Shown: positions 1 to 41,145 of the stretch, piece by piece
How positions within the stretch are numbered: position 1 is the stretch's first letter
How the letters are laid out: every line of letters starts with the position of its first letter
Source of the DNA: Verrucomicrobiota bacterium
Lineage (GTDB): Bacteria > Verrucomicrobiota > Verrucomicrobiia > Opitutales > Opitutaceae
Length of the DNA: 41,145 bases
Direction of reading: 5' to 3'
NCBI GenBank assembly: GCA_947471035.1
Contig: CANIWJ010000024.1
Span: 1 to 41,145 of the forward strand
Translations under genes and position numbers: made by a program
Notes under the pieces: generated by a model
The model's input: only the letters and a program-made list of their open reading frames with translations
The model's database searches: none
Told to the model about the DNA's origin: nothing

Positions 1-1022
1 GAGAGGCGCATGGTTTCCTCAATCGGCGAGCTGGTGGCGGCGAGCGCGGCGCGGTGGGCCTCCAACATTTCGAACTGTTCGGTGCTCACGCGGGTATCCG
101 GCTCGATGATGGTCTGGCCGCGCTCAACGGTCACGACCACGGGACGCAGATCGCGCATGGCCTCGGCCTCGCGGGCGAGCGAGGCGGCGCGATCAAAGGC
201 GATGTTGGGCATGATGCCTTCGCGAAAAATGCGGTAGAGCGAGGCGGCCCGGGCGCGATTGCTTTCCTCGGCGGCGAGATTGACCCGCAGGTAGGTGAGG
301 GCGTCTTCCAGTGTGTCCACCGGGCGGGTGGCTACGACTCCGTCGGGGCGCAAGACTTGGAAAAGGCGCAGGCCGCCGAGGCCGGAGTCGCGGCCGATGT
401 CAGCCGGATCGGAGATACCCTGGGCGTGGATGGCGCGGAGGATGCCTAGGCCGGTTTCGAGGAGCTGGGCGCGAGCGGCGGCGTTGTCTCCGACGGCGAG
501 CAGGGCGACGTCGTCGGGCGACGTGCGATAAGGACCGCGAGCGTTATAAACCGCCGTGGATTCGACGAGAAAGGCCCGGCGCTGGGCGGGCTCAAGCCGG
601 GCGTAGGGGGCAAGGGAGGCGACCAGTTCGTTGAGGTGGAGTTCGAAGCGTTGTAGCGGCTCGGGGTCGATGCGGTAAACGGGGGGGACGCGTTCGCGGA
701 GGAGTGCCTGGGCGGCGCGGGTTTTTTCCGCGCTTTCGTAACTGAAGGGGATGGCGGCGGAGATGCGCACCGAGGCGAGCTGGTTGGGCAGGACGGTCAG
801 GGTTCGGTTCACCACGCCGGCGAAGGATATCAACACGATGGCCACGACGGTGGCGATGAAGAGGGCGATGGCGGCGATGCGGGACGAGTCGAGAGCAGCG
901 GCGAGACCGCGACCGGGGGCGGCGGGCGTCTTGCGCTTACGGATCGGCTCAGGCGCGGCGGAGAAACCGGCGGCAAGGGCGGCACGTAGGCGGACGTAGA
1001 AGGCGGAGAAAACCGAGGGCAC
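1..1022 (-). CDS. 7TM-HD family phosphohydrolase (PgpH/YqfF-like), N-terminal part
   Basis: This reading frame runs off the left edge; 340 residues are visible. It opens with a short basic segment, one membrane helix at about residues 49-70 (IAAIALFIATVVAIVLIS), then a long extracytoplasmic region. That region ends in a GQTIIEPDTRVSTEQFEML stretch, typical of the 7TMR-HDED sensor domain. In the family, six more helices and a cytoplasmic HD domain hydrolysing cyclic di-AMP follow, but those lie outside the window. The start is the first in-frame start codon after an in-frame TAG: a GTG at 1022-1020, with no Shine-Dalgarno motif. The gene lies 113 bp downstream of phoH; phoH, this HD gene and ybeY often cluster, so ybeY may come next (inference). 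Sure of the family from the N-terminal domain; the catalytic half is unseen. Confidence 0.82.
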   Translation of the reverse strand, partial: MPSVFSAFYVRLRAALAAGFSAAPEPIRKRKTPAAPGRGLAAALDSSRIAAIALFIATVVAIVLISFAGVVNRTLTVLPNQLASVRISAAIPFSYESAEKTRAAQALLRERVPPVYRIDPEPLQRFELHLNELVASLAPYARLEPAQRRAFLVESTAVYNARGPYRTSPDDVALLAVGDNAAARAQLLETGLGILRAIHAQGISDPADIGRDSGLGGLRLFQVLRPDGVVATRPVDTLEDALTYLRVNLAAEESNRARAASLYRIFREGIMPNIAFDRAASLAREAEAMRDLRPVVVTVERGQTIIEPDTRVSTEQFEMLEAHRAALAATSSPIEETMRL

Positions 1023-1032
1023 GGGTGGGAGC

Positions 1033-1074
1033 GCTGTTAGGCTAGTAGGGCTAGTAAGCTGGTAGAGCTAGTAA
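1033..1074. repeat. Degenerate 8-9 bp tandem repeat (GCTAGTAR)
   Basis: Five successive units read gctgttag, gctagtagg, gctagtaa, gctggtaga and gctagtaa. They fill the gap between phoH and the HD gene, just upstream of the HD start codon. The reverse strand (TTACTAGC units) supplies in-frame stops. Function unknown; it could be a slippage-generated repeat or a protein-binding array. Confidence 0.6.
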
Positions 1075-1101
1075 GGGGGAGGTGCGAAGGTGGGGAGGCA
1101 A

Positions 1102-1120
1102 AGTAACCTATTGGGTTACT
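1102..1120. repeat. 19-bp palindrome, copy 1
   Basis: AGTAACCTATTGGGTTACT: two 7-bp arms (AGTAACC / GGTTACT) around a 5-bp spacer TATTG. It lies 15 bp beyond the phoH stop codon, between phoH and the HD gene. The flanks (gcaa before, cga after) match those of copy 3, while the spacer is the reverse complement of the one there. Two other copies are at 13707 and 19234. In RNA it would form a 7-bp hairpin without a U-tract, so it is not a standard terminator. Confidence 0.85.
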
Positions 1121-1135
1121 CGAAGCTTGGGCGGA

Positions 1136-2107
1136 TCAGGAACGCGGGGGATTTATGGGGTTTTGGTAACGTTCGTAGGCCTCGATGATTTTGAGCACCA
1201 AGGGATGGCGCACGACGTCGGAGCCGCTGAATTGGTGGAACTGGATGCCGTCGATGCCGCGCAGGATGCGTTGCACTTCAAGCAGGCCGGATTGGCGGGC
1301 CTTGGGCAGGTCGATCTGGGTGATGTCGCCGGTGACGACCATGCGGCTGTCTTCGCCCAGGCGGGTGAGAAACATCATCATCTGCTCGGGCGTGGTGTTC
1401 TGGGCTTCGTCGAGGATGATGAAGCTGCGGTTAAGGGTGCGGCCGCGCATGTAGGCGAGCGGGGCGACTTCGATGACGCCTTTTTCGGTGAGTTGGGCGA
1501 CGTCTCCGGAGCCGATCATTTCGCCCATGGCGTCATAGAGCGGACGCAGGTAGGGCAGGATTTTCTCGTTCAAATCGCCGGGCAGGAAACCGAGGGATTC
1601 GCCGGCCTCGACGGCGGGGCGGGTGAGGATGATGCGCTCGACCTGGTTTTTGAGCAGCGCGCTGATCGCGGCGGCCATGGCGAGGTAGGTTTTGCCGGTG
1701 CCGGCGGGACCGATGCCGAAGACGAGGGGGTTGGCGAGGATGGCCTGGACGTAGAGTTTTTGCCCGAGGGTTTTGGGGATGATCGTCTTGCGCTGGGTGG
1801 TCACGACCACGGGCTGGGTGAACAGGGCGCGCAACTGGGCGGCCTCGCCGCGCGCCACGCCCTCGGCGAAACGGGAAAAATCCTGGGTGCGGATCGCCAG
1901 ACCTTGGGTGCGGGCCTCGTTGAGCAGGGCAAACAGGGTTTCGCCCGCCGATATGGCGGAGGGCTCGCCCTCAAAGGTGATCCAGTCGTCGCGGCTGACG
2001 ATTTTGACCGCGAGCAGGCGCTCGGCTTCGACGAGATTCTCCGGTCGGCCGGCGTAGAGCTGGCTCAAGTGGCGGGCGGACGGGAAGTGGACGGTGGCGG
2101 AAGCCAT
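1136..2107 (-). CDS. phoH: PhoH-family ATPase
   Basis: A 323-residue PhoH-like protein, the usual length for the family. A small N-terminal domain (about 1-105) precedes the PhoH P-loop NTPase domain. Walker A is GPAGTGKT at residues 133-140 and Walker B is the IILDEAQN stretch, followed by the family TRLGEDSRMVVTGD segment. PhoH proteins are cytoplasmic ATPases linked to RNA metabolism; the substrate here cannot be read from sequence. It sits between the HIT gene (105-bp gap with a heptamer inverted repeat) and the 7TM-HD gene on the same strand, a common phoH neighbourhood. The ATG at 2107 has no Shine-Dalgarno motif. Family assignment is firm. Confidence 0.95.
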   Translation of the reverse strand: MASATVHFPSARHLSQLYAGRPENLVEAERLLAVKIVSRDDWITFEGEPSAISAGETLFALLNEARTQGLAIRTQDFSRFAEGVARGEAAQLRALFTQPVVVTTQRKTIIPKTLGQKLYVQAILANPLVFGIGPAGTGKTYLAMAAAISALLKNQVERIILTRPAVEAGESLGFLPGDLNEKILPYLRPLYDAMGEMIGSGDVAQLTEKGVIEVAPLAYMRGRTLNRSFIILDEAQNTTPEQMMMFLTRLGEDSRMVVTGDITQIDLPKARQSGLLEVQRILRGIDGIQFHQFSGSDVVRHPLVLKIIEAYERYQNPINPPRS

Positions 2108-2120
2108 GGCGGGGGAAGAA

Positions 2121-2231
2121 TGACGAATGACTAATGACGAATGACTAATGCGTCAGAGAACAAGCGCGAGGCGGACGGCGGATGTGGATGGCGCAGGCTC
2201 ATTCGGCATTCGTCATTGGGCATTCGACATT
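2121..2231. repeat. Heptamer-based inverted repeat between hit and phoH
   Basis: At 2121-2148 four 7-bp units run in tandem (tgacgaa, tgactaa, tgacgaa, tgactaa). At 2200-2227 four units run in the opposite sense (cattcgg, cattcgt, cattggg, cattcga), followed by catt. The two blocks are complementary in phase (ACGAATG / CATTCGT), so the hit-phoH transcript could fold into a long imperfect hairpin with a loop of about 50 nt. The right block also encodes the last residues of the HIT protein. Confidence 0.7.
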
Positions 2232-2710
2232 TTCGCGGCCTCGGCCGCGAGCCGTTCCCAGGTTTCGGTCAGGGCTTGGGGCAGGATGCGGGTCTGGCCG
2301 AGTACGGGCATGAAGTTGTTGTCACCGGTCCAGCGCGGAACGAGGTGGCCGTGGAGGTGTTCGATGCTTCCTCCGGCGGGGCGGCCGAGATTGAAGCCGA
2401 TGTTAAAGGCATCGGGGCGAAGCACGGCGCGGAGGAGTTTTTCGCCAAAAACAATCGTAGCCATGAGGTCGGCTTGCTCGGCGGCGGTGAGGTCGGTGAG
2501 GTCGGAAACCTCACGGTAGGGAATGGCGAGCAGGTGGCCGGGGTTGTAGGGAAACCGGTTCAACATCAGGTAACTCAGCGGGGCTCGGTGGACAATCAGC
2601 GCGGCGCGGTCGTCGCCGAGGGCGGGCAGCTCGGTAAACGGACGCGCGGATTCGGGCGGCCGGGGAGCCGCGATGTATTCCATGCGCCAATAGGGATGTA
2701 ACTGCGACAT
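2213..2710 (-). CDS. HIT family nucleotide hydrolase/transferase
   Basis: A 165-residue HIT-fold protein. The histidine triad is HLHGHLV, with histidines at residues 118, 120 and 122, preceded by NIGFNLGRPAGGSIEH, the usual lead-in. HIT proteins cleave or transfer nucleotidyl groups (dinucleoside polyphosphates, AMP-lysine and similar); the substrate is not readable here. Length and the MEYI N-terminus resemble the AP4A-phosphorylase-like bacterial HIT group. It lies 93 bp downstream of lolD and 105 bp upstream of phoH on the same strand. Its last codons (MSNAQ) are encoded by the heptamer repeat, so repeat expansion may have altered the C-terminus. Family certain, reaction uncertain. Confidence 0.92.
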   Translation of the reverse strand: MSQLHPYWRMEYIAAPRPPESARPFTELPALGDDRAALIVHRAPLSYLMLNRFPYNPGHLLAIPYREVSDLTDLTAAEQADLMATIVFGEKLLRAVLRPDAFNIGFNLGRPAGGSIEHLHGHLVPRWTGDNNFMPVLGQTRILPQALTETWERLAAEAAKMSNAQ

Positions 2711-2803
2711 GCGTGAGGAAGGGCGAGCAAAAGGTCCGCGCCGGCGGATGTCAAAGCGGGGACCGTGCCATAAATCCGCGCGGGTCAGGCCAGGAAAACG
2801 TGC

Positions 2804-3466
2804 TCACACGGAGTGAAAGCCGCCTTCGCGCAAAAAGAGCCGCCGGGCGCAACGGGCGGCGTGGGCGGCGTTATGGGTTACCAGAACGAGCGCGCAGCCT
2901 TCTTCGGCGCAGAGGGCGAGCAGGAGGTCGATGACGGCGTCGCCGCTGCCTTCGTCGAGGTTGCCGGTGGGCTCGTCGGCGAGGATGAGTTTGGGCCGGT
3001 TCATCAGGGCGCGGGCTATGGCCACGCGCTGGCGTTCGCCGCCGGAGAGTTTGGGCGGGGTATGGGTGGCACGGTCGGCGAGGCCGACGCGAGACAACAA
3101 CTCGGTGGCGCGGGCGCGTTCGGTTTCGCCGACCTTGCCGAGCAGGCGCGCGGCGAGGAGCACGTTGTCCCGGGCGTCGAGTTCGGGCACGAGGTAGAAA
3201 GCCTGAAAGACCAGTCCGATCAGGCGGCCGCGGCGCGCGGGGGCGAGGGTGGCGTCGCCTTGCCAGCGCAGGTCGCCGGAATCGGGTGCATCGAGGCCGG
3301 AAAGCAGGTTGAGCAGGGTGGATTTGCCCGAGCCGGATTCGCCTCGAATCGATACGCTCTCGCCGGCCGAAATCGCCAGATCGACCCCGCGCAAAACCTC
3401 GATGCGGCGCTCGCCGCTCAGGTAGTGTTTGTGCAGGCCGGTGGCTTGCAGGATCAGGTCACTCAC
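2804..3466 (-). CDS. lolD: Lipoprotein-releasing system ATP-binding protein LolD
   Basis: A 220-residue ABC ATPase of the LolD/MacB subgroup. Walker A is GESGSGKST (residues 42-50), the signature is LSGGERQRVAIARAL and Walker B is LILADEPTGNLD. Together with the LolC-type permease encoded just upstream it should power release of lipoproteins from the inner membrane to LolA in the periplasm. The start chosen is GTG at 3466, giving MSDLILQATGLHKHY; this overlaps the lolC stop by 8 bp (GTGAGTGA), implying translational coupling. A longer reading frame upstream lies inside lolC and gives non-family sequence. The family call is firm; the lipoprotein role follows from the neighbour. Confidence 0.93.
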   Translation of the reverse strand: MSDLILQATGLHKHYLSGERRIEVLRGVDLAISAGESVSIRGESGSGKSTLLNLLSGLDAPDSGDLRWQGDATLAPARRGRLIGLVFQAFYLVPELDARDNVLLAARLLGKVGETERARATELLSRVGLADRATHTPPKLSGGERQRVAIARALMNRPKLILADEPTGNLDEGSGDAVIDLLLALCAEEGCALVLVTHNAAHAARCARRLFLREGGFHSV

Positions 3467-4688
3467 TGCGCAGGGCCTCCACCGGTTTGAGTTTCGCGGC
3501 GCGCCAGGCGGGCAAGAGGCCGGCCAGGGTTGAGACGACCAAGGCACTGACGACGATCAAAGTGAGGTCTTTTCCCGAAAGATAGGCAGGCAACTGGCTG
3601 AATTGGTAAAAGCGGGCCAACGCTTCCTGGCTGCCGGTCAGGCGGGTGAAGCCCGCTACGATATCGTTGCGGAAATGGATCACGCTGAAGCCCAGCGCGA
3701 GGCCGGACACGGTTCCCGCGACGCCGATGATGATGCCTTGATAACAAAAACAGGCGGCGACCTGCCGGGGGGTGGCACCGAGCGCGCCGAGCAGGCCGAT
3801 CTCGCGGGTCTTGCGCACCACGGCAATGAGCAGGGAGGACGTGACCGAAAAGGCGGCGACCACGATGATGAACAAGAGGAGGAAAAAGATCATGTTTTTC
3901 TCCAGTTGGAGCACGAAGAGAAACTCCTGATTGGAGTCCATCCACGACTTGGCCAGCCCATCCACCGGCAGGGCCCGGTTGATCGCGCGGGCGACGTCGT
4001 CGGGGTCGGCTCCGGGGGCGAGTTTCACATTCACGCCATGGACGGCACGACCCAGGCCGTAGAGTTCCTGCATGGTGCGCAGGGTGACGATGACCACGCT
4101 GCTATCGAGTTGCTGGTGACCGATCTCGAAAATGCCGCAGACCTCGAGTTCGCGGGGCAGGAGGATTTCGTCGGTTTTGAGTTTTTCCAAGAGCAGCGGG
4201 GAATATACCGAGACCTTGCTGCCGAGGCGCGCGCCGAGCTGGACGGCGAGCTGGGAACTGAGGATAACGCGATCGTCGTCGAGGTCGTCGAACCGGCCGG
4301 CGACGATGTAGCGCCGCAAGGGCACGACCGCTTCCACCCGCTCCATGTCCACACCCTGAATGGCAGGGAAGGCGGGTTTGTTTTCGTGCTGGAGCATGAC
4401 CACGCCCTCGGCGAAGGGCGCGCTGGCCACCACGCCCTCGATGGCTCCGACGGTTTTTAACACCGCCTGCGGATCCTTCATGAGCCCGAAGGAGCGCACC
4501 TGCACCTCGCCCTGGGTGTTGACGATCATGTTGCGTATCTCGCGGCCGAAGCCGCCCATGACCGAAATGCAGACGATCAACAAGGCCACGCCCAAAGCCA
4601 CCCCGAGGATCGAGATCAGGGTGAAAAAGGGAAAGCGCCGCCCGGTCGGGAACAGCTGTTTCAGCGCGAGGTAGAGCGGCCAGGACAT
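3459..4688 (-). CDS. lolC: Lipoprotein-releasing ABC transporter permease LolC/LolE
   Basis: A 409-residue permease with the LolC/E layout: one N-terminal helix (about residues 21-45), a large periplasmic MacB-type domain (about 50-265), then three helices in the FtsX domain (near 270-300, 315-345 and 375-395). The opening MSWPLYLALKQLFPTGRR resembles LolC/E proteins. With LolD it should extract outer-membrane lipoproteins from the inner membrane. Only one permease gene is present, so the complex may be a LolC/E homodimer (LolF-like), as in many non-enteric bacteria, unless a second gene lies elsewhere. It starts 12 bp after lysS and overlaps lolD, so lysS-lolC-lolD is probably one transcript. 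Confidence 0.92.
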   Translation of the reverse strand: MSWPLYLALKQLFPTGRRFPFFTLISILGVALGVALLIVCISVMGGFGREIRNMIVNTQGEVQVRSFGLMKDPQAVLKTVGAIEGVVASAPFAEGVVMLQHENKPAFPAIQGVDMERVEAVVPLRRYIVAGRFDDLDDDRVILSSQLAVQLGARLGSKVSVYSPLLLEKLKTDEILLPRELEVCGIFEIGHQQLDSSVVIVTLRTMQELYGLGRAVHGVNVKLAPGADPDDVARAINRALPVDGLAKSWMDSNQEFLFVLQLEKNMIFFLLLFIIVVAAFSVTSSLLIAVVRKTREIGLLGALGATPRQVAACFCYQGIIIGVAGTVSGLALGFSVIHFRNDIVAGFTRLTGSQEALARFYQFSQLPAYLSGKDLTLIVVSALVVSTLAGLLPAWRAAKLKPVEALRSE

Positions 4689-4700
4689 CCGGCGTGGGGA

Positions 4701-6218
4701 TCAGTTCGAAGCGTTGCGGAGCTGCGGGAACAGGATCACGTCGCGGATGCTTTCGGCGCCGGTGAGCAGGATGCAAAGCCGGTCGATGCCGATACCCATG
4801 CCGCCGGCCGGGGGCATGCCGTGCTCCAGCGCGAGCAGGAAATCGTGGTCGATCTTCTGCTGCTCCTCTCCTGCCTGGGCCTCGAACATCGAACGCTGCA
4901 CGTCGGGGTCGTTTTGCTCGGAGTAGGCGGGGGCCACTTCCATGCCGCCGATGATCAACTCGAACACGTCGATGGTGGTGGCGTCGTCCTGGGTGATCTT
5001 AGCCAGCGGGCAAAGCTCCTTGGGCAGGTGGGTGACGAAGGTCGGCTGGATGAGATTCGGCTCGATCAGTTTGCCGAAAATCTCGTTGGTCAGCTCGAAC
5101 TCCTCCCACTTCGGGTCGGCGTAGAGACCGAGCTTTTGCACGCCGGCGACTTTCTCGCTCTTGCTGCGCGCGAACCACTCGGAGTCGCCGGTCTTTTCGA
5201 TGATGAGGTCCTTGTATTTCACTTCGCGCCATTCGCCGCCGAACTCGATCTCCTGACCGCTCTGGGCGTGTTTGATTTTGGTCGAGGGCAGGCCGTTTGC
5301 GTCGAGGGGTTTGACCACGTCGCGAACGAGGTGGGTCAAGAGATCGCGCACCAGCGTCATCATCCCGCGATAGTCGCTGTAGGCTTGGTAAACCTCGAGC
5401 ATGGTGAACTCGGGATTGTGGCGGCGGGAGACGCCCTCGTTGCGGAAATTCCGCCCGATCTCGAAGACCCGGTCGTATCCGGCAACCAACATGCGCTTAA
5501 GGTAGAGCTCCAGGGAAATGCGCAGCACGAAGTCGGTGTTGAGCGCGTTGTGGTGGGTTTGGAAAGGACGCGCGGCGGCGCCACCGGCCACGCTTTGCAG
5601 GACGGGGGTTTCGACTTCGAGGAATTGGCGGTCTTCGAGGAAGCGCCGGACCGCGCTGACGATGCGGGCGCGGGTCATCAGGCGGTGGCGGGACTCGTTG
5701 TTCACGATCAAGTCGAGGTAACGCTGGCGGTAAACCTGCTCGGCGTCGCTCAGGCCGTGCCATTTCTCAGGCAGCGGGCGGAGCGCCTTGGATACGAGAG
5801 TGAAGCTCTCGACGCGCACGGTGATTTCGCCGGTCTTGGTTTTGAACAAGGTGCCGGTGACGCCGATGATATCGCCCAGGTCGAGCGACTTCTTGAATAC
5901 GCCGTAGCGCTCCTCGCCGAGCACGTCCTTGCGGAAATAGAGCTGAATCTGGCCTTGCTGATCCTGGATCTTAACGAAGGAGCTGCCGCCCTGAACGCGG
6001 AAGGTGACGAGGCGGCCGGCCACGGTGACGGTCACGGTGTTGTCCTGCTCGTCCACGTGCAGGGCCTTGGCGTCCTGGGAAAAGTGGGTGGGGGCGATGT
6101 TGGCGCGGAAAGGGTCGAAGCCTGCCGCGCGCAAGTCGGCGAGTTTTTGCCGCCGCACGGCGTGTTGATCGTGGGAGTTGTCGTGCGGTTGCCCGCTTTG
6201 CGCGTGTTCGCTGCTCAT
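4701..6218 (-). CDS. lysS: Lysyl-tRNA synthetase, class II
   Basis: A 505-residue class II aminoacyl-tRNA synthetase. It has an N-terminal OB-fold anticodon-binding domain (about residues 65-165), motif 2 in FEIGRNFRNEGVSRRHNPEF, and motif 3 in GMGIGIDRLCILLTGAESI near the C-terminus. It charges tRNA-Lys in the cytoplasm. The extreme N-terminus is Gln/His-rich (SEHAQSGQPHDNSHDQH) and unlike the conserved part. AAGGTG about 8 nt before the ATG is one of the very few Shine-Dalgarno-like motifs in the window. It heads the minus-strand run into lolC-lolD and is divergent from the lipoprotein gene across 96 bp. Confidence 0.96.
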   Translation of the reverse strand: MSSEHAQSGQPHDNSHDQHAVRRQKLADLRAAGFDPFRANIAPTHFSQDAKALHVDEQDNTVTVTVAGRLVTFRVQGGSSFVKIQDQQGQIQLYFRKDVLGEERYGVFKKSLDLGDIIGVTGTLFKTKTGEITVRVESFTLVSKALRPLPEKWHGLSDAEQVYRQRYLDLIVNNESRHRLMTRARIVSAVRRFLEDRQFLEVETPVLQSVAGGAAARPFQTHHNALNTDFVLRISLELYLKRMLVAGYDRVFEIGRNFRNEGVSRRHNPEFTMLEVYQAYSDYRGMMTLVRDLLTHLVRDVVKPLDANGLPSTKIKHAQSGQEIEFGGEWREVKYKDLIIEKTGDSEWFARSKSEKVAGVQKLGLYADPKWEEFELTNEIFGKLIEPNLIQPTFVTHLPKELCPLAKITQDDATTIDVFELIIGGMEVAPAYSEQNDPDVQRSMFEAQAGEEQQKIDHDFLLALEHGMPPAGGMGIGIDRLCILLTGAESIRDVILFPQLRNASN

Positions 6219-6314
6219 GGTAAACGGTCACCTTGCAGTCCGCCGCGACGCCCGGCAAGTCCCGCGATTGAAGTGGCGGCGAAAGGCAAAGTTTGTCCCG
6301 CTGGGGCCTACTTT

Positions 6315-6794
6315 ATGCGATTCGCCATCCGCCCCCTGTTGTTGCTCCCGGTGTTTGCCCTGTTTTTCGCGTTGGGCGGTTGCGCCACGGCGACGCGCTC
6401 GCCCGCTCCGGGAGTCACGCTGGTGGACGTGCGTCCGATCGAGGCGACGGCGTTTGAAACCCGGTTGCGGGTGACGGTGCGGGTGACAAATCGTGGCGAT
6501 GAGCCCTTAACTTTTATCGGCTCGCGGCATGAGCTTACGATCAACGGCCGCGCCATGGGCAGCGCGCTGGGGGCGGAGTCGCTGACCGTGCCGGCGCGCT
6601 CCACCGCCACCCAGGAGACCACGCTTAACTTGAGTAATTTCGCTTTGCTGGCGCTGGCTCGCGACCTGCAACGCCAGCCGACCGCACGTTACTTGATACG
6701 CAGCACCTTGTTCACGCCGGGACTGCTCAAGCGTTCGGTGAGCGCTGAGAGCGCGGGCGAGATCGACCTCGGAGCGCTGGCCGAAGGACGTTAA
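6315..6794 (+). CDS. LEA14-type (water stress/hypersensitive response) lipoprotein
   Basis: A 159-residue predicted lipoprotein. A hydrophobic signal (MRFAIRPLLLLPVFALFFA) is followed by the lipobox LGGC, with Cys at about residue 23. The mature part has the LEA14-like beta-sandwich pattern: VTLVDVRPIEATAFETRLRV, then TVRVTNRGDEPLTF and a conserved LTINGRAMGSA. Such proteins are anchored on membranes and linked to stress tolerance; no enzymatic role is known. The reading frame stays open far upstream across lysS, but that is the antisense of lysS; the ATG at 6315 starts the signal peptide. The gene lies 33 bp before lipB on the same strand. Lipoprotein status is secure, domain family likely. 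Confidence 0.85.
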   Translation: MRFAIRPLLLLPVFALFFALGGCATATRSPAPGVTLVDVRPIEATAFETRLRVTVRVTNRGDEPLTFIGSRHELTINGRAMGSALGAESLTVPARSTATQETTLNLSNFALLALARDLQRQPTARYLIRSTLFTPGLLKRSVSAESAGEIDLGALAEGR

Positions 6795-6827
6795 TCTGTT
6801 CGGCCAAGCGCGCCCTTCATCGTTTCT

Positions 6828-7508
6828 ATGTCGTCCACCTCGTCCACACCGCTGCGAATACTGGATTGGGGGCGCACGGTGTATGCCGAGGCCTTGGCGC
6901 GGCAGGAAGCCTTGCAAGCCGAGCGCATCGCCGGGACTGCGCCGGATACCGTGGTGTTTACCGAGCACGAGCCGGTTTACACCCTGGGCCTGCGGGCGGG
7001 GGCGGACCGGCATTTGTTGTGGGACGCGGCGACCTTGCAACGCGAGCGGATCGCGCTGCACCCGACCAATCGCGGCGGCGACATCACGTACCATGGCCCG
7101 GGGCAGCTCGTCGTTTACCCGATCGTGAGTTTGGACCGGCGGCGGGATTTGCACGCCTACCTGAGATTTCTGGAAGACGTGCTGATCGGCACGGTGGCGA
7201 GATATGGCATCGTGGCCGCGCGTCGCGAAGGGCTTACTGGTATCTGGGTTGCGGAGCGTAAACTGGCCGCCATCGGGGTGGCGGTGCGGCGCTGGGTGAC
7301 GATGCACGGGCTGGCCTTGAACGTCGCGCCCGACCTGCGGCACTTCGGCGGGATCGTGCCTTGCGGGATCGCAAGCGCGGACGGCACCGTGACTTCGCTG
7401 GCGGCCGAATTGGGAGCGCGTTGTCCGTCAGTGGCGCAGGTCGCGAATGATATTAGGGAAGAGTTTTGCGCCCGCTGGACGGCGTTTAACCGCGAAGGGG
7501 AAACGTGA
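6828..7508 (+). CDS. lipB: Octanoyl-ACP:protein N-octanoyltransferase (lipoate biosynthesis)
   Basis: A 226-residue LipB. It has the family motif RGGDITYHGPGQLVVYPIV (residues 82-100), the catalytic Lys145 in ERKLAAIGV, and the catalytic Cys179 in GIVPCGI. LipB transfers octanoyl groups from acyl-carrier protein to the E2 and GcvH domains, after which LipA inserts sulfur; lipA is not in the window. The ATG at 6828 has no Shine-Dalgarno motif. The gene converges on kdpE with 13 bp between stops. Function confident from intact active-site motifs. Confidence 0.95.
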   Translation: MSSTSSTPLRILDWGRTVYAEALARQEALQAERIAGTAPDTVVFTEHEPVYTLGLRAGADRHLLWDAATLQRERIALHPTNRGGDITYHGPGQLVVYPIVSLDRRRDLHAYLRFLEDVLIGTVARYGIVAARREGLTGIWVAERKLAAIGVAVRRWVTMHGLALNVAPDLRHFGGIVPCGIASADGTVTSLAAELGARCPSVAQVANDIREEFCARWTAFNREGET

Positions 7509-7521
7509 GTTTCAGCTTAGC

Positions 7522-8211
7522 CTAGCCGACTAGCCGATAGCCGATGCCGGCTTCGGTTTTGAGTAGTTCGGGGGCGGAGGGGAGGCGTTCGAGTTTTTGC
7601 CGCAGGTGGGTCATGTGGACGCGCAGGTAGTGGCTGTTGTCCTCGGCGTTGGCTCCCCAGATTTCACGCAGGAGCTGGCGTTGGGTAACGACTTTGCCGT
7701 GGTGCTGGGCGAGGAGGGCGAGGAGGGCGTATTCCTTGGCGGTGAGGTGAACTTCCTCGCCGGAGCGGCGCACCACGCGGGAGGCGCGGTCGAGCTCCAC
7801 GTCGCCAAAACGCAGAATGGCGGGCTCGGCGTCGGCGGAGGCGCGGCGCAGGAGGGCGCGCACGCGGGCGAGGAGTTCGCCGCCGCCAAAGGGCTTGGTC
7901 AGGTAGTCGTCGGCACCGGCATCGAGCGCGGCGATTTTGACCTCTTCGGCTTCGCGCACCGAGAGCACGAGGACGGGCAGACGGCTCCATTCGCGGAGGC
8001 GGCGCAGCACGTCCACGCCGTCGAGGTCGGGCAGCCCGAGGTCGAGGATCACGCCGTCGGGCGCGGCGGCGGCGATTTCTTGCAGGCCGAGCTGGCCGGT
8101 CTCGGCTTCGCGCACCCGGTAACCCGCGCCTTCGAGGGTGACGCGGAGTAAGCGGCGGATCTGCCGTTCGTCGTCGATCACCAGCAGCGTGCCGGGGGTG
8201 GATGCATTCAT
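7522..8211 (-). CDS. kdpE: KDP operon response regulator KdpE
   Basis: A 229-residue OmpR/PhoB-type response regulator. The receiver domain (about 1-120) has the acidic pair D13/D14, phospho-acceptor D57 in GVILDLGLPDLDG and a Lys in DDYLTKPFGGGEL. The winged-helix DNA-binding domain (about 130-229) contains HLTAKEYALLALLAQHHGKVVTQRQLLREIWG. Phosphorylated by KdpD, it should activate kdpABC; direct-repeat candidate sites lie upstream of kdpA. Its ATG overlaps the kdpD stop by 4 bp (ATGA). It is the last gene of the locus. The KdpE subtype rests on the KdpD neighbour and strong family resemblance. Confidence 0.95.
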   Translation of the reverse strand: MNASTPGTLLVIDDERQIRRLLRVTLEGAGYRVREAETGQLGLQEIAAAAPDGVILDLGLPDLDGVDVLRRLREWSRLPVLVLSVREAEEVKIAALDAGADDYLTKPFGGGELLARVRALLRRASADAEPAILRFGDVELDRASRVVRRSGEEVHLTAKEYALLALLAQHHGKVVTQRQLLREIWGANAEDNSHYLRVHMTHLRQKLERLPSAPELLKTEAGIGYRLVG

Positions 8212-10880
8212 GGAGCAGCTTCAGGCTTCGGGGCGACGTGCGGCAGGTAAAGGGTGAAGACGGCGCCGCCGCCAGGGTTTTCGCCCAGCACGACTTCGCC
8301 ACCTTGGGCGGTGATGAAGCCACGAACGATGGAGAGACCCAGCCCGAGGCCGCCGGCGCGGGCGGCGTCGCCTCGCTCGAATTTCTTGAACAGGCGTTCT
8401 TTCATGGCGGTCGGCAGCCCGGGACCTCGGTCAGCGATAGTGAAGAAGGCCCGGGTGCCGCCGCGGTCCAGGCCGGCGGAAATAAAGATGGGAGTGCCGG
8501 GCGGCGTATGGTGAGCGGCGTTGATCAGGAGATTGATGAGTGCCTGTTCGGTGAGGGCGAAGTCGGCACGCACGGGGGGGAGGTCATCGGGCAGGGAGAC
8601 ATCGAGTGTATGTGCTTCGAGCGCGTCGTGGGAAACGGCGACGGCGGCGTTAACCACATCGCGCGGGTCGCACCAATCGAGCCGGGGGCGGAGGGCACCG
8701 GTTTCAAGCCGGGTCTGGTCGAGGAGATTGCCGACCAGGCGATTGAGCCGGGTGGCGGCGAGTCGCGCCTCGTGGAGAAGCTCGGCGCGGAGTTTTTCGT
8801 CAGGCGCATGACTCAAGTGCTCGATGGTGCCGGTGATGACCGCGAGGGGCGTGCGCAATTCATGGGAGACGCCATCGAGCAGGACGCGGTGAAGCTTTTC
8901 GGATTCGACGAGCAGGCGCTCGCGCTCGCGGGTGGCGTGGAGCTGGTCGGTCTCGACCATGAGGGCGATCTGGCGGGCGAAGGCTTCGAGCAGGTCGCGT
9001 TGCACCAGTGTGAAGATTTGACCGGACGCGGGAGCGAGGCCGAGCACGCCGACCGAGTGGTCATCGCGCAAGAGAGGGAGGTAAAATCCGGTGCAACCGG
9101 GCAGGGTGGTGGTGAAGCGTCCGGCGGGCTTGCGGTGCTGGTGGGCCCAGAGGGCGACGCCTTCTTCCTTGGCGTCGAGGCTGAAGGAGGCGGCGAAGTG
9201 AGGGGTAAGTTCAGCGGTGCCTTCGCCTGCGAGGAGCAGGGTGGAGTGGGCGGAGAAGAGGGTGTCGATCTGGCGCAGGGCGGCGAAGGCGCCTTCGTCG
9301 AGCGTGCGCGCCTCGGCAAGGGCGCGAGTGAGGGCGAAGAGCGCGCTGGACCGGCGTTCGCGGGCGTGTTCGTCGGAGACTCTGGCGCGGAGCCGGGCGG
9401 TGAGTTGGCCGGCAACGAGCGCGACCACGAAGTAGGTGAGAAAAAGCAGGCCGTCCTCGACCCGGCCGATGGCGAAGGTGAAGCGCGGCGGGATGAAGAG
9501 AAAATTCCACGACAAAGCCCCAAGCAAACCGGCGAGCAGGACCGGCCAACGTCCGACGCGCAGGCTGAGCAGGATAACGGCGAGCAGCTGGACCAAGCCC
9601 ACCGCGAGGTAGTAGCGACCAGGGAGGAGCAAGCCGGCCACGCAGACGCCTAGCACCACGGCGGCGGCGAGCAGGTATTCGCCCGGCGAGCTGCGGCGCA
9701 TAGGGGTAAAGTCGAGCCAGCGGGCGCGCCGGGCTCCGGGCTCGGAGGGCACGACGTAGATGTCGATGTTGCCTCCGAGCCGAATGAGGCGGTCCACCAA
9801 GCTGCCGCCCTCGATCCAGTCGAACCAGCGGGAGCTGCGCGGTTTGCCGACCACGATCTGGGTGGCGTTGTGTTCGAGCGCGGTGGCTACAAGGGCGCGG
9901 GCGATGTCGTCGGCCTCGGCAAGCACGAGCTCGGCCCCAAGTTCGCGGGCGAGGGCGAGGTTTTGGTCGAGGCGGGCCTGGGCTTCGGGGCGGAGCGGTC
10001 GGGAGCTGGCGACGTGGACGGCGAGCCAGGGTGCGCCCTGGGCGGCGGCGAGGCGGCGGGTCCAGCGCACGAGACGGGTGGAAAACGGGCTGGGGCCGAC
10101 CGCGACGAGCAGGCGTTCGCCGCTGCGCCAGACGGTGGATTTGGTGGTGCCCCGGCGCAGGCCGCGGAGCTGGCGTTCGACGCGTTCGGCGGTGTAGCGC
10201 AGGGCGATCTCGCGCAGGGCGTTGAGGTGGTCTTCGCGAAAGAAATTTTCGGCGGCGACGGCGGCGCGGGCCCCGAGGTAAACTTTTCCCTCGGCGAGGC
10301 GTTCACGCAGGTTTTGGGCAGTGAGATCGACCAGCTCCACTTCGTCGGCGAGGTCGAGGAGCGAATCGGGCACGGTTTCGTGCACCGGGGCGCCGGTGAT
10401 CTGGCGCACGGAGTCGGCGCGGGATTCGACGTGCTGGATGTTAAGCGTGGTGTAAACGTCGATACCGGCTTCGAGCAGGTCGTGGACATCCTGCCAGCGT
10501 TTGGGGTGGGCGAGGCCGGGGGCGTTGGTGTGGGCCAGCTCGTCCACCAGGGCGAGCCGGGGGCGGGCGGCGAGCACGCCGGCGAGGTCCATCTCTTGCA
10601 GCGTGGCTCCGCGATGGGCGACGGCGAGACGGGGCTGGACCGGCAAGTCCGCGATCATGGCCTCGGTCTCGGCGCGGCCATGGGTTTCAACCAGGGCGAC
10701 GAGCACGTTTACCCCCTCGGCCCGGGCGCGGCGGGCGGCGCGCAGCATGGCGTAGGTTTTACCCACGCCGGGGCACATGCCGAGAAAGACGCGCAACTGG
10801 CCACGGCGCGCGCGCGCCTCGGCCTCGCGCAGGCGGGCTAGCAAGGCGTCGGGGTCGGGGCGCGGAGCGGGGTCGCTCAT
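8208..10880 (-). CDS. kdpD: Osmosensitive K+ channel histidine kinase KdpD
   Basis: An 890-residue full-length KdpD. The N-terminal KdpD domain (about 20-230) carries Walker A GMCPGVGKT (34-42) and the LVDELAHTNAPG segment. A USP-like domain follows (about 245-375), then a four-helix DUF4118 membrane region (about 395-495), a GAF-like domain, and the kinase core with phospho-acceptor H673 in DGVSHELRTPLAV, an N-box at LINLLINAAHH and G-boxes at DRGPGLP and GLGLGLSIV. It senses K+ limitation and phosphorylates KdpE. It overlaps kdpC and kdpE by 4 bp each (ATGA), so C-D-E are translationally coupled. Confidence 0.97.
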   Translation of the reverse strand: MSDPAPRPDPDALLARLREAEARARRGQLRVFLGMCPGVGKTYAMLRAARRARAEGVNVLVALVETHGRAETEAMIADLPVQPRLAVAHRGATLQEMDLAGVLAARPRLALVDELAHTNAPGLAHPKRWQDVHDLLEAGIDVYTTLNIQHVESRADSVRQITGAPVHETVPDSLLDLADEVELVDLTAQNLRERLAEGKVYLGARAAVAAENFFREDHLNALREIALRYTAERVERQLRGLRRGTTKSTVWRSGERLLVAVGPSPFSTRLVRWTRRLAAAQGAPWLAVHVASSRPLRPEAQARLDQNLALARELGAELVLAEADDIARALVATALEHNATQIVVGKPRSSRWFDWIEGGSLVDRLIRLGGNIDIYVVPSEPGARRARWLDFTPMRRSSPGEYLLAAAVVLGVCVAGLLLPGRYYLAVGLVQLLAVILLSLRVGRWPVLLAGLLGALSWNFLFIPPRFTFAIGRVEDGLLFLTYFVVALVAGQLTARLRARVSDEHARERRSSALFALTRALAEARTLDEGAFAALRQIDTLFSAHSTLLLAGEGTAELTPHFAASFSLDAKEEGVALWAHQHRKPAGRFTTTLPGCTGFYLPLLRDDHSVGVLGLAPASGQIFTLVQRDLLEAFARQIALMVETDQLHATRERERLLVESEKLHRVLLDGVSHELRTPLAVITGTIEHLSHAPDEKLRAELLHEARLAATRLNRLVGNLLDQTRLETGALRPRLDWCDPRDVVNAAVAVSHDALEAHTLDVSLPDDLPPVRADFALTEQALINLLINAAHHTPPGTPIFISAGLDRGGTRAFFTIADRGPGLPTAMKERLFKKFERGDAARAGGLGLGLSIVRGFITAQGGEVVLGENPGGGAVFTLYLPHVAPKPEAAP

Positions 10881-11419
10881 GGCGTGCGGTCGAAGCTGTC
10901 GAGTGCGAGGTTGAGTCGGAGGACGTTCACGTAAGTGGGGCTAAGTTGACCGCCTTCGAGGTGCGCGGCAACCCAGGCTTCGGCGCGGGTGCGGGCGGCG
11001 GGAGTCCATGAGCGGGCGGTGGCGATGCGGTCAAACTGGCCGAGGGCGTCGGCAGGAGGGAGGTGGGGGTCGAGACCGCTGCCGCTGGTGGTGGCGAGAG
11101 AGGCGGATTCACCGGCGGCGATGGCGGCTTTCACGCGGTCGTTTAGCTTGGCGCTGGTCCAAGGCAGGCTGCTGGCGCCGGAGGCGACGGTGGCGTAGTC
11201 GGCGGCGGAGGGCCGCGGTTGGACGTAGCGGGGGTGAGGAGTCGTCTGGGCAAGCAAGGCGGAGCCGACCACGCGGCCGGAAGCATCGCGGGCGAGAGAA
11301 CCGTTGGCGGCGGCCGGGAACGCGGCCTGGCCGATGGCCCAGACGAGGGCGGGGTAGAGACCGCCGAGGAGGAGGGTGAGGACAGCGAGGAGACGGGCGG
11401 AGGTGAGGAAGGTTTTCAT
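10877..11419 (-). CDS. kdpC: K+-transporting ATPase subunit KdpC
   Basis: A 180-residue KdpC, a normal length. One N-terminal membrane helix (LLAVLTLLLGGLYPALVWAI, about residues 10-29) anchors a periplasmic domain with the family motifs GSGLDPHLPPADAL and VNVLRLNLALD. KdpC stabilises the KdpFABC complex and contributes to ATP affinity. It is separated from kdpB by 137 bp holding a large inverted repeat, unusual for a complex made in fixed stoichiometry, but is overlapped 4 bp with kdpD. The ATG has no Shine-Dalgarno motif. Confidence 0.95.
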   Translation of the reverse strand: MKTFLTSARLLAVLTLLLGGLYPALVWAIGQAAFPAAANGSLARDASGRVVGSALLAQTTPHPRYVQPRPSAADYATVASGASSLPWTSAKLNDRVKAAIAAGESASLATTSGSGLDPHLPPADALGQFDRIATARSWTPAARTRAEAWVAAHLEGGQLSPTYVNVLRLNLALDSFDRTP

Positions 11420-11437
11420 AAGTGGGATTCGGAAAAA

Positions 11438-11547
11438 TTACACAGAGGGCACTAGAGGAGGCACAGAGGTCACAGAGTTAGGAAGCATACCGGGTAAGGG
11501 GATTTAGCTCGGTGCACTCTGGGTTATCTCTCGTGCCCTCTGTGTAA
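11438..11547. repeat. Inverted repeat built on CACAGAG units, between kdpB and kdpC
   Basis: The left arm TTACACAGAGGGCACTAGAG (11438-11457) is complementary to CTCTCGTGCCCTCTGTGTAA (11528-11547) at 19 of 20 positions. Further in, the left side repeats CACAGAGG and CACAGAGT and the right side has CACTCTGGGTTAT, giving weaker pairing. The kdpB-kdpC mRNA could form a long stem around a loop of about 70 nt. There is no U-tract, so a plain terminator is unlikely. It fills nearly the whole 137-bp intercistronic gap. Confidence 0.8.
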
Positions 11548-11556
11548 CTGGTTTGG

Positions 11557-13659
11557 TTAGACGAGGCCGAGAGAGGTGAGGGCGAGGTCGATGAGTTTGA
11601 TGCCGAGGAAGGGCGCGACGATGCCGCCGACGCCGTAGATGAGCAGATTACGCCGGAGGAGGGCGGAGGCGCTGTCGGCCCGGCTGGCCACACCGCGCAG
11701 GGCGAGAGGAACGAGAGCGACGATGATGAGGGCGTTGAAAATGACCGAGCTCAGGATGGCGCTTTGCGGCGAGGCCAGGCCCATGATGTTGAGGGCGGCA
11801 AGCGGACCGGATGTCGCACCGGAAGCGGCATAGAGGCCGACGAAGATGGCGGGGATGATGGCGAAGTATTTGGCGATGTCGTTGGCGAGCGAGAAGGTGG
11901 TGAGTGCACCGCGGGTGATGAGGAGCTGTTTACCGATCTCGACGATCTCGATGAGTTTGGTCGGGTTGCTGTCGAGATCGACCATGTTGCCGGCCTCGCG
12001 GGCGGCCTGGGTGCCGGTATTCATGGCGACGCCGACGTCGGCCTGGGCGAGGGCGGGGGCGTCGTTGGTGCCGTCGCCGGTCATGGCGACGAGATGGCCG
12101 AGGGCTTGTTCGTCGCGGATGCGTTGCAGTTTCATCTCGGGCGTGGCCTGGGCGAGGAAATCGTCCACGCCAGCCTCGGCGGCGATGGCGGCGGCGGTGA
12201 GGGGGTTGTCGCCGGTGATCATGACGGTGCGTATGCCCATGCGACGCAGTTCGGAGAAGCGTTCGCGGATGCCGCCTTTGACTACGTCCTTGAGGTAAAT
12301 GACGCCGAGCGCGCGGCCGGTTTCGGCGACGACGAGCGGGGTGCCACCAGCGCGGGAAACGCGATCCACCTCGGTTCCGACTTCGGCGGGATAACGCGCG
12401 CCTTGGGCCTCGATCCAGGCGCGGACGCTGGAGGCGGCACCCTTGCGGACGGCGCGGGCGGGCGTAGTGGCGTTGGCGGCGACATTAACACCGCTCATGC
12501 GGGTCTGGGCGGCGAACGGAACGAAGGTGGCGTGGGGGTCGGCGACTTCGCGTTCGCGGAGGGCGAATTTGTCTTTGGCGAGCACAACGATGCTGCGGCC
12601 TTCGGGGGTTTCGTCCGCGAGGGAGGCTAGTTGTGCGGCTTGGGCGAGTTCAAGCGCGGTTACGCCGGGGGCGGGAATAAACTCGACGGCCTGGCGGTTG
12701 CCCAGGGTGATGGTGCCGGTCTTGTCGAGAAGGAGTACGTCGATGTCGCCGGCGGCCTCGACGGCGCGGCCGGAGGTGGCGATGACGTTGCGCCGCACGA
12801 GACGGTCGATGCCGCTGATCCCGATGGCGCTGAGCAGGCCGCCGATGGTGGTGGGGATGAGGCAAACAAAGAGCGACACAAGCACCGGCAGGGAGGTGTC
12901 CACCGCGCCGGGTTGTCCGGCCTGAAGCTCGGAAAACCGGGCAAAGGCGGGTAGGGTGGCGACGACGCCGAGGAAGACGGCGGTAAGGGCGAAGAGCAGA
13001 ATGCCGAGGGCGATCTCGTTGGGCGTGCGTTGGCGTGAAGCGCCCTCGACCAGCCCGATCATGCGGTCGATGAAACCGCCGCCGGGCTCGACCGAGACGC
13101 GCACCACGATGCGGTCGCTCAGAACGCGGGTGCCGCCGGTGACGGCGCTGCGGTCGCCGCCGCTCTCGCGCACGACGGGGGCGGATTCGCCGGTGATGGC
13201 GGATTCGTCCACGCTGGCGATACCGTCGATCACCTCGCCATCGGCGGCGATGAGGTCGCCGGTTTCGCAAACGAAGAGGTCGCCCTTGCGCAGGTCGGGG
13301 GCGGCCACGCGTTCCTCGGGGGCACCGGGTGTGGCGGAGCGCACGCGGCGGGCGAAGGTTTGGGAGCGGGTGCGCTTGAGGGCGTCGGCTTGGGCTTTGC
13401 CACGGCCCTCGGCCATGGCTTCGGCGAAGTTGGCGAAGAGCACGGTGAACCAGAGCCATAGGGTGATCTGAACGGTGAAGCCGCTGGCGTGGCCGGCGAG
13501 GATGTCGCGCAATAGGACGATGGTGACCGCGAGCGCGCCGAGAGCGGTGACAAAAATGACTGGATTGCGCCAGAGGTCGCGGGGATGGAGCTTGCGCAGG
13601 GCGTCGATGCTAGCGCGACGAATGAGGGCGGAGTTCCAGGCGGAAGTGGAAGATTTCAT
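11557..13659 (-). CDS. kdpB: K+-transporting P-type ATPase subunit KdpB
   Basis: A 700-residue KdpB, slightly longer than the roughly 680 typical of the family. It has the actuator motif ITGESAPV, the phosphorylation motif DKTGTIT with D312, the hinge [18 protein letters not shown], and [22 protein letters not shown], a KdpB hallmark. It hydrolyses ATP to drive K+ uptake through KdpA. The extra length is mostly N-terminal ([22 protein letters not shown]). It lies 127 bp downstream of kdpA and 137 bp upstream of kdpC, both gaps holding repeats. All catalytic motifs are intact. Confidence 0.97.
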
Positions 13660-13706
13660 GGAGGTTGGAGCAGAGCGCGAGAGAGGTGCGGTGGTTAATC
13701 AGCCAA

Positions 13707-13725
13707 AGTAACCCAATAGGTTACT
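13707..13725. repeat. 19-bp palindrome, copy 2 (between kdpA and kdpB)
   Basis: AGTAACCCAATAGGTTACT, same arms as copies 1 and 3, spacer CAATA. It lies 61 bp after the kdpA stop and 47 bp before the kdpB start, inside the kdp operon gap (13660-13786). The rest of this gap shows no gene. Confidence 0.85.
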
Positions 13726-13786
13726 TGGTGTCGGAGGCAGCGGAGCGAGGTTTGCGAGGGGGCGATGGACGGGGGGGCGGGGGGCT

Positions 13787-15472
13787 TTAGAAGGTCCGGC
13801 CGGCGGCGAGCAGCAGGTGCTCCAGCACGGGGCCGAGGGTCAGGGCGGGGAAATAAGTGAGGCCGGCGACGATCAGAATCACGGCCGCTAGCAGGCCGGC
13901 GAAGAGCGGGCGGTCGGTGGGGAAGGTGCCGGCCGAGGCGGGCATGGTTTTCTTGGCCGCGACGCCTCCGGCCAAGGCGAGCACGGGTAGAATAACGCCG
14001 AAGCGGCCGAGGAACATGGCGAGCGCGCCGCCCCAAGTGTAGAGGTCGCCAGTGGCGGTGAGGCTGCCGAAGGCGGAGCCGTTGTTGTTGGCCATGGAGC
14101 CCCAGGCGTAGAGGATTTCGGATACGGCGTGGGGGCCGGCGGTCCCGGCGGCGGCGCGACCGGCTTCGGTCAGGAAGGATGCGGCGCAACCGAGCAGCAC
14201 AACTGCGCAGGGGAGGAGCACGGCTACGGCGGCGAGACGGACCTCGCGGGCCTCGATCTTTTTACCGAGGTATTCGGGGGTGCGGCCGACCATCAAACCG
14301 GCGAGGAAGACGGCCAGCACGATCATCATGACCATGCCGTAAAGGCCGGAACCGATGCCACCGAAGATGATCTCGCCGAGAAGAATATTGAGGATGGTCA
14401 GGCCGCCGCCGAGCGGGGATAGCGAGCCGTGCATGGCGTTGACCGAGCCGTTGGAGGCGACGGTGGTGGCCTGGGCCCAGAGCACGCTGGCAGTGACGCC
14501 AAAGCGGGTTTCCTTGCCTTCAAGGGCGAGGGTGGTCGCGCCGGGGGAGGCGTATTCGGCGTAGAGGGCTAGGCCGAGCGCACCGACAAAAAAGGCGAAC
14601 ATGACGGCAAAGACGACCCAGGCGTGGCGGCGTGCGCCGACGAGGCGGCCGTAGGCATCGACGCAGGCGGCGGGCAGGAGGAGGAGGGCGAGGGTTTGCA
14701 GGAAGTTGGAGAGCGGGGTGGGGTTCTCGAAGGGGTGGGCGGAGTTTACGCCGAAGAAGCCGCCGCCGTTGGTGCCGAGTTGTTTGATCGCAATCTGCGA
14801 GGCGGCGGGTCCGCCGGGGATGAGTTGTTCGGTGCCGGCCAAAGTGGTGGCGGATGCGTAGGGGGTGAAGTTCATCACCACGCCTTGGGCGACGAGCACG
14901 ATGGCGAAGAAGACGGAAAGGGGCAGCAGGACGTAGAGCGTGCTGCGGGTGAGATCGGCCCAGAAGTTGCCCAAGGTGGTGCTTTGGCGTCGGGCGAAGC
15001 CACGGGCGAGGGCGGCCAGAACGGCCAGGCCGGTGGCGGCGCTGAGGAAGTTTTGCACCCCGAGGCCGGCCATTTGGGTGAGGTAGCTGAGCGAGGATTC
15101 GCCGGAGTAGGCCTGCCAGTTGGTGTTGGTGAGGAAGGAGACGGCGGTGTTGACCGCGACGCCGAGGGGCACGGCGGGGAAGTTCTGCGGATTTAGCGGA
15201 AGGGCGGCTTGGGCAAGTTGAAGAACGAGGATGAGGGCACCGCCGAGCAGGTTGAAGACGAGCAGACCCAGGGCGTAGGCGCGCCAGGACATCTCGGTTT
15301 CGGCGTTGATGCCGGACACTCGGTAAAGGGCTTTTTCCAGCGGACGCAGCCAGCGCAGGCCGTAGGGGATGTTGCCGTCGAGCACACGGGCGAGGAGATT
15401 GCCGAGGAGCGGCGTGGCGACGAGCAAGGCGACGAAGAAGAGCCCGAGCAGGGCGAAGTCATGGGTTTCCAT
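13787..15472 (-). CDS. kdpA: K+-transporting ATPase K+-binding subunit KdpA
   Basis: A 561-residue KdpA (family about 557). It is a polytopic membrane protein with the four selectivity-filter regions visible in part: VSFLTNTNWQAYSGES, LGTNGGGFFGVNSAHPFENP, SNGSVNAMHGSLSPLGGG and ANNNGSAFGSL. It forms the K+-selective channel subunit of the Kdp pump. The ATG at 15472 has no Shine-Dalgarno motif. No KdpF-like small hydrophobic frame is seen between it and fabF; kdpF may be absent or elsewhere. Upstream lie three CTTAAC(G/T) direct repeats that could be KdpE sites. It is the first gene of kdpA-B-C-D-E. Confidence 0.97.
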   Translation of the reverse strand: METHDFALLGLFFVALLVATPLLGNLLARVLDGNIPYGLRWLRPLEKALYRVSGINAETEMSWRAYALGLLVFNLLGGALILVLQLAQAALPLNPQNFPAVPLGVAVNTAVSFLTNTNWQAYSGESSLSYLTQMAGLGVQNFLSAATGLAVLAALARGFARRQSTTLGNFWADLTRSTLYVLLPLSVFFAIVLVAQGVVMNFTPYASATTLAGTEQLIPGGPAASQIAIKQLGTNGGGFFGVNSAHPFENPTPLSNFLQTLALLLLPAACVDAYGRLVGARRHAWVVFAVMFAFFVGALGLALYAEYASPGATTLALEGKETRFGVTASVLWAQATTVASNGSVNAMHGSLSPLGGGLTILNILLGEIIFGGIGSGLYGMVMMIVLAVFLAGLMVGRTPEYLGKKIEAREVRLAAVAVLLPCAVVLLGCAASFLTEAGRAAAGTAGPHAVSEILYAWGSMANNNGSAFGSLTATGDLYTWGGALAMFLGRFGVILPVLALAGGVAAKKTMPASAGTFPTDRPLFAGLLAAVILIVAGLTYFPALTLGPVLEHLLLAAGRTF

Positions 15473-15507
15473 GCGCCGAGCCTACGCGAAAGGGGGTCGA
15501 GGGGGTT

Positions 15508-15546
15508 AGTTAAGCTGGGCTGCGGGGGCGTTAAGATTTCGTTAAG
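15508..15546 (-). promoter_or_regulatory. Candidate KdpE-binding direct repeats upstream of kdpA
   Basis: On the minus strand CTTAACG occurs at 15546-15540 and 15535-15529, and CTTAACT at 15514-15508. Start-to-start spacings are 11 and 21 bp, about one and two helical turns, so all three face the same side. OmpR/KdpE-type regulators bind such direct repeats. The nearest copy ends 36 bp before the kdpA ATG. This is inference from spacing and context; the motif was not compared with a KdpE matrix. Confidence 0.5.
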
Positions 15547-15635
15547 ACTGTCTTCGGGGCGAAAATCGGTCGTTGAGGCGACGGACGGGGAAGTTCACGG
15601 TTTTCGGTTTTCTCAAACCCTATCGTTTTAAAATC

Positions 15636-16961
15636 ATGATCAACCAGCCTGCAGCTCAGCGTCGTCGTGTCGTGGTAACCGGTCTTGGCGCGGTGACTCC
15701 GCTCGGACTCACGGCCGCCGCCACTTGGGATGGCCTGCGCAACGGGCGATCGGGTATCACGGCCTTGACGCGGTTCGACGCCACGCTGTGCACGGCGAAA
15801 ATCGCGGGCGAGGTGCGGGGCTTCGAGCCCACCGCGCCGCTGCCTGCGCCGCTGCGGCCCCGGGGGGCGGCGGGAGAGGCGTTGACCAGCGCGTTTACGC
15901 CTAAGGATGCGAAGAAATTCGGCCGTTTCACCCACCTCGGTGCGGCGGCGGCGATCGAGGCTTATGCGGACTCGGGGCTGGATGCGTTGCGCGATAAAAT
16001 CGATGCGACCCGCATGGGCGTGAACCTCGGGGTCGGCCTGGGCGGTTTGCCGGAAATCGAGGCGATGCAGGAGACGTTTAAGTCGGGTGGGTTTCGCAAA
16101 ATCTCGCCGTTTTTCATCATTCAAATCGCGCCCAACTTGCTGGCGGGGCAGGTGAGTCTGGCGCTGAATTTGCAGGGGCCGAACTACGCGGTGGCGTCGG
16201 CTTGCGCGACGAGCGGACACTCGTTGGGCGAGGCGGCGGCGTTGATCGCGCGCGGTCAGGCCGATGTGATGGTGGCGGGCGGGGCGGAGAGCACGGTGAC
16301 GCCGCTGGCGGTGGGCGCGTTTGCCCAGATGAAGGCGCTCTCGACCCGCAATGATGCGCCCGAAGCGGCGTCGCGGCCCTACGATGCGAACCGCGACGGC
16401 TTCGTGTTGAGCGAAGGGGCGGTGGTGTTTGTGTTGGAGGAGCGCGAGCATGCGCTGGCGCGCGGGGCGAAGATTTACGCGGAGCTGGCGGGTTACGGAG
16501 CCTCGGCGGATGCGTTTCACTTGTCCTCGCTCGCTCCGGGCGCGGAGGGGTCGGCGCGGGCGATGCGGTCGGCGCTGGCTGATGCGGGCCTGGCGGCGAC
16601 GGCGATTGATTACGTGTCGGCCCACGCGACCTCGACGCCCGGTGGCGACGGCGAGGAGGCGACGGCGATCGCGACGGTGTTTGCCGAGAACAAGGCTTCG
16701 CTCAACGTGAGCGGGGTGAAGTCAATGACCGGGCATTTGCTGGGCGCGGCGGGCTCGATGGGCGCATTTGCGGCGGTGATGGCGATTCGTGAAGGGGTGG
16801 TGCCGCCGACGATCAATTTGACCAACCTCGATCCAGTGATCGCGGCGCTGGGCTTGAACGTGACGCCGAACGTGGCGGTGCAGAAACCGGTGCGCGCGGC
16901 GCTGGCCAACAGCTTCGGTTTCGGCGGCACGAACTGCTCGCTGGTGTTTGCGGCCGCATAA
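15636..16961 (+). CDS. fabF: Beta-ketoacyl-ACP synthase II
   Basis: A 441-residue condensing enzyme. The Cys-His-His triad is present: C190 in ASACATSGH, H330 in SAHATSTPGGD and H367 in KSMTGHLLGAAG. The C-terminus has the NSFGFGGTN motif. It elongates acyl-ACP with malonyl-ACP in fatty-acid synthesis. The ATG at 15636 starts MINQPAAQRRRVVVTGLGAVTP; a TTG further upstream would only add non-family residues. About 25 extra residues (near 60-95, around APLPAPLRPRGAAGEAL) shift the triad later than in E. coli FabF (C163). It is divergent from kdpA and followed after 17 bp by the DUF2238 gene. Confidence 0.94.
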   Translation: MINQPAAQRRRVVVTGLGAVTPLGLTAAATWDGLRNGRSGITALTRFDATLCTAKIAGEVRGFEPTAPLPAPLRPRGAAGEALTSAFTPKDAKKFGRFTHLGAAAAIEAYADSGLDALRDKIDATRMGVNLGVGLGGLPEIEAMQETFKSGGFRKISPFFIIQIAPNLLAGQVSLALNLQGPNYAVASACATSGHSLGEAAALIARGQADVMVAGGAESTVTPLAVGAFAQMKALSTRNDAPEAASRPYDANRDGFVLSEGAVVFVLEEREHALARGAKIYAELAGYGASADAFHLSSLAPGAEGSARAMRSALADAGLAATAIDYVSAHATSTPGGDGEEATAIATVFAENKASLNVSGVKSMTGHLLGAAGSMGAFAAVMAIREGVVPPTINLTNLDPVIAALGLNVTPNVAVQKPVRAALANSFGFGGTNCSLVFAAA

Positions 16962-16978
16962 GATACTCCGTTTAAAGA

Positions 16979-17662
16979 ATGTTATCTCCCTCACGGTCGG
17001 CCACGCGCGATTTGTGGGTGTTTAGCGGGTTACTCGCACCGCTGGTAGCGTGGTCGGCATGGGGGCCGAAGGATCGTTTCACCTGGTGGCTGGAAACGGG
17101 GCCGGTTTTCGTCGCGCTGGGTCTGGCTTGGGCGGTGCGCACGCGCTTCGCCCTTTCGCGCCTGCTGCTGGGCTTGCTTTGGCTGCATGCGGTGCTGCTC
17201 CTGGTCGGCGGACACTACACCTACGCGGAGGTGCCGTTGGGCGATTGGGTGCGCGAACTGTGCGGCGGAACGCGCAACAACTACGACAAACTGGGGCATT
17301 TCGCGCAGGGGTTCGGGCCGGCTTTGTTTGTGCGCGAACTGCTGCTGCGCACCTCGCCGCTGGGGAATGAGCAGGGGCGGACCTTGAGTAGATGGGTGGG
17401 CTTTTTAGCCGGAAGCGTGACCTTGGCGTTCAGCGCGGTGTATGAGCTGATCGAGTGGGGAGCGGCGATTTCTAGCGGCGAGGCGGCGGAGGCGTTTCTC
17501 GGCACCCAAGGTTATGTGTGGGATACGCAAAGCGACATGGGCTGGGCGCTGGTGGGGGCGGTCGTGGCGTTGGTGTTTTTCACGCGTTGGCACGACCGGT
17601 CCTTGGCGCGGGTCGGGAGCGACGGCGGGATGCGGCGACCCCGCCCTACAGCAACGGAGTGA
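16979..17662 (+). CDS. DUF2238 (YjdF-like) inner-membrane protein
   Basis: A 227-residue polytopic membrane protein with the DUF2238 pattern: GGHYTYAEVPLGDWVRE, RNNYDKLGHFAQGFGPALFVRE, SAVYELIEWGAAISSGEAAEAFLGTQG and WDTQSDMGWALVGA. About six hydrophobic helices are visible. The molecular function of the family is unknown. It follows fabF by 17 bp and overlaps the convergent cls gene by 17 bp. The C-terminal residues GMRRPRPTATE are encoded by a REP-like hairpin and are unlikely to be ancestral family sequence. Family firm, function unknown. Confidence 0.88.
   Translation: MLSPSRSATRDLWVFSGLLAPLVAWSAWGPKDRFTWWLETGPVFVALGLAWAVRTRFALSRLLLGLLWLHAVLLLVGGHYTYAEVPLGDWVRELCGGTRNNYDKLGHFAQGFGPALFVRELLLRTSPLGNEQGRTLSRWVGFLAGSVTLAFSAVYELIEWGAAISSGEAAEAFLGTQGYVWDTQSDMGWALVGAVVALVFFTRWHDRSLARVGSDGGMRRPRPTATE
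17624..17649 (-). repeat. REP-like hairpin with 5' GTAG at a convergent gene junction
   Basis: Read on the minus strand: GTAG (17649-17646), GGCGGG (17645-17640), a 10-nt centre, then CCCGCC (17629-17624). The GTAG head followed by a palindrome matches the general plan of REP elements. The TAG of this head is the stop codon of cls, and the element also encodes the tail of the DUF2238 protein. It could double as a terminator, but lacks a T-run. Confidence 0.5.
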
Positions 17663-19133
17663 GCAGGCGGCTGAGGTCTTCGGCTAGGTTGGCGGGGAAG
17701 CGGCGGCGCTTCAGGTCACCGAGGTGGAGCTGGCGGGCGTCGCGGGCAAGATTGCCGGCCCAAGCGCGAAGGGTGTGCACGTCGGTCGGGGTGTGGAGGA
17801 CCACGCCGATCTCAAAGTTTACGAAGAGGCTGCGCATATCGACGTTGGCCGAACCAATGAGCGCGAGGCGGTCGTCCACGATAATGGCTTTGGCGTGTAG
17901 CATGCGCGGCTGGTAGGCGAGCACGCGCGCACCGGAACGCACAAGTTGGCGCAGGTAGGGCCGGCGCGCCAGATCAGTGACGGGGTGATTGGAGCGGGCC
18001 GGCAGGATCAGAGTTACGTCACGGCCGGCGCGGGCTTTGACGATCAAGGTGCGGAGCAGCACTTCGTCGGGCAGGAAATAGGGCGTCACAATCCAGATGC
18101 TGTGGGTGGCTTCCTGAATCATCGCCAACATCCCTTCGTAGAGTGGATCGCCGGACACGTCGGGGCCGGACGCGACGACCTGCAACTCGCTGGTTTTTCC
18201 GGGAGCTCCACTGGGCAAGAACGACGCGTCGCTGGTTTCGGTGGCGGGGAGTGGTATCGGGCCCGGCTCCACGGTTCGCCGGGTGGCAAAGGCCCAGTCA
18301 GCGAGAAAGACGTCATCGAGCAGGGCGGCGGCGGGTCCATGAATCACAGCCCCGACATCGGTCCAGCGTTTGCGCCAGGGGAAGGGCCCCATGTATTCTT
18401 CGGCTAGATTGTGGCCGCCTACAATCGCAGTGTTGTGATCGAATATGGCGATTTTACGGTGGTTTCTAAGGTTGGCCGAACCGCGTGAAGAAAGCGGAAT
18501 GACAGGGAGGAATTTAGCTACCTCGCCGCCGGCGGCGCGGAGCGGATCGACGAAGCGACCGCTGGCGAAGAAACAGCCGAGAGCATCCAGTTGCAGTCGC
18601 ACTTTTATGCCGGCACGGGCGCGTTCGGCGAGGAGTTCGACTAGTTGGCGACCGACGCGGTCGCGTCCCAAAATATAGGTGGCGATATGGATGGTATGCC
18701 TGGCGGCGCGGATGCGGCGTTCAAGTTCGGCAAAGGCATCCTCCCCGGTGCCGAGTAAACGCAGCGTGTTGCCACCGACCGGGTCGCCGGCACCGCTGGT
18801 GCGAATGGCTTGGGCAACGGGATCCGCCAAGGTCGCGGCGGAGGCGCGGCTGCCTGGCGGAGACGGCAAGCGGATACGGCGCTTACGGGCGGCCAGACGG
18901 CGGATTTTGCGCCCGCCAAAAAGGAAGAAAAGCGGCACTCCAACATAGGGCAAAAGAACGATAGCCAAGAGCCACGCCAAGGTATTGCCCGGCTGGCGGC
19001 GTTCGCCGGCGAGCCGGGCAAGGGCGAAGAGCACAAGGAGGACGCCGCCCGCAGTGTAGACGTGTGACCATAGGCTGGTAGTCACCACTTCAGTGACAAC
19101 AGGAGCCAGGAGTAACTCGGCGAGGGGCGGCAT
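17646..19133 (-). CDS. cls: Cardiolipin synthase-type phospholipase D
   Basis: A 495-residue member of the cardiolipin synthase family. Two N-terminal helices (about 22-38 and 50-72; WLLAIVLLPYVGVPLFFLFGGRK is the PLDc_N signature) precede two PLD domains. The HKD motifs are HRKIAIFDHNTAIVGGHNL and HAKAIIVDDRLALIGSANVD. It should join phosphatidylglycerol-type lipids into cardiolipin at the inner membrane. Start ATG at 19133. The TAG stop lies in a REP-like GTAG. The upstream gap carries palindrome copy 3 and the tRNA terminator. Confident in the family; the donor and acceptor lipids are assumed. Confidence 0.9.
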   Translation of the reverse strand: MPPLAELLLAPVVTEVVTTSLWSHVYTAGGVLLVLFALARLAGERRQPGNTLAWLLAIVLLPYVGVPLFFLFGGRKIRRLAARKRRIRLPSPPGSRASAATLADPVAQAIRTSGAGDPVGGNTLRLLGTGEDAFAELERRIRAARHTIHIATYILGRDRVGRQLVELLAERARAGIKVRLQLDALGCFFASGRFVDPLRAAGGEVAKFLPVIPLSSRGSANLRNHRKIAIFDHNTAIVGGHNLAEEYMGPFPWRKRWTDVGAVIHGPAAALLDDVFLADWAFATRRTVEPGPIPLPATETSDASFLPSGAPGKTSELQVVASGPDVSGDPLYEGMLAMIQEATHSIWIVTPYFLPDEVLLRTLIVKARAGRDVTLILPARSNHPVTDLARRPYLRQLVRSGARVLAYQPRMLHAKAIIVDDRLALIGSANVDMRSLFVNFEIGVVLHTPTDVHTLRAWAGNLARDARQLHLGDLKRRRFPANLAEDLSRLLTPLL

Positions 19134-19233
19134 GAGAACGAGCTTCAGGCGAATCCAAGACGGCGCAACCGCAAGCGCTTGATTGGATGGGCAGTCTGAA
19201 CGGCACCTTTAGCGAGACACTCGGCAGGGGCAA

Positions 19234-19252
19234 AGTAACCCAATAGGTTACT
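19234..19252. repeat. 19-bp palindrome, copy 3
   Basis: AGTAACCCAATAGGTTACT with spacer CAATA, flanked by gcaa and cga exactly as copy 1. It lies between the tRNA-Tyr terminator and the cls start, 101 bp before the cls ATG. It may act on cls expression or be a mobile/interspersed element; unknown. Confidence 0.85.
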
Positions 19253-19310
19253 CGATGCTGGGGGCTTGGGTGGGATTCGTAAGGGGGAGCGTGCAGCGGA
19301 AGCGGGAAGC

Positions 19311-19340
19311 AAAAAACCCCGGCGTGTGTGCCGGGGTTTT
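19311..19340 (-). terminator. Rho-independent terminator after tRNA-Tyr
   Basis: The stem CCCCGGC (19317-19323) pairs with GCCGGGG (19330-19336) around GTGTGT. On the minus strand it is followed by six T (complement of aaaaaa at 19311-19316), ending the tRNA transcript about 10 nt after the CCA. Four T on the other side could make it weakly bidirectional. Confidence 0.85.
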
Positions 19341-19346
19341 CAGAGG

Positions 19347-19432
19347 TGGTGGTGCGAGCCGGATTCGAACCAGCGAACAGCAAGCTGAATTGATTTACAG
19401 TCAACGTCCTTTAGCCACTTGGATATCGCACC
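19347..19432 (-). tRNA. tRNA-Tyr (GTA)
   Basis: The minus strand folds as a class II tRNA. The 5' acceptor GGTGCGA pairs with TCGCACC, followed by discriminator A and an encoded CCA. The anticodon loop CTGTAAA sits in a GTTGA/TCAAT stem, giving anticodon GTA. A long variable arm (around TCAGCTTGCTG) and the T-loop TTCGAATC are clear. Length is 86 nt with CCA. It lies 60 bp downstream of radC and is followed by a strong terminator. Confidence 0.97.
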
Positions 19433-19492
19433 AAAACGGGGACGCGGAACTTCGCGACGGGCGCGGGCGAGTTCAAGGAGTTTTTTTACTTC

Positions 19493-20248
19493 TCAGCCAA
19501 TAAGACCCGAAGCGCGGAAACTATAATAGCCCAGCCCAAGGGGATCGGCCGTGGGATCGCCAAGGATAAGGTGATCGAGGAAATGGACATCTAGTGGCTG
19601 GGCCGCCTCTTTGAGCCGCCGGGTGATTTTGAAGTCGGCCGCACTGGGGGCGGGGTCGCCACTGGGGTGATTGTGGGCAATAACGAAGGAACTGGCACCC
19701 TCGCGCACGACTTCGCGCAATACCTCGGTGTTTCGGACCAAGGTCTGCGCCGAAGTGCCGGAAGTGAGTTCGGTGCAACGGATCAGGCGGTTGCGGATGT
19801 TGAGGGAGAGCACCCAGCATTTTTCGACTTCAAGGCCGAAGGCGCGGGAACGCATGAACGCATAGGTGCCGTCGGGGTCAGTCAACTCGGGCGTGGCACT
19901 GCGGTCGGCCCCGAGCACGCGGCGGACAATTTCCATCACGGTGCAGAGTTGGAGGGCCTTAACCCGGCCGATGCCTTTGAGTCGGCAAAACTCCGCTTCG
20001 CGCCAACGGGTCAGCGCGTGAAGGGAGCCGGCGTCGGCGAGCAAGCGGGCGGCCAGGCTCATGACGTCGTGGCCGCGGGTGCCGCTGCGTAGAAGCAGCG
20101 CGAGCAGCTCGGCATCGCCAAGCGTGCCGACGCCGTGGCGCAGGGCGCGTTCTTGGGGACGATCAGACTCAGCCAAGGCGAGCAGGCGGTTGGCCGGGGC
20201 AGGGGTGACGGAGTAGGGCCGGGCAGCGGGCGGAGGGTCTTCGCTCAT
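19493..20248 (-). CDS. radC: RadC family JAMM-domain protein
   Basis: A 251-residue RadC protein. An N-terminal helix-hairpin-helix region (about 30-110, with LKGIGRVKALQL) precedes the RadC/JAMM domain with the metal motif HNHPSGDPAPSAAD and a conserved upstream Glu in the RNTEVLREVV region. Despite its name the family has no established repair role. The ATG at 20248 gives MSEDPPPAARPYSV; the longer frame upstream runs through the accA terminator. It follows accA on the same strand after 83 bp and precedes tRNA-Tyr. Confidence 0.93.
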   Translation of the reverse strand: MSEDPPPAARPYSVTPAPANRLLALAESDRPQERALRHGVGTLGDAELLALLLRSGTRGHDVMSLAARLLADAGSLHALTRWREAEFCRLKGIGRVKALQLCTVMEIVRRVLGADRSATPELTDPDGTYAFMRSRAFGLEVEKCWVLSLNIRNRLIRCTELTSGTSAQTLVRNTEVLREVVREGASSFVIAHNHPSGDPAPSAADFKITRRLKEAAQPLDVHFLDHLILGDPTADPLGLGYYSFRASGLIG

Positions 20249-20289
20249 CGGTGACGGGTGAGGCGCTAAGCAGGAGAACGTTGGGCAAG

Positions 20290-20317
20290 AAAAACGCCGC
20301 CCGTTGCGGGGCGGCGT
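20290..20317 (-). terminator. Rho-independent terminator after accA
   Basis: ACGCCGCCC (20294-20302) pairs with GGGCGGCGT (20309-20317) around GTTGCG. On the minus strand the stem is followed by TTTTT (complement of aaaa and neighbours at 20290-20294). It separates accA from radC. Confidence 0.85.
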
Positions 20318-20331
20318 GAGGTGAGCTGGAA

Positions 20332-21312
20332 TCAGGCGTGGACCGCGCCGTCTTCCTGGTAAACGCCTAGGTGGCGGTAACGCTCGTAACGCGCATCGAG
20401 CAGTTTGGTTATAGAGAGGGATTTGAGGTCGTTGAGGTGTTTCAGGATCGAAGACTTCAACGCGGTGGCGGACTGGGTGGGGTCGTTGTGCGCGCCGCCG
20501 AAGGGTTCGGCGATCACTTCGTCCACCACGCCAAGTTTCTCCAGCACGTCGGCGTTGAGTTTCAGAGCGGCGGCGGCCTTGGGGGCGGCGGCGGGGTCTT
20601 TCCAAAGGATGGCGGCGCAGCCTTCGGGGGAGATCACGGAGTAGTAACTGTTGTCAAAGATGAGGACGCGGTCAGTGACGCCGATGCCGAGCGCGCCGCC
20701 GGAACCGCCTTCGCCGACCACGATGGAGATGGTGGGGGTCTTGAGGAGGGTCATCTCGCGCAGGTTGACCGCGATGGCTTCGGAGACGTGGCGCTCTTCG
20801 GAGCCGAGGCCGGGATAGGCTCCGGGGGTGTCGATAAAGGTGAGGACGGGCAGGCCGAATTTTTCGGCGAGTTTCATCAGGCGGAGGGCCTTGCGGTAGC
20901 CTTCGGGCTGAGGCATGCCGAAGTTGCGGGCGATTTTCTCCTTGGTCTCGCGGCCTTTTTGCTGGGCGATGATCATCACGGCTTTGCCATCAAGGAAGGC
21001 GGTTCCGCCGATGAGGGCGCGGTCGTCGTTGAACTGGCGGTCGCCGTGGAGCTCTTGGAAACCGGTGCAGAGGAGCTCGACGTAATCTAGGGCATAGGGG
21101 CGCTTGGGGTGGCGGGCGATTTGCACACGCTGCCAGGGGGTGAGGCTCGAATAGATTTCGCGCTGGGTGGCGGCGATTTTCTTTTCAATGCCGGCAATCT
21201 CTTTGCCGAGGTCGAGGTTGTTCTCGAGCGATTGCTGGCGGAGTTGCTCGAGCTGGAGGCTGAGGTCGCGCAGTGGTTTCTCAAACTCGAGCGTGTAAGT
21301 AGGTGCTTCCAT
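20332..21312 (-). CDS. accA: Acetyl-CoA carboxylase carboxyltransferase subunit alpha
   Basis: A 326-residue AccA. The N-terminal coiled region (LRDLSLQLEQLRQQSLENN) is typical, then ARHPKRPYALDYVELLCTGFQELHGDR and the crotonase-like core with FIDTPGAYPGLGSEERHVSEAIA and VVGEGGSGGALGIGV. With AccD (not in the window) it transfers carboxyl from biotin to acetyl-CoA to make malonyl-CoA, feeding FabF-type elongation. The ATG at 21312 lacks a Shine-Dalgarno motif. It is divergent from the methyltransferase gene over 197 bp, in which I see no gene. Confidence 0.97.
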   Translation of the reverse strand: MEAPTYTLEFEKPLRDLSLQLEQLRQQSLENNLDLGKEIAGIEKKIAATQREIYSSLTPWQRVQIARHPKRPYALDYVELLCTGFQELHGDRQFNDDRALIGGTAFLDGKAVMIIAQQKGRETKEKIARNFGMPQPEGYRKALRLMKLAEKFGLPVLTFIDTPGAYPGLGSEERHVSEAIAVNLREMTLLKTPTISIVVGEGGSGGALGIGVTDRVLIFDNSYYSVISPEGCAAILWKDPAAAPKAAAALKLNADVLEKLGVVDEVIAEPFGGAHNDPTQSATALKSSILKHLNDLKSLSITKLLDARYERYRHLGVYQEDGAVHA

Positions 21313-21509
21313 GAAGGATTGGGCTGGGAAAACGGCGCAGGCTGAGGAGCGAAAGCTGGCCTGTCAACGGGTAGGAAAAGGCGAGGGGACGAGGGTGAGC
21401 GAACCAAATGACGGCTGGGGCGGCGGTTTGGGGCGTAAAAATTATCGGTGGAGAAAAACGTCGCGCGGGCGCGGCGTTTGCGGCTTCACGGTGGGTTTTA
21501 ATTTTTACG

Positions 21510-22829
21510 ATGACTCGCGAACCCGCCGATTCCGCCGCCCCTGTTTCCGATGCTACCGCCGCTGCGGACGACGAAGGATTTTATTCGCCCACGCCGGCTC
21601 CGGCGCCGGGTGGTGGCCGGCAATTACCCCCTCCGGTTCCGCCAGCGGAGCGCGCCCGGCCCTGGGCGCAGCTCAAATACTTCACTTTTCAGCCCGCGAT
21701 TTTTCCGCGTCTGATGGGCGACGTTTCCTCCGATGCGCGGCCCGGCGACTTGGTGACGGTTTATGACAAGGGCGGCCAGCCGCTCGGTATCGGTATCTTC
21801 AACCCACGCGCCAAGATGGTGTTGCGCGTCGTTGCGCACGGCGCGGATGCTTTGCTGGGCGAGGCCTATTTCGCGATCGCCATCCGTCGCGCGGTCGCGC
21901 TGCGGCGGGATATTTTCAAGTTCGATGCCACGACTGACGCCTACCGTTTGATTAACTCGGATGGTGACGGGTTGTCCGGTCTGATCGTGGATCGCTACGG
22001 CGACACGCTGCTCTGCGAGGTAACAAGTTTCGGCATGGCGCGGCGTTTGCCGGAGTGGTTGCCGCTGCTGCATGAGCTGGCGGGAACGAAGTTCGCCCGC
22101 GTGCACGTGGACCATGACTTGGGGTCGCTCGAAGGCATTAAGCCGAGCTGGTTCAACGAGACCAATGCCGCCGCGCCGGACAAAGTGAAAATCCGCGAGT
22201 ATGGCATTCGCTACGAGGTGGATTTCGCCGAGGGACACAAAACCGGGTTTTTCTGCGACCAGCGCGAGAACCGCCGCATGTTGGCCAAATTCACCAAGGG
22301 CGCACGGGTGCTCGATCTGTGCTGCTACACGGCGGGGTTTTCGCTCAACGCGAAGATCACCGGCGAGGCCGAGGACGTGACGGCGGTCGATCTCGACGAG
22401 GCCGCGCTGGCTCAGGCTAAGCGCAACGCCAACCTCAACCAGGCGCGGATCAAATTCGTGCACACCGATGCCTTCGCCTATGCCCGCCAGATGGCGACCA
22501 ACGGGGAAAAATGGGACGTCGTGGTGCTCGATCCGCCTAAGCTGATTTTCACCCGCGAGGCGGCGGGCAACGCCGAGGGGCGGCGCAAATACGAGGACCT
22601 TAATCAACTCGCGCTCTCATTAGTAAAGCCGGGTGGTGTGTTCGTGACCTGCTCCTGCTCCGGACTGCTGAGTCTGGAGGATTTCGAGGAACACGTGATC
22701 AAGGGCGCGCACCGTCTCAACCGACGCCTGCAATTCATCGAGCGCACCGGGCCGGGCGCGGATCACCCGGTTTACTCGAACTGCTTGGAGAGTCGTTACC
22801 TCAAGCTGCTTTGGGCGCGGGTTTGGTGA
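21510..22829 (+). CDS. RlmI-type class I SAM-dependent rRNA methyltransferase
   Basis: A 439-residue protein of the RlmI/RlmK family. After a Pro/Ala-rich N-terminal extension of about 50 residues comes a PUA-like domain (FQPAIFPRLMGDVSSDARPGDLVTVYD), a linker with DGDGLSGLIVDRYGD, and a Rossmann methyltransferase domain. Motif I is VLDLCCYTAGFSLNA, and the catalytic region is VVLDPPKLIF with a downstream TCSCSG. It probably makes m5C in 23S rRNA. The start chosen (MTREPADSAAP) is the first ATG after an AT-rich patch; a longer frame exists upstream. It overlaps the convergent rnr by 29 bp. Confidence 0.9.
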   Translation: MTREPADSAAPVSDATAAADDEGFYSPTPAPAPGGGRQLPPPVPPAERARPWAQLKYFTFQPAIFPRLMGDVSSDARPGDLVTVYDKGGQPLGIGIFNPRAKMVLRVVAHGADALLGEAYFAIAIRRAVALRRDIFKFDATTDAYRLINSDGDGLSGLIVDRYGDTLLCEVTSFGMARRLPEWLPLLHELAGTKFARVHVDHDLGSLEGIKPSWFNETNAAAPDKVKIREYGIRYEVDFAEGHKTGFFCDQRENRRMLAKFTKGARVLDLCCYTAGFSLNAKITGEAEDVTAVDLDEAALAQAKRNANLNQARIKFVHTDAFAYARQMATNGEKWDVVVLDPPKLIFTREAAGNAEGRRKYEDLNQLALSLVKPGGVFVTCSCSGLLSLEDFEEHVIKGAHRLNRRLQFIERTGPGADHPVYSNCLESRYLKLLWARVW

Positions 22830-25179
22830 TCACGGGGCGGAAATCCATCAGGCGTTTAACGCGGTCCACCTTGTGGACGTTGACCTGGATTTTGGTCCCG
22901 GTGGCGTAGCGTTTCTTGGTTTTGCGTCCGACCAGCGCGGAGCCGTCCGGGGTGGCGGCGTAGTAGTCGTCTTGCAGGGCTGAGCCGGGCACGAAGCCGA
23001 AGGTCATGGATTCGGTCAGCTCGATGAAAAAGCCGTTGGCGCGGACCTCGGTGATGACGGCTTCGAAGGCGGTGGGCGTTTTCTTGAGCAGCTCGCGCTC
23101 AAAAAACTCCAGGAGTTTGATCTTCACGCTCTCGCGCTCGGCCTCGGCGGAGTTGATTTCGGTAAGGCTGAGGTGTTCGCCCATTTCCTGCGCCTTGGCG
23201 GCGGTGTAGGGGAGTTTCACCTTGGCGTTGATGCGCGTGGTGGTGGTGGTGCCGTCGCCGACCACCATCGAACCCTGGCGGGCGAGGAAGGCGGCGAGCA
23301 CGCGGTGGACGACCAGATCGCTGTAACGGCGGATCGGTGACGTGAAGTGGGTGTAGTCCTTTTTATGCAGGCCGAAATGGCCGTCGGCGGTGGAGCGGTA
23401 GGCGGCTTTGCGCAGGCTGCGGAGGAGCTGCGTGCGCAGGGTGTAGCCTTGCGGGTGGTCGGCGAGCAGCTTGAGCAGGCGCACAAGTTCCTTGCGCTCG
23501 GAGAGGTCGCTGACGCGGATGCCGTGGGTGGCGAGTTGCTGGCGGAGTTCGTCGAGCTTTTCGCCGTCCGGGTCGTCGTGGACGCGGTAGATGGAGGGCA
23601 TCTTTTCGCGGCGGGTGAGGCGGGCGAGGGCCTCGTTGGCGGCTAGCATGAACTCCTCGATGAGCTGGTGGCTTTCGTCGTGTTCGATGCGTTCGAGGCG
23701 GTCGGCGTAACCTTCGGCGTCCACGAAGACCTTGGTCTCGGGCATGTCGAGGTCGAGCGAGCCGGCGGCCATGCGTTCACGGCGCAGGCGGGAAGCGAGT
23801 TGCCAGAGTTGGCGCACCCAGCCTTGCAGGGCGGTGAGTTCGGAGTCGGCGAGCGAGGCGAGGGCGCGGCCGGTGGAGCCGGTCTGGTGTTTGGGCGGGA
23901 GGGGCAGGGCGCGGATGGCGTCGAGCGAATCGGTGAAGAGCAGGGCGTAGGCCTGTTTGTAGGTGAGGCGCTTGTAGCTGCGGATGACGGTGTCGGCGTA
24001 GCTGGTGTCGGCCTCGATGAGGCGGCCCTTGGCGTCGAAGTTGAGAAAAGCCGCTTTGCAGAGCCGGTCCTGGGCTTCGACGAGGGAGCAGAGGCCGTTG
24101 GACAACTTCTCCGGCAGCATGGGCACGACGGTGCCGACGAGGTAGGTGGAGTTGCCGCGCTTGAGAGCTTCGCGGTCGAGAGCGGTGCCGGGCTTCACAT
24201 AGGCGGAGACGTCGGCGATGTGCACGCCCACGCGCAGTCCGCCGTCGGGCAGGGGTTCGAGCGAGAGGGCGTCGTCAAAGTCCTTGGCGTCGTCGGGGTC
24301 GATGGTGAAAACGGGACTCTGGCGGTAATCGAGGCGGCCCTTGAGTTGCTCGAGTTGGACGGTGTCGGCGAGCGAGGCGACCTCGCGCTCGACCTCGGGC
24401 GGGAAGGCGGGGTCGAGGTTGTATTTTCGATACACGCCGAGGAGCTCGGCGCGGGGCTCAAAAGTCTTGCCGAGGACGTCGGTGAGCACGCCTCGCAGGG
24501 GTTTGCGGGGGTCGTCCCAGGGTTCGAGGGCGGCGACGACTTTATCGTCGAGCTTGGGCGTGGGTTTTAGGCGGGTGAGGGCGGGGTCGGTGACGAAGAC
24601 TTCGAGCGGGAAACGTGGGTCGTCGGCGAGGACCACGTATTGGGTGCGGACCTTGGCGAGGCGGCCCACGACCTCGGTGCGGGCGCGCTGGACGATGCGG
24701 CGGACCCGGCCGCGGGGTTCGGAGTTGCGCGAGTCGCCGGGGGAAAAACGTCGACCGCGCAGGGAGGCATCGAGCTGCACGACGACGGTATCGCCGGGGA
24801 GGGCGGTGAGGGTGTCGCCGGGGCCGATCTGGATGTCGTCGGGGCGGGGTGTATCGGAGTCGGCGTCTGGATCGGCGGCGGGAACGACGTAGGCGGAACC
24901 GCCGGCGCGGAACTGGATGCGACCGGTGATTTCGGAGTCGGCCTCTGGCACCGCAGGGGAGGCGGGAGTGGAACGGGCGGCAGCTTTACGGGGCGGCAGG
25001 GCGTAGCGATCACCCTGGATTTGCACGACCTCGCCTTGCGAGAGGAGCAGGCGTAGCTCGTGTAGGAAACGGGAGCGGAGTTTGGGCGGGAGTTTAAGGG
25101 CGCGAAAGATCGCGGCGTCGTTCACCGGGCGGTAGTCGGGGGCCTGCAGGATTTCGAGAATCGGGGCGCGAAAAGTCAT
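22801..25179 (-). CDS. rnr: Ribonuclease R (RNB exoribonuclease)
   Basis: A 792-residue RNase R/VacB. An N-terminal winged-helix-like region (about 1-65), cold-shock OB domains (about 85-250), the RNB catalytic domain with DPDDAKDFDDALSL near residue 290 and HIADVSAYVKPG, and a C-terminal S1 domain are present. It degrades structured RNA 3' to 5', acting in mRNA decay and rRNA quality control. The start chosen is ATG 25179 (MTFRAPILEILQAP); the longer frame upstream is antisense to glgA. The last 29 bp overlap the convergent rlmI-type gene. The basic tail seen in enteric RNase R is short here (KPAPKAA). Confidence 0.94.
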   Translation of the reverse strand: MTFRAPILEILQAPDYRPVNDAAIFRALKLPPKLRSRFLHELRLLLSQGEVVQIQGDRYALPPRKAAARSTPASPAVPEADSEITGRIQFRAGGSAYVVPAADPDADSDTPRPDDIQIGPGDTLTALPGDTVVVQLDASLRGRRFSPGDSRNSEPRGRVRRIVQRARTEVVGRLAKVRTQYVVLADDPRFPLEVFVTDPALTRLKPTPKLDDKVVAALEPWDDPRKPLRGVLTDVLGKTFEPRAELLGVYRKYNLDPAFPPEVEREVASLADTVQLEQLKGRLDYRQSPVFTIDPDDAKDFDDALSLEPLPDGGLRVGVHIADVSAYVKPGTALDREALKRGNSTYLVGTVVPMLPEKLSNGLCSLVEAQDRLCKAAFLNFDAKGRLIEADTSYADTVIRSYKRLTYKQAYALLFTDSLDAIRALPLPPKHQTGSTGRALASLADSELTALQGWVRQLWQLASRLRRERMAAGSLDLDMPETKVFVDAEGYADRLERIEHDESHQLIEEFMLAANEALARLTRREKMPSIYRVHDDPDGEKLDELRQQLATHGIRVSDLSERKELVRLLKLLADHPQGYTLRTQLLRSLRKAAYRSTADGHFGLHKKDYTHFTSPIRRYSDLVVHRVLAAFLARQGSMVVGDGTTTTTRINAKVKLPYTAAKAQEMGEHLSLTEINSAEAERESVKIKLLEFFERELLKKTPTAFEAVITEVRANGFFIELTESMTFGFVPGSALQDDYYAATPDGSALVGRKTKKRYATGTKIQVNVHKVDRVKRLMDFRPVITKPAPKAA

Positions 25180-25299
25180 CGTGGTTTTAAGGGAAGTGGC
25201 GCGGCAGACCGCGAAAAGGCAACCGAGGCGAGGCAAATGGTGAATCAGTCCCGTGTTTTTTGTAGTGTAAAGCATGGTCTGGCCCGCAAAGTCATCGCG

Positions 25300-26742
25300 A
25301 TGAAAATCGTCCATGCGGCGAGTGAGCTCTTCCCTTACGTGAAAACCGGCGGCCTGGCGGACGCGGTGGCGTCTTTGGCCAATGCCTTGGCGGAGCGCGG
25401 GCACGAGGTGGCCTTGTTCGTGCCGGGTTATCGCAGCGTGGTGGAGCACGCGGATGCGTTGGAGGCGGAGACTTTGTTGCGGCCCAAGATTGAGATGGGT
25501 GACGTTTACATGAGCGGTGAAGTGCGGGCGTTTTCGCCGCGTCCGGGCGTGGTCGTTTACCTGATTTGCCGGGATGAATTTTTCGACCGCCGTCATCCCT
25601 ATGGAACGGGCGAGCGCGATTACGAAGACAATCACCACCGGTTCATTTTCTTCTGCAAGGGAGTGGTAGAGACCATGCGCCTGCTGCGGATTAATGCCGA
25701 CGTGATCCACTGCCATGACTGGCAAACCGGGTTGCTACCGCTTTTGCTGCGCCATGCGGAACAGCGTCACGGCGATGTGCTGGCGATGCGGACGGTATTT
25801 TCGATTCACAACCTGGCGTTTCAAGGCGTGTTTCCGATGCGTTCGTTCTACCGGACGAACTTACCGGAGGAGCTGATGGGCATCGATGGGGTGGAGTTCT
25901 ATGGGCAGATGAGCATGATGAAGGCGGGGATTTTGTTCGCCGACCGGGTGGCGACGGTGAGTCCGCGTTATGCCCAGGAAATCCAGACGCCGGAATTTGG
26001 CTGCGGCTTGGATGGCGTGGTCGCTACGAGGACGAACGACATGGTGGGATTGCTCAATGGAATCGACCGGGCGATCTGGAATCCCGCCACGGACAAACTG
26101 CTGCCCGCGCGCTACACAATCGACAATCTCAAGGGCAAGTGGACGTGTCGCGAAGAGTTGATGCGGCGGCATGGCTTTGATCCCGAATACCAAGGACCGG
26201 TTTTCGGCATGGTGTGCCGGCTGACGGCGCAAAAAGGCGTCGATCTGATTTTGGCCAACCGCGAGTTTTTCAAGCGCGAGGATTGTCGATTGATCGTGCT
26301 CGGCTCCGGCGAGGCCAAGTTGACGGAGGGACTGCGCGAGTTGGCGGGATCCTTGCCCAAGAAAGTGGCTTTGAGCACGAAGCAGGATGAAAGTATGAGC
26401 CACTTGGTGACGGCGGGCAGCGACTTTTTCCTGATGCCTTCGCGATTCGAGCCGTGTGGCTTGAACCAGATGTATGCCCAGGTTTACGGGACCATTCCCT
26501 TAACCACGCGAGTCGGTGGGTTGGTGGATAGCGTGGTGGATTGCGATGCGGACCCCGGGCAGGGGACCGGCATCCAGTTCGCCACGTCACCCGAGGGCGT
26601 GCACTCGGGTTTGATGCGGGCGCTGGTGCTGCATCGGAATCCACGCCGCTTGGTCGAGATTCAACTACGGGGCATGCGCCAAGATTTTTCGTGGACGGAT
26701 ACGGTCAAGGGTTACGAAACGCTTTACGAGGATACGATCTAG
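25300..26742 (+). CDS. glgA: Glycogen (starch) synthase, ADP-glucose type
   Basis: A 480-residue GT5 glycosyltransferase. The start MKIVHAASELFPYVKTGGLADA contains the ADP-glucose-binding KTGGLAD motif (K15). The GT-B C-terminal half shows VCRLTAQKGVDLIL and MPSRFEPCGLNQMYAQVYGTIPLTTRVGGLVDSV, with the catalytic Glu-containing stretch. It elongates alpha-1,4-glucan from ADP-glucose. An upstream in-frame ATG would add 21 unconserved residues. It is divergent from rnr across 120 bp; no partner glycogen genes are in the window. Confidence 0.95.
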   Translation: MKIVHAASELFPYVKTGGLADAVASLANALAERGHEVALFVPGYRSVVEHADALEAETLLRPKIEMGDVYMSGEVRAFSPRPGVVVYLICRDEFFDRRHPYGTGERDYEDNHHRFIFFCKGVVETMRLLRINADVIHCHDWQTGLLPLLLRHAEQRHGDVLAMRTVFSIHNLAFQGVFPMRSFYRTNLPEELMGIDGVEFYGQMSMMKAGILFADRVATVSPRYAQEIQTPEFGCGLDGVVATRTNDMVGLLNGIDRAIWNPATDKLLPARYTIDNLKGKWTCREELMRRHGFDPEYQGPVFGMVCRLTAQKGVDLILANREFFKREDCRLIVLGSGEAKLTEGLRELAGSLPKKVALSTKQDESMSHLVTAGSDFFLMPSRFEPCGLNQMYAQVYGTIPLTTRVGGLVDSVVDCDADPGQGTGIQFATSPEGVHSGLMRALVLHRNPRRLVEIQLRGMRQDFSWTDTVKGYETLYEDTI

Positions 26743-26756
26743 TCCCGGCGCCGGGA
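26743..26756. repeat. Perfect 14-bp palindrome between glgA and lptF/G
   Basis: TCCCGGCGCCGGGA starts directly after the glgA stop and is followed nine bases on by seven T (atgggattttttt). It could act as a weak terminator or attenuator between glgA and the LPS-export gene, but the stem has almost no loop. Confidence 0.45.
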
Positions 26757-26778
26757 ATGGGATTTTTTTGGACACGGT

Positions 26779-27891
26779 ATGACCCTACTTGATCGCCACA
26801 TTCTGCGGGAATGGCTGGGTATGCTCGGGCTGGTGCTCGCCGCCACGCTCGGGCTGCTCGTGATGCATTCGCTTTATGACGAGCTCGACGATCTATTGGG
26901 GCTCGGTGCGACGACGGCAGATGTCGTCTCGTATTGTCTGGTAAAGCTGCCGGGGTTTTTGGCGACCCTGTTGCCTCTATGCCTGTTGATTTCGCTACTC
27001 TATACCTTGGGTAAACTTCACCATGGAAATGAAATAACCGCCATGCGCGCGGCCGGTCTGGGTTTGCTGCGCATAACGCGCGGGGTGTGGCTGACGGGGC
27101 TAGTGTTTTGTGGCCTGATTTGGTGGTTAAACTCGACCATCGTCCCCTGGTCCGTGCAAGAGGCGCGACGTTCGTGGGAACTGTTGCAAGTTCGCCAGGA
27201 AATGGCCGGGCGCAGCGCTGATCAGGTGGGTGCGCGGCTGGCGGTGACCTTTGATAACGCCCGCGCCGGCCGACTGTGGTTTATCAACCGTTACAGCCCC
27301 TTCACTGCCAAGGCCTACGGCGTAACGATTTCGCAGCTCGACGCTTCCGGGCATGAGAAAACCCGTTTACTGGCGCGGGAGGCCGGACGGGAACCCAACG
27401 AGCAGGGCTGGCGTCTGCGTGATGGGCGGGAAATCACGTTTGATACGGTATCGGGCGAGGTGTTGCGCACGGTGGTTTTTCGCGACCGGTTAATGGCGGA
27501 TTTCAACGAAGACCCGGCCTTGATGCAGGTTTACGATGCCAAGCCGGACACGCTGTCGCTCTTCGAGTTGCAGCGGGTGATTGAGTATCATCAGGCCGCG
27601 CGCAGTCCGAAGGCGCGGGCTTATGAATTGCGCTATGCGAGCGTATTGACCGAGAGCTTGATGCCGCTGGTGATCATCGCGTTTGCGGTGCCGTTTGCGG
27701 TGGCGGGGGTGCGCGTGAATCCGGCGGTAGGCGTATCGAAGGCACTGGGCTTGTTCGTGGTGTATTTTATCGCGATGCGGCTGGGGCTTTTGATGGGGGG
27801 GCGCGGCACCCTGTCTCCGGTGCTGGCGGCTTTGTTGCCTCATCTTGCCCTGCTCGGCGCGGGCGGCTGGGCCTGGTGTCGGGCGCGCTGA
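26779..27891 (+). CDS. LptF/LptG family LPS export permease
   Basis: A 370-residue YjgP/YjgQ permease. Three N-terminal helices (about 10-33, 55-80, 97-117) are followed by a periplasmic beta-jellyroll domain (about 130-260) and three C-terminal helices (about 285-370). The opening LLDRHILREWLGMLGLVLAATLGL is typical. With LptB and a partner permease it extracts lipopolysaccharide from the inner membrane. Only one of the usual pair is here, so LptF versus LptG is undecided. It follows glgA by 36 bp with the palindrome between, and converges on comM with a 25-bp gap. Confidence 0.88.
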   Translation: MTLLDRHILREWLGMLGLVLAATLGLLVMHSLYDELDDLLGLGATTADVVSYCLVKLPGFLATLLPLCLLISLLYTLGKLHHGNEITAMRAAGLGLLRITRGVWLTGLVFCGLIWWLNSTIVPWSVQEARRSWELLQVRQEMAGRSADQVGARLAVTFDNARAGRLWFINRYSPFTAKAYGVTISQLDASGHEKTRLLAREAGREPNEQGWRLRDGREITFDTVSGEVLRTVVFRDRLMADFNEDPALMQVYDAKPDTLSLFELQRVIEYHQAARSPKARAYELRYASVLTESLMPLVIIAFAVPFAVAGVRVNPAVGVSKALGLFVVYFIAMRLGLLMGGRGTLSPVLAALLPHLALLGAGGWAWCRAR

Positions 27892-27916
27892 GTCCGGCGG
27901 GCTTAGCTCGAAAGGC

Positions 27917-29455
27917 TCAGTAAAACACTTTGCGGTCGAGTGAGCGGTATTGGATGGCTTCGAGTAAATGCGGTGCGGCCACGCGTTCGCTGCCGGCTAG
28001 ATCGGCGATGGTTCGGGCGACCTTGAGGATGCGGTCGTAGGCGCGAGCGGAAAGCGAGAGTTGTTCCATCGCTTGTTGGAGCAGGTCGCCGAGGGTGGAA
28101 TCGAGCGGGATGTGTTCCCGGATTTGCTGGTGGCTCATGCGGGCATTGGCGTTGGTTCGCGTGCCACGGTAGCGGGCGAGCTGGAGGTTGCGCGCGGTCT
28201 GCACCCGGGCGGCGATGGTGGCGGAGGACTCGCCGGGGGCGGTGGTGCGCAACTCGGTAATACTCACGGCGGGGGCCTCAATGTGCAGGTCGATACGGTC
28301 GAGGAGGGGGCCGCTGATCCGGGCGCGGTAACGTTGAATCTGGGCCGGTGAGCAACGGCATTCGTGGCGGGCATCGCCGAGGTAACCGCAAGGGCAGGGG
28401 TTCATCGCCGCCACCAGCATAAAGGCGCAGGGCAGGGTGATCTTGCCCGCGCTGCGCGAGATGGTGACCTGACCGTCCTCCAAGGGCTGGCGGAGCACCT
28501 CCAAGGCCGAGCGTTTAAACTCAGGAAGTTCATCCAGGAAAAGCACGCCGTGGTGGGCGAGGGAGATCTCGCCGGGGCCGGGTATCGAACCGCCGCCTAT
28601 CAGGCCGACATCGGAAATGGTATGATGCGGAGTGCGCACGGGCCGAATACCGAGGTGACGCGCCGCGCCCAGCGTCTGGCCGGCGGCGGAATGAATCGCG
28701 AGCACCTCCAGGGATTCGTCGAGCGTGGGGGCCGGCATGATCGAGGGCACGCGTTTAGCGATCATGGATTTGCCCGAGCCGGGCGGGCCGATCATGAGCA
28801 GATTATGCCCGCCGGCGACCGCGACCTCGACGGCGCGGCGGACCGAGTGCTGGCCTTTTACCTCGGCAAAGTCGCCGGTGGGTTCGGGCCGTGCCTGCTG
28901 GGCTTGGATAGCCTCGGTGTGGGCCAGGGGAGTTAGGGAGATTTTTCCGGTCAGGAAACGAGCGGCCTCATCGAGAGATTTAATCGCATACACGGCGACG
29001 CCTTCGACCAGAGCCGCTTCGGGGGCGCACTCGGCGGGCAAGAGCAGACCGCGGCACCCCTGGGCACGAGCGAGCCGGGCCAAGGCCAAGGCACCACGGA
29101 CCGGACGAGTCGCGCCGGATAGACTCAGTTCACCGGCGATCAAATAATCGGCGATGGCGGGGGCGACGATTTGCCCGGTGGCGATCAGGATGCCGAGGGC
29201 GATGGGAAGGTCGTAGAGCGGTCCCTCTTTGCGCAAATCGCCAGGGGCCAGATTTATCGTGGTGCGGGTGCGTAGCAAACCGTAGCCGGAATTGGCGAGG
29301 GCGGAGAAAACCCGGTCGTCGGATTCCTTTACCGCTGCGTCGGGTAAACCCACCAGAATGAGCTTACAATCGCCAGACTCGCCGTGATTTACCTCCACGT
29401 GAACCGGGAGAGCTTCGATCCCTTGCAGCGCGGCGGAAAACAAGGTGGCAAGCAT
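27917..29455 (-). CDS. comM: YifB/ComM family Mg-chelatase-like AAA+ ATPase
   Basis: A 512-residue ComM/YifB protein. An N-terminal Lon-protease-like domain (about 1-170, with [22 protein letters not shown]) precedes the AAA+ core with Walker [14 protein letters not shown] and Walker [11 protein letters not shown], then a zinc-type [15 protein letters not shown] stretch and a C-terminal Mg_chelatase_C domain. In naturally transformable bacteria ComM is a branch-migration helicase aiding integration of taken-up DNA. The type IV pilus genes further right make a transformation role possible but unproven. ATG at 29455, no Shine-Dalgarno motif. Confidence 0.93.
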
Positions 29456-29481
29456 TGTTGGGAAGCGAGGGGATTAAGCCT

Positions 29482-30378
29482 TTAGCTCGGTTCGGCCGGA
29501 CGCGGACGACCGGATATCAAGGAGAGGTTGTTTTCTATCGCAGCCAGATAAGGGTTGTGGCCGTCGGGGTCGGGAGTGGAGAGATATTTGTAAACGCCAC
29601 CAAAGTCGTTGGTGAGCTTGGGCAGAACGAATTTCGCCCAAAACGCCGGGGTGGCGTCCAGCAGTTGTTCGACGGATTTAAAGGGGCGTTTTTCGGGCGG
29701 GATATGGCAGTAAGTGTCCGCCTCGGCAAACTCATCGAACAGTGACGGGAGTTTGGACGGATAACTCGGCGCGGACATCTGGCCAACGTAGTCGGCGGTG
29801 GCCACCATGCACGCGATGCGTCTTGCCTGCGGCGTGCTGAAATGGGTTTTCGGCGGGTTGCCATTCAAGCCGGTACAACGAATGGCCCCGAGGACGTCCT
29901 CAATCTCAGGCTGGGTGCACCCGAGGGCAGGCAAAAGAGAGGCCGCGATAGCGCAACTGCGGAGCACGTGACAATGGGTGTATTTTGCCCCGGTGCCGGC
30001 CGTGTCGCCCTCAATCATGAGGTAACCGGTGTCGTGCAATAATATCGCCGCCAGGCCCAGTTCAATGGCGCGAGGCGAGATCGCGTCTTCGCTGGATAGT
30101 TGCTTACGGCTCGCCATGGCCAAGCTCAGGAAAACATGCGTCGCTTCCAACGTGTGCGCATAGTCGTGGTAGCTTAGAGTCAGTGGCTGATAATTCCACA
30201 TCCGCCCGGTAAACAAGCGGTCCGCATAATCACATAGCTGGTCGATAAACCCGGCGCGCGTTTCAGTTTCGCCCAAACAGAGCCTAGCATAGTCTGAAAC
30301 GACCTTGATGTCCGCAATATCGGCGAGCGGGTAAGGGTAGGGTGCCCCAGCGAAGGCATTTGACGTCTTGTTAAGCAC
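29482..30378 (-). CDS. HD-domain metal-dependent phosphohydrolase
   Basis: A predicted HD hydrolase of 298 residues from the GTG at 30378; the frame remains open to 30486, but that start would lie within coaE. The metal-binding pattern is visible as YHDYAHTLEATHVFL, then AAILLHDTGYLMIEG, resembling the cyclic-nucleotide phosphodiesterase-like HD group (YHN..H) more than HD-GYP. No sensor domain or membrane segment is seen. Substrate unknown. It is divergent from coaE over 64 bp and follows comM on the minus strand. It looks less GC-rich than genes to its left, and it lies at the skew transition near 30 kb. Family likely, function unknown. Confidence 0.75.
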   Translation of the reverse strand: MLNKTSNAFAGAPYPYPLADIADIKVVSDYARLCLGETETRAGFIDQLCDYADRLFTGRMWNYQPLTLSYHDYAHTLEATHVFLSLAMASRKQLSSEDAISPRAIELGLAAILLHDTGYLMIEGDTAGTGAKYTHCHVLRSCAIAASLLPALGCTQPEIEDVLGAIRCTGLNGNPPKTHFSTPQARRIACMVATADYVGQMSAPSYPSKLPSLFDEFAEADTYCHIPPEKRPFKSVEQLLDATPAFWAKFVLPKLTNDFGGVYKYLSTPDPDGHNPYLAAIENNLSLISGRPRPAEPS

Positions 30379-30442
30379 AATCAGTTGGGTAGGTATTACC
30401 AAGATGCACTCGGAAGCAGAATCAAGACAACGTTTTGCTATT

Positions 30443-31030
30443 ATGTTAATCGGGCTAACCGGTGGTATTGGCTGCGGCAAATCCACCGCCGGGCGGTATT
30501 TTGCGCAAGCGGGTTTTCGAGTCTTGGATGTAGACCAGATCGTAAAGGACCGCGTTTTGACCGCGCCCGATGTGGTCGCGATGGCGGTTAACCGTTGGGG
30601 TGGAATAATATGCTTAAAAAATGGTCAATTGGATCGCACGCGCGTGGCCAGTATTATTTTTCATCAGCCAGTGGAACGGACTTGGTGGGAAAGCGTTATT
30701 CATCCGCGAGTCGGAGCCTGCTGGCGCGCTGAAGTCGCGGCGGAACCCGACGTGCAATGGGTGGTCGAGGTTCCCCTGCTCTTTGAGGCCGGTTTAGAAA
30801 AAGGATTTGATTTCGTCGTCTGCGTCGCAGCCAATGGAATGACGCAATTCAATCGAGCTGTGGCGCGTGGCCTATCGCCAGCCCAAGTCGAACAGCGCAT
30901 CGCCTCCCAACTCCCTTTGGTCACCAAACTACAATTATCGCAGGCGGTTTTATGGAACGAGGGTTCACCCGACTTCCTTCGCGCTCAGGTGACGCACTTG
31001 GCGGCTTGGCTGCGAACTCAAGCCCGGTGA
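30443..31030 (+). CDS. coaE: Dephospho-CoA kinase
   Basis: A 195-residue CoaE. It starts MLIGLTGGIGCGKSTAGRYF, with Walker A GGIGCGKST, then VLDVDQIVKDR (the DAD-like segment reads DVD), HPRVGACWR and VVEVPLLFEAGLEKGFD. It phosphorylates dephospho-CoA in the last step of CoA synthesis. The ATG at 30443 is the natural start although the frame extends upstream. A patch within (around 30600-30660) is clearly AT-rich. It precedes rho by 66 bp, which may include a small hairpin (CGTTCG-ccg-CGAACG at 31046-31060) followed by a T-run; co-transcription is unclear. Confidence 0.93.
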   Translation: MLIGLTGGIGCGKSTAGRYFAQAGFRVLDVDQIVKDRVLTAPDVVAMAVNRWGGIICLKNGQLDRTRVASIIFHQPVERTWWESVIHPRVGACWRAEVAAEPDVQWVVEVPLLFEAGLEKGFDFVVCVAANGMTQFNRAVARGLSPAQVEQRIASQLPLVTKLQLSQAVLWNEGSPDFLRAQVTHLAAWLRTQAR

Positions 31031-31096
31031 ACCCAGTCACGAGTGCGTTCGCCGCGAACGACGCCTCGTCTTTTTGATTTTCCCTTAACATTACTC

Positions 31097-33265
<2,169 letters not shown>

Positions 33266-33289
33266 GGGCGCGCTATCTCTTAACCCATG

Positions 33290-33322
33290 CCGGGCGTAAT
33301 CGCGCCCGGCCGCTTTCTTTAC
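33290..33322 (+). terminator. Terminator after rho
   Basis: GCCGGGCG (33290-33297) pairs with CGCCCGGC (33304-33311) around TAATCG, followed by cgctttcttta. The T-tract is interrupted, so termination may be partial. The pilB-like GTG start is only 11 bp further on, leaving little room for a separate promoter, so read-through into the pilus genes is plausible. Confidence 0.6.
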
Positions 33323-33332
33323 CCGCTTCCCC

Positions 33333-35057
33333 GTGACTTCCGCCGATGATTTCGTGATCCAGCTCGCCTTGGACAAAGGCGTGCTCCACTCCACCCAAGT
33401 CGATTCCGCCCGCGCGCGCGTCGCCGAGCACACCGACCTCACCACGACGCCGCCCCGTCTGCTGGACGTGCTCATCGCCGAGCATGGCTTTAGCAGCAAG
33501 AAGGCCGCCAAACTGCTGGCCGACGAGTTTGGCATGCAGATGATAGACATGACCGAGGTGCGCCCCTTGGGCGAGCTGATGGCCTTGTTGCCACGGAATA
33601 TCGCGGTCAAATACATGGCGTTTCCGGTGTCCCGCGATGGTAACACCTTGCGGGTGGCGATCAGCGATCCGCTCGACGTCGATGCGATTGATAGCATCAG
33701 CCATTACGTGAAGATGTCGGTGGATCCGGTGGTGGCTCCGGCCGACGAGATCAAGCTCCACATCGACCGCTTTTACGGCAAAGATGAGGAGACGCTGGAG
33801 AAGTTGATGGGCAGCATTTCCTCGCCCGGCATGGAAGTCGAAAACATCGACCCCAAAGCCGCCGAGGCCGGTTCGGACGACGCGGGCGACGCGCCGATCA
33901 TCAAGCTCGTTTACCAGATCATTCTGGAAGCCATTAGCCGCCGCGCTTCCGATATTCATCTGGAACCGCTGGAAAAGCGTTTCCGTGTCCGTTACCGCAT
34001 CGACGGTGTTTTGGTGGAGGTGGATAATCCCCCCAAGCGCCTGCAGCTCGCCATGATCTCGCGCATCAAGATCATGGCCAACATCTCGATCGCCGAAAAA
34101 CGCATTCCGCAGGACGGACGTATTCAGGTGACGGTGGGGGTTAAGTCGATCGACCTTCGTGTGTCCTCGCTGCCCACCGCGCACGGCGAATCGATCGTCA
34201 TGCGTATTCTCGACAAGGAAGGCCTTCAGCTCGGCCTTCCCGAGCTCGGCTTCCTCAGCGACGACCAGGCGGTCATGGAGCGCATTATTTCGATGCCCGA
34301 CGGTCTCTTCTTGGTTACCGGTCCGACCGGCTCAGGCAAGACCACCACGCTCTACTCCTGCCTCCACTTTATCAACAAGCCCGACCGTAAGTTGATCACG
34401 GTCGAAGACCCCGTCGAGTATCAGCTTTCCGGTATTAACCAGGTTCCGGTTCGCCATGAGGTCGGAATGACGTTTGCCAACGCCCTGCGCTCCATGCTGC
34501 GCCAAGCGCCCAACATCATCATGGTGGGTGAAATTCGCGATTTGGAAACGGCGGAAATCTCCATCAACGCCTCCCTCACCGGTCACATGGTGTTCTCCAC
34601 CCTGCACACCAACGACGCCCCCGGCGCGGTTACCCGTTTGATCGATATCGGGGTAAAGCCCTTCCTGGTTTCCACCTCACTGCGCGCGATCATGGCCCAG
34701 CGCCTGACTCGCAAAATCTGCAAAAAGTGCAAGCAGCCCTACACCCCGGATCCACGCGAATTGCGCTCGCTCAACATCACCGCGCAACAAGCGGTAAATG
34801 CGAATTTCGCCAAAGGCGCGGGCTGCGAAAACTGCAACGGTAGCGGCTACCGCGGTCGCGCCGGAATCTTCGAGATCTTCGTCAGCAATGACGAACTGCA
34901 GCGCATGATCTACGAGAACGTCGGCACCTCCCGCCTGCGTGACAAAGCCCGCTCCCTCGGCATGCGCACCATGCGCGAGGACGGTCTGCGCAAGGTGCTC
35001 TCCGGCATGACCACCATCGAGGAAGTCGTCTCCATCACGGTGGGCGACGCCAGCTAA
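33333..35057 (+). CDS. Type IV pilus/type II secretion assembly ATPase (PilB/GspE), first copy
   Basis: A 574-residue GspE/PilB ATPase. The N-terminal MshEN-like domain (about 1-150, with [25 protein letters not shown]) is followed by the T2SSE core: Walker A GPTGSGKT near 329, the Asp box, Walker [10 protein letters not shown] near 395 and the His box HTNDAP. The zinc tetracysteine is CKKC (about 463) and CENC (about 497). It should power pilus extension or pseudopilus assembly. The GTG start at 33333 is supported by the family-like N-terminus. PilT and a second PilB-like gene follow. MLRQAPNI replaces the usual RQDPD, an uncommon change. Confidence 0.9.
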
Positions 35058-35086
35058 GCCGCAACCGCCGCAAGCCCCCTTAAGCC

Positions 35087-36169
35087 ATGAGCTACGAGAT
35101 GAACGATCTGCTCGACTTGGTGGTCGAGCAAAATGCCTCCGACCTTCACTGCCAAGTCGGGCAACCGCCGACCCTGCGTATTAGCGGCAGCATGGTGCCC
35201 ATCGAAGGCCCTAATCTCACGCCCAAGGACACCGAGCAGTTAATGCTCTCCATCACCCCCGACGCCCACCAGCAAAACGTCAAACTCCAGGGCGGCTCCG
35301 ACTTCGGCTTCGCCTTCATGGAAAAGGCGCGCTTTCGCGTTTCCATCCTCAAGTCCAAGGGAAACTACGGCATCGTACTGCGTCAGATTCCGAACAAAAT
35401 GTACGGACTGCGCGAAATCGGTCTGCCCGATAAAATCCGCGAACTCCTTTACCGTCCTCGCGGGCTGGTCCTCGTTACCGGCCCAACCGGCTCCGGCAAG
35501 TCCACCACGCTCGCCTCGATGGTGAATTATATTAACGAAAACCGCGAAGGGCACATCATCACGATCGAAGACCCGATCGAGTATTACCACCCGCACAAGC
35601 GCTGCATTGTTACCCAGCGCGAAATCGGCTCCGATGTCCCCAGCTTTTCGGAGGCGATCAAACGCGCCCTGCGCCAAGACCCCGATATTATTCTGGTCGG
35701 TGAAATGCGAGACTTGGAAACGATCGAAGCGGCCATCTCCGCCGCCGAAACCGGTCACTTGGTTTTCGGCACGCTGCACACCAACTCCGCCGCCAAAACC
35801 GTGGACCGTATCGTGGACGCGTTTCCCGCCAACATGAAGGAGATGATCCGCACTCAGCTGGCCTCGTCCTTGGTTGCGGTTATCGCCCAGACGCTTTGCA
35901 AAAAAATCGGCGGCGGGCGTATCGCCGGCTACGAGATCATGATCAACACGACCTCGATCGCCGCCATGATCCGCGAAAACAAAACCTTCCGTATCACCTC
36001 GGACATCCAAACCGGTGGAAATCTTGGCATGATCACCATGGACGCCCACCTGCTCAGCTTGGTGAATCGCCAACTCGTTTCCCCGGACGAGGCGCTCGAA
36101 AAAGCCCAGGATTCCCAGGCCATGCGCGAACGGCTGACTCAACTCGGTGCCACCTTGAAAACGCTCTAA
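35087..36169 (+). CDS. pilT: Type IV pilus retraction ATPase PilT
   Basis: A 360-residue PilT. Walker A is GPTGSGKST near residue 131, Walker [18 protein letters not shown] and the His box [23 protein letters not shown]. The absence of the zinc tetracysteine and the [10 protein letters not shown]-like C-terminal AIRE region (here MIRENKTF) fit PilT rather than PilB. It depolymerises pili for twitching motility and DNA uptake. It starts 29 bp after the first pilB-like gene. The second pilB-like gene follows after 180 bp that hold an inverted REP pair. Confidence 0.95.
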
Positions 36170-36197
36170 GTCTAATGCTCTTTCAAGTTGATCTGAA

Positions 36198-36280
36198 TTG
36201 GCCGGGACGGCCAACCCTACATGTGACGCATAGCTTACTCACATCAGGTGGTTTGTGTAGCGTTGGCCGTCCCCGGCCAA
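36198..36280. repeat. Inverted pair of GTAG-headed REP-like elements (BIME-like)
   Basis: The right unit on the plus strand (36257-36280) is GTAG, cg, then TTGGCCG-tccc-CGGCCAA minus nothing lost in the arms. The left unit on the minus strand (36220-36198) is GTAG, gg, then TTGGCCG-tcc-CGGCCAA. The two GTAG heads face inward. Between them ATGTGA (36221-36226) pairs with TCACAT (36239-36244), a third hairpin. The set fills the pilT to second pilB-like gap; the remaining bases to 36349 show no gene. Confidence 0.8.
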
Positions 36281-36349
36281 ATCCGGCATTTTGTTCACCT
36301 TGACTGCGAATTGGAATAAGTCGCCCTTTTTTAAAACATTCCCCGCCCC

Positions 36350-38047
36350 ATGTTTGAAGCCCACACATCCGCCATTTTAGAGCTTTGCCGCGCGCAAAGT
36401 CTGCTGGACGAGAAAGCTCTCACCGAGCTGCAAGACGAGCACCGTGCGACCGGCAAGTCCCTCGCCTCGCTTATCATCGACCTGAAGCTGCTGCCCAAGG
36501 ACACCTTCTTCGCAGCCGTGGCTGAATTCCTTGGTGCCGAGTATGTTGCCGATCTCCCATCTTCGGTATCGGGAGAAATCATCGCCCAGCTTTCCGCTCA
36601 ACACGCCCGCATGTATGGCGTGGTCCCGCTGCGCGCCGATGCGCAAAGCATCGATTTGTTGGCGGTGGATCCGTTTAACTCGCAGATCATCGACGACCTC
36701 ACTTTTGCCCTGCGCAAAGATATTCGTTTGATCGTCGCCGACCCCGACCGGGTGGAAGGCCTGCTGAAAAATCATTACGGGGAGGATGAATCGTCGCTCG
36801 ACGATATCCTGAACGAAATCACCTCCACCGAGCACGACAACACCAAGGGCGGCGAAGATCTCAACGTCAACGACCTTGAGGCGATGGCCGGCCAAGGGCC
36901 CATCATTCGCTTCGTCAACCTCGTGCTGGCCCAGGCGATTCGCGACAAGGCCTCCGACATTCATTTCGAGCCCTTTGAGCACGAGTTTAAAATCCGCTAT
37001 CGCATCGACGGCGCACTCTACGAGATGTCGCCCCCGCCCAAGCACCTCGCGCTGCCCATTACCTCACGCGTCAAAGTGTTGGCCAATCTCAACATCGCTG
37101 AACGCCGCATCCCGCAAGACGGACGCATCAAACTGACCCTCGCCGGCCGCCCGGTGGATTTGCGCGTTTCCACCCTCCCCACCCAGTTCGGCGAATCCGT
37201 GGTGCTCCGCGTGCTCGATCAAAGCGCGGTCCAGCTTGATATTTCCCAACTCGGCATGCCCGAGGATGTGTTCGAAGGCATCAGCGAGATCGTTCGCCGT
37301 CCCAACGGTATTTTCATCGTCACCGGCCCCACTGGTTCCGGTAAGACCACCACGCTCTACTCCGCCCTTCGCATCGTAAACACCCCCGATCTCAAACTCC
37401 TCACCGCCGAAGATCCGGTGGAATACGAGATCGAGGGCATCATGCAAGTGCCGGTAAATCATAACGTCGGCCTCACCTTCGCCGCCGCGCTCCGTTCCTT
37501 CCTGCGTCAAGACCCCGACATCATCATGGTGGGTGAAATCCGCGACTTGGAGACCGCCCAAATCTCCATTCAGGCATCCCTTACCGGTCACTTGGTGCTC
37601 TCAACTCTGCATACCAACGACGCCCCCGGTGCCGTAACCCGCCTCGTGGATATGGGCGTGGAACCCTTCCTCATCGCCTCCTCGCTGGAAGCCGTGCTCG
37701 CCCAACGTCTGGTGCGTCGTATCTGCTCGGGTTGCCGAACCGCTTACGAACCGCCGGGTACGCTTTTACAACAACTCGGAATCGACCCGGTGGACATCGG
37801 CAACCGCGAGTTTTTCTACGGCAAAGGCTGTCCGGTTTGTAATAACTCCGGTTACAAGGGACGTATGGGCATCTACGAATGGCTGCGCATGAGCGAGTCG
37901 ATACGCGATCTCGTGGTGCAACGCGCACCGACCTTGGTCATTAAACAAAAAGCCCTTGAGCAAGGTATGCGCACCTTGCGCGACGACGGGTTACGGGCCA
38001 TTTTTGACGGTGCTTCTTCCATCGAGGAAGTTGTGAAATACACCTAA
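36350..38047 (+). CDS. Type IV pilus/type II secretion assembly ATPase (PilB/GspE), second copy
   Basis: A 565-residue paralogue of the ATPase at 33333. An MshEN-like N-terminal domain (about 1-145, [28 protein letters not shown]) precedes the T2SSE core with Walker A GPTGSGKT near 325, Walker [18 protein letters not shown] and the His box HTNDAP. The zinc motif is CSGC (about 459) and CPVC (about 494). It keeps the standard [11 protein letters not shown]. It lies 102 bp before pilC, so it is probably the partner of that platform protein, while the first copy may serve a second machine. The 102-bp gap shows no gene and only a CTGAATTCAG palindrome. Confidence 0.9.
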
Positions 38048-38149
38048 ACCCTTGGCCTTTATGAGTCGTTAACAGACTGCACTCGTTACCCTAATACCGA
38101 CCGAGAAGCATTCATCACTTTAACACCCTGAATTCAGATCTATAACCCC

Positions 38150-39430
38150 ATGCCTAAGTTTACCTACATCGCCATCGAATCCTCCTCCGGCAAGGACAAG
38201 AAAGGCTCCATCGACAGCGCTTCCGCCGAACAAGCCGCCATTGACCTCAAGGCGATGGGGCTCCTCCCCACTTCGATCACCCTTGCTGGTGCCGCCGCCA
38301 AGCAGCCCTCAAAATCCGGTGCCAAAGGAACCGAAACCACCGCAGCGCCCAAGGCCAAGGGCAAAGGCTTTACTTTCGGTAAAGTAATTAACAATCAAGG
38401 ACTCGCGCTCTTTACTCGCCAGTTATCCACCTTGGTAAATGCGGGTATGCCCATCCTGCGCTCGCTCGAAACCCTCGCCCGCCAGGAGCGCAACTTGCCC
38501 TTCAAGGCGGTGCTCGAACAAGTGGCGGAAAGCATTCGTTCCGGCGGCACCTTCTCCGACGGCTTGCTGCAACACCCCAAGGTCTTCGACCGCCTCTACG
38601 TTAACATGGTGAAGGCCGGTGAAGCGGGCGGCGTGCTTGGCACCGTGCTCGACCGCCTCGCGAAGTTTATGGAAAAGGCCGAGAAGATCAAAGGGAAGGT
38701 CAAAGCCGCGATGACCTATCCGGTCATTATTATGGTGGTGGCCGTGCTGATCGTCTCCGCGCTGATGGTATTCGTTATTCCTAAATTCGAGGAGATTTTC
38801 GCCAGCCTGCTCAAGGGTGCCTCCCTACCGCCGCTTACCCAATTCGTCTTGGCGGTGTCCAACTTCATGAAGAACAACATTCTCATAACCATTGGGTTGT
38901 GCTTCGGTGGTTACTTTGCATTCAAAGCTTTTCGCAATACCCCAAAGGGCACACGCATCATTGATTATATTCAGATCAACGTGCCGGCTTTCGGCCCGCT
39001 CTTCCTGAAGGCCTCGGTCGGACGCTTTACCCGCACCTTCGGCACCTTGCTATCGTCCGGCGTGCCGATCCTTCAGGCATTAACTATCACGAGTGACACC
39101 TCCGGCAACGTGCACATCGCCGAGGCGCTTAAGGCCGTTCACGACCGCGTGAAAGAAGGCGAAGGCGTGGGCAAGCCCCTCGAAGCCACCGGTATTTTCC
39201 CCACCATGGTTACTTCCATGGTCGAAGTCGGCGAGGAAACCGGCGCCCTGCCTGACATGTTGACCCGCATCGCCGACACCTACGACGACGAAGTGGACAA
39301 CGCTGTGACTTCCATCACTTCGATCATCGAGCCGATCATGATCGTATTCATGGCGGTGGTGGTCGGCACCATCGTTATCGCGCTGTTCCTCCCACTGGTG
39401 AAGATCATCCAGACGCTCTCCAGCGGTTGA
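38150..39430 (+). CDS. pilC: Type IV pilus inner-membrane platform protein PilC (GspF family)
   Basis: A 426-residue GspF/PilC protein. The N-terminal MPKFTYIAIESSSGKDKKGSID matches the family, then a Lys/Ala-rich linker (about 45-80) and two T2SSF domains (about 85-210 and 290-412) containing FTRQLSTLVNAGMPILRSLETL and FTRTFGTLLSSGVPILQALTI. Three membrane helices are near 190-212, 240-260 and 392-420. It is the platform that the PilB/PilT motors turn. The second PilB-like gene is just upstream; pilin, pilM-Q and prepilin peptidase genes are not in the window. A strong terminator follows. Confidence 0.95.
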   Translation: MPKFTYIAIESSSGKDKKGSIDSASAEQAAIDLKAMGLLPTSITLAGAAAKQPSKSGAKGTETTAAPKAKGKGFTFGKVINNQGLALFTRQLSTLVNAGMPILRSLETLARQERNLPFKAVLEQVAESIRSGGTFSDGLLQHPKVFDRLYVNMVKAGEAGGVLGTVLDRLAKFMEKAEKIKGKVKAAMTYPVIIMVVAVLIVSALMVFVIPKFEEIFASLLKGASLPPLTQFVLAVSNFMKNNILITIGLCFGGYFAFKAFRNTPKGTRIIDYIQINVPAFGPLFLKASVGRFTRTFGTLLSSGVPILQALTITSDTSGNVHIAEALKAVHDRVKEGEGVGKPLEATGIFPTMVTSMVEVGEETGALPDMLTRIADTYDDEVDNAVTSITSIIEPIMIVFMAVVVGTIVIALFLPLVKIIQTLSSG

Positions 39431-39454
39431 TCCTGCGGATCAAACTTTCCTGTG

Positions 39455-39486
39455 AAAAGCCCCGTGACTCAAATCACGGGGCTTTT
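39455..39486 (+). terminator. Rho-independent terminator after pilC
   Basis: AAAAGCCCCGTGA (39455-39467) pairs perfectly with TCACGGGGCTTTT (39474-39486) around CTCAAA, followed by TTGTTGTT. It closes the pilus operon. Confidence 0.93.
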
Positions 39487-39553
39487 TGTTGTTATACTAG
39501 TCCTAAAAATGGACTGAACCCTCGCGACGAAACCTAATGCTAGGAGTGATTTG

Positions 39554-39559
39554 TATAAT
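39554..39559 (+). promoter_or_regulatory. Candidate -10 box for the secreted-protein gene
   Basis: A perfect TATAAT stands in otherwise GC-rich sequence, 68 bp beyond the pilC terminator. No convincing -35 box lies 16-18 bp upstream. If used, transcription would begin near 39566 and leave a leader of about 280 nt before the ATG at 39845. AATGCTAGG (39536-39544) just upstream is repeated inverted as CCTAGCATT (39618-39626). Confidence 0.45.
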
Positions 39560-39630
39560 ACCGGAAAACCTCGGCTTGCCTAAAGGCTGTTCGCGGTCTT
39601 TGCCTATTTTTGCGCGACCTAGCATTTCGC

Positions 39631-39690
39631 TCACCCGCGTCATTCCCACCCGCCACCCAGCCACCCATACACGGCACATCCCTTTCGCGC
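39631..39690 (+). promoter_or_regulatory. C-rich, G-poor leader tract (possible Rho utilisation site)
   Basis: By hand count, 32 of these 60 bases are C and 8 are G, with four CACCC motifs and no obvious hairpin before 39689. Rho loads on such unstructured C-rich RNA. It lies inside the untranslated leader of the last gene. No rut motif search was possible. Confidence 0.35.
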
Positions 39691-39844
39691 AGCTTCGGCT
39701 GCTGTCCGACAACGAAGCCTGGAAACTTCTTGGACACGAAAAGCGCATCGATTCGCGCCCCGACCTGGGGCGCATCGAAAGCGTCTTTTCGTAGGCTCTT
39801 CCAGGCGCCTGTTGTCGGGACGTTAGTAAGTGCGTCCCTCTTTT
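39689..39844 (+). ncRNA. Structured leader with competing hairpins (candidate cis-regulatory RNA)
   Basis: A UUCG hairpin (GCAGC-TTCG-GCTGC, 39689-39702) is followed by a long imperfect stem. GTCCGACAAC (39704-39713) pairs with GTTGTCGGGAC (39811-39821), GCCTGGAA (39717-39724) with TTCCAGGC (39799-39806), ACGAAAAG-CGC (39736-39746) with GCGTCTTTTCGT (39781-39792), and GCGCCCC (39755-39761) with GGGGCGC (39767-39773). Alternatively GGGACG (39817-39822) pairs with CGTCCC (39833-39838), followed by TCTTTT and the ATG. The two states share GGGAC and exclude each other, as in riboswitches or attenuators. I recognise no known riboswitch class. Confidence 0.55.
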
Positions 39845-41145
39845 ATGTCCTCAGTACACCGCTTCTTATTTATTTCCCGTTTGGTTCTTGGATTTGCCGC
39901 CGCTGTACTCGGCCTGTCGGCGCAGACGACATTTTACGACTGGCAGCCGACTGTATTTGCCGAGGCAGACTGGTATAACGATGCGGTGAGCGGCGTTTCC
40001 GCCGACCCCGACCTCGATGGGCTGCGCAATCTGGAGGAGTTTGCATTTTTCACCCCGCCGCTAAGCGCCAACTCAGCCACCCTCGCGCCCCGCTTGGAAC
40101 AGGTCGGCTCCAATCTCACTCTGACCTTCCGCGAGCGTCAGGGATTGGCTGATGTCGATATTCGCCTGCAAGGCTCGGATACGCTCACCAGTTGGATAAC
40201 CTATAACAACCTTACCGAGGTCGATCGCGTCGCCTTCTCCGGCTACGATGAAGTGACTTTGCTGGATCCCCAGCCCTATTCCAACGCCGCGCCTGCGCGG
40301 CGTTTTTTGCGCCTTCGTCTTGAAACGCCGGTTCCCACCGAACTTCGCCCGCCGGTGCAGCTTTCCCTCGGGTTGGCTCCCGCCGCGCCGCAGAGTTGGA
40401 GTGTAAGTTGGACCGATCCCAACGGCTTTGAAACCGGCCACCGCATAGAGCGCCGCCTGCTCGCCGACGGTACATGGCAAGTGGTGGGTTCTACCGCTGC
40501 CGATACTGGCACCTTTACCCACACCACCGCCGATTACCAGCAAAGCCTGACTTACCGGGTCTCTGCTTTGGCTTCCGGAGGAAAGATCGCGACTTCCACG
40601 CCGGTAAGCCTGCCCGACACCGACGGCGACGGTATTCCTGATGCATTGGAGCTTCAAACCGCATACACCGGTGTAGAAGGCACTTTTGCCAGCGACCCCA
40701 ATAGTTTTTCCAGCAACGGCAGTGGAGTCTCTGACGGCTGGCAGGCCGCCAACGGTTACAACCCCGCTTCTTCCTTTAATGGACAAGTGGATAGCGACGG
40801 CGATGGTCTGAGTGATTACGAAGAATATAAACTGGGCACTAATCCGCGTAAGAAAGATTCCGACGACGACGGCATAGAGGACCCATTGGATGGCTGGGCG
40901 ATGGTATCCGCATTGGCTCCAGTCAGGCTGGAAGCTCCCACCTACGCGCTTATTCCGATTGGTCCGGCCGGTTCCTACGCAACGGAAATTAATAATAATG
41001 GGCAGGCATTGATCAAAAACCTGATTGGCGACTGGTGTTTACTTAACGGAGGAATAACAAGCCCATTGCAAGCACCTCCAGGCCGATCCTTCTCATCTGT
41101 TTATGAACTCCGTGATGATGGCGGTTTGCTAGCTGCGACCGAATC
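39845..41145 (+). CDS. Secreted protein with FN3-like, thrombospondin type 3 and HAF-like repeats, partial
   Basis: The frame is open to the right edge; 433 residues are visible. A signal peptide (FLFISRLVLGFAAAVLGLSAQ, cleavage near residue 28) is followed by ADPDLDGLRNLEEFAFF, a motif common in verrucomicrobial exported proteins. A fibronectin-III-like domain (about 175-245, SVSWTDPNGFETGHRIERR) comes next. Calcium-type thrombospondin-3 repeats lie near 258 (DTDGDGIPD), 316 (DSDGDGLSD) and 338 (DSDDDGIED). From about 375 the pattern YALIPIGPAGSYATEINNNG resembles HAF extracellular repeats. It is likely exported and Ca2+-binding; further function is unknown. The ATG directly follows a terminator-like hairpin and has no Shine-Dalgarno motif. 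Confidence 0.85.
   Translation, partial: MSSVHRFLFISRLVLGFAAAVLGLSAQTTFYDWQPTVFAEADWYNDAVSGVSADPDLDGLRNLEEFAFFTPPLSANSATLAPRLEQVGSNLTLTFRERQGLADVDIRLQGSDTLTSWITYNNLTEVDRVAFSGYDEVTLLDPQPYSNAAPARRFLRLRLETPVPTELRPPVQLSLGLAPAAPQSWSVSWTDPNGFETGHRIERRLLADGTWQVVGSTAADTGTFTHTTADYQQSLTYRVSALASGGKIATSTPVSLPDTDGDGIPDALELQTAYTGVEGTFASDPNSFSSNGSGVSDGWQAANGYNPASSFNGQVDSDGDGLSDYEEYKLGTNPRKKDSDDDGIEDPLDGWAMVSALAPVRLEAPTYALIPIGPAGSYATEINNNGQALIKNLIGDWCLLNGGITSPLQAPPGRSFSSVYELRDDGGLLAATE

Follow-up and report, generated by a model that had tools for sequence, protein, structure and literature searches.

A conserved structured RNA of Verrucomicrobiota upstream of restriction-modification and secreted-type genes, a candidate two-state leader

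We describe a structured RNA of Verrucomicrobiota which we regard, on balance, as a new class of cis-acting leader RNA that controls the adjacent downstream gene, probably as a two-state switch. Its conservation, its covariation, its position and its gene association were established computationally. The copy from which the analysis started is located near the end of a window of 41,145 nt (the whole stretch of contig CANIWJ010000024.1 that was analysed, from a member of the Opitutaceae), and its features are compiled in Table 1.

Table 1. Features of the RNA element and of its immediate surroundings (window coordinates)
Feature	Position	Strand	Remarks
RNA element, short form	39683-39847	+	165 nt; 5' end UUUCGCG, 3' end AUG
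G-poor, A/C-rich stretch before the element	39640-39682	+	family-wide trait
H1, UUCG-capped hairpin	39689-39693/39698-39702	+	99.4% of cells paired, zero double changes
P1	39707-39713/39811-39817	+	P1a vs P1b, alignment-free z 36, 110 copies
P2	39717-39724/39799-39806	+	P2a vs P2b, alignment-free z 27
P3	39736-39746/39781-39792	+	alignment-free z 21; capped by P4
P4	39748-39761/39767-39778	+	predicted fold; caps P3
3' strand (P2b, GGCGCC junction, P1b)	39799-39817	+	target of the imitating segment in long-form copies
H5, terminator-like hairpin	39818-39824/39830-39837	+	followed by UCUUUU and the ATG at 39845; whole feature 39818-39844
Helix a, alternative (UGUCC/GGACA)	39703-39707/39732-39736	+	compensatory variants elsewhere in the family; permutation z -4.7, 111 copies
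Helix c, alternative (GAAG/CUUC; P2a in the loop)	39714-39730	+	compensatory forms in other copies
Downstream gene	39845-41143, truncated by the contig end	+	signal-like N-terminus; bacterial TSP3 repeats (Pfam PF18884, E 5.7e-10)

The preliminary description of this DNA had reported complementary blocks that form a long hairpin, followed by a terminator-like hairpin at the start codon. The blocks were recovered at the positions described, and their pairing is beyond chance. The element folds with -78.9 kcal/mol compared with -53.1 kcal/mol (sd 4.1) for shuffled sequences (z -6.3; none of 200 shuffles was as good), and together with its flanks it has a folding z of -5.75 against shuffled sequence. 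H5 was also picked up by a terminator scan (39817-39838).

According to the sequence comparisons, the hairpins are one copy of a conserved structured RNA family of Verrucomicrobiota. A DNA search located the element at six places in the source genome, the window counted. At two of the other places (C40 and C102) the match continues into related genes, at C27 it stops where a similar secreted-type gene starts, and at C6 it is interrupted by the contig end; C155 (L011) precedes a DNA methyltransferase gene, and there the similarity is confined to the element. A further DNA search gave matches in 14 of 57 related genomes, some of them short and partial. Cultured carriers are Geminisphaera colitermitum TAV2, with a short form (L143, taken to be the same place as L087) and a long form (L088), and Ereboglobus sp. 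PH5-10, with a long form (L177/L084). A covariance model, R1, was built from 25 copies, and its best match is the window element (184 bits). R1 matched in 33 of 200 genomes drawn at family level, 9 of 273 at order level, 46 of 384 at class level and 21 of 387 at phylum level, all of these counts being lower bounds (7 to 14 candidates were scored per genome) from draws that overlap. Searched exactly in GTDB contigs, a 23-base pattern taken from the 5' end of the element occurs in at least 114 stretches. Among the 80 pattern matches listed, most contigs are titled Verrucomicrobia(ota) or subgroups thereof and some merely 'bacterium'; the few titled Deltaproteobacteria, Proteobacteria or Actinomycetota may be misbinned. 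R1 matches all 80 listed contigs, on four of them with an incomplete copy. Its 85 matches on these contigs were reduced to 77 by excluding the four incomplete copies and four weak antisense matches, and with 65 others they make up 142 copies, of which 116 are distinct.

On the Rfam search a known RNA family was rejected. No Rfam 15 family reached its gathering threshold at the window element or in seven long-form loci, and the best sub-threshold matches are at chance level (E 3.8 on the opposite strand; E 2.2 and 5.8 for microRNA families), in agreement with the earlier statement that the RNA matches no known class. Across the whole window a tRNA gene (19350-19432, minus strand) was the only feature to reach an Rfam gathering threshold. 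In another locus, L191, an Acido-Lenti-1 RNA (RF01687, 40 bits; 3887-3932, plus strand) lies about 290 nt upstream of the element copy.

The stems were assessed with and without an alignment. In the alignment search 15 of the 116 copies were excluded as weak, incomplete or near-duplicate, and the output comprised 101 matches from 100 sources. This alignment was fitted to the proposed structure and is biased in its favour, which applies to the following figures: standard pairs make up 92.4% of the 4598 cells, double changes are found at 33 of 46 pairs (745 cells), none of 500 shuffles matches any of these measures, and shifting the helix register lowers the pairing to 38-52%. For H5, 98% of the cells are paired across the 101 copies. 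In the alignment-free test the 5' piece of each copy was compared with its own 3' piece and with those of other copies, which was possible for the 110 of 116 copies that could be anchored. The resulting z values are 36 for P1, 27 for P2 and 21 for P3, whereas three mismatched combinations gave values near 0; as the copies share descent, permutation z values are not to be read as probabilities. We take the RNA structure to be under selection. The proposal of a leader-type RNA thereby gained a conserved family with compensatory stem changes, and conservation of the stems in homologues, which had been set beforehand as a test, is present. Single copies deviate when inspected by eye: at the one place represented by L036 and L135 (L036 1501-1665) P1a fails to match P1b, as if two copies had recombined, and a clear H5 is lost in the copy represented by L023 and L124. 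The tract that follows H5 is U-rich, with a mean of 5.9 T in 8 nt and at least five T in 101 of the 116 copies, a count that is biased upwards by picking the best C-run of each copy.

Common to the copies is a 5' domain of about 165 nt consisting of H1, the P1-P4 hairpin and the abutting H5. The copies occur in two forms, a long one (72 of the 116 distinct copies) and a short one (42 copies, that of the window included). These numbers result from a correction by eye, made with the gene column visible, of an automatic split into 79 long, 35 short and 2 undetermined copies; ten copies were transferred to the short form (hexamer match, no further 3' domain) and three to the long form. In the long form a segment imitating the 5' strand comes after H5, and next to it a hairpin that abuts the start codon. 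The start codon lies at a median of 73 nt past the element in the long form and at -1 nt in the short form, so that the earlier observation of a U-tract touching the start codon holds for the short forms and does not extend to the long form.

The imitating segment opens with a hexamer complementary to the P2b-P1b junction and continues with sequence complementary to P3b. Hexamer and junction change together (GGUGCC/GGCACC, AGUGCC/GGCACU, CGUGCC/GGCACG, AAUGCC/GGCAUU). When the segment was paired with its own 3' strand and with the 3' strands of other copies, the own partner was strongly favoured (70 copies; z -14.9, 0 of 5000 permutations), for P3b (z -11.7) as well as for the P2b-P1b part (z -7.0); the control, in which the 5' strand was matched against the 3' domain, was slightly favoured too (z -1.8). 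The arms of the hairpin at the start codon also pair copy-specifically (z -10.8; 57 of the 72 long copies, those with a recognised loop). The 5' strand for its part can form two helices of its own, a and c (Table 1). Helix c was found in 111 of 116 copies in forms such as CGAAA/UUUCG, CAAAA/UUUUG and AGAAA/UUUCU, by a search that demanded a [GA]AA left arm and is biased accordingly. The short forms retain helices a and c without having the imitating segment.

The predicted folds separate the two forms. Of 70 long forms, 59 have the 3' strand paired with the imitating segment and nine with the 5' strand of the copy, with two ties; of 39 short forms, 36 keep it with the 5' strand and three were scored as pairing it with the imitating segment. 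With the 5' domain folded alone, the 5' strand of the copy is the closing partner in 69 of the 70 long and 37 of the 39 short forms. Judged from sequence and from these predictions, mutually exclusive folds are confined to the long form and absent from the short form of the window; the true exclusion in the long form is, as modelled, that between the 5' strand and the downstream segment imitating it.

The first seven nucleotides of the element, UUUCGCG, can pair with CGCGA(G), the conserved loop of the start-codon hairpin. This complementarity is present in 50 of 71 long forms, compared with 19 of 71 after shuffling, and in 6 of 42 short forms, compared with 4 after shuffling. The sole varying position does not follow cleanly. 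A long-range kissing contact between these nucleotides and the loop is possible in the long forms.

The element stands in front of genes. A co-directional open reading frame of at least 150 aa that starts at most 150 nt downstream was found at 85 of 98 copies and at 33 of 102 mirrored positions. For the analysis of the first genes 108 proteins were scanned, each cut at 430 aa, as eight of the 116 copies lack a first open reading frame under the rule used; the genes upstream of the element served as controls (111, two of 113 at contig ends being left out). With a crude test, a motif of restriction-modification or helicase proteins was detected in 34 of 69 long-form and 1 of 39 short-form first genes (33 of 76 and 2 of 32 with the automatic split) and in 1 of the 111 upstream neighbours. 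Signal-like, secreted-looking first genes were distributed the other way round, with 2 of 69 behind the long and 23 of 39 behind the short form (automatic split, 7 of 76 and 18 of 32). PADLOC assigned the downstream genes to 233 families, with MTase_III in up to 25 of the 108, and the 111 upstream controls to 25 families with one member each, MTase_III not being among them.

The first genes were also assigned to Pfam families. Behind the 69 long forms N6_N4_Mtase (24) and ResIII (12) were found, furthermore SNF2, DEAD, PLDc_2, Mrr, C5 methylase, MmeI, EcoRI methylase, BrxA and DUF1156, where 25 of the 29 families were listed and families overlap within proteins. Long forms further precede glycosyltransferases (3 and 2), an acyltransferase and a RadC-like protein. 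The 39 short-form first genes gave TSP3 (5), Ig, RCC1, a peptidase and an AraC-type regulator, and additionally restriction-modification-type matches with one member per family, which we take to be those of L101. Reverse transcriptase, the neighbour that a retron would have, was absent among the first-gene Pfam families listed (25 of 48, 25 of 29 and 20 of 20; proteins cut at 430 aa). Judged by the motif and signal counts, the long form is placed before DNA-modifying genes and the short form before secreted-type proteins. In 12 genomes selected as carriers of the RNA, 9 of the strongest 24 PF01555 genes belong, by eye, to the run of genes that follows a copy, where seven come first and two further down; the RNA therefore marks a subset of such operons. 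For the gene of the window, GTG at 39830 was considered as an alternative start codon and judged unlikely; an extra T breaks this frame in the related copies L013, L027, L036 and L040.

The sequence directly before the element is poor in G. In the preceding 30 nt the mean G content is 8% (114 copies), and the preceding 40 nt are A/C-rich with 5-15% G (112-114 copies). This stretch is possibly an unstructured transcript start. A promoter search gave slight excesses of a TTGACA-like sequence near -95 and of TAnnnT near -60 and -80, and the combined promoter scores resembled those of shuffled sequence (a score of at least 8 in 37 of 112 copies vs 30 shuffled). In the window the two genes before the element (38150-39430 and 35087-38047) are type II secretion/pilus-like. 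The one directly upstream encodes by its sequence a T2SSF-like membrane protein; T2SSF occurs once among the upstream controls. Past the end of this gene at 39430 there is a perfect 13-bp inverted repeat (39455-39486) with T-rich sequence after it, which resembles an ordinary terminator.

We propose the following mechanism for the long form. In state A the two strands of the 5' domain would form P1-P3. State B would have the 5' strand folded into helices a and c, with the 3' strand paired to the imitating segment, by which the stretch ahead of the start codon would be captured. An input acting on the conserved 5' domain would choose between A and B, and the choice would set the expression of the restriction-modification operons and of those related to them; H5 would contribute termination. 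Since the imitating segment is made after H5, the choice between A and B would act more naturally on translation or stability than on H5. In the short form of the window, ahead of the secreted-type TSP3 protein, control might be exerted via H5 and the adjacent start codon. No single ligand is suggested, because the genes behind long forms include glycosyltransferases and further types. That there is one leader transcript, that it is terminated at H5 and that it switches, as well as the trigger and the direction of the response, we infer from the arrangement described. Helices a and c are kept in the short forms, which counts against the switch model and is not explained by it. The nine of 70 long forms predicted to fold as state A, and the two ties, likewise speak against a two-state reading.

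The preliminary description had placed the exclusion elsewhere, namely between the long hairpin and the terminator-like hairpin as in a classical attenuator. P1 and a sixth pair of H5 do share one G, and UGUCC could also reach an arm of H5. The two hairpins, however, abut and coexist in the minimum-energy fold; G39817 is the only base claimed by both, and the predicted fold places it in H5. P1 moreover reaches exactly to H5, because the base 3' of P1b follows the base 5' of P1a: in the 12 anchored copies in which the latter is not C the former matches in 11 (ten Watson-Crick pairs and one G-U pair; the exception is L133), as read by eye, with C in 89 further copies and nine of 110 copies not anchorable. 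An extension of P1 by UGUCC into H5, by which it would serve as an antiterminator, was examined and rejected: by eye, several variants of UGUCC have a matching GGACA partner (e.g., in L123, L125 and L127), so that it is this partner and not H5 that follows the variants. No antiterminator that excludes H5 was found among the copies. The exclusion of the two hairpins thus had to be given up, and we consider a classical attenuator of this kind highly improbable.

Other explanations dispense with switching or with control of the adjacent gene. A passive or constitutive leader might insulate the gene from upstream transcription, protect the end of the mRNA or present the start codon, and the start codon does abut a covarying hairpin in the long form or the tail of H5 in the short form; separate compensatory changes for both folds nevertheless exceed what such a role needs, and we hold it to be unlikely. 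H5 with its U-rich tail would also make a natural 3' end for a self-contained small RNA that acts in trans or binds the encoded proteins, RNA and gene being merely neighbouring partners. A noncoding RNA beside an Abi gene of C. difficile is reported to work in this way (PMC12373285). Yet the long forms continue in a covarying domain up to the start codon, the start codon touches the tail in the short forms, and the downstream proteins are too varied for one RNA partner, which makes the small RNA quite unlikely in our view. The element is, finally, multi-copy and patchy (six places in the source genome, 33 of 200 family genomes), as a REP- or MITE-like mobile repeat inserting before genes would be. 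Its orientation, on the contrary, follows the downstream gene (85 of 98 vs 33 of 102 mirrored), the compensatory changes are copy-specific and the gene class differs between the forms. Furthermore, blastn with one copy each gave no plasmid or phage match, and the 23-base pattern had no exact match in viral contigs. Insertion regardless of gene starts and orientation was not found. The suspicion of a scattered repeat is hence correct for the family as such and wrong for a random mobile element, since the copies precede gene starts; a mobile repeat appears very improbable.

A leader RNA with two alternative folds, the reading we prefer, has its nearest counterparts among known leaders. Like riboswitches and other leaders with alternative folds, the element combines a covarying domain upstream of a gene with an alternative strand partner and a terminator-like hairpin, and it possesses a conserved aptamer-like domain in the leader as judged by covariation, the alignment-free test and position. 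Unlike riboswitches it serves unrelated restriction-modification operons as well as secreted-type genes, and its alternative strand lies beyond the terminator-like hairpin. By kind it would be a leader-RNA switch, while membership of the riboswitches would require a ligand. In trp-type attenuators successive strands pair alternatively and a terminator-like hairpin is present, features shared by the element, in which H5 provides a stem followed by a U-rich tract. In contrast to these attenuators, the terminator-like hairpin is not among the alternatives and no antiterminator was found.

Regulators common to diverse defence or restriction systems have been described in BrxR (PMC9122601) and RptR (PMC12255303), which are reported to be proteins that regulate defence islands; in serving diverse systems with one type of regulator they resemble the element, but they are DNA-binding proteins and the element is an RNA leader. 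RCd22, the noncoding RNA of the AbiF system of C. difficile, is reported to be an RNA antitoxin that binds the Abi protein; like the element it adjoins a defence gene, the expression of which it lowers, and unlike the element it belongs to one system (PMC12373285). A literature search within a PMC library yielded no paper that we recognised as describing this RNA, and no RNA leader common to unrelated restriction systems.

Restriction systems can kill their own host, and the timing of restriction-gene expression is therefore an open question. The shared regulators of restriction and defence found in the literature searched are proteins; the element, with two conserved folds and many unrelated restriction operons behind it, opens this question to tests on RNA. 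Model R1 provides a searchable marker for such restriction operons in Verrucomicrobiota, and the element defines an RNA class for which an input can be looked for. More tentatively, a phylum-wide RNA switch can be envisaged that might place unrelated restriction-modification systems (type I, type III, cytosine-5, MmeI-like and BrxA-containing) and cell-surface genes under one intracellular signal by means of two separately conserved folds. If true, an RNA leader class, to our knowledge without precedent in this role, would act as a general regulator of anti-phage defence.
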